NCBI GenBank assembly: GCA_947428935.1
Contig: CANENS010000008.1
Span: 1-58,335 of the forward strand
Direction: 5' to 3'
Source: an uncultured Candidatus Saccharibacteria bacterium
GTDB taxonomy: Bacteria; Patescibacteriota; Saccharimonadia; Saccharimonadales; Saccharimonadaceae
DNA length: 58,335 nt
This document shows positions 1-58,335 of the stretch, piece after piece. Position 1 is the stretch's first letter, and every line of letters starts with the position of its first letter. The notes beneath the pieces are model-generated. The model ran no database searches, was not told the DNA's origin, and worked only from the letters and a program-made list of their open reading frames with translations. The translations under genes were made by a program, and so were the position numbers.

Positions 1-33
1 CATTATTGCGCTTAAAAAAACTTTTTTCATCAT
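1..33 (-). CDS. 5' end of an unidentified gene (partial)
   Basis: An ATG at 33-31, followed directly by a second ATG at 30-28, opens a frame that stays open to the window edge (11 codons: MMKKVFLSAIM). A strong AGGAGG lies at 39-34 on the same strand; its spacing favours the second ATG or a slightly later start. The lysine pair followed by hydrophobic residues resembles the beginning of a signal peptide or membrane anchor. Nothing more can be said because the gene leaves the window. Confidence 0.45.
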   Translation of the reverse strand, partial: MMKKVFLSAIM

Positions 34-291
34 CCTCCTGTTTGTATGACCTTACTATTATTTATACATTACCTTTTTGCAAAAGTCTAGACTATTTTAA
101 GGAAAAATACCTCTTTTGTTTTACCTCGCTCGTACGGAGCTGATTTTAACGGCTGTATTCTAACCAATTGAATCTTGCGTTTTGATAGGGAGTGTGTTAC
201 TATAAAAGTATAAGAAAAGCATAAATTAGTCTCAAAAACTCATCGACGGCTCGTCTAGCGGCTATCTGAGGTTATGGGGCGGAAAGGGAAT

Positions 292-621
292 ATGACCGAA
301 GCAAAAAAAGATGAAGGATTAAAGATCAGTATTCGGCTCAAGGCTTATGATCATCGAGTGATCGATCAAAGCGCGAAGCAGATCGTCGATACAGCGATTC
401 GTACCGGAGCGACCGTTTCTGGGCCGGTGCCACTGCCGACGAAGCGCAGTACTTTTACCGTCGTAAAATCACCACACGTGTATAAAACTGGCGGTGAAGC
501 TTTTGAAATGAAAGTGCATAAGCGGTTAATCGTGATTTCGAACGCTACTCCGAAGACGATTGAATCTTTACAGAATTTGGCTCTGCCGGCCGGCGTCGAC
601 GCCGAAATCAAAATGATGTAA
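292..621 (+). CDS. rpsJ: 30S ribosomal protein uS10
   Basis: Ribosomal protein S10 of the 30S head, also the NusB partner in antitermination complexes. The 109-residue product matches the family in length and runs through [15 protein letters not shown], the [17 protein letters not shown] segment, and a KRLIVISN strand near the end. An upstream in-frame ATG at 274 exists, but the ATG at 292 gives the normal N-terminus and has a GGAAAGGG ribosome-binding stretch just before it. The gene stands alone rather than heading an S10 operon: the next genes are unrelated and a strong terminator follows. A divergent gene begins at the left edge. Confidence 0.95.
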
Positions 622-641
622 TAGCGCTATTGTTTTACAGC

Positions 642-680
642 AATCAACCCCTGTGAGTGCATAACTCGGGGTTGATTTAC
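642..680 (+). terminator. Rho-independent terminator of rpsJ
   Basis: Ten-base-pair stem AATCAACCCC / GGGGTTGATT with a 16-nt loop, 20 nt after the rpsJ stop, then a short T-rich tail. Confidence 0.8.
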
Positions 681-820
681 TATGGGGCATTAAAAATCTA
701 ATAATCTGTTGAAGCATAAAACCAGTCTCAATAAGGCCAAATACTTCTGTTTCTAACTTGCCTTATAGCTCGCACACCAAGCATAAGGCAAAATGATAAA
801 AAATAATTATGCTTACCATA

Positions 821-1024
821 CATTATTACTGTCTATGCTCGAGCAGCGGAGGGGGAAGGCGAACCAGCGAGCGTCGTTGTGGGACGGGTAGACGCCAGAC
901 GCATTGAAGCGGAGGAAGTACGCATGACGAAGATCAGAAGAATTAGTCCGCGACGACCATCCGTAACCGTAGATGCCAGAGTACCCCAAACGACCGCCAT
1001 TGATATAGACGAACCCGCTGCGAA
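821..1024 (-). repeat. Cassette A: lectin-like variable C-terminal module
   Basis: One of eight dispersed cassettes. On the minus strand it begins with TTCGCAGCGGG (R-S-G) and ends with the GC-rich tract TTCCCCCTCCGCTGC (F-P-L-R-C). It encodes RSG-F-V-Y-I-N-G-G-R-L, a YGYGWSS core, then AYFLRFNASGV and RWFAFPLRC. Its 3' tail reads SSIDSN instead of LARQ-stop, a variant shared only with cassette E. No start codon, ribosome-binding site or N-terminal protein body is attached. The fold assignment (C-type-lectin/FISUMP-like end) is from motif resemblance. The head end abuts a promoter element at 1032. Confidence 0.75.
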
Positions 1025-1031
1025 GATTTAC

Positions 1032-1148
1032 TTGTCAAGCCTTTTGTTGTAGTTTTCACAACAAAGACCACAAAAACCACCAAAATTGAACAAATTTAGT
1101 GTTCAAAGTCTGGACAAAAAATGAAAAGTGTGCTATAATGGAAGGATA
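1032..1148 (+). promoter_or_regulatory. Promoter element R1 with palindromic operator
   Basis: Member of a ~120-bp dispersed repeat. It contains the palindrome TTGAACA-N7-TGTTCAA (1086-1106), a -35 TGGACA (1111-1116), a 17-bp spacer, and an extended -10 TGTGCTATAAT (TATAAT 1134-1139). The predicted RNA starts around ATAGGGTG at 1146. No convincing coding sequence follows on this strand; the next gene (stop at 1283) is convergent, so transcription here would run antisense into it unless it stops. Confidence 0.8.
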
Positions 1149-1282
1149 GGGTGTCTTTAAGGTCTACGCACCGCAACTAAAGACGAACAGTGCTTCAAAC
1201 CATAAATATCAGTACTACTAACCTACTCCGATTTTCTTGGCGACGCGAACTAATTTATTGAAATATAAAAGCGCTCAAATTG

Positions 1283-2455
1283 CTATCCGCGCGGTGGCTC
1301 ACCTTCCGGCTCGGAAAGCAACTTCTTTGATTTGATCTCGTAACGTTTGCCATTAACTGGTGAAACGAAGTAGTCCTCGCTCAAAAGATTGACGAACATT
1401 GTCAGATCCTTATCGTCCATGATGATAATTGAACCGTCATCGTCCGTCATGAGCTCCAGCTGCATCTGGTCAGCATATTCAATCACTTCTTCTTGAGGCA
1501 TTTCCGTGGCGATATCAAGAGACTGCAACTTCTTGATCAATGGCTTACGATCTTGCAGTAGGGAATTGAGCGTCAAACCTTCGGCGAAAGATAATTTATA
1601 TTTTTCGGTTAATTCGCGAGCTTTTTCATCAGCAATCACTTGCTGCTTATAGTCGTATTGAAACAAGGCGGCAAACTTAGCTTGATTGAAGATAATTACA
1701 TTGCCCTCGATAATTGCGACTTGGTTATCGTCGGGAACTTTTAAGGCAACTTCGGCCGAAAACGGCTCAAAACCTTCACCATTCAGCTCCCAGCTCGATC
1801 CACCTTTCAGCGCAGAAGAAGGCGACAAGGCTTTTGCGATATAAAAAACCTTAGTATCACCATCGTTGCCTGGATAGGAAAATTTCGCGATGATACCCTT
1901 TACTTTTTTAAACTCGTCGGCATGGTCATTAAAATCGTCAATATCGCGATACTCATGCTCGATCAGGTGAAGTAAAGTCTCAGCGCGGCCAACATTGCTA
2001 AGTTTTGTGCGGTAAATCACTTTTTCCTCGCCGTCTGATTTTTCGTATTCACGACATTCCAGGCCTTTGTCAGCCTCCTTGATGATATAGCCGGTTGCTT
2101 CCTGCATAAAAAAGGCTTTCACGCTCGCGGTGAGCTGATCGGAATAACGAACACGATAGGGGGTGTAATTTTTATTAAACAAGAAAAGCTCGACTGAGAC
2201 ATTATTCTTGAATTCGTCGACTTCGTTCGCCCAATGAAAAACATCGAAACTGCTACTCGGAGCACTTGCTGCAGGCCGAACTGGCGGAGTACTTTCTTTT
2301 TGCTCTTTCTCATCATCTTCTATGTCTCCAATATCTTCAGCTGTGTCTTCCTCGTCCTCCTCGATCGCTGCATTACTTTCGGTGTCTTTAATTTCGTCCA
2401 CTTCCTCTACTTCCGTCGTGGTAATAATTTTTTCGTCCTGCTCTGAATTTTCCAT
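1283..2455 (-). CDS. KwaB-like (DUF4868) protein, orphan
   Basis: Resembles KwaB, the DUF4868 component of the two-gene Kiwa anti-phage system. The first ~60 residues are a very acidic, low-complexity extension. The body follows from FDVFHW. The family-like C-terminal third contains a strand reading VIIFNQAKFAALFQYDY, a helical linker, LELMTDDDGSIIIMDDKDL, and a closing LLSEDYFVSPVNGKRYE-SKKLL that closely resembles the KwaB ending. The start at 2455 is chosen because GAGG lies seven bases upstream; an ATG at 2479 would add eight residues. No KwaA-like membrane partner is adjacent: neighbours are rpsJ and cassettes. The call is from recall of family motifs; a homology search would settle it. 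Confidence 0.7.
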   Translation of the reverse strand: MENSEQDEKIITTTEVEEVDEIKDTESNAAIEEDEEDTAEDIGDIEDDEKEQKESTPPVRPAASAPSSSFDVFHWANEVDEFKNNVSVELFLFNKNYTPYRVRYSDQLTASVKAFFMQEATGYIIKEADKGLECREYEKSDGEEKVIYRTKLSNVGRAETLLHLIEHEYRDIDDFNDHADEFKKVKGIIAKFSYPGNDGDTKVFYIAKALSPSSALKGGSSWELNGEGFEPFSAEVALKVPDDNQVAIIEGNVIIFNQAKFAALFQYDYKQQVIADEKARELTEKYKLSFAEGLTLNSLLQDRKPLIKKLQSLDIATEMPQEEVIEYADQMQLELMTDDDGSIIIMDDKDLTMFVNLLSEDYFVSPVNGKRYEIKSKKLLSEPEGEPPRG

Positions 2456-2603
2456 AACCATACCTCGCTTAGTTCCCACTATTGTAGCATAAAAACGATT
2501 GATGAGAAGGAAAATTTCTAAGATTGTCGTCTGAAAATTTAGGAAATTGGCTTACGGGAAGTTTGATAATAAAAAAGATTTCTATTCCTGACTATAGGTT
2601 ATG

Positions 2604-2808
2604 TTCGCAGCGGGCGCGTCAATATCGATAACGGTCGTTTGAGGTACTCTGGCCTCTACGGTTACGGATGGTCGTCACGGGCTTATTCTTCTGATGTCAC
2701 TCAAGCATACTTCCTCAACTTCTTTGCGTCTGGCGTCAACCCGTCCAACAGCTACGATCGCTGGCATGGCTTCCCCCTCCGCTGCCTAGCTAGATTACAG
2801 TAATTATA
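2604..2808 (+). repeat. Cassette B: lectin-like variable C-terminal module
   Basis: Plus-strand copy with head TTCGCAGCGGG and end F-P-L-R-C-L-A-R. It is nearly identical to cassettes A and C in framework codons (GCGTCTGGCGTC, CCGTCC, CGCTGG, TTCCCCCTCCGCTGC) but differs in many intervening NNC/NNT codons. The stop is at 2801-2803, one codon later than usual because of a local change before the stop (ATTACAG instead of ACAG). The ATG just upstream is out of frame, so no translation start is visible. Confidence 0.75.
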
Positions 2809-2888
2809 TAATATGTAAGCATAAGCAGAATTCCAGCAGAAAACCAAAGATTCAAAAAACTTAAGCGTAATCAACGCTACAAAGCTTA

Positions 2889-3007
2889 TGTCAATACTTT
2901 TGCTGTAAAAATACAATATTCCCAACAAAAACCACCAAAACTGAACAAATTTAGTGTTCAAAGTCTGGACAAAAAATGAAAAGTGTGCTATAATGGAAAG
3001 ATAGGGT
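2889..3007 (+). promoter_or_regulatory. Promoter element R2 driving the 3056 gene
   Basis: Near-identical to R1: palindrome half-sites CTGAACA (2941-2947) and TGTTCAA (2955-2961), -35 TGGACA (2966-2971), 17-bp spacer, TATAAT (2989-2994). The predicted transcript starts at ATAGGGTG and has a ~55-nt leader before the next gene. Confidence 0.85.
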
Positions 3008-3055
3008 GCATTTTTGCATAACCTTGGAACTGTTAAATTTCTGAAAGGGGGAACG

Positions 3056-3580
3056 ATGAAAGAAGTACAGAAAATTAAGGTAGAAGCAGCTGTCAGAGAA
3101 TCGGCTCGGCGGATTTGGAAAACTCCGTATGAGGTCATGGAGATATTGTCTCCGGAGGGCGAGCTTATCTTTAGCGCCACCATTTATCAATGCAATCGGA
3201 TTGAGCTGACGGATGAGCAAGAACAGCTTTGTGTTGGCCGTCCGGGCGTGATCATGGTCTATAATTACGGCGTCGACACTCCACCCCCAATCAATGATCT
3301 ATTGTACGCAGAGAGGCTGCAGGCGTCGCGTTTGGTTCTGGTTACTCCGCATTTTCTCTATAGTATTACATGCGGCGAAAAAGGCTGGACTAATGGCGAG
3401 GAGTTGAACCAGGTAATTGATCAGCATAAACATCTTCTCAAGGTTGTAAAACGCTATGCGACTAATTATGGCTGCACGCTTTACGAGGTCGAAATGACTG
3501 ATCCGCTGCTGAAAATTTTGTGTCGTAGGATGCGATACCGGCTGACCAGGCAAAGTATCGGCTCGGAGTTTCAGAAATAA
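3056..3580 (+). CDS. Unassigned protein, 174 aa
   Basis: I do not recognise this family. The start at 3056 has a strong AAAGGGGG ribosome-binding stretch five bases upstream; the longer frame from 3014 begins inside the leader. The product is soluble, with no signal peptide or membrane segment, and mixes strands (EVMEILSPEGELIFSATIY, GVIMVYNYGV, RLVLVTPHFLYSITCG) with a basic C-terminal helix (RRMRYRLTRQ). It is a single-gene transcription unit, bounded by element R2 upstream and a terminator immediately after the stop. Cassette B lies directly upstream of R2. Confidence 0.75.
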   Translation: MKEVQKIKVEAAVRESARRIWKTPYEVMEILSPEGELIFSATIYQCNRIELTDEQEQLCVGRPGVIMVYNYGVDTPPPINDLLYAERLQASRLVLVTPHFLYSITCGEKGWTNGEELNQVIDQHKHLLKVVKRYATNYGCTLYEVEMTDPLLKILCRRMRYRLTRQSIGSEFQK

Positions 3581-3585
3581 AATTG

Positions 3586-3610
3586 CGCCCAGCAAGCCGC
3601 TGGGCGTTTT
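3586..3610 (+). terminator. Terminator of the 3056 gene
   Basis: Stem CGCCCAGC / GCTGGGCG with a five-base loop followed by TTTT, six bases past the stop codon. Confidence 0.85.
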
Positions 3611-3624
3611 GAATTTTCAAAAAA

Positions 3625-3650
3625 TTTCCCCACCGTAGATAGCGGGGAAA
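3625..3650 (-). terminator. Terminator-like hairpin for the 3792 gene
   Basis: Stem TTTCCCC / GGGGAAA; read on the minus strand it is followed by a run of T. It lies ~140 nt beyond the stop of the convergent gene. The interval 3651-3791 holds no gene I can support. Confidence 0.55.
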
Positions 3651-3791
3651 GAGGAGTTATATTGAAATCTGGACGGCTAGAGACATATGCTGAAACCCCT
3701 GGCAATTCTACTCGTCGTTTCTCAGTTTCAAACCGAAATACTCCAGATGGAACAGTATCACATTGAATGTGTCGTCTCCAATATCTTTTCG

Positions 3792-3995
3792 CTACTTGAG
3801 CTCTGCTTCTGGATAACCGAGTAGTTCGCTAACAGCCTTGATTTTCATCATCGTCATAGCCCTTTTGGCGTACTCTTCGAAGAGCAGGCGCGAAATGGGT
3901 AATTGGCGTACCTCCGCGAGCGACATGCTGCGAATTGAACGCCGTTTCTTGGCCCATTCTTCGTCTCCCGCCAGATGTAGCCCTTCCTCGAGCAA
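3792..3995 (-). CDS. Small unassigned protein, ~67 aa
   Basis: The frame is open back to 4112, but its upstream half reads straight through a perfect promoter (4029-4057), so translation must begin after ~4022. A TTG at 3995 is the best available in-frame start; an ATG at 3923-3925 would leave a shorter product of 44 residues. Neither has a clear ribosome-binding site. The product (LLEEGLHLAGDEEWAKKRRSI..., ending KAVSELLGYPEAELK) is helical and charged. It is unassigned and could be a small regulator, a leader product or a remnant. Confidence 0.45.
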   Translation of the reverse strand: MLEEGLHLAGDEEWAKKRRSIRSMSLAEVRQLPISRLLFEEYAKRAMTMMKIKAVSELLGYPEAELK

Positions 3996-4028
3996 AGCCC
4001 ACCGCAGGTTATCAACCCGAATTTTTCC

Positions 4029-4057
4029 ATTATAGCACACCTTGCTTAAAAAGTCAA
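4029..4057 (-). promoter_or_regulatory. Consensus sigma70-type promoter
   Basis: On the minus strand: TTGACT (4057-4052), exactly 17 bp, then TATAAT (4034-4029) within TGTGCTATAATGG. The same block recurs at 29592 and 39674. Frames reading through it give the artefactual peptide IDFLSKVCYNG. Confidence 0.85.
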
Positions 4058-4203
4058 TACCTCTTGCGGTTTTTTTGAGATTTTTGCAAAGAAAATTTCG
4101 AATTTTGGACAAAAAAGACAGGTCAAATTCGCTTTTTACGAAGATACGTGGTAGAATAGAAAGAATTGCGAAAATATTAGTTAAAAGTTGAATTGGGTAA
4201 AAA

Positions 4204-6027
4204 ATGTTAGAAAAAATACGAAATATTGCGATTATTGCACATGTGGATCACGGCAAAACTACGCTGGTGGATGGACTCTTAAAACAGTCGCACACCTTTC
4301 GTGAAAACCAAGCCGAAATGTCTCAAACCCTGATTATGGACTCCATGGACCAGGAGCACGAGCGGGGAATTACTATTACGGCGAAACAAACCTCGGTTTT
4401 TTACCAGGATTATAAGATTAATATTATTGATACGCCAGGGCACGCTGATTTTTCCGGTGAGGTCGAGCGGACGTTGAATATGGCGAATGGGGTACTTTTG
4501 GTGGTAGATGCGCAAGAAGGGCCGATGCCGCAGACCAAATTTGTCTTACAAAAAGCCCTGGATCTGCATTTGAAGCCGGTCGTGATTATTAATAAGATTG
4601 ACAAGCCAGCGGCGCGGATTCCGGAGGTGGAGAGTGAAATCGCTGATCTTTTCCTTGAGCTCGCCACCGACGAAAGCCAGCTCAATTACCCGATTTATTA
4701 TGCGATTGCACGCGACGGTAAGGCTGGAAAAACTACGGAGCTAGATGACGATTTGCACGTGATTTTTGAGTCGATCATCAATGATATTCCGGCGCCGAAA
4801 GTTGATCCAGATGCTTCGAAGGGTGCGCAGCTGTTGGTAGCGGCGTTGGCCAGCGATAGCTATTTGGGAAAATACGCGATCGGGAAGATTTTTCGCGGGA
4901 AGTTGAAAAAAGGCGAGAACGTCAAGATGATTCAGGCTAGCTCTGACGGAACAGCAAAAATCTTGCCGGGAAAAATCGAGAAAATCTTTACTTATAAGGG
5001 TTTGGGGCGTGAGGAAGTCACGGAGGCGGCCGCTGGCGAGATTGTTTCAATTACCGGCATCGCGGCAGCTAATATCGGCGATACGATTGCGACTGGTGAG
5101 GACCCAGAAGCTTTACCGACCATTGAACTCGAACCGCCAACGCTTAGTATTTATATCGGCCCGAACACATCGCCGCTCAAAGGGCAGGAAGGGGAATTTA
5201 CGACTTCGCGCCAGATTGCGGAGCGGCTAGAGCGGGAGCTTGAGACCAATATCGCGCTGAAGATCGTCCCGGATGGTTTAGGCTATAAAGTCTCGGGGCG
5301 TGGAGAATTACATCTGTCGGTTTTGATCGAAACCATGCGGCGCGAGGGCTATGAGCTAGAAACTGGGCGCCCCGAGGTAGTTTATAAAGAAATTGATGGC
5401 CAAAAATGTGAGCCGGTCGAGGATTTGACGATCGAGGTAGAGCCAGAATTCGTCGGTGCGGTTTCCCAAGAGCTCGGCATCCGCAAGGCGGAGCTAAAGA
5501 ATCAAGAATTGACCAGCACTGGTAGTACCCGCTTTGTTTATGAAATTACAACCGCGGCTTTGATTGGTTTGCGCAATAACCTTTTGACGGCCACTAAAGG
5601 CACGGCGATTATGTCCTCGATTCCGCACGGCTATAAGCCAATTGATAGTAAATATAAACCGGAGCGAAATGGGGCTCTGATCTCCTTCGAATCTGGTACT
5701 TCGACGGCTTATGCTTTGGATGCTGCTCAGGCTCGCGGCACCCTTTTTATCCCGCCAGGTGTGCCAGTTTATCAAGGTATGATCGTGGGCCTTTCGAATA
5801 AAAAAGAGGATCTCGACATCAATATTTGCAAGGAAAAGCAGCTGACTAATATGCGTACGCACGCATCGGACGGCGCGATTCAACTAACGCCTTATACCCA
5901 ATATTCGCTGGAACAGTGTATTGACTTTTTGCTGGATGATGAATTGCTCGAAGTGACGCCGAAATCTTTGCGCCTACGCAAGCGCGAGCTCGATCCCGTG
6001 AAACGCAAACGCGCCGCGCGGAGCTAG
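4204..6027 (+). CDS. typA: Ribosome-associated GTPase TypA/BipA
   Basis: Translational GTPase that acts on the ribosome during large-subunit assembly and stress adaptation. The 607-residue product has the normal family length. G1 is AHVDHGKTTLVDGLL near residue 12, the switch region ERGITI follows, G3 is DTPGHADF and G4 is NKID. Domains II, III, V and the TypA-specific C-terminal domain (GTSTAYALDAAQARG, VYQGMIVG, NMRTHASD) follow in order. The start ATG opens the usual LEKIRNIAIIAHVDHG N-terminus. It is transcribed alone, between a divergent small gene and a terminator. Confidence 0.97.
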   Translation: MLEKIRNIAIIAHVDHGKTTLVDGLLKQSHTFRENQAEMSQTLIMDSMDQEHERGITITAKQTSVFYQDYKINIIDTPGHADFSGEVERTLNMANGVLLVVDAQEGPMPQTKFVLQKALDLHLKPVVIINKIDKPAARIPEVESEIADLFLELATDESQLNYPIYYAIARDGKAGKTTELDDDLHVIFESIINDIPAPKVDPDASKGAQLLVAALASDSYLGKYAIGKIFRGKLKKGENVKMIQASSDGTAKILPGKIEKIFTYKGLGREEVTEAAAGEIVSITGIAAANIGDTIATGEDPEALPTIELEPPTLSIYIGPNTSPLKGQEGEFTTSRQIAERLERELETNIALKIVPDGLGYKVSGRGELHLSVLIETMRREGYELETGRPEVVYKEIDGQKCEPVEDLTIEVEPEFVGAVSQELGIRKAELKNQELTSTGSTRFVYEITTAALIGLRNNLLTATKGTAIMSSIPHGYKPIDSKYKPERNGALISFESGTSTAYALDAAQARGTLFIPPGVPVYQGMIVGLSNKKEDLDINICKEKQLTNMRTHASDGAIQLTPYTQYSLEQCIDFLLDDELLEVTPKSLRLRKRELDPVKRKRAARS

Positions 6028-6090
6028 CTGGTTTCGCGGCTTAAAACAATGTCTCCAGGACTGCGCCCCCAGGGAATTAAACGCAAAAAG

Positions 6091-6116
6091 GACTCCCGGC
6101 TTTCTGGTCGGGAGTC
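6091..6116. terminator. Terminator between typA and the convergent 6135 gene
   Basis: Stem GACTCCCG / CGGGAGTC with T runs on one side and A-rich sequence on the other, so it can serve both convergent genes. Confidence 0.8.
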
Positions 6117-6134
6117 AATCGTTTTTTGGAGGTT

Positions 6135-6812
6135 TTAATACCCAGAGGGGAAGCGCTCGAGCATATGCAATATCGCTCGCCCATAATGCGAGTAGTGGGT
6201 GTATTCATCGATGGTGGCCTCCGCCAGAGTTCTACCGTCGAGTTTGTCGACCGCGAAATGACCTTCGAGTATAGAGTATCTAGCTTGACCCCATAGTCTC
6301 ATTCCGCCCCATTGATCTGTGATCTTGCCGTGAGCTGCCCCGGCGCAAGTCCAAACCGCGCCCCCGCTCTCTCCGGCCGGTATGACAGCTAGTACGCAAG
6401 ACAAAATTGCCTTATGCTCAGGGTCGTCGCCCAGGTTGGCTAGGATATTTCCCTCGGTGTTTTCTGGCCGCCGATAAACGGTGGGCTGTTTTTCTCCATC
6501 ACGGTCGATTTTGAGCGCGGTTGCTTCGCCTACCACCGTGCAAGTCTCTCCCCGATCGCGCATAAACTTATGCACTTCTCTCGCGCGCTCGATCGCTTCA
6601 TCTACCAGAGATCCCCGATTCTTCGGCAAAGCTCCGCAGAAGTTCACATCCCTCAGATCGTACAGCTCAAATTCTTCCGGCAGTAACACCCTGAAAATGC
6701 CGCAAATCTGCTCGTCATAAGTCGTCAAGACAATTTTCCGGGGGTCAAATCCCTTAGTCTTGATTATCTGCGCGGAACGTCTCTGCAATTTCTCCAGTAA
6801 ATTTTTCCTCAT
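6135..6812 (-). CDS. Unassigned protein, 225 aa
   Basis: Not recognised. The start is secure, with TAGGAGG seven bases before the ATG at 6812. The basic N-terminal helix (RKNLLEKLQRRSAQIIKTKG) is followed by an alpha/beta-looking body with ALPKNRGSLVDEAIERAREV, a glycine-rich AVIPAGESGGAVWTCAGAAHG stretch, and ATIDEYTHYSHYGRAILHML near the end. The SGGA segment and several conserved-looking His/Tyr residues suggest an enzyme, but I cannot name a reaction. There is no signal peptide. Confidence 0.7.
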   Translation of the reverse strand: MRKNLLEKLQRRSAQIIKTKGFDPRKIVLTTYDEQICGIFRVLLPEEFELYDLRDVNFCGALPKNRGSLVDEAIERAREVHKFMRDRGETCTVVGEATALKIDRDGEKQPTVYRRPENTEGNILANLGDDPEHKAILSCVLAVIPAGESGGAVWTCAGAAHGKITDQWGGMRLWGQARYSILEGHFAVDKLDGRTLAEATIDEYTHYSHYGRAILHMLERFPSGY

Positions 6813-7015
6813 AATTTATCCTCCTAAAAAGCTAAACTATACCAATCATCAGTTTCTATCTACCATTATGACACATAATGCAGAAAATAATAGTAAAAGA
6901 GTATAATGTATTTTGTAATACTTGTCAAAAACCGTGCTTAAGCTTAATAAAAGCTTAAAAAATCACAGATTAGCAGGAAAAGCCCGAAAAAAACGCAAAT
7001 TTTGTGCCTAAACTA

Positions 7016-7044
7016 TTGACTTTTAGGGCAAGGTGTGCTATAAC
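7016..7044 (+). promoter_or_regulatory. Promoter of the 7109 gene
   Basis: TTGACT (7016-7021), 17-bp spacer, TATAAC (7039-7044) in the recurring GGTGTGCTATAA context. The predicted start is near ATAGGCCTA. The region 6813-7015 shows only AT-rich sequence. Confidence 0.8.
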
Positions 7045-7108
7045 AGAGGTATAGGCCTATTTCGCGATAGGCCGGTTGATGTTGTGAAAAACAAAGTACC
7101 TTGAAAGG

Positions 7109-7930
7109 ATGGTGGATGTATTGTTAAACTTTTCGACAGCGCACGTATGGTTGCGGTATGTATTGGTCGCAGTGCTTGGGATTCTCTTATGGACGGTGAC
7201 GTCTATGCTATTGTGTAAGAGAAGTCAGCGGATTTGTGATGAAATGGAGCTGGAAATCAGCCAGCACTACTTTTGTGGCCATAATTTAGCCGACATGATT
7301 AAAACGAATTTTTTTGGTCGCTTCTCAGATTTTAACAAAGAAGGCTTTTGCTACACTTATTCGGCGGTCATCATGTTGGCGCTACGCAAATTTAAGCATA
7401 CGCGCGTGGTACGAGGCTACATTGATCAGCCGGATTATCAGTCGAATCATTCTTGGGTCGAGATTCGGATTTGCGGACGATGGTGGGTGATCGATTTGGC
7501 TAACCAATATGACATTTCCATGCCGCAGAAATTGTATTACAAAGTAACAAAACCAGAGATTCGGGTGATTTATACTTATGAGGAATTTTGGCGCGATCCC
7601 TTTGCCGAGAAATTTCAACAGCGTTTGCGGCAGCCGGCCACTTCGCTCATCTTCTGGGAGCTTTTTCATCGCTATACACCGTACGATAGTGACGAGTCGC
7701 TCAGGTTTAAAGAGCTTGATCCCTCAGAGATTGAATTGTTCGATCCGCCGTATTACATGCTATCCCCGCCTGAATTGGGCTGGAAATATTCGCAACGCAT
7801 TGTTAATGAGATGATGGCGAGACCTTCGCGTAGGACTCCTAAACGACGCACATTACGTCGTTTAGACTCTCTTTATCGGCAAATAGAACGGACGATCGCA
7901 TGCACATCGGCTACGGAATCCTCTGCTTAA
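7109..7930 (+). CDS. Membrane-anchored transglutaminase-like protein
   Basis: 273 residues. One hydrophobic segment near residues 15-36 should anchor it in the membrane. The following domain has the order expected of a transglutaminase-like (papain-fold) enzyme: GFCYTYSAVIML with Cys81, NHSWVEI with His114, and WVIDLANQYD with Asp129. That would suit a peptidase or transferase acting near the cell surface; activity is inferred, not shown. The C-terminal ~50 residues are basic, and their codons form a perfect CTAAACGACG / CGTCGTTTAG hairpin at about 7838-7865. GAAAGGATGGTGG precedes the ATG. Confidence 0.7.
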   Translation: MVDVLLNFSTAHVWLRYVLVAVLGILLWTVTSMLLCKRSQRICDEMELEISQHYFCGHNLADMIKTNFFGRFSDFNKEGFCYTYSAVIMLALRKFKHTRVVRGYIDQPDYQSNHSWVEIRICGRWWVIDLANQYDISMPQKLYYKVTKPEIRVIYTYEEFWRDPFAEKFQQRLRQPATSLIFWELFHRYTPYDSDESLRFKELDPSEIELFDPPYYMLSPPELGWKYSQRIVNEMMARPSRRTPKRRTLRRLDSLYRQIERTIACTSATESSA

Positions 7931-7944
7931 GGCAGGGGATTTTT
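7918..7944 (+). terminator. Terminator of the 7109 gene
   Basis: Stem CCTCTGC / GCAGGGG with a TTAA loop and a following run of T, overlapping the stop codon region. Confidence 0.7.
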
Positions 7945-7961
7945 CATAATATAATACGTGT

Positions 7962-7977
7962 TATAATATGAATTATG
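7962..7977 (+). promoter_or_regulatory. Leaderless promoter of tatD
   Basis: TGTTATAAT with TATAAT at 7962-7967. The next ATG is at 7975, exactly where transcription should start, and there is no ribosome-binding site. The tatD mRNA is therefore predicted to lack a 5' leader. Confidence 0.7.
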
Positions 7978-8751
7978 TTGATTGATACACATTGTCACTT
8001 GCATGATCCGGAGTGGTTTTCGGAGGCGCAACGAACGGAGTTTTTGGAAAATGCTCGTGCAGAGGGCGTCGAGGAGCTGATTTGTATCGGTACGAATCAC
8101 GCTGACTCTCTAGCGGCGCAGCAGTTTGCACAGGGGCACCCTGGCGTCTATTGGACTTATGGTATTCATCCGGAGTTCGCCGAGCAGGGGAGAGCGCAAA
8201 TTGAGCTGGCGCGCGCGTGGTTTCAGGAAAATCTCGAGGCGGGGGTACATGCAGATGCTCGAAAATTGGTGGCGATTGGCGAAATTGGCCTCGACTATCA
8301 CTACGAGGGGTACGACCGCGTGGCGCAAGTTCGGCTGTTTGAGGAAACCTTGCAACTAGCGCAGAATTATGATCTGCCGGTGTCATTGCACCTCCGAGCG
8401 GCCTTTGCCGATGCTTTTTCGATTTTGGGCAACTTTCCTGGAGTGCGTGGCGTGATCCACAGTTTTACCGGTTCAAAGCGTGATTTGAAAAAAGCGCTAG
8501 AACGTGATTTTTATATTGGCGTAAACGGTCTAGTGACTTATAATACTATTGCTTTGCCACCTCTGGAAAAAATCGTTCTCGAAACTGACGCTCCGTTCTT
8601 GACTCCGGTCCCCTACCGTGGTAAAATTAAGACAAATCAGCCGGCCTATGTCAAGGCGGTTATGGTTTACTTGGCGCAGAAATTGACTGTGCCGGAAAAT
8701 AAGATTGCGGAGGAGACGACAGAAAATGCAAGAAAACTTTTCAGGATATGA
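7975..8751 (+). CDS. tatD: TatD-family metal-dependent DNase
   Basis: Metal-dependent 3'-5' nuclease of the amidohydrolase-like TatD family. The metal ligands are visible: DTHCHLHD at residues 4-11, GEIGLDYH near 102, SLHLRAAFADAF, HSFTG, and ETDAPFLTP with the catalytic Asp, followed by the family signature VPYRGKIKTNQPAYV. At 258 residues the length is normal. It appears to head a short operon with a 51-residue ORF and the gene at 8863, since each overlaps the next. Confidence 0.93.
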   Translation: MLIDTHCHLHDPEWFSEAQRTEFLENARAEGVEELICIGTNHADSLAAQQFAQGHPGVYWTYGIHPEFAEQGRAQIELARAWFQENLEAGVHADARKLVAIGEIGLDYHYEGYDRVAQVRLFEETLQLAQNYDLPVSLHLRAAFADAFSILGNFPGVRGVIHSFTGSKRDLKKALERDFYIGVNGLVTYNTIALPPLEKIVLETDAPFLTPVPYRGKIKTNQPAYVKAVMVYLAQKLTVPENKIAEETTENARKLFRI

Positions 8752-8881
8752 AGCCCCTTCTTTCGCGCGGGCGTCGAGGTATGATTTTTCCTCGAATAAC
8801 AACCAGCGGAGAACCACCGAATTATATCAAGAACTAACTGCGATTGCGCGAGAGGTTGAACGATGCCGTGCGTCCGTTTAA
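8726..8881 (+). CDS. Small overlapping ORF, 51 aa
   Basis: Starts inside the end of tatD with GGAGG eleven bases upstream and ends inside the start of the 8863 gene, so it bridges them with translational coupling on both sides. The peptide (MQENFSGYEAPSF..., ending AIAREVERCRASV) has a disordered first half and a charged helix. It is unassigned. Without it there would be an unexplained ~110-nt gap in an otherwise tightly packed operon. Confidence 0.55.
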   Translation: MQENFSGYEAPSFARASRYDFSSNNNQRRTTELYQELTAIAREVERCRASV

Positions 8882-9633
8882 CTAAGCGGCGCTCGTTGCT
8901 GGCAGCGCGTAAATCTAGAAAGAAACAAATACGAAACGCTTCGCCAACCACAATCGGTGTCTTGGCTGATGGTGCGATTTTAGTTAGTTTTTCAGAGAAC
9001 GGTGCAAACCAAGAAGCTGGTTCCGAACCGCAGCCGCTCGAAGATGGCGATAGAGTGGATTTGCGGATGCGAGTGGCTTCGCCACGAGCCGGGTTGGCGC
9101 TTTCGACAGAAGTACCCGAGGGGGATTTGGTGCCATATTTGCAACGGGCAATGGCTAGGTTAAACCAGCAAGCGGCGGAGTCCTTCACTGCTTCACAAGT
9201 CAAAGCTCCTGTAGCTATGGCAGAACCAGATCAGCAAGTGATAGAGCCAGTGGCGGAAGATATCGTGGAAGAGGTGCCGACCCCACAGCAATCTTCGTCG
9301 CCAGTGCCGCGCTCGTCTCGCCCAAGTCACGACGAAATCATCAATGCTGAGTCGCGTCTTGGTAGTCTTGTCTTCGGCCCGATCCCCGAAGGTCATCAGC
9401 GCGAATTTTTTCACGACCGCAATAATGTATGGATTTGGTACGAAGGCTGGCGAGACGAGCGCGGACAGGCTTGCGAGCAAACCGTGCGCTATGAAGTACG
9501 TCCTTCTGGCGTGTACAAAAAGATGTCTGCCGGACAATATCTACGACTAGAAGGCGGAGAACTAGAGAATTTTCGCCGCGCAACCCATACATACTTAGCC
9601 CTCATCAAGCAACATCTCTACCATATGGCTTAG
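8863..9633 (+). CDS. Unassigned protein, 256 aa
   Basis: Three parts are visible: a very basic N-terminal tail (TKRRSLLAARKSRKKQ), a Pro/Glu/Ser-rich middle (about 110-155), and a compact C-terminal domain with many aromatics (FFHDRNNVWIWYEGWRDE, YEVRPSGVYKKMSAGQYLRLEGGELENF). No catalytic motif is recognised. It is probably co-transcribed with tatD. The interval 9634-9735 after it has no gene. Confidence 0.7.
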   Translation: MPCVRLTKRRSLLAARKSRKKQIRNASPTTIGVLADGAILVSFSENGANQEAGSEPQPLEDGDRVDLRMRVASPRAGLALSTEVPEGDLVPYLQRAMARLNQQAAESFTASQVKAPVAMAEPDQQVIEPVAEDIVEEVPTPQQSSSPVPRSSRPSHDEIINAESRLGSLVFGPIPEGHQREFFHDRNNVWIWYEGWRDERGQACEQTVRYEVRPSGVYKKMSAGQYLRLEGGELENFRRATHTYLALIKQHLYHMA

Positions 9634-9735
9634 CTATTGTAGGAATCCGGCGCCAAAAAAGAGGGTTTACTTCCCCGGAACGACGCCTTTCACCAAGAGC
9701 GCCATGCATCCGAAAACTAGACATCTAGATTCAGG

Positions 9736-9852
9736 CTTGTCAAGACTTCTGTTGTAATTTTTACAACGTTTTTGACGAGATCAGCTCAAATGGAGTAGAT
9801 TTTATGTTTAAGATATAGACTTTTTGGCAAGAGTGTGATATAATGAAGAGAT
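9736..9852 (+). promoter_or_regulatory. Promoter element R3 driving the 9936 gene
   Basis: Begins like the other elements (CTTGTCAAGACTTCTGTTGTAA), but the middle is diverged and lacks the TTGAACA palindrome. It keeps TAGACT (9816-9821), a 17-bp spacer, TATAAT (9839-9844) and the ATAGGGTG transcript start. The leader of ~85 nt ends at a GAAAGGGGGA ribosome-binding site. Confidence 0.75.
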
Positions 9853-9935
9853 AGGGTGTATTCTTGCACCAGAAGTTTTAAAAATGAAGCATAATTGACT
9901 TTAGTTTGTCAAAACGACCGAAAGGGGGATTTGTT

Positions 9936-10742
9936 ATGTCAAAAGGAAGAGGTTGGGATCGTCAGGGAAATCAAGATAAGGCGCTATTGAATTCGATGCT
10001 AAAAAAGGTTGTGGCTGAGAAGCAGGAGGTGATAACTAGGTTCAGCGAGTTGCAGGCTCTGGATCCGACAATTCAGGCAATAGTTGCGGAGTCGGTACTT
10101 TGCGAATGGGACAATGAAAGTAGCTCTTATCAACAAGTGAGGCATGTGAAGTTGGGTGATCTGCTCTCGGGTAGGTCGCGGCTGGGCTGGACCGAACCAC
10201 GGCTGGCGCAGGTATTGAGTGATACGCTCGACTGCGTGAGTGAAGCGATTGTTAGTTCGGGTATGCCAACAGAGACTATGCAACTCGACCACATAAGCGA
10301 GATGATTGCTAGTTCGAGTCTACCGGGAGCTATACTGCTCGACTGCATGGGTGGAATGATCGCCGGTTCAAACACACCGACAGAGGCTATGCGGCTCGAC
10401 CGTCGACTCAACTATATGTGTGCTTTTTGGCGGTTCTTTACAGCGTATTTTGGATTGGTGTTGAAGGTGATGGAAGGTTCGGACTGGACCGCTACGGCAC
10501 GACTACGCTTGCGCCATAAGGCTGCGGAATTTAGTTTTCGCGGGGCGCAGATTTGCTATTCGTATGACTCAGAAAGCTTATGGTGTTTTTTGGATAGTCT
10601 GCAACGACTACATTGTGAGGTTAAAAACGTGGTGGCTCTTCGGGCATTGCATTTAAACTTGATAGAAAGAGAGTGGGAGTATCAAGATCAGACCAAAAGG
10701 CTCCACTTGAACAAGCTATTGGGCTGGGAATTGCCTGAATAA
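9936..10742 (+). CDS. Unassigned protein with internal 19-residue repeats
   Basis: 268 residues from the ATG at 9936, which has AAAGGGGG well spaced upstream; an ATG at 9906 lies before this site and is unlikely. Residues ~98-154 form three tandem 19-residue units beginning LDCVSEAIVSSG, LDHISEMIASSS and LDCMGGMIAGSN, each coded by ~57 nt that are clearly related at DNA level. A helical, aromatic C-terminal half follows (FWRFFTAYFGLVLKVM). Function unknown. It is alone between element R3 and cassette C. Confidence 0.7.
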   Translation: MSKGRGWDRQGNQDKALLNSMLKKVVAEKQEVITRFSELQALDPTIQAIVAESVLCEWDNESSSYQQVRHVKLGDLLSGRSRLGWTEPRLAQVLSDTLDCVSEAIVSSGMPTETMQLDHISEMIASSSLPGAILLDCMGGMIAGSNTPTEAMRLDRRLNYMCAFWRFFTAYFGLVLKVMEGSDWTATARLRLRHKAAEFSFRGAQICYSYDSESLWCFLDSLQRLHCEVKNVVALRALHLNLIEREWEYQDQTKRLHLNKLLGWELPE

Positions 10743-10761
10743 GTCAACTATAGATTCATAA

Positions 10762-10786
10762 AATGCCCCGGCTAAGAGCTGGGGCA
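10762..10786 (+). terminator. Terminator-like hairpin after the 9936 gene
   Basis: Stem TGCCCCGGCT / AGCTGGGGCA just past the stop codon. It lacks a strong T tail, so termination strength is uncertain. Confidence 0.5.
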
Positions 10787-10825
10787 AAGTACTCTAAATG
10801 TAGGCTAAAATGCTTCTAAAAATAC

Positions 10826-11026
10826 TTCGCAGCGGGAACGTCGATATCGGTAGCGGTCGTTTGAGGTTCTCTGGCCTCTACGGCTACGGATGGTCTACGC
10901 GGGCTAATTCTTCTGATCCTCGTTATGCATTCTACCTCGCCTTCAATGCGTCTGGCGTCGGCCCGTCCAACAACGGTCTTCGCTGGAACGGCTTCCCCCT
11001 CCGCTGCCTAGCTAGACAGTAATATA
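10826..11026 (+). repeat. Cassette C: lectin-like variable C-terminal module
   Basis: Encodes RSG-N-V-D-I-G-S-G-R-L-R-F-S-G, YGYGWSTRANSSD, AFYLAFNASGV and RWNGFPLRCLARQ-stop (11020-11022). An in-frame ATG at 10810 gives a 70-codon ORF, but it has no ribosome-binding site and only five codons before the cassette, so expression is doubtful. It is nearest in sequence to cassettes A and B. Confidence 0.75.
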
Positions 11027-11182
11027 TATGAGCATTTGGCTATACTAGTTTCTTTTAGTCACTACTTCCCATTATTGCCCCGTACATGGAAAAACTTAGG
11101 TTGGAAATCATCTCATCACGCAGAAAATGACAATGTAAAACGCTGAGCTGTTTAGGTAGAGGTCAATTTGTCAAAATGCGCC

Positions 11183-11217
11183 TAGACAAAAGATAATACG
11201 ACCTTTATACTTAACAC
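11183..11217 (+). promoter_or_regulatory. Leaderless promoter of the cation ATPase
   Basis: TAGACA (11183-11188), 17-bp spacer, TATACT (11206-11211), then TAACAC and the ATG at 11218. The predicted transcription start coincides with the start codon and there is no upstream ribosome-binding site. Confidence 0.7.
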
Positions 11218-13773
11218 ATGGCGGATTTTTATAGCCAAACCGTAAAGGAGGTGACTGAGCAGTTCTCGGTGGATGTGGCTCGAGGGTTGTCTGCAAACGA
11301 AGTGAAAAAGCGCCAAGCGCACTATGGTCGCAATGCATTCCAAGTTGTAGGAGTGCCACTTTGGCGGAAGCTGCTCGAGCCTTTTCTAGATATTTTTATG
11401 TTGATCTTGATCGTAGCCCTGATCTTGTCAGTCGTGCAAGGCGATGCGATTGAGGCGGTGGCGATTTCCGTGATCATTATGGCTGACGCGGTGATTTATT
11501 ATATTCAGCGTTTTTCGACCGATCGTATTTTGCATTCCTTGCAGCAGACCACATTGCATGACGTGGCGGTGATTCGCGACGGTTCCGAGCGCCGGATTGA
11601 CGCAGTAGAGCTGGTGCCGGGAGATATTGTAGTACTGCACGAGGGGGATAAAATTCCGGCCGATGGTCGGATTGTACAAGAATCTGGGTTGCTAACCGAC
11701 GAAGCTATGCTGACTGGTGAGTCAGAACCGATTGCAAAGGATGCGCGCGCGATTTCGGGAGTGAAAAAGGTCTATGAGCAGCGCAATATGGTTTTTTCAG
11801 GCTCGTTTGTTTTTACCGGTTCGGGTAAATTTGTGGTGACAGCTACGGGGAATGATACTGAATATGGCCGCATTGCTTCGCTAGCCTCTTCGGCTGACAA
11901 TAGCAGCCCGATTTCCGAAAAAATCAACAAGCTGGTGGTTAAAATTGCTGGTGTGGTGGTGGCGCTGGCGGTTTTGGTCTTGGTTGTACAACTGATCGAG
12001 CAGATTCCACTACTCGACGCGCTCAAATTCACGCTCGCTATGATTGTCTCGGCAGTGCCGGAAGGTTTATCAATTGCTATATCGATTATTTTGGCGCTAT
12101 GTGCAAAGCGCATGGCGCGCAAGCAAGCCCTGATTCGAGAACTGAAAGCGATTGAATCGATTGGCGTCGTGACCACAATCGCCAGCGACAAGACCGGTAC
12201 TCTGACCGAAAATCGCCTCGAGCTGAAGGAAATATGGACGCCAGGGCGCAAGGCCGATTTTTTAACTAGTCTAGCCGAGGCGACTTTGTTAGAGTCTAGC
12301 CAAATCGACGCCGATAACGATTCAAACCCTAGCTTCATCGATCCGCTTGATACCTGTATTTTGAGCTATCTGGATGAGCAGAAATATCCCGTAGAAAGAC
12401 TTTTACCGTTGAAATCCTACGCCTTTGATCAGAGTATCAAAATGTCCGGTAACCTTTACGAAGATAAAAAAGGCAAATTACGGCTCACGCTGAAAGGTGC
12501 TCCAGAAACGATTTTGCATCGTTCGAAATTAGATGCAAAGACCATGGTAAAATTCGAAGCGAAATTGGCTGATTTGGCTGGCCATGGTTACAAAATCGTA
12601 GCGATCGCCAGCGGCGAAATTGACCGTACGGTCAATGAGCTGCAGCGCTTGTCGAGAAAAGATCAACTGGAATTCAAGGGCTTTATTGCGATTGCTGATG
12701 CGCTGCGACCAGAAGCGACAGCGGCAATCCGTCAGACTAATCGCATGGGTGTGAAAATCAAAATGGTAACTGGCGACCATGCCGGTACAGCTTATGCGAT
12801 CGGGCGCGAGCTTGGCTTAGCCAAGAACTTTACTCAAGTTTTAGATTGCTCGCGCCTGGGTAATGTTAGCGATGATGATCTAGCGAATTTAGTGAACGAC
12901 GCTGCCATTTTTGCGCGCGTCACGCCCGAGGGTAAGTTTCGAATTTTGCAAGCGATCAAACGCACCGAACTTTGCGCTATGACTGGTGACGGCGTAAATG
13001 ACGTTCCGGCTCTGGTTGGTGCGCACGTCGGCGTTGCGATGGGTGACAGTCCATCAATCGTGCAAGATGCCGGCGACATCGTTTTGCTGGATAATAATTT
13101 TAAGAATATAGCCGAGGCAATTAAGGAGAGTCGCACTGTCCTGGCCAATATTCGGCGCATGCTTGGCTATTTGCTGGCCACTAACGCCGGCGAGGCCCTC
13201 ACCATGGTCGGCGCGCTGGTGTGCTTTGGCGCCCAACTGTTAACCCCGATTCAGATTTTGTGGATTAATTTGGTGACCGATTCGCTCATGGTGATTCCGA
13301 TTGGTCTTGAACCGCCGGAGCAGAAAGTTCTGCGTCAGAAGCTCGAGCCGAAGAATGCCCCGATTTTGTCTACTCGCATAATTTTGCGTATGGGACTGAT
13401 TGCACTTCTAATGTCGAGTATCACACTCGTGACCTACTTGATTGCGAATAACGTTTTGCATTCTCCGGAACAAGCCAATACTCTTGCTTTCAGTGCACTC
13501 GTGACCATGCAGTGGAGCAGCGCCTTGACCGCCCGTGGTATTTACGAGTCGGTCTTCGAACGCTTGAAAGTTAAAAACCGCGGTTTCTATCTAGCGCTTT
13601 TGACAGGCATTGTGTTGCAGATTGCGGCATTGTTCGGGCCGCTGCAGCGTGCGATCGGCGTGGTACCGGTGCCGCCGCTTGCTCTGGCAATTACATCGAT
13701 CGCCGCCTTTTTGATCCCGCTGATCGTGGTTGAAGTTTATAAAAAGCTGCCTAATCCCCGCGCAAAACGATAG
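11218..13773 (+). CDS. P-type cation-transporting ATPase (P2 type, probably calcium)
   Basis: Integral membrane pump that uses ATP to export or sequester a cation. 851 residues, normal for P2 ATPases. Visible in order: the N-terminal cation-ATPase domain (GLSANEVKKRQAHYGRN), actuator TGES motif near residue 165, PEGL in membrane helix 4 near 281, phosphorylation motif DKTGTLTE near 324, KGAPE in the nucleotide domain, MVTGDHAGTA, and the hinge GDGVNDVPAL near 590. C-terminal membrane helices include NLVTDSLMVIPIGLEPPE. The PEGLS and NLVTD helices favour a Ca2+/SERCA-like pump, but ion choice is not proven. It is transcribed alone. Confidence 0.93.
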   Translation: MADFYSQTVKEVTEQFSVDVARGLSANEVKKRQAHYGRNAFQVVGVPLWRKLLEPFLDIFMLILIVALILSVVQGDAIEAVAISVIIMADAVIYYIQRFSTDRILHSLQQTTLHDVAVIRDGSERRIDAVELVPGDIVVLHEGDKIPADGRIVQESGLLTDEAMLTGESEPIAKDARAISGVKKVYEQRNMVFSGSFVFTGSGKFVVTATGNDTEYGRIASLASSADNSSPISEKINKLVVKIAGVVVALAVLVLVVQLIEQIPLLDALKFTLAMIVSAVPEGLSIAISIILALCAKRMARKQALIRELKAIESIGVVTTIASDKTGTLTENRLELKEIWTPGRKADFLTSLAEATLLESSQIDADNDSNPSFIDPLDTCILSYLDEQKYPVERLLPLKSYAFDQSIKMSGNLYEDKKGKLRLTLKGAPETILHRSKLDAKTMVKFEAKLADLAGHGYKIVAIASGEIDRTVNELQRLSRKDQLEFKGFIAIADALRPEATAAIRQTNRMGVKIKMVTGDHAGTAYAIGRELGLAKNFTQVLDCSRLGNVSDDDLANLVNDAAIFARVTPEGKFRILQAIKRTELCAMTGDGVNDVPALVGAHVGVAMGDSPSIVQDAGDIVLLDNNFKNIAEAIKESRTVLANIRRMLGYLLATNAGEALTMVGALVCFGAQLLTPIQILWINLVTDSLMVIPIGLEPPEQKVLRQKLEPKNAPILSTRIILRMGLIALLMSSITLVTYLIANNVLHSPEQANTLAFSALVTMQWSSALTARGIYESVFERLKVKNRGFYLALLTGIVLQIAALFGPLQRAIGVVPVPPLALAITSIAAFLIPLIVVEVYKKLPNPRAKR

Positions 13774-13805
13774 TGTAGTGTTCCGCGAATATTTTTAATC
13801 TCCGT

Positions 13806-14007
13806 GAGTAAACTTTGTAATAGTTTGAGTATACTTGCTCTAGTCTTGAGTAAACTTATTTTCTAGTGATTTTGGCTGGTTTTCCCAGAGGTGAATTACG
13901 AAAATATATTTTAGTATACTTTTTCATTACAAAAGTATACTTTTCTAAAGCGAGAGCAAACTTCTTTAATACGAAAGCATGCTTTTTTGGCGATCGAAGT
14001 AAAACTT
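13806..14007 (+). repeat. Phased array of AGTATACTT-type palindromes
   Basis: Palindromic or near-palindromic 10-mers start at 13806, 13827, 13848, 13912, 13933, 13954, 13975 and 13997 (GAGTAAACTT, GAGTATACTT, TAGTATACTT, AAGTATACTT, GAGCAAACTT, AAGCATGCTT and close variants). Spacing is 21 bp, or three times 21 across one gap, so all sites face the same side of the helix. This resembles iterons or a cooperative operator/partition site. There is no gene in the array. Confidence 0.75.
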
Positions 14008-14130
14008 TAACTATTCAGACATAAATATAATAAGGATTATAGTCTCTTGCTTAGGCCTATTAGTAAATAATGTTTGTGTTTGTGTCGCGATATGTAAAAC
14101 GAAATGTTAATTTTTAGACAAAAGATATAT

Positions 14131-14248
14131 ATTCCCGGACCGAGTATTCTTCCAGAATAAAAGGATGCGGCGAGCTACCGCGTCCAGATCGACCCACCTA
14201 GAAGCTAGGCTGGGGAGCGGTTCTGTCAGAAAAACTCAGTTCGGGAAT
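14131..14248 (+). ncRNA. Candidate structured RNA, ~118 nt
   Basis: A closing stem ATTCCCG (14131-14137) / CGGGAAT (14242-14248), extended by GAGT / ACTC, encloses two strong hairpins: GGATGCGG / CCGCGTCC (14163-14185) and CCCACCTAG / CTAGGCTGGG (14193-14214). A small TTCT / AGAA loop follows at about 14221. A TATATT -10-like box lies at 14127-14132. There is no coding frame. It does not match tRNA, tmRNA, SRP RNA or RNase P as I know them; identity unknown. Strand is chosen by the promoter-like box. Confidence 0.5.
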
Positions 14249-14310
14249 TAGTCTATTTGTTTGAAAAGTTGATAGAGGGCAATGCAGATATCTGAAACGT
14301 TTATACCTAT

Positions 14311-14512
14311 TATTACTGTCTAGCTAGGCAGCGGAGGGAGAAGGCGTACCAGCGACTACTGCCGCTAGATGGAGCTACACTAGACATACTGAAATCTAGA
14401 ACGTATGCGTGACTGGAGTCGGAGCGAAAAGTTCGTGATGACCATTCGAAGCCGTGGAAGCCTAACCACTTTATAGACTTATCGGATTCTATATCGATAA
14501 GCCCGCTGCGAA
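14311..14512 (-). repeat. Cassette D: lectin-like variable C-terminal module
   Basis: Minus strand, head TTCGCAGCGGG, ending F-S-L-R-C-L-A-R-Q-stop. It is diverged from A-C in framework (IKWLGFHGFEWSSR, AYVLDFSMSSV, SSRWYAF) and has TCC instead of CCC in the 3' tract, as in cassette F. The head points at the pepN promoter. Confidence 0.7.
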
Positions 14513-14551
14513 CCGTAGACTGCGGAAGCCATTTTATAAAGCATGGCTGGC

Positions 14552-14572
14552 GCGTGTGATAAAATAAAAGTT
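14552..14572 (+). promoter_or_regulatory. Leaderless promoter of pepN
   Basis: Extended -10 TGTGATAAAAT with TAAAAT at 14560-14565, seven bases before the ATG at 14573. No ribosome-binding site is seen. Confidence 0.6.
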
Positions 14573-17041
14573 ATGGAATGCTTTGCTGAATATTTTCACC
14601 CGGATACTTATGACTTGAGCCTAAAACTGTCTCGCGAGGATGAATCTTTGTACGGGCGAGCTAAAATTGACGGACGCTTAGCCAGCCCAAAAATTAAAAT
14701 CATAAAATTGCATGCCGAGAAGCTGGAGATTAAAAGCGTGAAAATGGCCTTAGCAGAGCAAGGAGAGCCGGCTGTGACCTGTGATTTTCGGCATCAAGAT
14801 GGAGTTTTGGAAATCCTGCTGTCAGAGGAAGAATATCAAGATGATTTGCAATTTGAGATTGAGTTTTCTGGCCGGCTTAACCATAACATGCAAGGTTGTT
14901 ATCTTTCGTCGTATCAATGGCAGGGTAAGGACTATCGGATTGCGGCGACGCAGTTCGAGGCATGCTGCGCGCGCCAGGCATTTCCGTGCATCGACGAGCC
15001 AGCAGCAAAAGCGGTCTTTCGGCTGACTCTCGAGGTGCCGGATTATCAAGCCGTCGATACCGTGATCTCTAATATGCCACTCCGAACCCAGCAGGGGAAT
15101 AAGTTCGAATTTGAGCCGACGCCGCCGATGTCGACTTATCTTTTGGCCTGGGTGGTCGGGCCGTTTCGTAGAGTCTCTTCGGTGAACCCGAGCGGAATTA
15201 AAGTGACTTCCTACGGAGCGTTAAATCAACCCCTAGAATCGCTGCTTTTTGCCAACCAGACTGCCGAGCGCGCTCTAGAATACTATCAGAAGCGCTTCCG
15301 AATTCCGTATCCTCTGCCGAAATTGGATCAAGTTGCCTTGCCAGATTTCGAAGCGGGTGCCATGGAAAATTGGGGGCTGATTACCTTTCGGGAAAGTTGT
15401 ATGTTGGCGGATCGTGACGCGCCGCTTGATAGTAAAAAATCCGTGGCGGTGACCGTCACGCACGAAATTGCGCACCAATGGTTTGGCGATTTGGTAACCA
15501 TGCAGTGGTGGGATGGTTTGTGGTTGAATGAGTCGTTCGCGACGATTATGGAATATGCGGCGACCGATGCGCTTTATCCTGAATTTAAAATTTGGACCAA
15601 TTTCTTTACTGACGACTCAGTGGCGGCTTTGGAACGCGATGCTTTGCCGGGAGTGCAGGCGGTTTATCAGCCGGTACGCCATCCCGACGAGATTGAAACG
15701 CTTTTTGATAGCGCAATTGTTTATGCGAAGGGTGCGCGCCTGATTTTAATGTTGATGCGCCTGAGCGGCGAAGAGAACTTTAATCGCGCGCTGCACGATT
15801 ATTTTAAGAAGCATCAATACGCGAATACGATTGGCGATGACCTCTGGGCTAGCCTTGAACCCTATGTGAAATTTGATGTGCGGGGGTTTATGCAGACCTG
15901 GATTTCGCAACCGGGATATCCGGCCTTGCACCATTGTCATAACGGCGAAAAAGTATGGTGGGAGCAGCAGCGGCTTTTGATTGATGGTAGCACCGACGAT
16001 TCGAAATGGCCTTTGCCGGCGGTGGAAGATGATATGTCGGGTCATTATGTGCTTGATTTGAGCGAGGCGGAATTTGAAAATAAGCTGGTGAGTTTTTCGA
16101 ATTTGGGGCTGGAGCAAAAATTGCGGATTTTGATTGATCGCATGTTGCTAGCAAAATCCGGAGTGGCGCCTATCGTGCCACTGCTTGATTTGCTACCGAA
16201 ATTCCGCGCGGAGCAAAATGCGGGAATTTGGCGGATTTTGGCCAGCATTATCGCAGATTTGAAGATTTTCTGCCCGCCACAGTCGACCACTTATCAGAAT
16301 TTTCAACAATATCTACGGGGTTTGTTGGGGCTGCAACTTAAGAAAATGCGGGAAAATGCGGATAATCAAACATTGAGCTCGGAGCAATTGGATCTTCGCA
16401 ATACCGTCATTAGTCTTGCGCTCTATGCCGCGGATCGGGGCACGCTGGAGCGGTTAAACCGCCTTTACCAAGGTGATTTGACGAAAATTGAGCCCGAGCT
16501 CCGCATCTTTGTGTTAGCGGCTAAGATGCGTCGCGATGAAGCGGCTGTATTCGACGAGTTTTTACTTAAATATCAAAAAACAGAGGATCCAGATTTGAAA
16601 TCCGATTTGCTTTACGCCTTGTCGCGGGCGGAAAAAATTAAGCACCAGCAACGACTTTTGGCTTTACTCAAGGAACCAAAAATCGTGCGAGCCCAAGATC
16701 ACATTTTTCTCTTTGCTTATCTTTTGCGTAATTATAAAACTAAAGCTGCGACGCTTGATTGGTTGACGCGTAATTGGGCTTATGTCGAGCGAATTACCGG
16801 TCAGAAAACACTGGAGGATTATCTGCGTTACGGTGCGAGCGTGATTCTGGATGCGGCGGAAGCAGACAAGTTTTTCGGTTTCTTCGATCAGGAAGCGGAG
16901 AATCCTATGCTAGCACGCGCGATTGAACTTGCGCACGTGTCGGTGGCGGCGCGACTGGCGCGTATTGAGGAGCATGGGGAAGCCTTTGCTCAAAAGTTGG
17001 CATATTTGCAGGGAAAGCATAATAAAATACAGGGAAACTAA
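14573..17041 (+). CDS. pepN: M1-family aminopeptidase
   Basis: Zinc aminopeptidase that removes N-terminal residues from peptides. 822 residues from the leaderless ATG at 14573, giving MECFAEYFHPDTYDL; an in-frame ATG at 14543 lies upstream of the promoter. Key motifs: GAMENWG exopeptidase loop near residue 262, zinc site HEIAHQW near 297, and the third ligand in LNESFA near 318. A long helical C-terminal domain follows, as in ERAP/PepN enzymes. It precedes a peptidase E-like gene by two bases, suggesting a peptide-salvage operon. Confidence 0.93.
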   Translation: MECFAEYFHPDTYDLSLKLSREDESLYGRAKIDGRLASPKIKIIKLHAEKLEIKSVKMALAEQGEPAVTCDFRHQDGVLEILLSEEEYQDDLQFEIEFSGRLNHNMQGCYLSSYQWQGKDYRIAATQFEACCARQAFPCIDEPAAKAVFRLTLEVPDYQAVDTVISNMPLRTQQGNKFEFEPTPPMSTYLLAWVVGPFRRVSSVNPSGIKVTSYGALNQPLESLLFANQTAERALEYYQKRFRIPYPLPKLDQVALPDFEAGAMENWGLITFRESCMLADRDAPLDSKKSVAVTVTHEIAHQWFGDLVTMQWWDGLWLNESFATIMEYAATDALYPEFKIWTNFFTDDSVAALERDALPGVQAVYQPVRHPDEIETLFDSAIVYAKGARLILMLMRLSGEENFNRALHDYFKKHQYANTIGDDLWASLEPYVKFDVRGFMQTWISQPGYPALHHCHNGEKVWWEQQRLLIDGSTDDSKWPLPAVEDDMSGHYVLDLSEAEFENKLVSFSNLGLEQKLRILIDRMLLAKSGVAPIVPLLDLLPKFRAEQNAGIWRILASIIADLKIFCPPQSTTYQNFQQYLRGLLGLQLKKMRENADNQTLSSEQLDLRNTVISLALYAADRGTLERLNRLYQGDLTKIEPELRIFVLAAKMRRDEAAVFDEFLLKYQKTEDPDLKSDLLYALSRAEKIKHQQRLLALLKEPKIVRAQDHIFLFAYLLRNYKTKAATLDWLTRNWAYVERITGQKTLEDYLRYGASVILDAAEADKFFGFFDQEAENPMLARAIELAHVSVAARLARIEEHGEAFAQKLAYLQGKHNKIQGN

Positions 17042-17043
17042 AA

Positions 17044-17709
17044 ATGAGATTATTTTTGGCTAGTCGAGATTTTGGAAAGTTTGCTGATGTTTTGCATAAA
17101 CTAGCTGGTAAAAATCAAAAGGTTCTAATGATTACGAATGCACGCGATTATCGCCCTCAGTCCTATATTGAGGAATTGATTGAGCGTAAGCGAAAACTAT
17201 TTGAAGAGGCTGGGTTTGAGGCGGAAGCGCTGGATCTGCGTAAATTCTTTCACAGATCAGAAAAATTAAAAACTATGGTCGATGAATCGCAAGCAGGAAT
17301 AATTTATACTTTGGGCGGGAATGTCTTCTTATTAGCTACTGCCATACGGCTGAGCGGTATGGACAGACTCTTGCGAGATTATCTGCGCCGAGATCAGCTG
17401 ATCTATGCTGGTGGTAGCGCTGGCGCAATGGTGACTGCACCGAATTTGCAGGTTTATAATTGCGATACTCTACCGGATAACTCTGCTAATATCGTTAGAG
17501 AAGTTTATGATACCCCACCGGTTTTCGATGGGTTTGGTCTGATCGACAAATATATCGTTCCGCATTACGATGTGGCTGAGTGTGCCGAAGCGGTTGATCA
17601 TTACGAGCAGCAGATTACTCAGATTGGCGGCGAGGCGATTTTGCTACGAGATGCAGACGTTCATGTGGTTGATGGTGAAGAGGCTAATCTCCTGAGGGGC
17701 GATGACTAA
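17044..17709 (+). CDS. Peptidase E-like (S51) serine peptidase
   Basis: 221 residues with the S51 signatures: GGNVFLLA near 99, then YAGGSAGAMV with the nucleophilic Ser in GGSAGA near 125, and IVPHYDVAE with a candidate catalytic His. The fold is related to class I glutamine amidotransferases. S51 enzymes cleave Asp-X dipeptides or cyanophycin-like substrates; which one applies here is unknown. It lies two bases after pepN and overlaps the next gene by eight bases. Confidence 0.85.
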   Translation: MRLFLASRDFGKFADVLHKLAGKNQKVLMITNARDYRPQSYIEELIERKRKLFEEAGFEAEALDLRKFFHRSEKLKTMVDESQAGIIYTLGGNVFLLATAIRLSGMDRLLRDYLRRDQLIYAGGSAGAMVTAPNLQVYNCDTLPDNSANIVREVYDTPPVFDGFGLIDKYIVPHYDVAECAEAVDHYEQQITQIGGEAILLRDADVHVVDGEEANLLRGDD

Positions 17710-18244
17710 ACTGATTTTGATTCGGCATGGCCAGACCGACTGGAATCGCCGTCATACGGTGCAAGGCGTGACGAATACTCCTCTAAATCGTATGGGCGTG
17801 GCACAAGCCCAAGATTTACGCCGCCAAACCGCCGAGCTGCAATTCGACCTTTGCTATTCTTCGCCCATGTTGCGCGCTGCCCAAACTGCCATGACCGTGG
17901 TGGATGGGCGTACGGAGATTATTTATGATTCACGTCTGCGCGAACGTGGTTTTGGGAAATTCGAGGGCATGTATTTACCAAAGTGGGAGTTGATCAAGCC
18001 CAATATCTTTGATCGCAATATTAATACCAGCGTGCGCGGCATTGAGCCGATTTGTACAGTCGACACTCGCACTGGCGAATTTTTGCGTGAAATTGGCGCA
18101 AAGCATGGTCAAGATGCTACGCTGCTAATAATTAGTCATGCTGGCACTCTGAAATCATTGCTGGCTCATTTTATAGATTGGACTAGTCCAGAATTTCAGA
18201 ATTTTCGCTTCGTCCAAGGCCAGGTTTATCAGCTAGAATTTTAA
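17702..18244 (+). CDS. Histidine phosphatase family protein
   Basis: 180 residues. The catalytic LIRHGQTDWNRR at the N-terminus carries the phospho-accepting His, RERGFGKFEG has the acidic helper, and LLIISHAGTLKSLLAHF has the second His. Such enzymes act on phospho-sugars, nucleotides or phosphoglycerate; the substrate cannot be read here. It ends the pepN-S51 operon. Confidence 0.9.
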   Translation: MTKLILIRHGQTDWNRRHTVQGVTNTPLNRMGVAQAQDLRRQTAELQFDLCYSSPMLRAAQTAMTVVDGRTEIIYDSRLRERGFGKFEGMYLPKWELIKPNIFDRNINTSVRGIEPICTVDTRTGEFLREIGAKHGQDATLLIISHAGTLKSLLAHFIDWTSPEFQNFRFVQGQVYQLEF

Positions 18245-18268
18245 GAATAATGTATTTACTTCAGTATC

Positions 18269-18285
18269 AACCCACCCGCTGCGAA
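18269..18285 (-). repeat. Solo head of a cassette
   Basis: The 17-bp stretch AACCCACCCGCTGCGAA is identical to the head end of cassette F but has no body attached. It sits ~30 bp before element R4 in the same arrangement as the complete cassettes A and F. Confidence 0.6.
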
Positions 18286-18313
18286 GGCGTTTCATATGGC
18301 CTGATGATTACGA

Positions 18314-18437
18314 CTTGTCAATACTTTTGTTGTTAAAAATACAATATTCCCAACAAAAACCACCAAAACTGAACAAATTTAGTGTACAAAGTCTGGACAA
18401 AAAATGAAAAGTGTGCTATAATGGAGAAATGGGGTAT
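18314..18437 (+). promoter_or_regulatory. Promoter element R4
   Basis: Near-identical to R1/R2: half-sites CTGAACA (18369-18375) and TGTACAA (18383-18389), TGGACA (18394-18399), 17-bp spacer, TATAAT (18417-18422). The transcript would begin with ATGGGGTATGAG, a leaderless seven-codon ORF, and then meet the hairpin at 18469. Confidence 0.8.
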
Positions 18438-18468
18438 GAGTTATCTGTCTGAAATTGCTAGCAAAGAG

Positions 18469-18512
18469 TCGCGCAAAACTTGCTAAAAATCTGCTATTTT
18501 GCGCGATTTAGG
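18469..18512 (+). terminator. Hairpin ~45 nt after R4 start
   Basis: Perfect ten-base stem TCGCGCAAAA / TTTTGCGCGA with an 18-nt loop and a short T-containing tail. It would end or attenuate the R4 transcript ~300 nt before nrdD, so R4 may make only a short RNA. Confidence 0.55.
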
Positions 18513-18568
18513 GCGCTAATAGATTAGCCATAAACGTTGTAATAATTACAATGCTTTTTTGTCTTGAC

Positions 18569-18616
18569 GCGCTATATATAGTGTCTTAAAATGAATATAT
18601 ACACTAAATGTGGGGG
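18569..18616 (+). promoter_or_regulatory. NrdR boxes upstream of nrdD
   Basis: GCGCTATATATAGTGT (18569-18584) is close to the NrdR consensus ACACTATATATAGTGT. A second, weaker box begins ACACTAAATG at 18601, 32 bp later, matching the usual three-turn tandem spacing. NrdR represses ribonucleotide reductase genes when dATP is high. nrdR itself is not in the window. Confidence 0.7.
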
Positions 18617-18629
18617 TAACCCTCATAAA

Positions 18630-18661
18630 GTGTTAAAGTATAAAAGTGTTAAAGTATAAAT
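18630..18661 (+). repeat. Tandem 16-bp direct repeat in the nrdD leader
   Basis: GTGTTAAAGTATAAAA (18630-18645) followed at once by GTGTTAAAGTATAAAT. It lies between the NrdR boxes and nrdD. Each copy contains a -10-like TATAAA. Confidence 0.7.
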
Positions 18662-18802
18662 CCAATCTTGGAGAATTATACGCGAATTGCCGATGTAGGT
18701 TTTGAGGCCGCACTGTGATTAGAACTCAGAAACTACATTGCAACCAAAATAAAAATATCATATTAATCATCAATTACATAAAAAAGAGGAGGTAGATTTT
18801 TT

Positions 18803-21163
18803 ATGTTCAAAAAAATCGTCAAAAGGGATGGCAAAGTAGTTGATTTTGATCCTGAAAAAATTACCGAGGCGATCGCTAAGGCAGCCTTGGTAACCGAAGA
18901 ATTTAAGCGTGACCGTGCGAAGCAAATTTCGGAAAAAGTTTTGAAGCGGGCGAATGAAAAAATTAAACAGCGCACGCCGAAAGTTGAGCAGATTCAAGAT
19001 ATCGTTGAAGAGGTTTTGATGGAATCGGCCTTCAAAAAGACCGCGAAAGAGTATATTACTTATCGTCAAGAACGCAACCGTACTCGCGAGGCAAAGGGTA
19101 ACCTCATGAGCGTCTATCGGACAATCGCGATCGCTGACGCCTCTGAGGATTCGGATGTTAAGCGCAGTAACGCGAATGTTGACGGCAATTCCGCCATGGG
19201 CAAGATGTTGCAATTTGGCGCAGAAGGATCAAAGGCTTTTGCAAAGACGATTTTGATGAGACCAGAATACGCAGCGGCACATGATAACGGTGAGATTCAT
19301 GTTCACGACCTAGATTTTTACGCAACTGGCACCTTAACCTGCTGTCAGACTGACCCATTGCGGTTGTTTGAAGATGGTGGTTTCAACACTGGACACGGGC
19401 ATTTGCGCACGCCGAATTCGATTGGCAGTTATGGTGCACTGGCGGCGATTATTTTGCAGGCAAATCAGAACGAGCAGCATGGCGGTCAGTCGATTCCAAA
19501 TTTTGATTATGCTATGGCGCCAGGAGTTGATAAAAGTTTTCGCAAGGCTTTGAAACGCAGTGTGGCACAGTATGAGAAGTTCACTAGCAAAGACTTGAAG
19601 GTGAAAATCCCGGAAGATTTAGCGTATGGCGACGAGAAGGCCCTGAAAAAACTAAAAATTCCGACTGAAGTAATCGAAAGCGCAAACGAAGATGTCAAGC
19701 GTCAAACTTTCCAGGCTATGGAAGGCTTCGTGCATAACCTCAATACCATGCATAGCCGTGCTGGCGCACAGGTGCCATTTACCAGCATTAATTTTGGTAC
19801 CGACACAACACCGGCAGGGCGATTGGTTATACGCTGTTTGCTGGATGCTACTGAGGCTGGTCTAGGGCACGGCGAAACGCCAATTTTCCCAATTTCAATT
19901 TTTAAGGTTAAGGAGGGCGTAAATTATAACCCCGAGGATCCTAATTATGATCTTTTCAAACGCAGTATGGAAGTTTCGGCTAAGCGGCTTTTTCCGAATT
20001 TTGTCTTTATTGACGCTCCGTTTAATCTTGAACATTACAAACCCGGAGATTATCGCACTGAAATTGCAACTATGGGCTGCCGTACGCGTGTCTTTGGTAG
20101 CGTTTTCCCGGAAAGCGACGGTATCGCAACAGGGCGCGGCAACTTAAGCTTTACTACCATCAACCTAGTGCGACTTGGCATTAAACACGGTATTGCTCTT
20201 GACGAACGCAAGGAGGCGGATTGGTCTGGGTTCTATAAAGAGCTCGACGAAAAAATGGATTTAGTTGCCGGCGAACTACTAGAACGCTTTGAATTCCAGG
20301 CAAATCAACACGTCCGCAACTTCCCGTTCCTCATGGGCGAGGGTAACTGGTTTGGTAGCGAAAAACTCAGTCCGAACGATACCTTGCGTGATGTGATTAA
20401 ACACGGCACCCTAAGCCCAGGTTTTATTGGCCTTGCAGAGTGCCTAGTCGCCATGACGGGAAAGCATCACGGTGAAGACGAAGAAGCGCGTGAATTAGGA
20501 CTTGATATCGTCGAACATATGCGCGAAAAATGCGATGAGTATTCCAAAAAATATCGTCTTAACTTTTCACTCTTGGCGACGCCCGCTGAAGGCCTCGCCG
20601 GGCGCTTCACTAAAATTGATCGTCGAGAATATGGCGAGATTAAGGGCATCAACGACCGTGACTATTATACCAATAGTTTCCATGTGCCAGTGTATTATCC
20701 AATTGGCGCTTTTGATAAAATTGAAATAGAAGCGCCATACCATGCACTCTGTAATGCTGGGCATATCACTTATGTTGAGCTTGACGGCGATCCGAGTGAC
20801 AATATCGAGGCTTTCGAGGCGGTGATTCGTAAAATGAAGGAGTCGGGCATAGGTTATGGCTCAGTTAATCATCCAGTCGATCGCGATCCGGTCTGTGGCT
20901 ATTCTGGCATTATTGAGGGTAACCGCTGTCCAAGTTGCGGGCGCAAAGAGGGCGAAGGCGACGTGCCATTTGAAAGACTGCGTAGAATCACAGGTTATTT
21001 AGTCGGTAGTTTGGAACGCTGGAATGATGGTAAAAAGGCCGAAGAGCATGATCGCGTTAAGCACGATGTGGCTTGTAATGTCAATGGCGTCTATAGCACC
21101 GAAGAAAAGTCGGAGCGCGAGGCTGCCAAACAGCAGCGTAAGGCTATGAAGGGAAAGAAGTAG
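18803..21163 (+). CDS. nrdD: Anaerobic ribonucleoside-triphosphate reductase
   Basis: Glycyl-radical enzyme that reduces ribonucleotides to deoxyribonucleotides without oxygen. 786 residues. An ATP-cone regulatory domain opens the protein (IVKRDGKVVDFDPEKITEAI). The barrel domain includes the Cys-containing segments TCCQTDPLRLF and MGCRTRVFG. Near the C-terminus CGYSG and CPSCGR give three of the four usual zinc Cys. The glycyl-radical loop RITGYLVGSLERWNDGKKAEE carries the radical Gly near 743. GAGGAGG precedes the ATG. It is followed four bases later by its activase, under a putative NrdR-controlled promoter. Confidence 0.96.
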   Translation: MFKKIVKRDGKVVDFDPEKITEAIAKAALVTEEFKRDRAKQISEKVLKRANEKIKQRTPKVEQIQDIVEEVLMESAFKKTAKEYITYRQERNRTREAKGNLMSVYRTIAIADASEDSDVKRSNANVDGNSAMGKMLQFGAEGSKAFAKTILMRPEYAAAHDNGEIHVHDLDFYATGTLTCCQTDPLRLFEDGGFNTGHGHLRTPNSIGSYGALAAIILQANQNEQHGGQSIPNFDYAMAPGVDKSFRKALKRSVAQYEKFTSKDLKVKIPEDLAYGDEKALKKLKIPTEVIESANEDVKRQTFQAMEGFVHNLNTMHSRAGAQVPFTSINFGTDTTPAGRLVIRCLLDATEAGLGHGETPIFPISIFKVKEGVNYNPEDPNYDLFKRSMEVSAKRLFPNFVFIDAPFNLEHYKPGDYRTEIATMGCRTRVFGSVFPESDGIATGRGNLSFTTINLVRLGIKHGIALDERKEADWSGFYKELDEKMDLVAGELLERFEFQANQHVRNFPFLMGEGNWFGSEKLSPNDTLRDVIKHGTLSPGFIGLAECLVAMTGKHHGEDEEARELGLDIVEHMREKCDEYSKKYRLNFSLLATPAEGLAGRFTKIDRREYGEIKGINDRDYYTNSFHVPVYYPIGAFDKIEIEAPYHALCNAGHITYVELDGDPSDNIEAFEAVIRKMKESGIGYGSVNHPVDRDPVCGYSGIIEGNRCPSCGRKEGEGDVPFERLRRITGYLVGSLERWNDGKKAEEHDRVKHDVACNVNGVYSTEEKSEREAAKQQRKAMKGKK

Positions 21164-21166
21164 CAC

Positions 21167-21658
21167 ATGCGAATTAGGCTGTCGGGTCCACTGGAGCATG
21201 ATAGCATCGTGAATGGCTACGGTTTGCGGGCGGTGCTCTGGACCCAAGGTTGCTACCGGCGTTGCCCCGGTTGCCAAAATCCTGAAACCTGGGATTTTCG
21301 TGCTGGTATGTTGGTAGAGGTTGGGGAAGTGAAGGAGCGATTGAGGGCTTTCAAAGGTCAAGCGGGAATTACTTTTTGTGGTGGGGAGCCGTTTGAGCAG
21401 CCGGAAGCATGCTTAGAAATCAGTCGCTGGTGCCGGGAAGAATTGAACTGGAATGTCTGGAGCTTTAGCGGTTATGTTTACGAAGATTTGAAAGCCGAAG
21501 GTGGCGCGAAATGGGAATTCCTCAAGAGTCTGGACGCTCTGATCGATGGTCCTTTTATTCTGGCAGAAAGGGATCTAACCTTGAAATTCCGGGGCTCAAG
21601 GAATCAGCGCCTGTTGCATCTCGAACCGGGCACGGGAAAGATTTTGCGGACCGAATAA
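21167..21658 (+). CDS. nrdG: Anaerobic RNR activating enzyme (radical SAM)
   Basis: Generates the glycyl radical on NrdD using S-adenosylmethionine and a 4Fe-4S cluster. 163 residues; the cluster motif is C-YRR-C-PG-C at Cys29, Cys33 and Cys36, and FCGGEPFEQ is the SAM-binding GGE motif. It lies directly after nrdD. Confidence 0.93.
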   Translation: MRIRLSGPLEHDSIVNGYGLRAVLWTQGCYRRCPGCQNPETWDFRAGMLVEVGEVKERLRAFKGQAGITFCGGEPFEQPEACLEISRWCREELNWNVWSFSGYVYEDLKAEGGAKWEFLKSLDALIDGPFILAERDLTLKFRGSRNQRLLHLEPGTGKILRTE

Positions 21659-21676
21659 TTAATGTAAGGAATTACT

Positions 21677-22084
21677 ATGGAAAAAATGTCATGCAATTAT
21701 GACGCAGACGAAGCGAATGATACTCCGCCCGAGCCGGTCGCGCTCAAACTTGTCGATAACGCCGCTCAGAATCCGGCCAGAGTTCAGGGTCGCATGAGTG
21801 TTCTGCGGCAGGTTGGCGAGATTTACCAAGAGATCGGCGCCACTCATCCTTATCGAATTAAGGATTTAGCGCTCAATGGCCAGGATATTATGCGAATCAA
21901 TCACACGCGGCGCGGCAAAGAAGTTTGGCTGAAGGATAAAGCGGCCGGCCTCGCACTGGATCAGACACCGAGCTATGTTTTGCGGCATCCGGAGCAGAAT
22001 AAGCCGGAAGATTTAACCGAATTATTGCGCGCAAATTTGGAATCTATCCGAAATGAAGCCGCAGTACGAAAGGAGCAAAAATGA
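21677..22084 (+). CDS. Unassigned 135-aa protein in the nrd-folA operon
   Basis: TAAGGA precedes the start. The first ~40 residues look disordered. The segment PYRIKDLALNGQDIMRI resembles the short C-terminal domain of CCA-adding tRNA nucleotidyltransferases, and the rest is helical and charged. The catalytic nucleotidyltransferase and HD domains are absent, so if the resemblance is real this is a stand-alone domain. The resemblance is weak; otherwise unassigned. It overlaps folA by four bases. Confidence 0.6.
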   Translation: MEKMSCNYDADEANDTPPEPVALKLVDNAAQNPARVQGRMSVLRQVGEIYQEIGATHPYRIKDLALNGQDIMRINHTRRGKEVWLKDKAAGLALDQTPSYVLRHPEQNKPEDLTELLRANLESIRNEAAVRKEQK

Positions 22085-22575
22085 AGAATATCAGTATGAT
22101 CGCTTGTGTGAGCCGCGACCTGGGCTTAGGGAACAAAGGTGAGCTGCTTTGGCGAATCCCGAAAGACATGCAGTTTTTTCGCCAAACTACGCTTGGCCAT
22201 CCTGTGGTCATGGGCGGTGCAACCTATCGCAGCATTGGTAAGGCTTTGCCAGAGCGTCAGAACATTGTCTTATCGCGCAGCGAGATTGATGATCCAAATG
22301 TGAAATGCTTGCATAGCCTAAATCAGCTCGAAGATTATTTGGAAAAGCTCGCCGATGAAGTTTTCATAATCGGTGGTGCTAGCTTGTACGAGACTTTCTT
22401 GCCACGAGCTAACCGGCTCGTCCTAACCGAAGTGGACGGCGTGCGCCCAGCCGACGTTTTCTTTCCGAAATTCAACTCGGCCGATTTTAGGGCGCGCACT
22501 CTGGAAAGCGGCGAAGCGGAAGACGTTAAGTATAGCATAGTGGAATATATCAGAAAGGCGCCACATGAAAGCTAA
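22081..22575 (+). CDS. folA: Dihydrofolate reductase
   Basis: NADPH-dependent reduction of dihydrofolate to tetrahydrofolate, needed for one-carbon transfer and dTMP synthesis. 164 residues, normal length. The N-terminal strand ISMIACVSRDLGLGNKGELLWRIPKDM contains the Met20-like loop and the W-R-I-P-K-D-M active-site helix. VMGGATYRSIG and FIIGGASLYE are the cofactor-binding motifs. The start overlaps the upstream stop (ATGA). Confidence 0.95.
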   Translation: MKNISMIACVSRDLGLGNKGELLWRIPKDMQFFRQTTLGHPVVMGGATYRSIGKALPERQNIVLSRSEIDDPNVKCLHSLNQLEDYLEKLADEVFIIGGASLYETFLPRANRLVLTEVDGVRPADVFFPKFNSADFRARTLESGEAEDVKYSIVEYIRKAPHES

Positions 22576-22666
22576 AGAATCATCAGCACCCAGCCAGGCC
22601 GAAGATAAAAAACTCTCGGAATCCGCTATGATTGCGCAACTTGAGGAATGGATCGGGCGACAATGA
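22565..22666 (+). CDS. Tiny coupled ORF, 33 aa
   Basis: Begins inside the end of folA and its stop overlaps the nifS start (ATGA), so it is coupled on both sides. The peptide is hydrophilic (MKAKESSAPSQAEDKKLSES..., ending QLEEWIGRQ). It may be a real small protein or simply a translational bridge. Confidence 0.5.
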   Translation: MKAKESSAPSQAEDKKLSESAMIAQLEEWIGRQ

Positions 22667-23805
22667 AAAACCGCATTTATCTTGACTATGCTGCCACGGC
22701 CCCGATTTTGCCGACCGCGCGAGCAAAAATGCTGGAAGTGCTCGACGCCCAGCTAGGAAATCCAGCGGCCTTGCATACTCCGGGCCACTTCGCGCAGCAA
22801 TATGTGGAGGCTGCGCGGTTGGAGATTGCGCGCCTGCTCGCAGCAGATCCGACAGAAATTATCTTCACCTCTGGCGGTTCCGAATCCAATAATACCGTCA
22901 TGCAGATTTTCGCCGGTCAAAAGATCGCGGTTAGTAGTGTCGAGCATCCTTCCGTGTTGGAAGCGGCGCGCGCTCGAGCGGGTGAGTTGCGCATAATTCC
23001 AGTTGATCGGGAGGGTTTGGTGCAGGTTGAGAAAATCCCGAGCGATGTAGACCTAGTGTCGATTATGCTGGCCAATAATGAACTCGGTAATATTGAACCG
23101 ATCGCGGAAATAACACAGCGGCTACGGCAGCAAAATCCGCACATTCGGATTCACACCGATGCTACGCAGGCTTTCGGTAAAATTCCGGTGAAGGTGGATA
23201 CGCTCGGCGTTGACTATCTAACCATTAGTGCGCACAAAATCGGCGGGCCGGTTGGAGTAGGGGCGCTGTATGCGCGAAACGGCGCGCCGTTTCAGTCACT
23301 AATTTTGGGCGGGCATCAAGAGTTGAAACGGCGCGCCGGCACCGTCAACGCCTGCGCGATTGCTGGATTCGGCGCGGCGGCGCAGTGGTGTTGGAAAAAC
23401 TGGAGTTGTCGGAGATGGGCCGAAGTGGCCAAATTGCGTGATTTACTTGCGCGCCGAATCCAGGCGGAGGTTACGCACAGCAGTATTAATAGCCCGCGCG
23501 AGCACTGTTTACCCAATATCTTGAATGTGAGTTTTGAGGCCGCGGAGGGCGAATCGATTCAGCTTTATCTCGATGCTGCCGGGGTTGTGGTCTCTACCGG
23601 CTCGGCCTGTGCGGCTGGCGATACTAAGCCCAGCCACGTACTTATGGCTACTCAGGGCGATCCTGAAGTTGCCCATAGCAGCATCCGTTTTTCGCTCGGC
23701 CTCGACACTGCGGAGGCCGAGATCGATCAAGTCATGCAAGTCCTTCCTGATATCGTCAAGCGGTTGCAGGGTATCAGTACGGTTAAAATTAGGAGTCATC
23801 AATGA
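22663..23805 (+). CDS. nifS: Cysteine desulfurase (NifS/IscS type)
   Basis: PLP enzyme that takes sulfur from cysteine for Fe-S clusters and thio-modification. 380 residues from the ATG at 22663 (MKNRIYLDYAATAPI); an ATG at 22648 would put five residues before this canonical start. The PLP lysine is in ISAHKIGGPVGVG near 195-205. The catalytic Cys loop is STGSACAAGDTKPSHVL near 310. The coupled scaffold gene iscU follows with an overlapping start. It could supply the clusters of NrdG and NrdD activation, which fits the operon order. Confidence 0.93.
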   Translation: MKNRIYLDYAATAPILPTARAKMLEVLDAQLGNPAALHTPGHFAQQYVEAARLEIARLLAADPTEIIFTSGGSESNNTVMQIFAGQKIAVSSVEHPSVLEAARARAGELRIIPVDREGLVQVEKIPSDVDLVSIMLANNELGNIEPIAEITQRLRQQNPHIRIHTDATQAFGKIPVKVDTLGVDYLTISAHKIGGPVGVGALYARNGAPFQSLILGGHQELKRRAGTVNACAIAGFGAAAQWCWKNWSCRRWAEVAKLRDLLARRIQAEVTHSSINSPREHCLPNILNVSFEAAEGESIQLYLDAAGVVVSTGSACAAGDTKPSHVLMATQGDPEVAHSSIRFSLGLDTAEAEIDQVMQVLPDIVKRLQGISTVKIRSHQ

Positions 23806-24536
23806 CAAAAAGCAGAAAAAAAACCAGCCCTAAGGCAGCACCACAAAAATCTTCCGAAACGGCCCCTCCAGACCCTCATGGTTTCATTGTAGCACACATT
23901 GGCAAAAAAGTCAATAGAAAAAGCCTAAAAAGCGCAGGAAAGTCCAAAAAACAGCTTAAAAGTCTCCAAAATAGCCCGAAATTAGGCCAAAATGGTGTAG
24001 ATTTTGATGATGGAAACGGTAAGGGGAGGCACGAGTCTCAGGCAGGGGCTTCGATAAATGAAGCTACGCCAGAAATTACTCGTGCCGAAAGTTGCGATTT
24101 TTCGCCTTCGAATAGTAGCATTTCATCGAATGATGCGTCGGCTAGCCCAGGGAGTTGGGTCTATTCCGATCTAGTGAAAGAACATTTTTTGAATCCGCGC
24201 AACTTTCTTATGGGTGATGAGGCAAAATATCAATACGATGCCGAGGGCACGGTTGGAAATCCGATTTGTGGCGACCAAATGCGTATGTTTTTACAAATTC
24301 GGGATGATAAAATCGTTGACGTGAAATGGAAAACCTATGGTTGTGCCAGCGCGATCGCTTCGACTTCGGCCCTGTCCGAGCTGGCGAAGAGCAAAACGCT
24401 GGATCAGGCGCTCGAAATTGGACCGGAGGAGATTACGGAGTACCTTGGCGGATTACCAAAGCATAAGTTCCATTGTTCGGTCCTTGGATATGAAGCCTTG
24501 GCGAAAGCAATCGAGAATTATCGAAAAGGAGAATAA
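23802..24536 (+). CDS. iscU: IscU/NifU-type Fe-S scaffold with long N-terminal extension
   Basis: The last ~125 residues are a normal IscU core: YSDLVKEHFLNPRN, GNPICGDQM, YGCASAIASTSAL and KFHCSVLGYEAL carry the three cluster cysteines. The first ~118 residues are a Lys/Ser/Asn-rich, low-complexity extension not found in typical IscU (about 130 aa). The ATG overlaps the nifS stop, and no ATG, GTG or TTG lies in frame between the extension and the core, so the extension should be translated. Its DNA contains a reverse-oriented promoter (23886-23914), suggesting it was captured from intergenic DNA. Cassette E begins one base after the stop. Confidence 0.9.
   Translation: MTKSRKKTSPKAAPQKSSETAPPDPHGFIVAHIGKKVNRKSLKSAGKSKKQLKSLQNSPKLGQNGVDFDDGNGKGRHESQAGASINEATPEITRAESCDFSPSNSSISSNDASASPGSWVYSDLVKEHFLNPRNFLMGDEAKYQYDAEGTVGNPICGDQMRMFLQIRDDKIVDVKWKTYGCASAIASTSALSELAKSKTLDQALEIGPEEITEYLGGLPKHKFHCSVLGYEALAKAIENYRKGE
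23886..23914 (-). promoter_or_regulatory. Antisense promoter inside iscU
   Basis: On the minus strand TTGACT (23914-23909), 17 bp, TACAAT (23891-23886), with the family's TGTGC extension. It is coded through as GFIVAHIGKKVN in IscU and would produce RNA antisense to the nifS end. Confidence 0.7.
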
Positions 24537-24537
24537 G

Positions 24538-24739
24538 TTCGCAGCGGGCGCCTCGATACCGAAGTAAATGCGTCTTTGAAATGGTCTGGCATCAATAGTT
24601 ACACATGGTCGTCGAGGGCTAGTAGCGACACCCGATTTACTTATCATCTATCCTTTGACCCATCTGGCGTCAACCTGTCCAACAGCAACAGTCGCTGGAA
24701 CGGCTTCCCCCTCCGCTGCTCGAGCATAGACAGTAATAA
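24538..24739 (+). repeat. Cassette E: lectin-like variable C-terminal module
   Basis: Starts one base after the iscU stop. The 5' half is strongly diverged (RSG-R-L-D-T-E-V-N-A-S-L-K-W-S-G). The 3' half (TCTGGCGTC, GTCCAAC, CGCTGG, TTCCCCCTCCGCTGC) is almost identical to cassettes A-C, and the tail is the SSIDSN variant of A. It therefore looks mosaic. Confidence 0.7.
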
Positions 24740-24946
24740 CACATGTAAAACATAATCATCTTGCTTTATGCTGCTATCATGATAATATTTGCGTCTCAAA
24801 ACTTTTGTCATCATTACCATACTCTCTTGGATGAAGATCTATTCCCGAAGTGGCGAATCGATTTGTAGGATGGACCAACTTCGGTTACGTGTCGACATGC
24901 GTAAGCTATTTTTGATTCTTTGGCAAAAAACTAATCGGTGTGAAAA

Positions 24947-24958
24947 ACGTGCTATAAT
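24947..24958 (+). promoter_or_regulatory. Orphan promoter facing a convergent gene
   Basis: Extended -10 ACGTGCTATAAT (TATAAT 24953-24958) followed by GAAAGTGCG; the -35 region is weak. There is no plus-strand gene downstream: the next gene is convergent, with its stop at 24991. The rest of 24740-24946 shows no gene. Confidence 0.55.
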
Positions 24959-24990
24959 GAAAGTGCGAAACCAAACAGTTTAACTTTTAG

Positions 24991-25338
24991 CTATTCTTTA
25001 GCTTCTAGTATTGGTAATGATTTTTCGTTCGGGCTAACCGCGCTCCAGGCATACCACCAGCCATCGACCTGTACGTCTTTGAGTCCTTCCTCGACCGCAA
25101 TCTGCATTCCGTTCGGAAAGTAAATTGTTTCGCCAATTTGCAGGTCGACGCGATTGCGCCTGGCGAGATCTTGTTTGAAATATGCTTTGACTCTCCGATT
25201 TGTGGATGTTCTCGCGGTCATGGTCATTTGCTTGCGCGTGAGCCGAGCCGCCTCTTTGACTAAAGCGGTTTCTTCGGGAAGAGCGATTGGCGCGATTTGG
25301 CTAAGGAAAATTCCACCTACGATGATTTCTGCTAACAT
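24991..25338 (-). CDS. Small secreted or membrane-anchored protein, 115 aa
   Basis: Start at 25338 chosen for the AAAGAG upstream; the frame extends to 25377 without a better site. The N-terminus MLAEIIVGGIFLSQIAPIALP is a hydrophobic segment that could be a signal peptide or anchor. The rest is basic and then strand-rich (IGETIYFPNGMQIAVEEGLKDVQVDGWWYAW). Unassigned. Confidence 0.65.
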   Translation of the reverse strand: MLAEIIVGGIFLSQIAPIALPEETALVKEAARLTRKQMTMTARTSTNRRVKAYFKQDLARRNRVDLQIGETIYFPNGMQIAVEEGLKDVQVDGWWYAWSAVSPNEKSLPILEAKE

Positions 25339-25469
25339 AAGGTACTCTTTTCTCGATCTCGAAAAGTAACAGTACAATTATAAATAATAAACAAGAAAAG
25401 TTAATAGCGATGAAAGTCAAATCTAGCTCCGCCAAAAAACAAAAAGCCTATTTCGAAGGAGTTGAGAAA

Positions 25470-25490
25470 AATGTGCTATAATTACCCTAT
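25470..25490 (+). promoter_or_regulatory. Leaderless promoter of leuS
   Basis: Extended -10 ATGTGCTATAAT with TATAAT at 25477-25482. The ATG is at 25491, eight bases later, and no ribosome-binding site is present. Confidence 0.65.
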
Positions 25491-28400
25491 ATGGATAGAT
25501 ACGACCCGCTGAAAATTGAGCAAAAATGGCAAAAAATCTGGGCAGAGACCGAGGCTTTCAAGGCTGGTCCGCTCGACGAATCGAAACCGAAGATGTATCT
25601 TGCCGAAATGTTCCCGTACCCTTCGGGAGCAGGGTTGCACGTTGGTCATGTGCGCAATTTCACGATCGTGGACGTCTTGACGCGGTTCTACACGCAGCAG
25701 GAAATGAACGTCTTGCGGCCCTTTGGTTATGACACTTTTGGTTTGCCGGCGGAGAATTATGCGATCAAAACCGGGATTTCGCCACAGTCTGCAACCGAGG
25801 CTAATATCAACAACTTTCGCAAGCAGGCGCAAAAGCTTGGCTACGCGATCGATTGGGGCCGAGAAATCAACACTAGTAGCCCTGAGTATTATAAATGGAC
25901 CCAGTGGTGTTTTTTGCAACTTTATAAGGCCGGTTTAGCTTATCAGAAGGAATCGTATCAATGGTGGTGTCCAGTCGATAAGACTGTGCTGGCGAATGAG
26001 CAGGTCGAGAATGGCAAATGCTGGCGCTGTGGCCACGAAGTCGAAAAGAAAAAGATGAAACAGTGGTTCTTTAAGATCACGGATTACGCGGACGAGCTGC
26101 TGGAGGGAATCGACGCGCTAGAATGGCCGGATAAGATTAAGACTATGCAGAAAAACTGGATTGGGCGCTCGGAAGGCGCGGAGGTTAAGTTCCAAATTGA
26201 GGGGGGTCCACATTTTATCGACGAGGAAGATCCTCCGCGCGCAGACAAGAAAAACACGAAGCGCAAAGTTGTACAAGTTTACGTCCATGACCAGAAAACT
26301 GATAAATATTTAGCAGTGGAGTACAAAACCCAGCCTTGGGTCTCGATGGTGCAGGGCGGGATCGAAGGGGGAGAAGATCTCGAAACAGCAGCGCGGAGAG
26401 AAGTGCTTGAGGAAACTGGTTATAAAAATTTACAGCTCAAGGCGGTGTTGGGGCAGTGTCGCGCGGAGTTTTATGCCGCGCATAAGGGCGTGAACCGGGA
26501 TATCGTGATAGCTCAGCTCTATTTCGAACTGGAGAATGACGAGCAAGAGGAAATGACGGAGGCGGAAAAGCAGATTCAGACGCCGATTTGGCTTTCGCGT
26601 GAGGAAATCTTGAACCACGAATTTTTGACGGCGAAGCAAGAGACGCAGCTTGGGTTTCAGAGAGTTAATCAGATCATCAATGATGGAGACGAAAAACTGG
26701 TTACTATCTCAGCCGATGATCTCACCGTCTTCACCACTCGCCCAGATACTATTTTCGGTGCAACTTTCTTAGTTTTGGCGCCCGAACACCCCATGATTAA
26801 GTATCTGCTGAATACCGAGACGAAGGCGGAAATCGAAAAATATTGCGCTGAGGCACTGAAAAAATCCGAGATCGAGCGGCAGGAAAATAAAGAAAAAACT
26901 GGCGTTTTCACGGGTAGTTACGCGATTAACCCGGCGACGGGCGAAAAAATGCCGATCTGGATCGCTGATTATGTCTTAATGGGTTATGGCACGGGCGCGA
27001 TTATGGCGGTGCCGGCGCACGACGAGCGCGATTTTGAGTTCGCGGAGAAATTTGATTTACCGATTAAGAAGGTAGTAGAAAAACCTGAGAATAGTTCTGA
27101 TGACGAGCGCTGCTACCATGGCGAAGGGGAACTGGTCAATTCTGGCTCTTTTGACGGCATGCGTAGTGAGGAGGCGCGCGAGCAGGTCGTGGCGTGGCTT
27201 GAAGAAATGAGCCTAGGAAAGCAAAAAATTACTTACCGCATGCGTGATTGGTTGATTTCGCGTCAGCGTTATTGGGGTTGTCCGATTCCGATTGCTTATG
27301 ACAAGGATGGCAATCCGCATCCAATTCCAGAAGATCAACTGCCAGTGCTGATTCCGGAAGTTGAGGATTATCAACCGGATGATTCTGGGCGCAGTGCGCT
27401 GGCTAAGGCGGAGGACTGGCTAAAAGTTACCTTGAAAGACGAAAATGGTGATGATATTGAATGCACCCGTGAGACTGATACACTGGACGGTTATGCTTGT
27501 TCGAGTTGGTATTTATGGCGTTATACCAGTCCACACGACGCAGAAGCCGCTTGGGACCCAGAAGCGATTAAATATTGGGCGCCGACGGACATCTATTGTG
27601 GTGGTGATCATGCCGTAGCGCATCTATTATATGTTCGTTTTTGGTGCAAATTTTTCGCCGACCAGGGTTATCTGCCTTTCCGTGAACCCGTGAAACGCCT
27701 GCTTTATAACGGTTATATCAACGCGCCCGACGGCAAGAAGATGAGCAAGAGCAAAGGGAATGTGATCGATCCGCTCGAGGTGATCGAGAGTGGATATGGC
27801 GCCGATACTTTGCGAACTTATGAGATGTTTATTGGTCCTTACGACCAAGACGCGGCTTGGAATACGGAGGCGATCGGCGGAGTTTATCGTTTTTTGAATC
27901 GCTGCTGGACGCTGTGTTTTGGCGATGAGGCAGCAGAATGTGATTCTAGTCAGAATCCAACATTGCGTCACAAAACCATCAAGAAGGTTACGACCGACAT
28001 CAATCGCTATAGCTTCAATACCGCGGTGGCTGCACTTATGGAATTCGTGAATGAGCTATATAAGCTGGGCGCGAGCAAAGAAGACGTAGCCATTTTGGCA
28101 AAACTTCTGAAGCCTTTTGCGCCGCATCTGGCCTCCGAAATGCTAGAAAAGCTGGGTGCGAACGAGATTTGGCCGACTTGGGACGAAAAATATTTGGTGG
28201 CGGAAGAAATCGAAGTGGTAGTGCAGGTGAATGGTAAGTTGCGTGGTCGGATTATGGTGAATGCAGATTTAGTAGGTAATGAAGAAAAACTGAAAGAGCT
28301 GGCGCTGGCGGATGCGAATGTGCAAAAATTTATCGGCGATCGAGAAATCAAAAAAGTGATTATGCCGAAAAAAGTGCATTTGGTCAATATCGTAGTATAA
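25491..28400 (+). CDS. leuS: Leucyl-tRNA synthetase with an inserted Nudix domain
   Basis: Charges tRNA-Leu. 969 residues, about 100-150 longer than usual bacterial LeuRS. The class I HIGH motif is PYPSGAGLHVGHVRN (43-56), zinc-like cysteines lie at CPVD (160) and CWRC (177-180), and KMSKSKGN is near 750. The editing domain begins at WIGRSEGAEVKF (223-234) and resumes at DDLTVFTTRPDTIFG (409-423), the threonine-rich editing motif. Between them, about residues 237-405, lies a complete Nudix hydrolase: the box from Gly289 to Tyr311 fits GX5EX7REUXEEXGU exactly, including REVLEETG. The reading frame is continuous. Editing or nucleotide-cleaning roles for the insert are inference. Confidence 0.95.
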   Translation: MDRYDPLKIEQKWQKIWAETEAFKAGPLDESKPKMYLAEMFPYPSGAGLHVGHVRNFTIVDVLTRFYTQQEMNVLRPFGYDTFGLPAENYAIKTGISPQSATEANINNFRKQAQKLGYAIDWGREINTSSPEYYKWTQWCFLQLYKAGLAYQKESYQWWCPVDKTVLANEQVENGKCWRCGHEVEKKKMKQWFFKITDYADELLEGIDALEWPDKIKTMQKNWIGRSEGAEVKFQIEGGPHFIDEEDPPRADKKNTKRKVVQVYVHDQKTDKYLAVEYKTQPWVSMVQGGIEGGEDLETAARREVLEETGYKNLQLKAVLGQCRAEFYAAHKGVNRDIVIAQLYFELENDEQEEMTEAEKQIQTPIWLSREEILNHEFLTAKQETQLGFQRVNQIINDGDEKLVTISADDLTVFTTRPDTIFGATFLVLAPEHPMIKYLLNTETKAEIEKYCAEALKKSEIERQENKEKTGVFTGSYAINPATGEKMPIWIADYVLMGYGTGAIMAVPAHDERDFEFAEKFDLPIKKVVEKPENSSDDERCYHGEGELVNSGSFDGMRSEEAREQVVAWLEEMSLGKQKITYRMRDWLISRQRYWGCPIPIAYDKDGNPHPIPEDQLPVLIPEVEDYQPDDSGRSALAKAEDWLKVTLKDENGDDIECTRETDTLDGYACSSWYLWRYTSPHDAEAAWDPEAIKYWAPTDIYCGGDHAVAHLLYVRFWCKFFADQGYLPFREPVKRLLYNGYINAPDGKKMSKSKGNVIDPLEVIESGYGADTLRTYEMFIGPYDQDAAWNTEAIGGVYRFLNRCWTLCFGDEAAECDSSQNPTLRHKTIKKVTTDINRYSFNTAVAALMEFVNELYKLGASKEDVAILAKLLKPFAPHLASEMLEKLGANEIWPTWDEKYLVAEEIEVVVQVNGKLRGRIMVNADLVGNEEKLKELALADANVQKFIGDREIKKVIMPKKVHLVNIVV

Positions 28401-28417
28401 AAATATCAAGCATGAAA

Positions 28418-28443
28418 TTGGCCACTCCGTACGGAGTGGCCAA
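28418..28443. terminator. Bidirectional terminator after leuS
   Basis: Perfect 26-bp palindrome with half-site TTGGCCACTCCGT, between leuS and the convergent lipoprotein gene. Confidence 0.75.
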
Positions 28444-28504
28444 GGAAACCGCTTTAAGGGTTTAGAGACGGAGAAACAGGCGCAATCCTCTAAATCTCAG
28501 ATTT

Positions 28505-29464
28505 TTATTCTTTGCCCTTTTCGGGCGTAATCATCGAATTGATCAGGTCATGATCGTATTTTGCCAAATCGAAGTAACCATCATAGACCCAACGCTGCAG
28601 CAGCTCCATTTTCCACCATTTATAATGGTCTTGTCGGAGAAATGCTCTCACGTCAGACTTCGTAGCGTTTGCGTCGCGACAGGCTTCAACATAAGCCTCC
28701 CGAAACGATCGGCGAAGTTTAGCTCTCAGGGTATCTGGTAATATCGGCATCTCCTCGATTGTTGCAAATGCGTCGTTGATCGCTTGGGTTACTAAAGCGC
28801 ATTCGGGGTGCTTTTCAAACCAAGCTCTCGCCTCCTTTTGGTTCATTTTCTGAGCGTCCTGATCGTACCAATCTCCATCCTTTTGATAGAGCGGCACTGA
28901 CTCGGGCTTGAGCTTCAGGATCTCATTATAAAGCTCATAAGCGCCATTAGCTTTTGGGCTAATGAGCTCGAGCAATTCTTTGCTCTCCTTGAGGCGCTCC
29001 CAGCCTTCCTCTATCACGTTCATAAAATACTGGTCGACCGGCTCTTTCGCAGGCGCGACGTATCCCTGAAACTTTGTCAACACCCTGGTTCGCTCATCGG
29101 TCATCAGCTCGGTCAGATCTTCGTTGAACCGCATGACGGCGTAGCCGTAGTCCGGCAAATCTTTGAAAAATTCGCGCACCTGCTTCCTGGTAACTTTTTT
29201 GCCAAAAGCATCACGCCAAATTCCGTAAGAATCTAGCATTACTGGCACCTGATCGTAACCGACCGGAGTCTTATAGTCCCCGATCCACGCGTAACCCTTC
29301 TCATTCGTAGGAGTAGGCTCGCTGATCGGAGGAACCGTGTCGGGCGGTGCTTCCGGTGTAAACTGCCTAGTGTTTGGCTCAGCAATCACATCTATTGCGC
29401 GACCCCAACAACCCAGCAAACATACCATAAGTGTCAACAAAAACATTCTTCTAATTTTCATCAT
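28505..29464 (-). CDS. Predicted lipoprotein, ~319 aa
   Basis: The N-terminus MMKIRRMFLLTLMVCLLGC is a signal peptide with lipobox LLGC (Cys19), so the mature protein should be lipid-anchored outside the membrane. A Pro/Thr-rich linker (about 28-55) follows, then a helical body with two similar-looking segments, YGIWRDAFGKKVTRKQVREFF and GDWYDQDAQKMNQKEARAWF, perhaps an internal duplication. Unassigned. AAAAGGGGGA precedes tandem ATGs at 29464 and 29461. The mRNA starts at 29585 with a 27-codon leader ORF. Confidence 0.75.
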   Translation of the reverse strand: MMKIRRMFLLTLMVCLLGCWGRAIDVIAEPNTRQFTPEAPPDTVPPISEPTPTNEKGYAWIGDYKTPVGYDQVPVMLDSYGIWRDAFGKKVTRKQVREFFKDLPDYGYAVMRFNEDLTELMTDERTRVLTKFQGYVAPAKEPVDQYFMNVIEEGWERLKESKELLELISPKANGAYELYNEILKLKPESVPLYQKDGDWYDQDAQKMNQKEARAWFEKHPECALVTQAINDAFATIEEMPILPDTLRAKLRRSFREAYVEACRDANATKSDVRAFLRQDHYKWWKMELLQRWVYDGYFDLAKYDHDLINSMITPEKGKE

Positions 29465-29501
29465 ATTTTCCCCCTTTTCTAAATTTTTTGATGAAAATTT
29501 T

Positions 29502-29585
29502 TTAGTTTCTTCGCACCAAGTAAACTAGATCTTCTCGTTCTAGTAGTCTCCTAAAGTGCGATTTTGGGCGCAAACGCACCCTCAT
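29502..29585 (-). CDS. Leaderless leader peptide, 27 aa
   Basis: The ATG at 29585 is exactly seven bases after the TATAAT of the promoter at 29592-29597, i.e. at the predicted transcription start. It encodes a very basic peptide (MRVRLRPKSHFRRLLERED, ending YLVRRN) and stops 37 bases before the lipoprotein start. Translation of this ORF could control access to the downstream site. Confidence 0.45.
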   Translation of the reverse strand: MRVRLRPKSHFRRLLEREDLVYLVRRN

Positions 29586-29591
29586 GATTCC

Positions 29592-29620
29592 ATTATAGCA
29601 CACCTTGCTTAAAAAGTCAA
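29592..29620 (-). promoter_or_regulatory. Promoter of the lipoprotein gene
   Basis: TTGACT (29620-29615), 17 bp, TATAAT (29597-29592); almost the same block as at 4029. Confidence 0.85.
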
Positions 29621-29721
29621 TACCTTTTACGCTAAATTGTGGAAAAGCCATTTTTTTAACGGATTTTACAAGCGAAAAACAATCAAACCGTACGCTGCGG
29701 TATTGCCTCCTGCGTCGCTCA

Positions 29722-29911
29722 AAAGATTGCGCAAGCGCATCTTTATTCGCTATCCTCAGAGTTACAAGGGTTTTCTTGATTTTGACCAAAATTACAATAA
29801 GATTTTATACTCTAGCAGAGATATTTCATATGCTTTTTATATAAAACCCTTGCCTCCAGCGTCGCCTCTGAAAAGAAAGTAAACATTCTTTTCTCTCGGC
29901 TCCTAGGAGGC
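29722..29911. repeat. Cluster of short hairpins
   Basis: Hairpins at 29722-29744 (AAAGATTGCGC / GCGCATCTTT) and 29871-29892 (AAAAGAA / TTCTTTT), and palindrome CCTAGG at 29901, with a long-range CAAGGGTTTT / AAAACCCTTG pairing (29765 with 29843). The GCGTCGCTC and GCGTCGCCTCT motifs before two of them also occur in related form near 37.6 kb. No gene from 29621 to 30173 is supportable. Confidence 0.5.
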
Positions 29912-30106
29912 TCAATACTTTTTACGCTATTTCGCCAAAAATGCCAAAAATTAGCCTAAAATCCAAAAAACATGGAGATTCTCCAAGAACTATAACATTG
30001 CTCGTGGATTTTGGTGGCGATTTTAGCGAAATTAAGCTTTTTCGAGGTCGAAACGATGCTTATTTCACCGAATTTTGCGAAATATTCAAAAAATCAAAAA
30101 TTTCCC

Positions 30107-30135
30107 TTGTCGCTAGTAGAAAAATGTGATAAAAT
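30107..30135 (+). promoter_or_regulatory. Promoter of the bL32-nusB operon
   Basis: TTGTCG (30107-30112), 17 bp, TAAAAT (30130-30135) within ATGTGATAAAAT. Confidence 0.65.
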
Positions 30136-30173
30136 GGACAAAGAATTTAGATGTTATATTAAGAAGGAGCATT

Positions 30174-30431
30174 ATGCCTGAACCTAAAAAACAGACTAGC
30201 CCACGCAAGACGGGTTTGCGCCGTAGTCATCTTCGTTTGAAGCTGGCTCGCTCGGTCAACCGTACTTCGCCAGTCATGGCGTTCGAAACTGCTAAAAAAA
30301 CCCCGAATTTGAAGGTCAAGACCGCGAAACCAGCTCGCGAAAAGAGCGTCAAGCAAGCTAAACAGGAAAAGAAGGATAGCGCGACTCGCAAGAGCGCTAC
30401 GACTACTAAAATCACTAAAAAAACTAAATAA
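30174..30431 (+). CDS. rpmF: Probable ribosomal protein bL32, cysteine-free
   Basis: 85 residues from the ATG at 30174, with AAGGAG upstream. The N-terminal PEPKKQTSPRKTGLRRSHLRLKLA matches the bL32 start (PKKKTSKSRRGMRRSH type). The two CxxC zinc pairs normally following are absent, and the C-terminus is a long lysine/alanine/threonine-rich tail. Location immediately before nusB and close to rnc supports a ribosome role. If not bL32, it is a small basic RNA-binding protein. Confidence 0.6.
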   Translation: MPEPKKQTSPRKTGLRRSHLRLKLARSVNRTSPVMAFETAKKTPNLKVKTAKPAREKSVKQAKQEKKDSATRKSATTTKITKKTK

Positions 30432-30443
30432 AAGGGAAGGTAT

Positions 30444-31010
30444 ATGGCTAGTAACCGGCACTTAGGTAGAATTATTGTTTTGCAAAGCTTGTACGAATAT
30501 GAATTTCGCACTAAGGCTGGTGATGCCACTGCAGATATTGATACGATCGTGGCTAAAAATATTGAGCCATACTCGAAAGCTCTCGGTGACACTGAATTTG
30601 TCTATAATTTAGCGCGTAACATTTCTGGTAAATTTGGAGAGCTGGATGCCGAATTGCAGCCCTTGGCTTCCGAATGGCCGCTTTCGACTATTGCGGCGAT
30701 CGACCGCAACATTCTGCGCATGGGGCTTTTTGAGCTCGAGTTTTCGGCTGATCAAGTTCCGCCCAAGGTTGCCATCAACGAGGCGGTGGAGCTAGCTAAA
30801 GCCTTCGGTTCTGATAGTTCGTCGCGCTTCGTGAACGGAGTGCTCGGGACGGCTTATCGGCAGATATACGACAAGAAGGAGCAAGATGACCAAAAAGAAA
30901 CTCAGCCGGAGACAACGCATGCTGGAAAAGACGCAGCAGCCGCCCAGCAAAGTGGCGACGACGCCTCCAGTGCAGCAGCTGACCAATCGGGAGCAAGCAG
31001 CGCCGCCTAA
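30444..31010 (+). CDS. nusB: Transcription antitermination protein NusB
   Basis: Binds S10 and boxA RNA in rRNA antitermination. The first ~145 residues are NusB ([60 protein letters not shown]). About 40 extra residues follow, a low-complexity Gln/Asp/Ala/Ser tail read in a different frame over the beginning of the next gene (125-nt overlap). A ribosome-binding AAGGGAAGG precedes the start. Confidence 0.92.
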
Positions 31011-31629
31011 CTCATCGGCAACGACAGAGCCAGCGCAGAGGTCGCGTCCTACAACGAGTAGTGATGCACATGTGAAACCAGTTGCGATCCCGGACAATCG
31101 TAAAGTACCGGAGGCTTTGCCGCTCAATTCGGAGAAAGCCAAGACTAACCCGCTGGCGCGCTTCACCGGTCGAGTTTTTCGTAAACCAGCCATCCAAGAA
31201 ATTGTGCGCGAGCCGACCGCTGGCGGTATCGTTTTCCGGCTCACCCCAGATCAACGCGACATCGACATTCTATTGATTCAGGATTCAAAAGGGCGTTGGA
31301 CTATTCCGAAGGGGCATATTGAGCCTGGTGAGACTGCACGCCAGACCGCGATCAGGGAGATTGGCGAGGAAGCAGGGTTATTTCATATCCAGGTTCTGAG
31401 CTGGCTGGGTAAAATTCATTTTCAATATCGTCGTATCGATAAGTTAGTGCTCATGACTACCCAAATCTATCTGGTGCGTGCCATGGATAACGCCGAAATT
31501 CCGACTAAGGAACAGTGGATGAAGGGTGTGAAGTGGTTCCGCTTCAACGAGGCTTTGGATGCGATTGAGTATGAGGATATTGAGAAACTCATGTTGGTGG
31601 CGAAAAATAAAATTCGCCAAGGTCTCTAG
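30886..31629 (+). CDS. Nudix hydrolase
   Basis: 247 residues. AAGGAG precedes the ATG, which lies inside nusB. The first ~100 residues are basic then Pro/Ser/Thr-rich. The Nudix domain follows from [11 protein letters not shown], with a perfect box [23 protein letters not shown] near 143-165. It hydrolyses some nucleoside diphosphate derivative; candidates include Ap4A-type or oxidised nucleotides, but substrate is unknown. Co-transcribed with nusB. Confidence 0.88.
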
Positions 31630-31776
31630 CGAAAGTATGATATTGTTGCACAATTCGGTTTTCGAGAAAAAGTGCTGTAAAAACTTTTCCTAGATGTTCG
31701 CTAAAGGTGAGGTTGCGGATTGCGCAATAAGACCGTAAAAGTACCCTTGGCGCTAGGATTTTGCCTAAAAGTGCGC

Positions 31777-31822
31777 TATAATGAAAGCACTACAAGCGGT
31801 ATGGCTGAGGTGGTGTTGTAGT
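31777..31822 (+). promoter_or_regulatory. rnc promoter and leader hairpin
   Basis: GTGCGCTATAAT (TATAAT 31777-31782), then a hairpin ACTACAAGC / GTTGTAGT enclosing ~18 nt at the start of the leader. rnc leaders are cleaved by RNase III itself in other bacteria; that is possible here but not shown. Confidence 0.5.
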
Positions 31823-31871
31823 AAAAATAAAAGCCTTGATCAGGATGCTTTAAGCGTCCAGAAGGAGAAAG

Positions 31872-32615
31872 ATGGATAAAAATAAACTAAAAGAATATCA
31901 AGATTTTGCTCGTGATAAGCTAGGGTTTGAGTTCAATGACATAAACCTCTTGGTCACGGCCTTAACACACCGCAGCTATGTCAACGAACATCGTCAGAGC
32001 GCCAAGGAGCACAATGAACGCCTGGAATTTCTCGGTGACGCGGTGTTAGAATTGGTTTCTTCGGATTTTTTGTATCGTAACTACAATGAGCCCGAAGGCA
32101 TCATGACGGCTTGGCGCTCGGCCTTGGTGCGCACGGAGAGTATTGGTGCGGCCGGCGAAGAGCTGGGCTATGGCCCGCTAGTACGGCTCTCAAAGGGAGA
32201 AAAACACGGTTCGGAACGGGCGCACGCCGTGATTCTGGCGGATTGCTTCGAGGCAGTGATTGGCGCGATTTATCTCGATCAGGGGTACGACGCCGCGCGT
32301 GATTTTATCGCTAAACATATTTTAGTAAAGATCGATCAAATTCTGCGTGATGGTAGCTGGCGTGATCCGAAGTCTTATCTGCAGGAATTGGCGCAACATT
32401 ATGACGGCGCCACGCCGACTTATCGGGTGCTGGAGGAAGAGGGTCCGGATCATGATAAAATCTTTACGGTTGGCGCTTACGTTGGGCGCCAGTTAAAAGG
32501 TCGTGGCAAAGGTCATTCTAAACAGGTTGCCGAAGGTAATGCTGCGGCTGAAGCGGTTAAGGGCTATCTAAAGTTACAGGAAGCGGCTAAAAACATTTGC
32601 AGAGTAAGTGGCTAG
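31872..32615 (+). CDS. rnc: Ribonuclease III
   Basis: Double-strand-specific endoribonuclease for rRNA and mRNA processing. 247 residues. The catalytic signature HNERLEFLGDAVLELV is near residue 45, the second acidic cluster is DCFEAVIGAIYLD, and the C-terminal dsRNA-binding domain starts at DPKSYLQELAQHY and ends GNAAAEAVKGYL. AAGGAG precedes the ATG. Confidence 0.96.
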   Translation: MDKNKLKEYQDFARDKLGFEFNDINLLVTALTHRSYVNEHRQSAKEHNERLEFLGDAVLELVSSDFLYRNYNEPEGIMTAWRSALVRTESIGAAGEELGYGPLVRLSKGEKHGSERAHAVILADCFEAVIGAIYLDQGYDAARDFIAKHILVKIDQILRDGSWRDPKSYLQELAQHYDGATPTYRVLEEEGPDHDKIFTVGAYVGRQLKGRGKGHSKQVAEGNAAAEAVKGYLKLQEAAKNICRVSG

Positions 32616-32731
32616 GGGCGCTTGGGGTTGAGTTAAAGGCATAAAATTGACGCTGGAGGCAGGGTTTTAATATATTATCCATGCCAGTTACATAACATTA
32701 TGGTAATTTAGGACAAGATCAAGAAAAAACA

Positions 32732-32760
32732 TTGACTTTTTTGATGATGTGTGCTATAAT
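32732..32760 (+). promoter_or_regulatory. Promoter of the 32930 gene
   Basis: TTGACT (32732-32737), 17 bp, TATAAT (32755-32760). The transcript start coincides with an ATG at 32767 opening an 11-residue leaderless peptide that stops at 32802. Confidence 0.8.
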
Positions 32761-32859
32761 GGAAAGATGGGGGTCGTTTTTGGGTTCTCTAAAGTTCTTT
32801 AGCATAATCAGCTTAATTCATCTGCAATGCCCCTGAAAGAAAAACTCCCCGTTAGGTTT

Positions 32860-32907
32860 ATGGGCAAAATCGTGCTAATTTGAACGAATTAGTTGGATTT
32901 TGCTCAT
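32860..32907 (+). promoter_or_regulatory. Leader hairpin before the 32930 gene
   Basis: Near-perfect 48-nt hairpin: ATGGGCAAAATC pairs with GATTTTGCTCAT, and CTAATT with AATTAG. It ends ten bases before the GGAGGG ribosome-binding site. It could stabilise the RNA or gate translation. Confidence 0.55.
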
Positions 32908-32929
32908 AACAAAAAGGAGGGAAAGTTAA

Positions 32930-33643
32930 ATGAGTAATAGGGGGAGAAAGGCTGCGCTGCTGGCGTGGCAAGGACACTTGATCGAAAAAGCGCAGGAGTT
33001 CAAAGATTTTTTCGTTTTTGGCTCCGCGGGAGAAGTTGGCTATCGTGAGACCGTGGACCATCAGGAGACCGTACGATATTATGGTTTTAGCCGTCCCGGC
33101 CTCTTGAAGCTGCTAGTCACGATTGAAATTATGGAGGCGAAACGAGATCGTGATGACGAAGAGCATCAACGCGAGCTCGAATACGCCAACTATAGCGATC
33201 GGGTACGTCGAGGTTTGCTCAGCAATTCGCGGTATCTAGCAGAAGAAAAGCGCCGGCTGGAGTGTGAGCGCGAATGTGCCATGTGGCAATTGTTTAGTCT
33301 GCAGCATACACTAGCGCAACTTGACGCTTTGGTGATTCTCTCGCCGAGCAAAGTCGCTTATCTGACTGCCAGTTTATCGTCAGCCGATAGCGAACAAATT
33401 TTCTTTTGTGATCGGTTTGGTATCGAGCGCCTGACGCAGCAAATTGCGCGCGATCAGAGGCGTCAGGCTATGCTGGTCGACCTTGGGTTGATTAGTCCGC
33501 CAGAGGTCGAACAAGTACCCAGTAGTTCATGCTTCGTGCGAGTGCGCAATAATGACGATATGTTGACGTTGTTGCAGTACGCACAGGAGTATGTTGTGCA
33601 GGCGCAGAATCCTCAGGATGAGAAAGTGGCGGTTGCGATGTAA
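32930..33643 (+). CDS. Unassigned helical protein, 237 aa
   Basis: AAGGAGGG precedes the ATG. Mostly helical, with a charged coiled-coil-like stretch (EIMEAKRDRDDEEHQRELEY through ECERECAMWQLF, about 70-125). There is no signal peptide or recognised domain. It is a single-gene unit with its own promoter and terminator, like the other unassigned genes in this window. Confidence 0.7.
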   Translation: MSNRGRKAALLAWQGHLIEKAQEFKDFFVFGSAGEVGYRETVDHQETVRYYGFSRPGLLKLLVTIEIMEAKRDRDDEEHQRELEYANYSDRVRRGLLSNSRYLAEEKRRLECERECAMWQLFSLQHTLAQLDALVILSPSKVAYLTASLSSADSEQIFFCDRFGIERLTQQIARDQRRQAMLVDLGLISPPEVEQVPSSSCFVRVRNNDDMLTLLQYAQEYVVQAQNPQDEKVAVAM

Positions 33644-33655
33644 ACTGATTATGAC

Positions 33656-33686
33656 TGGCTCGCACTTTTAGTGCGAGCCATTTTCT
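33656..33686 (+). terminator. Terminator of the 32930 gene
   Basis: Ten-base stem TGGCTCGCAC / GTGCGAGCCA with a five-base loop and TTTTCTT. Confidence 0.9.
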
Positions 33687-33763
33687 TACCCAAAACCAGT
33701 CTGTCTGACTTTACTGGAAATGGTATAACAAAGACATAAAATAACAGCTGAAGAGGTAAGGAA

Positions 33764-33850
33764 ATGAGTAAATATATGCCATTATGGAAGTATTTACAGA
33801 AGCATAATCGAGAGAGTTGCAGATCGTCCTCCAGGAGTATTGTTGCCTGA
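33764..33850 (+). CDS. Mini-ORF, 28 aa, possibly a gene remnant
   Basis: GAGGTAAGGAA precedes ATG and MSKYMPLWKYLQKHNRES, which looks like the conserved beginning of a small Saccharibacteria/Firmicutes protein family; after ~18 residues the match is lost and a stop follows. A shifted frame stays open a further ~60 bases. The remaining interval 33851-34090 shows no gene. Confidence 0.3.
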   Translation: MSKYMPLWKYLQKHNRESCRSSSRSIVA

Positions 33851-34090
33851 AGAAGCTTCGGCCAGACAGGAGCAATCAAGAAAAACTCGACCAATTCGAA
33901 GTATGATAGTTGGATGTTAATAAAAAATTCTTACCGCAACGTACTACTCTTCTGTATAATAGCCAAAAAGAAAAGAGCTAAAGGATAATATTTGAGCCAT
34001 ACGAGAACCTAAGGAACTTTCTATCAGACTTATTTTGGTTCGAAGAAAAAACGGTAATGTATCTTCCGTTTTAGATTCTGCATTTGCTTA

Positions 34091-34287
34091 CTATTACTGT
34101 CTAGCTAGGCAGCGGAGGGAGAAGCCGCCCCAGCGGTTAACACTATTGGATGAGGTGACACTGGATCTACCGAATACGAGACCGTAGGCAGAATCAATGT
34201 TAGAACCGGACAACAATGACCAATTGCGGCTATCAATGCCAACCCATAATAGTTTGCCGGGGTTGCCGGCAACCCACCCGCTGCGAA
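34091..34287 (-). repeat. Cassette F: lectin-like variable C-terminal module
   Basis: Minus strand: RSG-W-V-A-G-N-P-G-K-L-L-W-V-G, NWSLLSGSN, SAYGLVFGRSSV, NRWGGFSLRCLARQ-stop. The TCC variant in the 3' tract is shared with D. The head end abuts element R5. Confidence 0.7.
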
Positions 34288-34298
34288 ACGCTATGTAT

Positions 34299-34508
34299 CT
34301 GTCAAGATCTTTGTTGTATTTTTAATCGCCGGAGGAGTTCGAGTGCAGAACTTAAACAATTTTTAAGTTCTACCGAGGCGACGACTGGCGCCTAGGACAC
34401 GCAGTGTACGACAATATTTTCAACAAAAACCACCAAAACTGAACAAGTTTAGTGTTCAAAGTCTGGACAAAAAATGAAAAGTGTGCTATAATGGAAGGAT
34501 AGGGTGTT
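34299..34508 (+). promoter_or_regulatory. Promoter element R5, interrupted
   Basis: The element start (CTGTCAAGATCTTTGTTGTA) is separated from its promoter half by ~85 bp of unrelated hairpin-forming DNA (34326-34410). The promoter half is intact: CTGAACA (34439-34445), TGTTCAA (34453-34459), TGGACA (34464-34469), 17 bp, TATAAT (34487-34492), ATAGGGTG. It lies ~90 bp before rpsP, which also has a closer TAAAAT box. Confidence 0.75.
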
Positions 34509-34589
34509 TTTAGAAATGATCTGATAGGGCCTTCCTTTTTTAAAAGAAGTGTGGTAAAATGACAAAAATAAGTTAATTTAGGAGCAAAA

Positions 34590-34952
34590 ATGCTAGCGAT
34601 TCGCATGCAACGTAAGGGCCGGGCGCATTTACCTGTGTACCGGATAGTCGTCCAAGAAGCGCAGCGTCACCCACTTTCGGGTCGGGTTGTGGCTGAGGTC
34701 GGCAATTATAACCCGCATACCAAGAAAGTAGTACTAGACCGTGAAAAGGTTGGGTATTATCTTGGGCACGGTGCTCAGCCGTCTTCGCGTGTGGCCTACG
34801 TCTTGAAGAAAGAAGGCGTGGAAATGCCGAAGTGGTATAAGGAAAGAGAACAGAAGAAAGCGCAAGTCAAAAACCCAGATAAGTTGCGCAAAAATCAGCC
34901 AAAAGAAGAACCAACTACCGAAGAAAGTGGTAGCGAAGAGATTGCTGAGTAG
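34590..34952 (+). CDS. rpsP: 30S ribosomal protein bS16
   Basis: 120 residues. The first ~80 are canonical (MLAIRMQRKGRAHLPVYRIVV, VGNYNPHTKK, GHGAQPSSRVAYVLKKEGV), followed by a Lys- then Glu-rich tail longer than in most bacteria. TTAGGAGC precedes the ATG. Proximity to khpA at 35848 is the common rpsP-khpA neighbourhood, here interrupted by an accessory gene. Confidence 0.95.
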   Translation: MLAIRMQRKGRAHLPVYRIVVQEAQRHPLSGRVVAEVGNYNPHTKKVVLDREKVGYYLGHGAQPSSRVAYVLKKEGVEMPKWYKEREQKKAQVKNPDKLRKNQPKEEPTTEESGSEEIAE

Positions 34953-34972
34953 AAGTGTGCCAAGATAGAGAG

Positions 34973-35000
34973 ATCACCCCGGCTTATGGGGTGATTTTGA
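34973..35000 (+). terminator. Terminator of rpsP
   Basis: Stem ATCACCCC / GGGGTGAT, seven-base loop, TTTTGATTT tail. Confidence 0.85.
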
Positions 35001-35013
35001 TTTCTTAGTCAAT

Positions 35014-35025
35014 GCATGCTATAAT
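35014..35025 (+). promoter_or_regulatory. Promoter of the 35200 gene
   Basis: TGCATGCTATAATGG with TATAAT at 35020-35025 and a TTTGAT -35-like box 18 bp upstream. The leader is ~170 nt. Confidence 0.6.
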
Positions 35026-35199
35026 GGAAGGGTAAGGTAGTAACTATTGCTTGCACCATGGGTTTAGCTTAAGGTAGGGATACCCTGATTTTGTCAAAAG
35101 CGAAATGTCAGTGGAATGAAAGCTAGCATGGTAAAGCTACAGAACCTTAAGCATTTTGCGAACTTGTGGTGCTATTTTCTCAAAAAGGAGGAAAATAAA

Positions 35200-35529
35200 A
35201 TGAGAGAAGTGGAATTGCTGCCAGAAATTACACCTGATGTGACATGGGTCGAGACACAGTTTCCCGGCGAGGGGTACATGCTGACCGATGTGGCGGGGAA
35301 CATGCTGGACATCGAAGATATTGCTGAGTGGCCGGACTTCATCGCGATCCATCGCAAAACCGAGGTGGAGCTAACTGCGGAAGAATATAATCAGCTTCCT
35401 CAGGCATGTAGGCAGGACTATGAAATTGCGCATTTTGCTACAATGAGAAAGAGGAGAACTGGCGAAGTAATTCAACAAGTATACTGCAACGATATGCTCT
35501 ATCGCCGAGTGAAAGCAATGAGCGCGTAA
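35200..35529 (+). CDS. Unassigned protein, 109 aa
   Basis: Start at 35200 chosen for AAAGGAGGAAAATAAA just upstream; the frame is open to 35116 through the leader. Small acidic protein (MREVELLPEITPDVTWVETQ, GYMLTDVAGNMLDIEDIAEWPDF) with a basic stretch near 85. Nothing recognised. It is inserted between rpsP and khpA. Confidence 0.65.
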   Translation: MREVELLPEITPDVTWVETQFPGEGYMLTDVAGNMLDIEDIAEWPDFIAIHRKTEVELTAEEYNQLPQACRQDYEIAHFATMRKRRTGEVIQQVYCNDMLYRRVKAMSA

Positions 35530-35539
35530 TGCATCTAGA

Positions 35540-35570
35540 GGCGCCCCTTAGTGGGTGCCGTTTTCATAAA
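35540..35570 (+). terminator. Terminator of the 35200 gene
   Basis: GGCGCCC / GGGTGCC stem followed by GTTTTC. Between it and khpA (35571-35790) I see only promoter-like boxes such as GATACAATGG near 35746. Confidence 0.6.
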
Positions 35571-35802
35571 AAGCGTTTAACTAGAACGGAGAGGATTTGG
35601 CCTCGGTGCGCAATAAATTCCCAAGAAACGCTCCGATTTAGAGCTGGCGTTGGGGGCGTAAAACATGGCTTATCGTTAGGAATATGATAAAACTGTCGAC
35701 TTTTTCCGAAAAAGTAGATTAAATATTGATAGAATTAGAGAAATGCGATACAATGGAAAAGGTTTAAAAACGTGACGGAAATTCGGAGTTTTTGGAAATA
35801 TC

Positions 35803-35813
35803 CGTGCTATAAT
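35803..35813 (+). promoter_or_regulatory. khpA promoter
   Basis: Extended -10 CGTGCTATAAT (TATAAT 35808-35813), ~35 nt before the start codon. Confidence 0.6.
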
Positions 35814-35847
35814 TAAACAGTAGCACAATAACTAACAGGAGAATATA

Positions 35848-36264
35848 ATGGCAACCATCGACCAACAATTCGTGGAATATATCGTAAAAACCCTCGTCAA
35901 CAATCCAGAAAAGGTTACAGTTGAGCGTGAAATTGATGAACGCGGCGTGCTTTTGTCGCTGAGTGTTGATCCGGAAGATGTCGGACGGGTGATTGGTAAA
36001 CGCGGCGCGACCGCCCAGAGCATCCGTACGCTTCTGCGTGTCTTGGGAACTAAAAACGGCGCACGCTACAATCTGAAGGTCGTTAATACCGACGAAGACG
36101 GTAATATCCAGCTGCGTAGTGAACCAGTCGAAACCATAGAAGAGGTGGACGCAGAGGCTGCCGCCGAGGATGTAAACGAGGCCGACGGCGGTGAGCAAGC
36201 CGACGATGGCTTAGCTGAGAAGACTCGTGCCGAACTAGCTGATTTAGATGACCTGGACATTTAA
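35848..36264 (+). CDS. khpA: KH-domain RNA-binding protein KhpA
   Basis: 138 residues. A single KH domain fills the first ~80: FVEYIVKTLVNNPEKVTVE, then VGRVIGKRGATAQSIRTLLR with the GxxG RNA-binding loop (GKRG). The rest is a strongly acidic tail (about 85-138), absent from typical ~80-residue KhpA. It partners with KhpB/Jag in other bacteria; none is in this window. ACAGGAG precedes the ATG. Confidence 0.9.
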   Translation: MATIDQQFVEYIVKTLVNNPEKVTVEREIDERGVLLSLSVDPEDVGRVIGKRGATAQSIRTLLRVLGTKNGARYNLKVVNTDEDGNIQLRSEPVETIEEVDAEAAAEDVNEADGGEQADDGLAEKTRAELADLDDLDI

Positions 36265-36301
36265 GATGGTGGTCTTAAGCGCCTAGGTCGTTAAGTAGAA
36301 A

Positions 36302-36325
36302 AACTCCCCATTTTGGGGAGTTTTT
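36302..36325. terminator. Terminator between khpA and the convergent gene
   Basis: AAACTCCCC / GGGGAGTTT stem with ATTTT loop, T-rich on both strands. Confidence 0.85.
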
Positions 36326-36338
36326 GCATGAAAAAGTG

Positions 36339-37160
36339 CTACTGTAAGCCATGATAGGCCAAATAAAGCTCTTCGTATCGGGGCAACCGAGCCGAAAAAA
36401 GGCTTAGCCCGGCTTCGTCAATCTGGAAACGATCCCGCCTCGGCTTATCTTCGCCTGGCAAATAATAGCGCACCGAAAGCAGATCTCCTATCATCTTGAT
36501 CCAAGAGGAATCACGTGCGATCTGATACGGCGCCATCGCCGCCTTAAATTTTGACATTATCGCTTCGTGACGAAATTTCTGCACCTTTTTGGAATAATCA
36601 GCTGCAGATACTAACTCGACATTGTTATCCCAGGAGAAAAAGAGAAACTGTTCGGCTTCGCGCACGGCACCACACTTATCGGCATCTTCGATCGTCAGGA
36701 AATTAACTACCGACTTGTCGACTTCGCCACTCCGACGCAGCGTCGCTAAGGACTTAGGTTTCAGCGGGAGCGCCAAAAAGCCCGATTTACTGGTTTCTTG
36801 GAGTAGGACGGTATTGGCCCGAAAACATGGCGAATATATGCCTATTGTGAATTTTGGGTCCACCCCACAAAAGATCACATCAGTCAACTCTTCTTGGTAG
36901 GTCGCGACCAACAATATTTTTTCATCCACTTCACCCTGTTGGGAGATTGTAATACAATGTGTTGTATCCGACTCCTCTGTCCTCAGGCAGCATGGCCTGA
37001 CGTCTTCACGGATGGTATAGCAGTGATTGCTTCCCACCGTTTGAAAATGCGGAACGAAATCTTGGAATTTTGCCTCGCTCCTTAGCCACTCTTCGCCGAA
37101 AAACGACTGGCATTCTCCGAGAAAACCGGCCTCTCCCTGCATCTCAAAAATTTTAATCAT
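36339..37160 (-). CDS. Unassigned protein, 273 aa
   Basis: The start at 37160 has ACAGGAGGG four bases upstream; the frame extends to 37235 but that is leader. Soluble, cysteine-containing (about eight Cys), with strand-rich segments (EKILLVATYQEELTDVIFCGVD) and a helical, basic C-terminal third. Nothing recognised. Driven by element R6. Confidence 0.7.
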   Translation of the reverse strand: MIKIFEMQGEAGFLGECQSFFGEEWLRSEAKFQDFVPHFQTVGSNHCYTIREDVRPCCLRTEESDTTHCITISQQGEVDEKILLVATYQEELTDVIFCGVDPKFTIGIYSPCFRANTVLLQETSKSGFLALPLKPKSLATLRRSGEVDKSVVNFLTIEDADKCGAVREAEQFLFFSWDNNVELVSAADYSKKVQKFRHEAIMSKFKAAMAPYQIARDSSWIKMIGDLLSVRYYLPGEDKPRRDRFQIDEAGLSLFSARLPRYEELYLAYHGLQ

Positions 37161-37294
37161 TTTCCCTCCTGTCCCTGGCGCCAGATAAATTAAGAGGTCT
37201 TCCTCACGCCAAGGTGAATGCACGCACCCTATCACCTATCGCTCGATATTGGCACAGTTAAGGTTCTAGTGCGCGAACGCATCCCTGTTTCTTC

Positions 37295-37390
37295 ATTATA
37301 GCACACTTTTCTTCAGAAATCAAGGTTTTGAACACCAAATTTGTTCAATTTTGGCGGTTTTTGCGGAAGTTGTTGTAATTTTTATAACAA
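37295..37390 (-). promoter_or_regulatory. Promoter element R6
   Basis: Minus-strand, diverged copy of the R element: the palindrome TTGAACA-N7-TGTTCAA is preserved at 37328-37348, then TTGATT (37323-37318), 17 bp, TATAAT (37300-37295). The start TGTCAATACTTTTGTT lies near 37390. Conservation of the palindrome while other parts drifted suggests it is functional. Confidence 0.8.
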
Positions 37391-37400
37391 AAGTATTGAC

Positions 37401-37694
37401 AAGCATAAAGGAAATGCTTGGTTCTGGATTTTTCTGAAAGAAAAATCCAGAAAGGCCGTCGTCGGACTTTGTCCTAGGCGCTGGGCGTCACCTCATATAA
37501 AAAATAAATTATGTTTATTTTTTATGATTCGGATTTCTACAGCGTTCATTAACGCGATTCTTTTTGAAAAGAATCGCTACCAGCTACATCGTCGGTTCAA
37601 AAAAGAAAATAATTTTTCTTTTCCTCACCTCCTAGCCTTTTATGCTTAGCATTACGCACTGCGTCAGCTCAAAATAGAAAACAAGTTTTCTATT
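37401..37694. repeat. Series of six perfect short hairpins
   Basis: Stems at 37401-37419 (AAGCAT), 37424-37450 (CTGGATTTTTC), 37497-37525 (ATAAAAAATAAA), 37554-37577 (GCGATTCTTTT), 37601-37622 (AAAGAAAA) and 37674-37693 (ATAGAAAAC), each with 2-7-nt loops, separated by CT-rich segments such as CCTCACCTCC and TCTCGCTTCC. All arms differ but the layout repeats. The series leads directly into cassette G. Confidence 0.65.
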
Positions 37695-37712
37695 CTCTCG
37701 CTTCCTTGCGCG

Positions 37713-37917
37713 TTCGCAGCGGGAACGTCCAAATTAGTAATGGATATTTGAAGTACGCCAAGATTGGCGGTTTCGGCTGGTCGTCACTGTCCAATGCTTC
37801 TAGCATTCATCGAGCATATAACCTTGACTTTAATGCATCCAGTGTTTATCCATCTAGTAATGGTAGCGATTATCGCGCAAACGCTTTCCCCCTCCGCTGC
37901 CTGGCTAGACAGTATAT
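37713..37917 (+). repeat. Cassette G: lectin-like variable C-terminal module
   Basis: Encodes RSG-N-V-Q-I-S-N-G-Y-L-K-Y, GGFGWSSLSNASS, AYNLDFNASSVYPSSN and FPLRCLARQ, then runs past the usual stop to end at 37934-37936 because TAATA is TATATA here. A TTG at 37706 could start a 76-codon ORF but has no ribosome-binding site. It has many synonymous differences from A-C. It faces cassette H. Confidence 0.7.
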
Positions 37918-38012
37918 AATATATATTCAGGCATAAGCATAGTGAATAATTATGATCTCTCGCGTTGGTCTAATTACGAATTACTTTTGCTTTAATTTTA
38001 AAAATATGCGGA

Positions 38013-38119
38013 GCTAAGGCTAAGCTTTTTGGGGCTTGATGGTGGATATTACGTCATCTAAAGATTCCGTAATATCCAGCCAAGAAGTCAAGCTTCATAG
38101 CCCCAAAATACCTTAGCCT
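38013..38119. repeat. Long hairpin at the centre of the G/H inverted pair
   Basis: Imperfect stem: TGGATATTACG (38043-38053) with CGTAATATCCA (38068-38078), TTTTGGGGCT with AGCCCCAAAA (to 38108), and GGCTAAG with CTTAGCC (38112-38118). It sits midway between cassettes G and H; flanking sequence TAATTACGAATTACTTTTG and CAAAAGTACTTCGTAATTA continues the symmetry. Confidence 0.7.
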
Positions 38120-38255
38120 TAACCCCCTACAACTTTTTCTAAATCTAAACCAAAAACAAAGAAGCATAAGTTCCAAAAGTACTTCGTAATTAGCCTCAAA
38201 CGTTATCATAAATTTTTACGTATAAGGCTATTTTCGCTAATGATGCTTACAGTTA

Positions 38256-38455
38256 TTATTACTGTCTAGCCAGGCAGCGGAGGGGGAAACCGTTATAGCG
38301 AGCACCATCTCTATAGGCGGAGTCGGCATCATCCTTGCCGAAAGATAAGTGAAAAACAAAGTTGCTCTCGAGATCTGGATTTTTTGACCAAATTACCCCG
38401 TGCTGCCCCAAGAGCCTATAGCGTCCAGCGCTTTTGCTAACATGCCCGCTGCGAA
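38256..38455 (-). repeat. Cassette H: lectin-like variable C-terminal module
   Basis: Minus strand: RSG-H-V-S-K-S-A-G-R-Y, VIWSKNPD, VFHLSFGKDDADSAY and RYNGFPLRCLARQ-stop. The 3' tail CTGGCTAGACAG is shared with G. It is the most diverged body. Confidence 0.65.
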
Positions 38456-38633
38456 AGTTTGGTAATGTGACCGGCGAGAGGCGTTATTAACATGGCTACT
38501 AAAAGTGGAATTTTTGAGCTTACGCTCGATAGTCTATATGTTGTAAAAAATACAATGGTTCAATTTTTATAAATCCAGAGATAAAGATGCTAATGTTGTA
38601 AAAAATACAATAAAAATAAAATAGAAAAAAGTC

Positions 38634-38662
38634 TTGTAAAAAGTCCAAAAGTGCGATACAAT
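38634..38662 (+). promoter_or_regulatory. Promoter of a candidate small RNA
   Basis: TTGTAA (38634-38639), 17 bp, TACAAT (38657-38662), preceded by two TTGTAAAAAATACAA-type palindromes (about 38541 and 38595). Confidence 0.65.
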
Positions 38663-38668
38663 AAGAGT

Positions 38669-38763
38669 AGTTCGGAAGAACATTTAGGCTAACTGCGAGC
38701 CAACAATAAGTTGAGAGCTTATATGTTCAAAAAGTCGCCATCAGTGCTAAGGGGCGATTTTTT
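38669..38763 (+). ncRNA. Candidate small RNA, ~95 nt
   Basis: Bounded by the promoter at 38634-38662 and a TCGCC / GGCGA hairpin with TTTTTT at 38735-38763. No credible ORF lies within. It is AT-rich with little internal structure. The following interval 38764-38867 has no gene. Confidence 0.45.
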
Positions 38764-38867
38764 GGTTTTAGGTACATAGTATAGAAAAAGGTGGTGGTAT
38801 GAGAGGGCGTCTTTTTAATACACAGATTTAACTATTCTAGGTAGAGGAACCAGCTAAGATAAAAAAT

Positions 38868-38908
38868 GTCCTGCCTAGCTAGGCAGGACTAACGCCTAAT
38901 TAGGCGTT
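38868..38908. terminator. Two adjacent perfect palindromes
   Basis: A 22-bp palindrome with half GTCCTGCCTAG, one base, then an 18-bp palindrome with half AACGCCTAA, placed at the 3' end of the minus-strand gene and followed on that strand by ATTTTTT. The core GCCTAGCTAG also occurs at the cassette 3' ends. Confidence 0.7.
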
Positions 38909-39604
38909 TTAACACGAGAATGGCTCATCGAAGTCGATTAACTCCGACCAAGCGTCGATCAGATCCATGAGATCGCACAGGCCGTGCTCCTCCAGGAAGA
39001 CATCGATCGCTTGTTTAGCTTCGAATGCGTCGAGCTCAGTCACGATCGTGCATTTTCGCGCACCAGATTCGCCGCGCGAGGTGCAGTAGGCTACCCAAGT
39101 CGCGTCGGTCACGTCGTAGCGAATAAGATTAACGCCTTGACCCTCATCGCCGCAAGCGTGAGCATCGACTTCACCATCACTGACCAGAACAGTATAGTCG
39201 TCGTCCGCCAAGTTGAAGGCGAAGCTATACAGTCCATCCGGCGTGTCGCAGCGCATAAAAGTGGCGCCATAAAGTCCTCTCTCCATTTCACTGGGGATGA
39301 ACTTCGCGCTACTTTTGCCGCCCCGATTCCAGAGCAAGAGCCAGCCGTGGCTTTGTTTGATGCGACGACAATATTTGTGTCCTGCACTCGAGCAAGCTGA
39401 GACCACGATTCGGGCATCGATGAAGCCGTACTCTTGTTCGATCGAGGCCATAGTGACGACCCTCCAACAGCTGTCGTCGTCGAAAATTTCGCCGCCAGCC
39501 TTAATGCAGGATTCGATCGAGTCGAGACCAGGGCGGTTGCTATAACCGCGTACGATCAACCCATTCTGGACTTCGAGTCCAATTTCCGTGACAAATTTAG
39601 ACAT
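38909..39604 (-). CDS. Unassigned protein, 231 aa
   Basis: Start at 39604 with AAAGGGGA upstream; the open frame to 39802 reads through the promoter and is not coding. Begins MSKFVTEIGLEVQNGLIVRGY. Cys-rich segments (SACSSAGHKYCRRI, RCDTPDG) and an acidic C-terminus (LMDLIDAWSELIDFDEPFSC). No known domain recognised. Confidence 0.7.
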   Translation of the reverse strand: MSKFVTEIGLEVQNGLIVRGYSNRPGLDSIESCIKAGGEIFDDDSCWRVVTMASIEQEYGFIDARIVVSACSSAGHKYCRRIKQSHGWLLLWNRGGKSSAKFIPSEMERGLYGATFMRCDTPDGLYSFAFNLADDDYTVLVSDGEVDAHACGDEGQGVNLIRYDVTDATWVAYCTSRGESGARKCTIVTELDAFEAKQAIDVFLEEHGLCDLMDLIDAWSELIDFDEPFSC

Positions 39605-39673
39605 ACAGATTTCCCCTTTTTTTTCGTTATGTCTTTTCTGGTTCCAAGGGTTCAACATAACCCTTATACTTCC

Positions 39674-39702
39674 ATTATAGCACACCTTATGCAAAAAGTC
39701 AA
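39674..39702 (-). promoter_or_regulatory. Promoter of the 38909 gene
   Basis: TTGACT (39702-39697), 17 bp, TATAAT (39679-39674); leader ~65 nt. Confidence 0.85.
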
Positions 39703-39878
39703 TAGAAATAACGCTTTTTTGTCGAAAAAGGGAGAAAATTGCCAAAAAACCGAACATTTTTGGTGAAAATTTAGTCCTAACGCGGGTTTTTCGTCTGCGC
39801 AATATCGATCAAGATTCGTGGATTTTGGCCAGTTTGAACTGGAATTTAGGATTTTTCGTAAAAATTCATCACAGAGTC

Positions 39879-39906
39879 TTGTAATTCACGAAAAAATCTG
39901 TATAAT
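39879..39906 (+). promoter_or_regulatory. rpoBC promoter
   Basis: TTGTAA (39879-39884), 16 bp, TATAAT (39901-39906) in CTGTATAATGG. Transcription should start near 39914, leaving a ~190-nt leader. Confidence 0.7.
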
Positions 39907-39913
39907 GGTTCAG

Positions 39914-40102
39914 AAGAAGTAGTGAGCGGTGTTTTTTGGTCAAGCTGGGAATTGGCGACTCTAGCAAGGTGAACATCGCAGTTAATCTTCGGCGCTAAAA
40001 ACCAAGGAGCTGAGCGAGAAATAAGTTTGCTTATTTTTCCGAAGCGACGCAGGTTTTTCTCGCTTGGCGAGAAAGATTATCAACACTAAGAGAGAGGAAA
40101 AA
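39914..40102 (+). promoter_or_regulatory. Structured rpoB leader, possible attenuator
   Basis: AAATAAG / CTTATTTTT (40019-40038) forms a terminator-like hairpin. AGCGAGAAA (40013-40021) can pair with TTTCTCGCT (40056-40064), while the same TTTCTCGC (40056-40063) can instead pair with GCGAGAAA (40067-40074). These pairings exclude one another, as in attenuators. Confidence 0.5.
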
Positions 40103-43100
40103 GTGGACCAATCAACTAAGAATAGTCGCACCTTTTTTACCGAGGGCGACCAAGCATTGCCAATTCCGGATCTGATTACTCATCAGAAGGATAGCTGGGA
40201 GGATTTCGTACGATCCGGACTACGCGAGGTATTTAATGAGCTGAACCCGATCGACGACTATACCGGGCAGAAGCTGTCGCTTCGCTTCAAGGATTACTAT
40301 TTTAAAGAGCCGGTTGAAGACGAAAAAACCACCAAGTACAACTTGTCGACTTATGCGGCACCGCTACATGTGCAGATCGAGTTGACTAATAAGGTAACTG
40401 GCGAGGTGAAGGAACAGGATATCTACTTTGGTGATTATCCTTGGATGACTGATCGCGCAACCTTCATCATCAATGGCACCGAGAGGGTGGTGGTTTCGCA
40501 GTTGATTCGTTCGGCTGGGGTTTTCTTTACCGCAGATGAGAATAACGGTAGACGCTATTATGGCGCTAAGGTGATCCCAGGGCGCGGTGCGTGGCTTGAG
40601 TTCGAAACCACCGTCGGTGGCTGTATTAACGTCAAAATCGACCGGCGACGCAAAATCCCAGTGACCACTTTCTTGCGAGCGCTAGGGATTGCGAAAGATG
40701 ACGAGATTCGCGCTAACTTCGCCGAAATTGACAATGGACCGATTAGCTATATCAATGCCACTTTAGAGAAAGACACCTCGACTGGACAATCGACCGCGTT
40801 GCTAGAAGTTTATCGGCGTTTGCGCCCAGGCGATTTAGCGACCGTGGAAAATGCAAAATCTATGATCGAACGCGCATTCTTCGATTATCGCCGTTATGAT
40901 TGTTCTCGTGTCGGGCGTTTTAAGCTTAATCAGCGACTTGGCTTCGATACACCGAATGATGAAGCTCATCGCACCTTGCAGATGAAGGATTTGATCGCGA
41001 TTATTAGCGAGATTATTCGTTTGAATAACACTCAAGAGCCGGCTGACGATATTGATTCGCTCTCGAATCGCCGCGTAAAATTGGTTGGTGAGTTGGTGCA
41101 GAGGCAATTCCGGCTCGGTATGCTTCGTCTGCAACGCAATATCTTGGACAGGATGTCGATGGTATCACCAGAAGAAGTTACGCCGTCGCAACTACTTAAT
41201 TCGCGTCCAGTAGTGGCAGCAGTGAAGGAATTCTTTTCCAGCTCGCAGCTTTCGCAGTTGATGGACGAAGTCAATAGCTATTCCGAGCTAGCGCATAAAC
41301 GTCGTCTCTCTAGCATGGGGCCAGGCGGTTTGACCAGGGAACGAGCTGGCTTTGACGTGCGCGATGCACACCCGACGCACTATGGCCGAATCTGTACTGT
41401 GGAAACTCCGGAAGGTGGGAACGTCGGCCTGGTACTTAACCTTGCCACCTATGCGCGTATTAACGAATACGGTTTTATTGAAGCACCTTACCGCGTAGTT
41501 AAAGACGGCAAAGTGACGGATGAGGTGGTTTACGTCGATGCTGCAACCGAAGATGAGATGATTATCGCCGATGCCTCGGTTAAGCTGGATAAGGATGGTA
41601 AGTTCGTCGAAGATTGGGTTTCGGCCCGTGTTAAAGGTCGGCCGAGCCAAGTTGCTTCAAATTTGGTGACCCACATCGATGCCGCGCATAAGGAGATCTT
41701 GGGCACTTCGGCTAGTTTGATCCCGTTTGTTGAGAAAAACCGTGTTGACCGTTCGCTCATGGCCTGCGCTATGCAGAAACAAGCCGTACCGCTATTGAAG
41801 AATGATGCCCCGATCGTTGGTACTGGCATTGAAGCTGAGGTTGCGCGCAATACTTCGCAGATCGTTATAGCTGAAGAAGACGGCGTGGTTACGAGAGCTG
41901 ATGGCGTTTCGGTAATAGTGAAGTACGATAAGTTGGGCGAGAAAGAATATTCGCTAGTTCACTTTGAGAAGACTAACGATGACCGCTGCTATAACCAGCG
42001 CACGAAGGTGACTCGAGGCCAAAAGGTAAAGCGTGGCGACATTCTGATCGAAGGAGCTTCGGTGAGCGATGGCGAATTGGCGCTCGGACGCGATTTACTG
42101 GTAGCATTTATGCCTTGGCGCGGATATAACATGGACGACGCCATTGTGATATCTTCGCGTTTAGTGGAAGAGGATAAACTGACATCGATCAATATTAAGG
42201 ACTTTGACGTCGAAGTACGAGAAACCAAGCTTGGGCCCGAGCAAGTGACGCGCGACATTCCGAATGTGCCAGAACGTAGCTTGCGGCATCTTGACGAAGA
42301 AGGTATTGTCGTGGTTGGTTCAGAGGTGCAGCCGGGCGATATTCTAGTTGGTAAGATTACACCAAAAGGTGAGCAGGAACTTAGCTCTGAAGAGAGGCTG
42401 CTCCGGGCGATCTTTGGCGAGAAAGCCAAGGATGTGCGCGACACTTCAGTGCGCATGAACGGCTCTTCCACTGGGAAAGTGGTTGGCGTACGCGTTTATA
42501 CGCACGAGGATGGCCACGAGTTGAAGGCTGGCGTGATTAAGCAAATCAAGATTTATGTCGCAGAGATGCGCAAAATTAGCGTTGGCGACAAAATTGCCGG
42601 CCGTCATGGTAATAAAGGCGTGGTTTCGCGTATTCTGCCGGTGGAGGATATGCCGTTCATGGAGGACGGTACTCCGATTGACGTATTGCTTTCGCCGATG
42701 GGTGTGCCGAGTCGTATGAACCTCGGTCAGCTGTTTGAAATTCACATCGGTATGGCGGCGCGAGCTCTGGGTTACAAAGTTGCCACTCCGCCGTTCAATG
42801 GTATTCCGGACGAAGTAATTTCTGATCAGCTTGAGAAGGCTGGTCTGCCACGAGACGGGCGCGTGCAGCTCTATGATGGCTTAACTGGAGAACCGTTTAA
42901 CGAACGGACGTCAGTCGGCGTGATGCATATGCTCAAGCTTCACCATATGGTCGAAGATAAAATTCACGCTCGCTCGATTGGTCCTTATACTAAGGTTACA
43001 CAGCAACCGCTAGGTGGTAAGGCTCAGAACGGCGGCCAGCGTTTCGGAGAAATGGAGGTTTGGGCTCTGGAGGCTTATGGTGCGGCTACCACACTTCAGG

Positions 43101-43507
43101 AGATGTTAACTATTAAGTCGGACGATGTTTACGGACGCGCCAAGGCTTACGAATCAATCATCAAACAAGAGCCGATCGAGGGACCGAAATTGCCAGAAGG
43201 CTTTAACGTCTTGGTGAAAGAATTCCAGGGCCTGGGCTTAAAAGTCGACTTGCTTGATCATGGTGATTCAACTGATGCTAGCGAGGTAATCGAAAAGACC
43301 TCACGTGCAATCGAAAAATCACAGGATGATAGTTTGATTTATAATCAGCGCGAAAAACAAGAGGCCTCACTTGAAGAAGCCGTAGATCTAGATAGTGAGG
43401 AAGCGGCACAGATATTGGATGATGAGGGAATACAAATAACTGAGGTCGATGAGACTGGTAGCGTGGACGCCCCTACTGAAACAGTTGACCTTGGAGAGGA
43501 GTTATAA
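40103..43507 (+). CDS. rpoB: RNA polymerase beta subunit
   Basis: Catalytic beta subunit. Start assigned to GTG at 40103, with AGAGAGG six bases upstream, giving a product that begins M-D-Q-S-T-K-N-S-R-T-F-F. A TTG at 40064 also opens the frame but lies inside a leader hairpin. ~1134 residues. Recognisable blocks: the rifampicin region (SQLSQLMDEVNSYSELAHKRRLS), GLTRERAGFDVRDAHPTHYGRI, GRDLLVAFMPWRGYNMDDAIVIS, GDKIAGRHGNKGVVS and the C-terminal QRFGEMEVWALEAYGA. The tail after ~1075 is acidic and unique. Confidence 0.97.
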   Translation: MDQSTKNSRTFFTEGDQALPIPDLITHQKDSWEDFVRSGLREVFNELNPIDDYTGQKLSLRFKDYYFKEPVEDEKTTKYNLSTYAAPLHVQIELTNKVTGEVKEQDIYFGDYPWMTDRATFIINGTERVVVSQLIRSAGVFFTADENNGRRYYGAKVIPGRGAWLEFETTVGGCINVKIDRRRKIPVTTFLRALGIAKDDEIRANFAEIDNGPISYINATLEKDTSTGQSTALLEVYRRLRPGDLATVENAKSMIERAFFDYRRYDCSRVGRFKLNQRLGFDTPNDEAHRTLQMKDLIAIISEIIRLNNTQEPADDIDSLSNRRVKLVGELVQRQFRLGMLRLQRNILDRMSMVSPEEVTPSQLLNSRPVVAAVKEFFSSSQLSQLMDEVNSYSELAHKRRLSSMGPGGLTRERAGFDVRDAHPTHYGRICTVETPEGGNVGLVLNLATYARINEYGFIEAPYRVVKDGKVTDEVVYVDAATEDEMIIADASVKLDKDGKFVEDWVSARVKGRPSQVASNLVTHIDAAHKEILGTSASLIPFVEKNRVDRSLMACAMQKQAVPLLKNDAPIVGTGIEAEVARNTSQIVIAEEDGVVTRADGVSVIVKYDKLGEKEYSLVHFEKTNDDRCYNQRTKVTRGQKVKRGDILIEGASVSDGELALGRDLLVAFMPWRGYNMDDAIVISSRLVEEDKLTSINIKDFDVEVRETKLGPEQVTRDIPNVPERSLRHLDEEGIVVVGSEVQPGDILVGKITPKGEQELSSEERLLRAIFGEKAKDVRDTSVRMNGSSTGKVVGVRVYTHEDGHELKAGVIKQIKIYVAEMRKISVGDKIAGRHGNKGVVSRILPVEDMPFMEDGTPIDVLLSPMGVPSRMNLGQLFEIHIGMAARALGYKVATPPFNGIPDEVISDQLEKAGLPRDGRVQLYDGLTGEPFNERTSVGVMHMLKLHHMVEDKIHARSIGPYTKVTQQPLGGKAQNGGQRFGEMEVWALEAYGAATTLQEMLTIKSDDVYGRAKAYESIIKQEPIEGPKLPEGFNVLVKEFQGLGLKVDLLDHGDSTDASEVIEKTSRAIEKSQDDSLIYNQREKQEASLEEAVDLDSEEAAQILDDEGIQITEVDETGSVDAPTETVDLGEEL

Positions 43508-43510
43508 TAT

Positions 43511-46500
43511 ATGGCTTGGATGGATAATTTTATAAGCGCCAACGATTTTGATTCGATTCGCTTGTCGGTTGCTAGTAAGGACGATATTTTAAATTGGAGC
43601 TACGGCGAAGTTCTCAAACCAGAGACAATTAACTATCGGACGCAGAAGCCGGAGCGCGATGGTTTGTTCTGTGAGCGGATTTTCGGACCGGTTAAGGATA
43701 TTAACCCGCACGATTCAAAATTAAAAGGAGTGCGCTCGCGCGAAGCTGCGGTCGACAAGGAAGGAAACCTGGTCACTAAATCGATTTCGCGACGCGAACG
43801 TATGGGGCATATTACCTTGGCGGCACCAGTTGCGCATATCTGGTTCATGCGAGGCACCCCCAGCGCACTGAGCGTCTTGCTGAATTTGACGATCAAAAAC
43901 ATCGAAAAAGTAGTTTACTTTGCGGCGTACTTGATTATTGACGCGAAAGAAGCCGAGATCGAACGGAAATTGCAGGATTTGGAAGCTAGCACCGAGGCAG
44001 CACGAGAAGCGATTCGCGTGCGCTACGAAAAAATGGCTGAAGATGCTAATGCGAATGTGCAGGCGCTGGCTGAGCAGCAAGCTAAGGAAACTGAAGAACT
44101 TGAAGCCGACTATGTTTCACGCAAAAATACGCTCGAAGGAATGCAAAAGGGTGCGATCATTAGCGAAGCGGCTTACCGCAATCTTCCGGAAGAATACGAA
44201 GACTTGATTGAGGTCGAAATGGGTGCCACCGCGATTAGCAAGCTGTTGGAGCAAATTGACCTAAAAGCCATGATTGCTGAATTGCAGGAGGATGTTGCTA
44301 ATTCTAAGGGGCAGAAACAAAAGCGGATCATGAAGAGGCTTAAAGTGCTCGAGGGCATGGAAGCGGCCGGCATCAAGCCGACCGACCTGATTCTGACTGT
44401 AATCCCAGTCATTCCCCCAGATCTACGCCCGATGATTTCCCTGCCAGGCGGCCGTTTTGCGACTTCTGATCTCAATGATCTATATCGCCGCGTGATCAAT
44501 CGGAATAATCGTTTAAAGAAGTTGATTGAGCTGAATGCTCCGGCGGTAATCTGTCACAACGAAATGCGTATGCTGCAAGAAGCAGCTGACGCTTTGATCG
44601 ATAACTCGGCAGTACACGGCAGTCGAAGTGCAAACGCTCAAAACGGGCGCCGAAAGCTGAAGAGTATTTCTGATCTTTTGAAAGGTAAGCAAGGTCGTTT
44701 TCGCCAGAACTTGCTCGGTAAGCGCGTTGATTACTCTGGTCGTTCGGTGATTGTGGTAGGTCCAGAACTAAAGCTTAACGAATGTGGCTTGCCGAAGCAG
44801 ATGGCGCTGGAGCTGTTTAAGCCATTCGTAATTTCCTGGTTGATGGCGAATGACTACGCGGCTAATATCCGTGCTGCAACGCGCATGATTGAAGCTGGAG
44901 AAGCCGTGGTGTGGGATGGTCTTGATGAAAGCATTAAAGGTAAATGGGTATTACTTAACCGTGCGCCGTCGTTGCACCGACTTTCGGTTCAGGCCTTCCA
45001 GCCTAAGCTAATTGATGGTAAGGCGATTCAGTTGCATCCGCTCGTGGCGTCTGGGTTTAATGCGGACTATGATGGTGACCAGATGGCGGTTCATCTTCCG
45101 CTTTCTGACGCTGCTCAGGCAGAGGCGGGCGAGCTTATGTCTGCCAGCAAGAACTTGCTCAAACCGGCTGACGGTGCGCCAGTACTTGCTATTTATCAGG
45201 ATGTGGTGTTAGGTATTTATTACTTAACTTATGATAAGCCAGGAACGGAAACTAAGGAAGTTAAGCCGTTTAGCTCAGTTTATGAGGCAGAAATGGCTTA
45301 TGATCAAGGATTGATTGCACTACAGACTCCAATTCGAGTTTTTGCAAAGGGCGAAATTCGGAATACGACTCTTGGTCGAGTGATCTTCAACGAGGTTTTA
45401 CCGAAAGAGTATGCTTATGACGATTCCGTGCAAACTAGCAAGCATCTGAAGAAGGTAATGGCCGACATCTTTGATCAGTATGGTGCGGATACGATGGTAA
45501 AAGTCGCGGATGATGTGAAGAATCTGGCCTTTGAATACGAAACAATTGCTTCGGTTTCCACCGCCAAGGATGACTATCCGACCTATCCAGAAATTGAAGA
45601 CTTCATTGCGGAGGGCGATGCAAAAACCGCTTTGATTCAAGAACAATACGACCAAGGTTTGGTGACCGAAGCTGAGCGCTATAGTCTGACTGTGGCAAAT
45701 TGGCGCGATATCGATAAACGCATTTCGGATTTCCTGAAGAGCAAACTAGCGAGTATGGATACTGACATTGCGGTTATGGTGAATTCCGGAGCTCGAGGTA
45801 GTATTTCGAATATTAAGCTGGCTTCCGCTGAGATCGGTATTATGGTCGATATTAATAATAATGAGATTGAGCTTCCGGTCAAATCGAGTTACAAGAAGGG
45901 TCTTAATACCCTGGAGTCCTTTATTGCTACGCGAGGAGCGCGTCAGGGACAGGTCTCCACTGCTTTGCGCACAGCGGATTCTGGTTACTTGACAAGGCGT
46001 CTGGTTGATGTTGCTCAAGACGTCTTCACTACTGACGAAGAAGCAAAAGATCCAGGTTTTGAGGTCTTTAAATCCGAGTCCGAGTACACTGGCATTGACT
46101 TTGCTGCTCGGATCGCTGGACGCTATACTGCCGAACCGGTGCCAGGTTACATCGGAGCTGACGAGCTAATTAGTCAAGATATTGCGGAACAGATTGCAGA
46201 TGACGATGATATCGAATCGATTAAAATTCAATCGGTTTTGACGACAACAGCCGTCAACGGAGTACCGCGCAAGGCTTACGGAGTCGACATGTCGACGCGC
46301 GAGCTAGTAAAACCACATCAACCTGTTGGCGTCATTGCTGCCCAATCGTTAGGCGAGCCGGGTACTCAGCTGACGTTGGACACGAAGCACGGTTCGGGCG
46401 TGGCCGGATCCGGTGCTATTGCCCGCGGTCTTCCACGTGTTGAAGAGCTGCTGGAGGCTCGTGCGCCAAAAGGGCAAGCTTATGTTACTCCGGTTGCTGG

Positions 46501-47359
46501 TACGGTTGAAATTTGGGAGGACGGCAACAAATATATCGCTCAGATCACTCCGGAGTCTGGCGCTACTACCCGACTGGTACTCGACGGCAGGACACCGCGA
46601 GTAAAAGATGGTGCAAGCGTAAAAGCAGGCGATGTATTGGCTGATCGTGGTAAAGGCAAAGAACCTTTGATTTCGGCAGTTGACGGTATTGCAGAACTGA
46701 CTGAAGGCGCAATTGTTTTAGTAGCAGAAGGTGGTGGTACCACAAGGATCGAGATGCCTGGTGATGTAGAAGTATTGGTTCAGAGCGGACAGCATCTGGA
46801 AGCGGGTGACCGTTTGACGACCGGCTCCTTGAATCTGCAAGATCTTTTGAAACACAAAGGTGCTGAAGAGACCGCACGGTATATCATGAACGACGTTACT
46901 TCGGTCTACGCAGCTCAGGGCCACGAAATTTCGGCGAAACACCTCGAGATCATCGTGCGCCAGATGTTTAGCCGCGTAATGATCGATGATGCAGGAGATT
47001 CTAGCTTTGTTTCAGGTGATATCATTTCGAAGGCTGCTATCTTGGACGAGAATAAGCGTCTCGAGGCAGAAGGAAAGGAGCCCGCGACTTACGAAAATCT
47101 ACTGCTTGGTATTACCAAGGTCTCGATTTGCTCGGATTCCTTCTTATCGGCCGCTTCGTTCCAAGACACCACTCGTGTTTTGATCAACGCTGCGATTAAC
47201 GGTCGAGTTGACCACCTGAACGGTCTTAAGGAGAACGTGATCATCGGCCGCAAGATTCCGGTCGGTACTGGTATTACGCCGCTTGACTTATCGAAAAATA
47301 GCGACGCGATCGAAAATGAAGATCTTCAGCCCACGGCGGAAGATTTAGCTGAAGTCTAG
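43511..47359 (+). CDS. rpoC: RNA polymerase beta' subunit without zinc-site cysteines
   Basis: Catalytic beta' subunit, 1282 residues, three bases after rpoB. The active-site loop is NADYDGDQM (517-525), with Tyr in place of the usual Phe; the bridge and trigger regions (GARGSISNIKLASAEIG, PVGVIAAQSLGEPGTQLTLDTKH) are present. The N-terminal zinc-ribbon site expected between GLFCERIFGP (51-60) and RRERMGH (94-100) has no cysteines. The second site, normally L-T-C and G-V-C-x-x-C-Y-G, reads LTTTAVNGVPRKAYG near 910-925. A coiled-coil-rich stretch lies at about 145-215. Confidence 0.97.
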   Translation: MAWMDNFISANDFDSIRLSVASKDDILNWSYGEVLKPETINYRTQKPERDGLFCERIFGPVKDINPHDSKLKGVRSREAAVDKEGNLVTKSISRRERMGHITLAAPVAHIWFMRGTPSALSVLLNLTIKNIEKVVYFAAYLIIDAKEAEIERKLQDLEASTEAAREAIRVRYEKMAEDANANVQALAEQQAKETEELEADYVSRKNTLEGMQKGAIISEAAYRNLPEEYEDLIEVEMGATAISKLLEQIDLKAMIAELQEDVANSKGQKQKRIMKRLKVLEGMEAAGIKPTDLILTVIPVIPPDLRPMISLPGGRFATSDLNDLYRRVINRNNRLKKLIELNAPAVICHNEMRMLQEAADALIDNSAVHGSRSANAQNGRRKLKSISDLLKGKQGRFRQNLLGKRVDYSGRSVIVVGPELKLNECGLPKQMALELFKPFVISWLMANDYAANIRAATRMIEAGEAVVWDGLDESIKGKWVLLNRAPSLHRLSVQAFQPKLIDGKAIQLHPLVASGFNADYDGDQMAVHLPLSDAAQAEAGELMSASKNLLKPADGAPVLAIYQDVVLGIYYLTYDKPGTETKEVKPFSSVYEAEMAYDQGLIALQTPIRVFAKGEIRNTTLGRVIFNEVLPKEYAYDDSVQTSKHLKKVMADIFDQYGADTMVKVADDVKNLAFEYETIASVSTAKDDYPTYPEIEDFIAEGDAKTALIQEQYDQGLVTEAERYSLTVANWRDIDKRISDFLKSKLASMDTDIAVMVNSGARGSISNIKLASAEIGIMVDINNNEIELPVKSSYKKGLNTLESFIATRGARQGQVSTALRTADSGYLTRRLVDVAQDVFTTDEEAKDPGFEVFKSESEYTGIDFAARIAGRYTAEPVPGYIGADELISQDIAEQIADDDDIESIKIQSVLTTTAVNGVPRKAYGVDMSTRELVKPHQPVGVIAAQSLGEPGTQLTLDTKHGSGVAGSGAIARGLPRVEELLEARAPKGQAYVTPVAGTVEIWEDGNKYIAQITPESGATTRLVLDGRTPRVKDGASVKAGDVLADRGKGKEPLISAVDGIAELTEGAIVLVAEGGGTTRIEMPGDVEVLVQSGQHLEAGDRLTTGSLNLQDLLKHKGAEETARYIMNDVTSVYAAQGHEISAKHLEIIVRQMFSRVMIDDAGDSSFVSGDIISKAAILDENKRLEAEGKEPATYENLLLGITKVSICSDSFLSAASFQDTTRVLINAAINGRVDHLNGLKENVIIGRKIPVGTGITPLDLSKNSDAIENEDLQPTAEDLAEV

Positions 47360-47377
47360 GCAACGAAAAGCAAGATT

Positions 47378-47413
47378 AAGGAACCCTTCCATTTTACAAT
47401 AGAAGGGTTCCTT
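47378..47413 (+). terminator. Terminator of rpoBC
   Basis: Twelve-base perfect stem AAGGAACCCTTC / GAAGGGTTCCTT with a 12-nt loop, ~20 nt after the rpoC stop. Confidence 0.85.
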
Positions 47414-47480
47414 GTCGGTGTCAAAAACATCCTGATACGATCTCCAGAAAAACCGTAGGCCGCAATATATGAAGATTATT

Positions 47481-48189
47481 TTAGGCGGAAGTGAACTTTT
47501 CTAATTCAAGGAATATCTGTTTGATTCGTTTTGCGACGCCTAAATTACCATCTACAAAAGTTCCATGGGGGAGAATATCTCACAATATCTCCACTAATAA
47601 GATATAATGCGTGCAACCTAGCACCACTGTATCGATTTTGCTAATGTTGTCAACACTAGCAAAGAGACCATTTATTTTTGCAATTGATCTGCGGACTAGC
47701 AGAAAAACTCGCATGATTTTCCTTAACTTTGGCGCATTGCTCAACCATATTGGCTAGACCGGGGCAAGCTAGCATAGTTAAGCTTTGGCTGGTGATATTT
47801 TGGCGAGCCAGACGTGCTACTTGTTCGGAAGTGACAGTATTTGGTGTCGCCATCAAAAGAATTTCGCGTCCGCCGTCATCGACAGCGAGCTTGATGGCTG
47901 GCTCTGTACCGACAAAAATAAGATCTGGATATTTTTGACGCAATAAACGGATGCATTTCGTGGTGGCGGTGTTACAGGCAATCACGACAATTTTCGCACC
48001 CTGTTTCTTAAGCTGATTAACGCTATGGCAAACAGTTGCATTTAGATCTTCTTCACTCAAATCGCCATACGCACGATATTTGTCATCTCGATAATATATC
48101 AACTCCGCGTTAGGCAATAATTTTTGAATGATCTGCAGGGTAGTAATTCCACCAACTCCCGAGTCGAATACTCCAATTCTAGGCTTCAT
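47481..48189 (-). pseudogene. murI: Decayed glutamate racemase
   Basis: Glutamate racemase makes D-glutamate for peptidoglycan. The first ~165 residues are sound: RIGVFDSGVGGITTLQ, then VVIACNTATTKC with the first catalytic Cys. The frame is then lost near 47690-47710. The missing C-terminal part continues in another frame (SKIDTVVLGCTHY with the second catalytic Cys, later GTFVDGNLGVAKRI) and contains an in-frame TGA near 47580 before the natural end at 47481. At least one frameshift and one nonsense change are therefore present. Sequencing error could explain the frameshift but less easily both. Confidence 0.8.
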
Positions 48190-48240
48190 ATAGAGAAGTA
48201 TGGCACAAAATCTCTAAAAATCTAAAGTTGATCAAAAATG

Positions 48241-48256
48241 TAGTATAATAAAAAGT
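48241..48256 (+). promoter_or_regulatory. Leaderless promoter of gatCAB
   Basis: TGTAGTATAAT with TATAAT at 48244-48249; the gatC ATG is at 48257 with no ribosome-binding site. Confidence 0.65.
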
Positions 48257-48544
48257 ATGGAAATTAATCAGGAGACTGTCTCGCATTTAGCGACGCTTTC
48301 GGACTTAGCTTTAGAGGAAGACGAAGCGCAGAAATTCGAAGGCGATATTGAAGAAATTATTAAGTATATTTCTCAGCTTGACGAATTGGATACAGCGGAC
48401 GTCGAACCGACTTACCAAGTTACCGGGCTAGAGAATGTTTGGAGGGTGGACGAGATTCGGCCGCAAGAAGTCAGTAGTGAAGAGTTACTGGTGCTAACGA
48501 AGGATACCGAAAAACAACAAATCAAAGTTCCGAGGGTACTCTAA
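48257..48544 (+). CDS. gatC: Asp/Glu-tRNA amidotransferase subunit C
   Basis: 95 residues. Stabilises GatA in the complex that converts Glu-tRNA(Gln) or Asp-tRNA(Asn) to the amide form. Typical start VSHLATLSDLALEEDEAQKF, the DIEEIIKYISQLDELDT helix, VEPTYQVTGLENVWRVDE, and ending IKVPRVL. It leads gatA directly. Confidence 0.95.
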   Translation: MEINQETVSHLATLSDLALEEDEAQKFEGDIEEIIKYISQLDELDTADVEPTYQVTGLENVWRVDEIRPQEVSSEELLVLTKDTEKQQIKVPRVL

Positions 48545-49969
48545 ATGAAAATAGCAGACAAAGAACATAGCGCGGTCGCCACTATTAAGCATGCTCTGGA
48601 AAAAGCCCATAAATTTCAGTCACGATATAATGTATTCAACTGGATTAACGACGATGCTATTAAACGGGCAGAAGAGATTGATGCACGGATTGCGCGGGGG
48701 GAAAAGATTGGCCGTCTAGCAGGAGTTCCTTATGCGTTGAAAAATAATTTTCTGAGCCGGCAAGGCGGTACTACTGCTTCGGCTAAGATTTTGACTGAAT
48801 TTTCGAGTCCGATAGACGCAACCACGGTCGCAAAACTAGAAGCAGAAGGCGCGATTATGATTGGACGTACCAATCTTGATGCTTTCGCGCATGGCAGTTC
48901 AACCGAAAATTCGTATTTTGGAACAACTAAAAATGCATGTGATTTTGAGAGGGTGGCCGGCGGGAGTTCGGGTGGTTCAGCCGTAGCAGTAGCATTAGGT
49001 ATTGTTGACTTTGCTACCGGCACGGATACCGGAGGCTCTATTCGTCAACCAGCATCTTTTAACGGCGTTTATGGATTTAAGCCAACTTATGGCGCGATTA
49101 GTCGCTATGGCGTGGTCGCTATGGCGTCGTCAACTGATTGTATCGGGTTTTTCACTCAAAACGCGCGTGATCTTGATTTACTGATGAGGATTAGTGCGGG
49201 ACAGGATTCTCGAGATTTGACGACCTTGCCGAATTTTTATCAGGACAGTAAGGTGCAAGAAGTGCGCAAAATCGGTATTATTGAAGATTTTGATCCTGAG
49301 CATATTGATACAGAAGTCTTAAATATTATGCAAAAGCGAGTCGAACAGCTGCAGAAGAGTGGCTACGAAGTGGTCAAACTATCGATGCCGGCTTTAAAAT
49401 ATGCTTTACCTGCATATTATATTATTGTTCCGGCCGAGATCTCTAGCAACTTGTCGCGCTACGACGGCGTGCGTTATGGCTGGCGCAGCGAAGAAGCGCG
49501 AGATTTGGATGAATTATATAAGCAAACTCGCGACCAAGGTTTTATGCCGGAGAATAAACGTCGTATTATGATTGGTAATTTCGTGTTATCAGCCGGTTTT
49601 TACGACGCCTATTACTTGAAGGCTGCCAAAGCGCGTACTCTGATTATTCAAGAATATATGCGCGCTTTTAAACAATGCGACCTCATCTTAAGCCTCGTGG
49701 CGCCAAACCCAGCTTTCAAATTGGGCTCAAAAACGCACGATCCTGTCAGTATGTATATGGAAGATATCATGACCGTCCCGGTTAGTCTGGCTGGCCTACC
49801 CGCGTTATCGATTCCGGTCGGGAAAACTGCAGCAGGTCTGCCAGTAGGTTTACAATTGATTGGCCCGCAGCGGAGCGACCGTACCTTGCTACGCTTCGCA
49901 GAACAAGTTGCCGATTTGGGATGCGGAGAACAAAATATCACAGAAAGTAATAAAAGGGAGGAAAAGTAA
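48545..49969 (+). CDS. gatA: Asp/Glu-tRNA amidotransferase subunit A
   Basis: Amidase-signature subunit that releases ammonia from glutamine. 474 residues. The Ser-cisSer-Lys triad is visible: Lys in VPYALKNNF near 63, and GGSSGGSAVAVA near 140 with both Ser. DTGGSIRQPASFNGVYGFKPTYG follows. Near the C-terminus LAGLPALSIPVGKTAAGLPVGLQLIGP is the usual ending. It starts three bases after the gatC stop. Confidence 0.96.
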   Translation: MKIADKEHSAVATIKHALEKAHKFQSRYNVFNWINDDAIKRAEEIDARIARGEKIGRLAGVPYALKNNFLSRQGGTTASAKILTEFSSPIDATTVAKLEAEGAIMIGRTNLDAFAHGSSTENSYFGTTKNACDFERVAGGSSGGSAVAVALGIVDFATGTDTGGSIRQPASFNGVYGFKPTYGAISRYGVVAMASSTDCIGFFTQNARDLDLLMRISAGQDSRDLTTLPNFYQDSKVQEVRKIGIIEDFDPEHIDTEVLNIMQKRVEQLQKSGYEVVKLSMPALKYALPAYYIIVPAEISSNLSRYDGVRYGWRSEEARDLDELYKQTRDQGFMPENKRRIMIGNFVLSAGFYDAYYLKAAKARTLIIQEYMRAFKQCDLILSLVAPNPAFKLGSKTHDPVSMYMEDIMTVPVSLAGLPALSIPVGKTAAGLPVGLQLIGPQRSDRTLLRFAEQVADLGCGEQNITESNKREEK

Positions 49970-50386
49970 ATGTCGCCAGTAGTTTTTTTGGGTATTGCAA
50001 TTGTCGCGGTTGGGATTTTGGCGCTGATCGCCATTACTTTGAACGGTAAACGCAGTCACACTTTTGATGTCGAAGAGTACCAAACTTCTTGGTTGCGCAT
50101 TGAGAACAACCTAAACAAATCAGATCCTCGGAGTTATGGTATTTCGGTCATGGAAGCCGATAAACTACTTGACAAAGCTATGATTGAAATAGGTGTGGCA
50201 GGGAAGACCATGGGCGACCGCCTCAAGCGACTAGGCGACAAATTTACTCGTCTAAATGCGGTTTGGGCGGCGCATAAGTTGCGCAACCAAATTGCGCATG
50301 AACACGGTTTCGAGCCTGATTACAGCCAGGCTAGCCGCGCCTTGGCCTCCTTCAAACAGGCTTTGAAAGATTTGGGGGCTATCTGA
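49970..50386 (+). CDS. Single-pass membrane protein between gatA and gatB
   Basis: 138 residues. GGGAGG lies just before the ATG. One membrane helix (VVFLGIAIVAVGILALIAITL, about 4-24) is followed by a cytoplasmic helical domain ending in AHKLRNQIAHEHGFEPDYSQASRALASFKQALKDLGAI. LRNQIAH fits the R-N-x-x-A-H motif of HEPN-type domains, which can be RNases or RNA-binding modules; catalysis is not established. The stop overlaps the gatB start. I do not recognise a named family. Confidence 0.75.
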   Translation: MSPVVFLGIAIVAVGILALIAITLNGKRSHTFDVEEYQTSWLRIENNLNKSDPRSYGISVMEADKLLDKAMIEIGVAGKTMGDRLKRLGDKFTRLNAVWAAHKLRNQIAHEHGFEPDYSQASRALASFKQALKDLGAI

Positions 50387-51840
50387 TGAAATATTTACCA
50401 ACCATAGGTATAGAATGTCACGTTCAATTGGCGACGAAAACTAAATTATTTTCCGAAGTAGATAATGACGCGCGTTTGAAGGACCCCAACTCCTGTGTTT
50501 CGCCGATCGATTACGGATTGCCGGGTATGCTGCCGAGACTGAACGGCGCAGCTATTCTTTATGTGATCCGAGCCGGCTTAGCCCTCAACGCTCAGATTAA
50601 TCTTTTTTCACGTTTTGACCGTAAACATTATTATTATCCAGACTTACCCAAAGGTTACCAAATTACGCAACTTTTTCAGCCTTTGATTGGATCCGGTTAT
50701 GTCGAGCTTCCCAGTCATAAGCGAATTCGAATTGAACATGCTCATCTCGAAGAAGATGCTGGTAAACTGAGCCATGCAGACGGTTATAGTTTGGTCGATC
50801 TCAACCGCGCTGGCACGCCACTGGTCGAGATTGTTTCGGAAGCTGACATGCATAGCGCTGCGGAAGCTCGCGAATACGCAAAGGAGCTTTGGCGCCTCAT
50901 GACCTACGCCGGTGTGACTTATGGCGACCTCTATAACGGCAATATGCGCTTCGATGTCAATATTAGCATCGCACCGGAGGATAGCGATAAACTCGGCACT
51001 CGTACCGAAATTAAAAATCTGAATTCTTTCCGTGCGGTTGAACGAGTGGTCGAGTATGAAGTGAAGCGCCAAACTAAACTGCTAGAAAAAGGTCAAAAAG
51101 TGAAACAAGAAACGCGCGGCTGGAACGATGCTGTCGGTGAAACCACCGCTCAACGCAGTAAGGAGACCGCACAGGATTACCGTTATATGCCAGACCCTGA
51201 TCTTCCGCCCATTCGTCTGGAAGCCAAAACGATCGACGAGCAGCGTAAGCAGATGCCGAAAATGCCGGCCGACTATCGTACGTGGTTGGATGGTGTCTTG
51301 CCAAACGATATTATCGAGATCCTCCTGGATTATCAGGGTTTGATGGAAAAGCTAAGTGAGGTTAGCGTCATTCTGTTAGAGCAACAAAACATGCTTGAGA
51401 AGATCAATGCAACCTTGAAAAAACTCGCCAATCTGTTTTCGTCTGTATTGCTAGCCGAAGAAAATACTAGTCTCTTGAACGACGCGCTACCGAGCGCACG
51501 TCAGTTGATCGATCTGGCCGAAATGAATGATCGCAAGGAACTTTCCAGTACTGCTATGAAGCAAGTATTTTTGAAATTCTTCGATCCAGAAATGCGCTAT
51601 AAGGAGTCCTTGACGATCGCTAAGGAACTTGGCGTTATGCAAGACAATGATGTGGAGTCTCTAGCTCAAATTGTTGACGAAGTGTTAGCAAAGCCAGAGA
51701 CACAAAAGGCTCAGGCTGATTATCTCGCTGGGCAGGAAAAAGTACTCGGTTTTCTAGTAGGACAGGTCATGAAAGCTTCTCACGGCAAAGCAAACCCTGC
51801 CACTGTAGGCGAAATTCTGCGACAAAAATTATCGACATAG
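50386..51840 (+). CDS. gatB: Asp/Glu-tRNA amidotransferase subunit B
   Basis: Kinase/transamidase subunit that phosphorylates the tRNA-bound carboxylate and amidates it. 484 residues. IGIECHVQLATKTKLFS, FDRKHYYYPDLPKGYQITQ, HLEEDAGKLSH and DLNRAGTPLVEIVSE are the family blocks, TRTEIKNLNSFR and TQDYRYMPDPDLPP-type motifs follow, and the C-terminal tRNA-binding YqeY-like domain ends in GQVMKASHGKANPATVGEILRQKL. It completes the gatCAB operon. Confidence 0.96.
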   Translation: MKYLPTIGIECHVQLATKTKLFSEVDNDARLKDPNSCVSPIDYGLPGMLPRLNGAAILYVIRAGLALNAQINLFSRFDRKHYYYPDLPKGYQITQLFQPLIGSGYVELPSHKRIRIEHAHLEEDAGKLSHADGYSLVDLNRAGTPLVEIVSEADMHSAAEAREYAKELWRLMTYAGVTYGDLYNGNMRFDVNISIAPEDSDKLGTRTEIKNLNSFRAVERVVEYEVKRQTKLLEKGQKVKQETRGWNDAVGETTAQRSKETAQDYRYMPDPDLPPIRLEAKTIDEQRKQMPKMPADYRTWLDGVLPNDIIEILLDYQGLMEKLSEVSVILLEQQNMLEKINATLKKLANLFSSVLLAEENTSLLNDALPSARQLIDLAEMNDRKELSSTAMKQVFLKFFDPEMRYKESLTIAKELGVMQDNDVESLAQIVDEVLAKPETQKAQADYLAGQEKVLGFLVGQVMKASHGKANPATVGEILRQKLST

Positions 51841-51908
51841 GCTTATTCTTTTGCAAAAGGTGTGTATTACCGAACTGGATATTAGTATTCTTTCAGAATA
51901 ATAATCGA

Positions 51909-51930
51909 CCACCGGATTTCAATCCGGTGG
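51909..51930 (-). mobile_element. IS200/IS605-like end hairpin
   Basis: CCACCGGAT / ATCCGGTGG with a short ATTTCAAT-type loop, ~45 bp beyond the 3' end of the decayed tnpA, where an IS200 right-end hairpin is expected. It could also terminate gatB. Confidence 0.55.
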
Positions 51931-51975
51931 TTTTGGGCTCGCCGGCAACGCTGGCAGGATGGCTTAGTTAATATT

Positions 51976-52364
51976 TTAGAGTTTATCAAACAAATTAGCT
52001 TGTTCGATTTGGTTGTGCTTTTCTTGGTGTTTTACATACCTTCTGACGTTCAATTCATCGATTCCGATTGCAGATACGAAGTATCCTCTCACCCATACGC
52101 TATGCCTTTCATAGGCACCACTCTTGTACTTAATCTTTTTCTTGAGCCAAGCAGAAGAGATCTACCTTTGATTATTTGCATAGCGCAGGACGGAGAATCC
52201 TTCGGAAGCAAGATCAGAATCATATGAACATGATCGTCTTGAATGTTAAGCTCTAACAGTTCCTAATGTTTCCATCGAGCTATCGTTTCTAGGGCTCTTC
52301 TTACTACTTGCTTCACCTTTGCGCTCGCTAGGACTTTGCCTCGATACTTAGGTGTCCAGACAAG
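51976..52364 (-). pseudogene. tnpA: Decayed IS200-type transposase
   Basis: Minus-strand remnant of a Y1 HUH transposase. The N-terminal end is missing. LVWTPKYRGKVLASAKVKQ and, after a stop codon, IQDDHVHMILIL carry the HUH motif (His-Val-His). A frameshift near 52165 leads to WVRGYFVSAIG and VRRYVKHQEKHNQ, where the catalytic Tyr should lie, and a natural stop at 51976. It is not functional. No tnpB is adjacent. Confidence 0.85.
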
Positions 52365-52535
52365 GGGCTCAATAAAAAGTCTTGCCTACTGAGATGGCAT
52401 AAAGTATAATAGGGTCAGTAACGCTGAGCGGCATCTGAGAGAGTGTCGACAGCTAGAAAGAGAGGAATAGCTACATACAACTTTGAACACACCAACACTC
52501 ATCAGTTAAACGTGAAATTTGTTATTTGTGATTCT

Positions 52536-52600
52536 GAGTATACTTTTTGAGTATAAAAGTACAGTTCCTGGATACTTGAGTGAGGTGAATTATTACAAAA
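52536..52600 (+). repeat. Second, partial phased palindrome array
   Basis: GAGTATACTT at 52536, AAGTACAGTT at 52557 and GAGTGAGGTG at 52578 are again 21 bp apart, and GAGGTGAATTA at 52582 also occurs in the first array at 13888. The rest of 52365-53059 has no gene; it contains a promoter-like AAGTATAATAGG near 52405 and a 22-nt AT-hairpin near 52861. Confidence 0.55.
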
Positions 52601-52890
52601 AACAGCGTTATTTTACAGGGGTAAAATGAAAGAATATTTAAAAATAAACTTTTTGCCTTGTTAAGTAAGTTCTTTTCATTCAAAACTATGTTTTTTGAAT
52701 GATGACTTTTGTTAGTTTTTATACTAGCTAGAAAACACGGGATTCAGTATTTGTGTTTTTGATTTTTTTGCGCTATGTTTTTAGTTGACAAAAAATAGTT
52801 GAATCATTGTCCAGGTTTTATTTCCGCGGGAGTTAGTGCAAAATGCTTTGTATTCTGCTAGAGCATAAACGAATGTTCATGCTCGCCCGG

Positions 52891-52980
52891 ACAGGTGAAA
52901 CATACCTCATTCGTCTTCAGTTACTAGCACATCGAAGATGGTCTGGAACTTTTCCTCGGGGATTGAATCCCGTGGTTCAA
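52891..52980 (+). repeat. Direct repeat copy 1 with IS-end-like hairpin
   Basis: GGTGAAACATACCTC, TCGTCTTCAGTTA and GCAC, then GGGATTGAATCCC hairpin at 52958-52971. The first part recurs at 57333, after fusA. Confidence 0.45.
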
Positions 52981-53191
52981 CGTAGAAAAATTCATAGATA
53001 TTAATAGCTGGCTAGTAATCATATAACAATAGTAAAACTTAAAAGATCAAGGAGATAAAATTAATTTTAGAAATCATAAGAAAAAAGACAATCAGGACGG
53101 GTCGGCCACTTCAAGCCAAGACCATCAAATATCAGAACATGACAAAGGTGAAATCCTCGCAGTTCAAAAATGGTTTGAGCAACAGGTAACC

Positions 53192-54880
53192 TTGGAAGGG
53201 AGACCTTATACGCTCGATTTTGATCAAGCGCGCGCGGTGGTAGACTCGCACTGTAACACATTAGTTACGGCTCGAGCTGGCTCTGGCAAAACGAGAGTGA
53301 TCGTGGCAAAAATTGCTTATTTGGTGGCGCAAAAGGGATATCGGCTTTCCGAAATTGCTGCTTTTATGTTTAATCGCGCAGCAGCGGCAGAAGTAAATCA
53401 GAGAATCGGTAGTGTGTTGGTGGAGGGCGAAAACCTTGCATCGATCTCTGCCCGTACGCACAAAAGTGTCTCGGTGAAAAAACAGCAAGCCAATTTTTTG
53501 CAATCAGAGAATGAGCAGAACGATAGTGTGACGGTGGCCTCAACTTTCCATAAATTTGCTCTGGAAATTGTAAAAATAAGTGGCATAAGACCTCAGATTA
53601 TTTCTGAACAAGAACAAGCTACCATTATTCGACGTGAGTTAGAGCTGTATCTGTCGAAACGGCAGTTACAGCTAAGCACAAACCGTAAGAATCAATACTT
53701 GCAGCTAATTTCTGGGTTTATTACTCGCGCGGGACAACGTTTTCCGGGCGCAGAAGGCGTAGAAAAATTGCGGCAGGAAGTTGACCGGTATTGCAAGGCC
53801 GTTGATTCAGAGTGGCGTCAACTCCATTGTATTACACTAAAGGTTTATGAAGCCTATTTAGGATATCTCACACCGCCGAAACTTGATTTCAATCTACTGA
53901 TGTCTACTGCAACCAAACTTTTGAAGCAATGTATTAATGTTAGGCCATTTCATAATCCACAACTTGATAGTATACGGGCACGAATTGGAAAATATAAATA
54001 TTTATTAGTTGACGAATATCAGGATTTTTCATATTTGTTCTTCGATATTATTAAAGCGACACGGCAAGTTTGTCCTGCTTCTAAACTATTTGCGGTAGGC
54101 GATGATTGGCAAGCGATTAACCGTTTCGCCGGTTCGGATTGTGATTATTTTTTGAATTTTGACCGATACTTCTCGCAAGATCCAATTAATATTCCGTTGG
54201 CGACCAATTATCGTAGCGACCGCAAAATTGTGGAGCATGCTAATACTTATATGCTTAGTACTTATGACCCGGGCGCGATTCCGGCCCGGGCGTTTAATAA
54301 AAATTCAGGCAGGATTTACCATCTAGACCCACAGCGAACGCGTTTTGATGCCACCGATATTTTAGAGGATGGGTTAAGTGACGGTCAATATCAAGAAGGC
54401 CTATTGAAAGCCTTGTCGGAAACGGGTTTTTCTGCAAAATATCAAGCTAAAGAATTGACTGAATCAGCACAGCTACTGAAAACCTTGGTTAAGGTAATCC
54501 ACAAAAACCGTGGGTGTCAAATCATGCTTTTGCACCGACATAACTTTACTTCCTTTATGGGAATTGATCTATGTATTCTGCAACGTGCGCTTGAGCTTAG
54601 CCTGATAGCGCAGAATATAATGTCAAAAGAAGATTTTGATGAGCGAGTGCGGATAATGACTATGCATAAATCTAAGGGGCTAGAAGCTGATGTGGTTATT
54701 CTGATGGAATTTAATCGTGAAATCGTGGCCTCTATGCATTCGCATGCTACGATTTTTAGTATTTTTGGCGATAATGAGGAAAATGAGCGCCTAGATCAGT
54801 GCAGATTGACTTACGTAGCACTCACTAGGGCAAAACATAAACTGTATATATTAAGTTCGGATAATGATCCGGTGGCCTAA
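53192..54880 (+). CDS. UvrD/Rep-type superfamily 1 helicase
   Basis: ATP-driven 3'-5' DNA helicase. 562 residues from the TTG at 53192. Walker A TARAGSGKTR is near 28-37, TVASTFHKF is motif Ia/Ib-like, VDEYQDFSYLF is motif II, AVGDDWQAINRFAGSD is motif III, LATNYRSDRKIV is motif IV, MTMHKSKGLEADVVIL is motif V, and TYVALTRAKHKLYIL is motif VI. It is shorter than UvrD (~720), so accessory subdomains are reduced. Coding sense clearly continues upstream (EILAVQKWFEQQV) to an ATT at 53060 with AAGGAG five bases before it, so the real start may be that rare codon, adding 44 residues. Confidence 0.88.
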   Translation: MEGRPYTLDFDQARAVVDSHCNTLVTARAGSGKTRVIVAKIAYLVAQKGYRLSEIAAFMFNRAAAAEVNQRIGSVLVEGENLASISARTHKSVSVKKQQANFLQSENEQNDSVTVASTFHKFALEIVKISGIRPQIISEQEQATIIRRELELYLSKRQLQLSTNRKNQYLQLISGFITRAGQRFPGAEGVEKLRQEVDRYCKAVDSEWRQLHCITLKVYEAYLGYLTPPKLDFNLLMSTATKLLKQCINVRPFHNPQLDSIRARIGKYKYLLVDEYQDFSYLFFDIIKATRQVCPASKLFAVGDDWQAINRFAGSDCDYFLNFDRYFSQDPINIPLATNYRSDRKIVEHANTYMLSTYDPGAIPARAFNKNSGRIYHLDPQRTRFDATDILEDGLSDGQYQEGLLKALSETGFSAKYQAKELTESAQLLKTLVKVIHKNRGCQIMLLHRHNFTSFMGIDLCILQRALELSLIAQNIMSKEDFDERVRIMTMHKSKGLEADVVILMEFNREIVASMHSHATIFSIFGDNEENERLDQCRLTYVALTRAKHKLYILSSDNDPVA

Positions 54881-55139
54881 ATGTTGTTTGTAAAGTGCTA
54901 TTAAGCGAGAGGGATCTAGTGGATGGCCGTATTGGGAGATCTAGGCTTCGTTGGACACTATTTGATTAAAGAAATAATTTTTTGAAAGACGAAAAAACGA
55001 TCTTCAGCGGCAAATTTATTAAAAACCTACCACAAAATTAAAAACTATGATAAAATTTTAAAAAGTCTATTTTGGGGCACGTCTATTGTGGGGCGAGTTG
55101 GCTTACCCTATTAACTAATGAGAGGAAATAATAATAACT

Positions 55140-57239
55140 ATGGCGAGTGAGATTAAAGATCTGTCGAAGTTTCGTAATATTGGCATCATCGCGCATATCG
55201 ATGCCGGCAAGACTACTACTTCTGAAGCAATTCTATACCGTACGGGGTTAAAGCATAAGATCGACTTGGTAAAGGGCGGTACTGGTGGTGCTACAACCGA
55301 CTGGATGGAGCAGGAAAAAGAACGTGGAATTACAATTACTTCGGCGGCGGTAACAGTATACTGGAAAAATCACAAGATTAACATTATTGACACACCGGGG
55401 CACATAGACTTTACTGCTGAGGTAGAACGTTCGTTACGCGTGCTGGACGGTGCAGTCGTGGTTTTTGATGGCAAGATGGGAGTTGAAGCGCAATCGGAAA
55501 CCGTTTGGCGACAGGCGACTAAATATGGTGTTCCTCGTATCTGTTTCGTGAATAAGATTAATCAAATTGGCGGTGACTTTTATAAATCGCTTGACAGTAT
55601 TCATAAGCGTCTATCTAAGAACGCAGTGGCGATTCATCTGCCAATCGGCTTTGAGAAAGATATTTGCGGTGTGGTTGACCTGATTGACATGAAGGCCTAT
55701 ACATATAACGATTACGCTGACCGTGAATTAACGGTGGGCGAAATTCCGGCCGATATGCTCGAGAAAGCCAAGAACGCACGTAGCATTTTGGTGGAAGAAG
55801 CGGTGGCTGCTGATGAAGAATTGATGGAGAAATTCTTTAACCAAGGCGAAGAGGCCATCACCGAGATCGAATTAAAGGCGGCTTTGCGCAAACGCGTTTT
55901 GGATGGTGATTTCTTCCTGGTGACTGGTGGAGATGGCCGTGGTGTGATTGTCGAAAAAGTGCTTGACCTCGTGACCGACTATTTACCAAGTCCGCTCGAT
56001 CGAGATCAAGGACAGACGGTTGGCGTCAACCCTAAAACTGGTGATGATGTGGTGCGTAAGGCCGAAGACGATCAGCCACTTACCGCACTAGCCTTTAAAA
56101 TCGCCACCGATCCTTTCGTCGGTAAGTTGATTTTTATCCGAGTGTACGCTGGTAAAATTAAATCTGGTGACACTGTTTATAATGCCACCACAGGAAGCAA
56201 AGAACGAATTGGTCGGATCGTGCGGATGTTCGCGGATAAGCGGGAGGAAATTTCCGAAATCTGTGCCGGCGACATTGCGGCAGTAGTGGGACTGAAAGAT
56301 GTTACTACTGGGACGACGATTTGTGACCCGGCCCACCCGATTCACCTCGAAGATATTACTTTTCCAGATCCTCCAGTATCGATCGCAGTTGAGCCAAAAA
56401 CCAAGAGCGACCAGGAAAAAATGGGCTTAGGTTTGCAAAAGTTGGTCGAAGAAGACCCGACTCTGCGTGTGCATACCGATGAGGATACCGGACAGACTAT
56501 TATCTCAGGAATGGGTGAGTTACACCTCGAGATCGCGATCGATCGCCTACAGAAGGAACACGGCGTTGAGGCTAACACTGGTGCGCCGCAAGTGGCTTAT
56601 CGTGAGACGATTCGTGGCACCGCCGAGGCTCAAGGTAAACATGTCAAGCAATCCGGTGGTCGTGGTCAGTATGGCGATGTTTGGATCAAATTCGAGCCAA
56701 ATGAAGCTGGTAAGGGTTTTGAATTTATTGACATGATTAAAGGTGGTGTGGTTCCGCAAGAATACCGTAAGCCAGTTCAACAGGGAATCGAAGAAACCTT
56801 GAACGGCGGTGTGATTGCTGGCTACCCAGTAGTAGATATAAAAGCGACTCTATATGATGGATCGTATCACGACGTCGACTCTAGCGAACTGGCCTTTAAG
56901 CTGGCGGGGTCCCTGGCCACCCGCGAAGGCATTAAAAAAGCGCAGCCAGTTCTGCTCGAGCCGATTATGAAACTTGAAGTCACCACTCCAGAGGAATTTA
57001 TGGGCGATGTGATTGGCGATATTAACTCGCGTCGTGGACGCATTGAAAGCATGGAAGACTTGAGCGGAGGCGCCAAGCTGATTAAGGCTTTTGCTCCGCT
57101 TGCAAATTTGTTTGGTTACACTTCTGATCTGCGCTCAATGTCGCAAGGCCGTGCTGCTAGCTCAATGGAAATCTCTGCTTATGAAGAAGTTCCACCTAAC
57201 GTCTCGGCCGAAATTATCGAAAAGCGAGCCGCTCAATAG
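55140..57239 (+). CDS. fusA: Elongation factor G
   Basis: Ribosomal translocase GTPase, 699 residues. G1 [15 protein letters not shown], switch [10 protein letters not shown]3 DTPGHIDF, G4 NKINQIGGD (NKIN in place of NKxD), domain II, and domain IV loop [16 protein letters not shown], ending in [15 protein letters not shown]. The NKIN variant of the guanine-specificity motif is worth noting; most EF-G have NKMD. It is not next to rpsL/rpsG as in many bacteria. AGAGGAAA precedes the ATG. Confidence 0.97.
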
Positions 57240-57332
57240 AAGTCTTCTGGAGCCGACTACGGACGACGCAAGAAAGCTCGCGTCGTTATTGACGATAGGT
57301 TATTGGGGCTATACCTCTTGTTTCATTCGTCT

Positions 57333-57370
57333 GGGTGAAGCATACTCTCGCTCGTCTTCAGTTATTGACA
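57333..57370 (+). repeat. Direct repeat copy 2
   Basis: GGTGAAGCATACTCTC, TCGTCTTCAGTTA and GACAC match the repeat at 52891 in order and spacing, so the helicase-fusA block lies between two copies. Confidence 0.4.
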
Positions 57371-57384
57371 CGTTGAAATTATAG

Positions 57385-57414
57385 ATTTACTCGTTCGTTT
57401 GACGGACGAGTAAA
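57385..57414 (+). terminator. Hairpin after fusA
   Basis: TTTACTCGT / ACGAGTAAA stem with a small internal mismatch. Another short hairpin ATCTGGG / CCCAGAT follows at 57427-57447. Confidence 0.5.
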
Positions 57415-57481
57415 CCATCAAAGGTGATCTGGGCCTTCCCCCCAGATATGATGAATTTTTAGGAACAGTAAGTAGACTCAA

Positions 57482-57507
57482 GGCCTCCGGACTGAAGTCC
57501 GGAGGCC
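57482..57507. mobile_element. IS200/IS605-end-like hairpin
   Basis: Eleven-base stem GGCCTCCGGAC / GTCCGGAGGCC around a TGAA loop; style matches the hairpin at 51909. It may instead be the terminator of the convergent gene at 57556. Confidence 0.4.
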
Positions 57508-57555
57508 GGTCATGTTGAAGTGAAAAACAAGCTAGAAGATCACAACGGTCCAATC

Positions 57556-58248
57556 TCAAGAATTTTTATGAGAATCTTTTCGACGATCCTTACTAGCGGA
57601 TTGGCTCGGAAAAGCCCTGATTAACCGTCGGTTTAACTTACTTTTGCTCATTAGAATTTCACGCACTCGCTCTGTGATTTCTTCCGTCGCGTCTCGTTCC
57701 AAAGTTCCAACTGTTATACGGACCCCTAAAACTAACCAAAGTGAAGTCGCAACATCGATCAGCAAAGCGGCCAGCATAATGGCCGCGGATAAGATTAACA
57801 ACGGATCCGGAATTTGACGTAGCAAAGAAAGTAGGGCAGGTGTAGTCAAGAAATTAATCGCTATGCCGAAAAAGCCAAATGCTAAAGTTGACCGCATGCA
57901 AATGCGGCCGTTCAAGTTGAAGGTATGTGACGAATAATCCCACCATCGCACCCGAAAAAGCTTTTCCATACCGACGCTGACGACATACTCTAGCGCTGCC
58001 CCGCCAACCATAGAAACACAAAAAGTTGCGAAAACGTTAGTGGTATCACCCAACAAAAAAGTGATTAGAAGCGCGCCGACGCCATAAATCGGACAAATCG
58101 GCCCCACCAGAAAACCACGATTAACAAAGCGCCGCCGCTGAAAAATCGTCACAATTACCTCCATCACCCATCCTATTACGGCGTAAAACACAAAAATCAG
58201 AAACCAAGTCGCCAGGTGCACCAACATAATATATACCATTATAAACAT
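57556..58248 (-). CDS. CmpB-family (putative ABC-transporter type IV) membrane protein
   Basis: 230 residues with about five to six membrane helices. The family signature is clear: FYAVIGWVMEVIVTIFQRRRFVNRGFLVGPICPIYGVGALL near the N-terminus and RVRWWDYSSHTFNLNGRICMRSTLAFG in the middle, matching the Pfam ABC_trans_CmpB family. Biochemical function of the family is unclear. The C-terminal ~45 residues are basic and cytoplasmic (SKSKLNRRLIRAFPSQSASKDRRKD). Bases 58249-58335 show no feature. Confidence 0.85.
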   Translation of the reverse strand: MFIMVYIMLVHLATWFLIFVFYAVIGWVMEVIVTIFQRRRFVNRGFLVGPICPIYGVGALLITFLLGDTTNVFATFCVSMVGGAALEYVVSVGMEKLFRVRWWDYSSHTFNLNGRICMRSTLAFGFFGIAINFLTTPALLSLLRQIPDPLLILSAAIMLAALLIDVATSLWLVLGVRITVGTLERDATEEITERVREILMSKSKLNRRLIRAFPSQSASKDRRKDSHKNS

Positions 58249-58335
58249 TACGGCTAAAATAACAAGCCTCAGAGAGGTAGGGGTTCACTCAACGAATCCA
58301 GAAAGGAATAGTTGAAGCATATTCAACAAAATAGG

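Follow-up and report, generated by a model that had tools for sequence, protein, structure and literature searches.

Two short repeat cassettes, here called G and H, face each other tail to tail at positions 37713-38455 of a 58,335-nt stretch of DNA from an uncultured Candidatus Saccharibacteria bacterium (the window, i.e., the whole stretch that was analysed). The genome is a 1.10-Mb draft in 27 contigs, and positions outside the window are given by contig, e.g., C2. The two cassettes are separated by a spacer that contains a long palindromic repeat. The features of the locus are:

37584..37712, plus strand: 5′ flank of G, partly alike to the 5′ flanks of the silent cassettes C2:30354 and C10:49525
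37713..37913, plus strand: cassette G, promoterless C-terminal half-domain (RSGNVQISNGYLKYAKIGGFGWSS...NAFPLRCLARQ) with border and tail motifs and an open frame
37713..37723, plus strand: 5′ border of G, TTCGCAGCGGG, the exact genome-wide border
37888..37913, plus strand: 3′ tail of G, CCCCCTCCGCTGCCTGGCTAGACAGT, tail motif
37970..38193, no strand assigned: palindromic repeat between G and H, MITE-like, diverged copies of which are found next to other cassettes (outer arms 37970-37989/38174-38193; core arms 38010-38034/38102-38126; apex 38043-38059/38062-38078)
38261..38286, minus strand: 3′ tail of H, CCCCCTCCGCTGCCTGGCTAGACAGT, tail motif
38261..38455, minus strand: cassette H, promoterless C-terminal half-domain (RSGHVSKSAGRYRLLGQHGVIWSK...NGFPLRCLARQ) with border and tail motifs and an open frame
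38445..38455, minus strand: 5′ border of H, TTCGCAGCGGG, the exact genome-wide border

The original prediction described this layout as an inverted pair around an extended hairpin, and its elements, i.e., borders, tails, spacer arms and hairpin, are all located where they had been placed. The 5′ ends of the two cassettes (37713-37728 and 38440-38455, 16 nt) are 88% complementary, and the tails (37873-37914 and 38260-38301, 42 nt) are 90% complementary. The symmetry continues in the spacer, where the outer arms of the palindrome match at 19 of 20 positions. Their ungapped inverted-repeat score is 17; among 300 dinucleotide shuffles of the spacer the mean is 8.7 and the maximum 15, and none is as good. 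The spacer (37914-38260) folds as DNA at -55.5 kcal/mol, compared with -26.8 +/- 3.7 for shuffled sequences (z -7.8, 0 of 100), and the core of the central hairpin (38005-38130) folds at z -7.3 (0 of 200 shuffles). Within the window, G and H also have in common the tail variant CTGGCTAGACAG in place of CTAGCTAGACAG, as had been noticed; the variant is also found at C16:5664 and is not exclusive to the pair. Directly 5′ of cassette G, about five AT-rich hairpins are found in a row with a spacing of ~50 nt (37420-37700).

The symmetry is limited to the cassette borders and the spacer, and is absent through the cassette interiors. The interiors of G and H are 50% identical, and the mean over all cassette pairs is 58%. 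No meaningful homology was found between the outer flanks of G and H, the best match having an E value of 0.01 over 29 nt. An inverted duplication, as had been suggested, is thus unsupported, because the parts in common are only the two borders that all ~127 cassettes of the genome have. G and H would then have arrived at the locus separately, or have been overwritten there separately. The 5′ flank of G belongs to a family of three members, which align over 102-129 bp with 78-89% identity; the other two, at C2:30354 and C10:49525, hold different cassettes.

The palindrome at 37970-38193 is a member of a small repeat family of its own. Its 20-nt terminal arm has seven matches in the genome at up to 3 mismatches: the two arms in the window, one match in each of C4, C13, C14 and C23, in every case next to a cassette, and, in C11, a weak match. 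An additional copy of the palindrome is present at C1:23531, and the copies in C1, C4, C13, C14 and C23 lie ~30-200 bp 3′ of a cassette tail. Cassettes do not as a rule have strongly folding sequence next to them (over 123 cassettes, mean z is -0.54 downstream and -0.64 upstream, p = 0.49), and the palindrome therefore does not belong to the standard cassette. The folding at the G/H spacer allows a cruciform in principle, but no sign was seen of the recombination substrate that had been proposed, and that role has no support, since diverged copies of the palindrome, a repeat in its own right, also lie next to unpaired cassettes. The tail-to-tail layout can probably be read as two independent cassettes plus a separate repeat, and would need no special function.

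The cassettes belong to a family that is dispersed singly or in twos and threes across the genome. A cassette is ~200 bp long, with the exact 5′ border TTCGCAGCGGG and a conserved 3′ end of CTCCGCTGC followed by CTAGCTAGACAGTAATAATA. There are 116 exact copies of the 5′ border and 106 copies of the tail motif in the genome; the reversed control sequence gave 0 in both cases. Extraction of the stretches around border and tail matches yielded 127 complete cassettes, a number that includes the template repeat itself (described below), and 10 that are truncated at the 3′ end. Information just upstream of the 5′ border is at most 0.22 bit, which makes this edge a sharp one, and conservation at the 3′ side runs ~22 nt past CTCCGCTGC. 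The short inverted sequence GCAGCGG is found at both cassette ends. Neighbouring cassettes less than 1 kb apart have the same orientation in 24 cases, are convergent in 6 and divergent in 2. Some cassettes are repeated in tandem, ~30 bp apart, and in a few the interior carries deletions. About 11 copies include more of the target gene, most of them 144 bp from a common second 5′ breakpoint. An initial count of 12 'expressed' genes by a shared upstream motif was rejected, as one is full length and the others are these longer cassettes.

The family has two main tail types genome-wide, CTAGCTAG (101 cassettes) and TCGAG (22 cassettes). The tail of the TCGAG type, CTGCTCGAGCATAGACAG, lacks an in-frame stop (e.g., in the cassettes at 830-1024 and 24538-24732 of the window), and a cassette with this tail could not terminate a protein at the usual position. 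This tail type is absent from the full gene, and a similar variant is present in one long copy. At least 11 of the 54 contig ends of the genome are within 500 bp of a cassette, which may represent either assembly breaks caused by the repeat or real variation in the population. Searches of the window with Rfam and with a tRNA scan gave no match.

The sole full-length target gene is at C2:77864-79605. It has a 578-aa open reading frame that ends in a cassette; the N-terminus resembles a signal peptide by eye, and a match to the domain PF09603 (Fib_succ_major) is weak. A structure prediction for the target protein of a relative has a mean pLDDT of 45 and was set aside. Each cassette encodes RSG...(~55 residues)...LRC, which corresponds to the C-terminal ~60 residues, the C-terminal half of the domain. 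Silent cassettes sit in short open frames without the remainder of the gene. G and H match profile A2 with E values of 9e-27 and 4e-21, respectively.

The frame is intact in 126 of the 127 cassettes, and stops are present in two. Lengths differ from that of the template in 52 cassettes, and in 51 of these by a multiple of three; cassette G, for example, has the length of the template plus two codons. Among the 68 cassettes whose identity to the template is below 70%, a single one contains a stop, whereas ~63 would be expected to have one if the order were random. The cassettes are thus maintained as coding sequence.

Comparison of loci points to exchange of cassettes. A stretch of exactly 199 bp is identical in the full gene and in the silent cassette C4:11268; it starts 3 nt ahead of the 5′ border and closes with the tail, and the sequences on either side of it are unrelated. 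Conversely, the long copy C11:28071 is identical to the full gene at 143 of 144 positions upstream and 316 of 320 downstream, but its interior is unrelated to that of the full gene from directly after TTCGCAGCGGG and equals that of the silent cassette C2:30961. Many other pairs of loci have one flank at least 85% identical and interiors at ~50-60%. Near-identical flanks with unrelated interiors, together with the 199-bp identity from border to tail, imply that interiors have been replaced between fixed borders. By this evidence cassette interiors appear to be swapped between loci, the expressed gene included. A search for mosaics by long exact shared runs found one pair only and was uninformative. 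The suggestion that the G/H locus takes part in recombination therefore holds in so far as cassettes are recombining units, but the exchange consists of replacement of interiors between loci and not of inversion between arms.

The genome also carries a reverse transcriptase (RT) gene, at C2:96888-98030. The 392-aa product has IGNLTSQ and YVDD motifs and matches an RT profile made for the genus at E 2e-150; Pfam RVT_1 missed it in this genome, a false negative that the genus profile recovers. By sequence, its best match among solved structures is the 8ub7 group 'Reverse transcriptase' (E 1.6e-22), with Drt2 and group II RTs far behind. 8ub7 is the enzyme of the BPP-1 DGR, and by these matches the RT is of the DGR type. 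A 344-aa open reading frame lies directly 5′ of it (both at about 96.9-99 kb of C2); as a candidate for an accessory, Avd-like protein it had no Pfam or PHROG match.

The template repeat, in trans, is an AAC-rich sequence at C3:7333-7514 that lies outside genes and on a different contig from the RT. On its C3:8020-12486 side it adjoins open reading frames that by eye are PilC-, PilT- and PilB-like, i.e., of type IV pilus assembly. Thirty-six cassettes have the same length as the template and no more than 45 differences from it. In these near-template cassettes, 43.3% of template A positions are changed, compared with 10.2% of C, 12.5% of G and 13.8% of T. In the four nearest cassettes, 71-80% of the differences are at adenines, which make up 27% of the template. 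A T to C marker at position 169 distinguishes template from cassettes in all 36, and an IMH/IMH*-like difference is present at the 3′ side (TTCCCCC vs TTTCCCC in 36 of 36, and CTAGCTAGACAG vs CTAGCTAGTTCCAG). Cassettes of the window other than G and H are listed with respect to the template:

830..1024, minus strand: near-template cassette with TCGAG tail and 29 differences from the template, 23 of them at adenines
2604..2798, plus strand: near-template cassette with 29 differences from the template, 18 of them at adenines
10826..11020, plus strand: near-template cassette with 25 differences from the template, 20 of them at adenines; identity to C2:70859 is 92.6%
14315..14512, minus strand: cassette, template repeat length plus 3 nt
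18275..18285, minus strand: 5′ border of a truncated cassette, border motif
24538..24732, plus strand: diverged cassette with TCGAG tail
34096..34287, minus strand: cassette, template repeat length minus 3 nt

Between the first two of these, at 1283-2479 on the minus strand, is a 398-aa open reading frame whose match to KwaB, from the Kiwa defence system, is marginal (PF16162, 27.7 bits with a cut-off of 26.3).

Relative to this template, the only one found, there is no adenine bias in G, in H or in the present cassette of the full gene, whose interior is not recognisably derived from it. Over 162 positions, H has 97 differences from the template, of which 30% are at adenines. G and H are thus members of the diverged part of the family. 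Near-template cassettes also share differences at other bases, e.g., T16C, T70G and C92G, which imply that another or an older template existed. The conserved 3′ end of the cassette exceeds the homology to the template by ~14 nt. The dispersed copies therefore seem to have been seeded from the gene and not directly from template cDNA. The same RT family is found in Saccharibacteria relatives, at locus L133 and, in Candidatus Nanosyncoccus alces, at locus L141; repeat pairs beside the RT there mismatch only at adenines of one copy (21 of 21 mismatches at L133 and 6 of 6 at L141).

A hairpin downstream of the target is typical of studied DGRs and is required in the BPP-1 model (PMC3240598). General downstream hairpins as DGR target sites were rejected here, as downstream folding of the 123 cassettes is no stronger than upstream folding. 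The only counterpart, a 10-bp GC stem with the loop GTGA (not GRNA), is confined to the flank that the full gene shares with two copies.

A cassette protein profile was run on 60 genomes of the genus, and cassette-rich genomes number eight. Matches are at least 104 in the genome analysed here and 104 (G024), 91, 87, 86, 82, 72 and 55 in the others, i.e., 82-104 in G013, G024, G064, G067 and G074, 72 in G030 and 55 in G078; each of the remaining genomes has at most 34. The matches listed in relatives are mostly within short open frames. Similar archives, of 55 to more than 100 cassettes, are thus present in seven other species of the genus. An RT match was found in seven of the eight cassette-rich genomes, the exception being G030. 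The exact 11-nt border occurs 0-1 times per genome in other species, and the border sequence is therefore specific to the lineage, although cassettes are still present at the protein level.

The G/H locus lies 5′ of rpoB, and the KhpA-rpoB interval was compared in eight relatives, as the original prediction had recommended. Four have no cassette, two have one, and two (G024 and G064) have a tail-to-tail pair. The G024 pair is downstream of a conserved motif, and in the window the motif falls on the other side of the pair; the two pairs therefore arose separately. The motif, GAACAT..AGGCTAACTGCGAGCCAAC...AAGTTGAGAGCTTATATGTTC followed by a terminator-like hairpin, is free of genes (window 38670-38763; G024, L220 1324-1412), and looks like a small structured RNA, without an Rfam match. 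In G064 (L227, ~5009-5410, in rpoB orientation) an open reading frame of the size of a gene lies between the two tail-to-tail cassettes; it presumably resembles the C-terminal nuclease domains of CdiA type.

Beyond the genus, loci of Bacteroidales (L148-L158, L161, L164, L166, L171 and L190, from Alistipes, Rikenella, Paludibacter and others) have up to 13 cassette-like open reading frames per locus, on the strand of a related RT and mostly 5′ of it. These are possible cassette arrays in cis. As support for the present system they were dropped, since a pair with adenine bias was found in only 2 of 14.

We consider it probable that G and H are silent members of a cassette archive dispersed over the genome, that this archive supplies a single expressed gene, and that a DGR diversifies it. 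In such a system, template RNA would be reverse transcribed with errors at adenines, and the mutagenised cDNA would overwrite variable repeats, silent ones too, to give new variants. Cassettes would then be copied into the expressed gene by a replacement resembling gene conversion between the two conserved borders, and each replacement would alter the C-terminal half of a lectin-like surface domain. The broader proposition, that across the genus a DGR writes both to a target gene and to more than 100 unexpressed variable repeats, which are swapped into a single surface-protein gene, is held with less assurance, though we lean towards it.

Homologous gene conversion alone, as in vls or pilS, might shuffle silent cassettes, with the retroelement a bystander. 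Replacement of cassettes between loci is seen directly, and many cassettes, G and H among them, have no adenine bias. We nevertheless regard this as unlikely, given the excess of changes at adenines (43% vs 10-14% at other bases) relative to one AAC-rich repeat, the DGR-type RT in the genome, and the all-adenine mismatch pairs found with the same RT family in relatives. Quite improbable, too, is a selfish short element that spreads itself, retro-dispersed or MITE-like, and carries a gene end by chance. The sharp borders at many loci, the tandem copies with their ~30-bp spacers, the inverted GCAGCGG ends and a second class of longer cassettes, which have in common a 5′ breakpoint of their own 144 bp upstream, would all suit such an element, but a selfish non-coding unit would not need diverged copies to stay in frame and free of stops, and the expressed gene is identical to a silent copy.

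That G and H form an inverted duplication, or an invertible or cruciform unit whose arms recombine and flip the 345-bp centre, is very improbable. The significant inverted repeats, the strong folding and the tail-to-tail pairs 5′ of rpoB in two related species are consistent with it; the half-identical interiors, the unrelated outer flanks, the palindrome beside unpaired cassettes and the separate insertion in G024 are not, and no recombinase family was matched among the neighbouring open reading frames tested. Decaying pseudogene fragments from duplications of the target gene would account for the ~10 cassettes without a 3′ end, the few internal deletions and the ~11 copies with more of the gene, but are hardly credible given uniform borders in 127 copies, of which 126 are in frame and two have stops.

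The proposed DGR-diversified archive resembles known DGRs (BPP-1 type, multi-VR and remote-VR) in its DGR-type RT, its AAC-rich template, the adenine-specific differences of the nearest cassettes, and a putative variable repeat that forms the 3′ end of a gene whose product has a Fib_succ_major-like domain; such domains were previously reported as DGR targets (PMC4159848). It differs in having ~127 cassettes and one full-length gene, template and RT on different contigs, and no general target hairpin. Published multi-VR DGRs mostly have 2-4 VRs in open reading frames (PMC3521204), and one case, reported to have dozens of pairs, shows few adenine substitutions (PMC6642488). With silent-cassette antigenic variation (Borrelia vls, Neisseria pilS, Treponema tprK) it shares one expression site, many promoterless in-frame cassettes and interiors replaced between conserved borders. 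In contrast to these, the cassettes here are dispersed, more numerous (compare 15 for vls, PMC3585125, and 53 for tprK, PMC10063172) and, as proposed, diversified by a retroelement. Shufflons and invertible C-terminal cassettes, e.g., pilV, likewise provide alternative C-terminal ends, some in opposite orientation; here no recombinase is found among the neighbouring open reading frames tested, and exchange takes place between distant loci, with inversion not seen.

No description of silent variable-repeat archives was found in the open-access literature (subscription journals and preprints lay outside the search). Surveys restricted to the neighbourhood of the RT overlook such an archive, and Roux et al. 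state that remote targets are beyond detection by their survey approach (PMC8144416). Known DGRs are write-over mutators, in which every round wipes the preceding variant. If the present reading is true, the dispersed archive would be the cell's memory of earlier variants, and would unite mutagenic retrohoming with silent-cassette switching, the two routes to hypervariable surface proteins known in prokaryotes. It would, moreover, hint at a way for a host-dependent lineage with a small genome to maintain a large binding repertoire.
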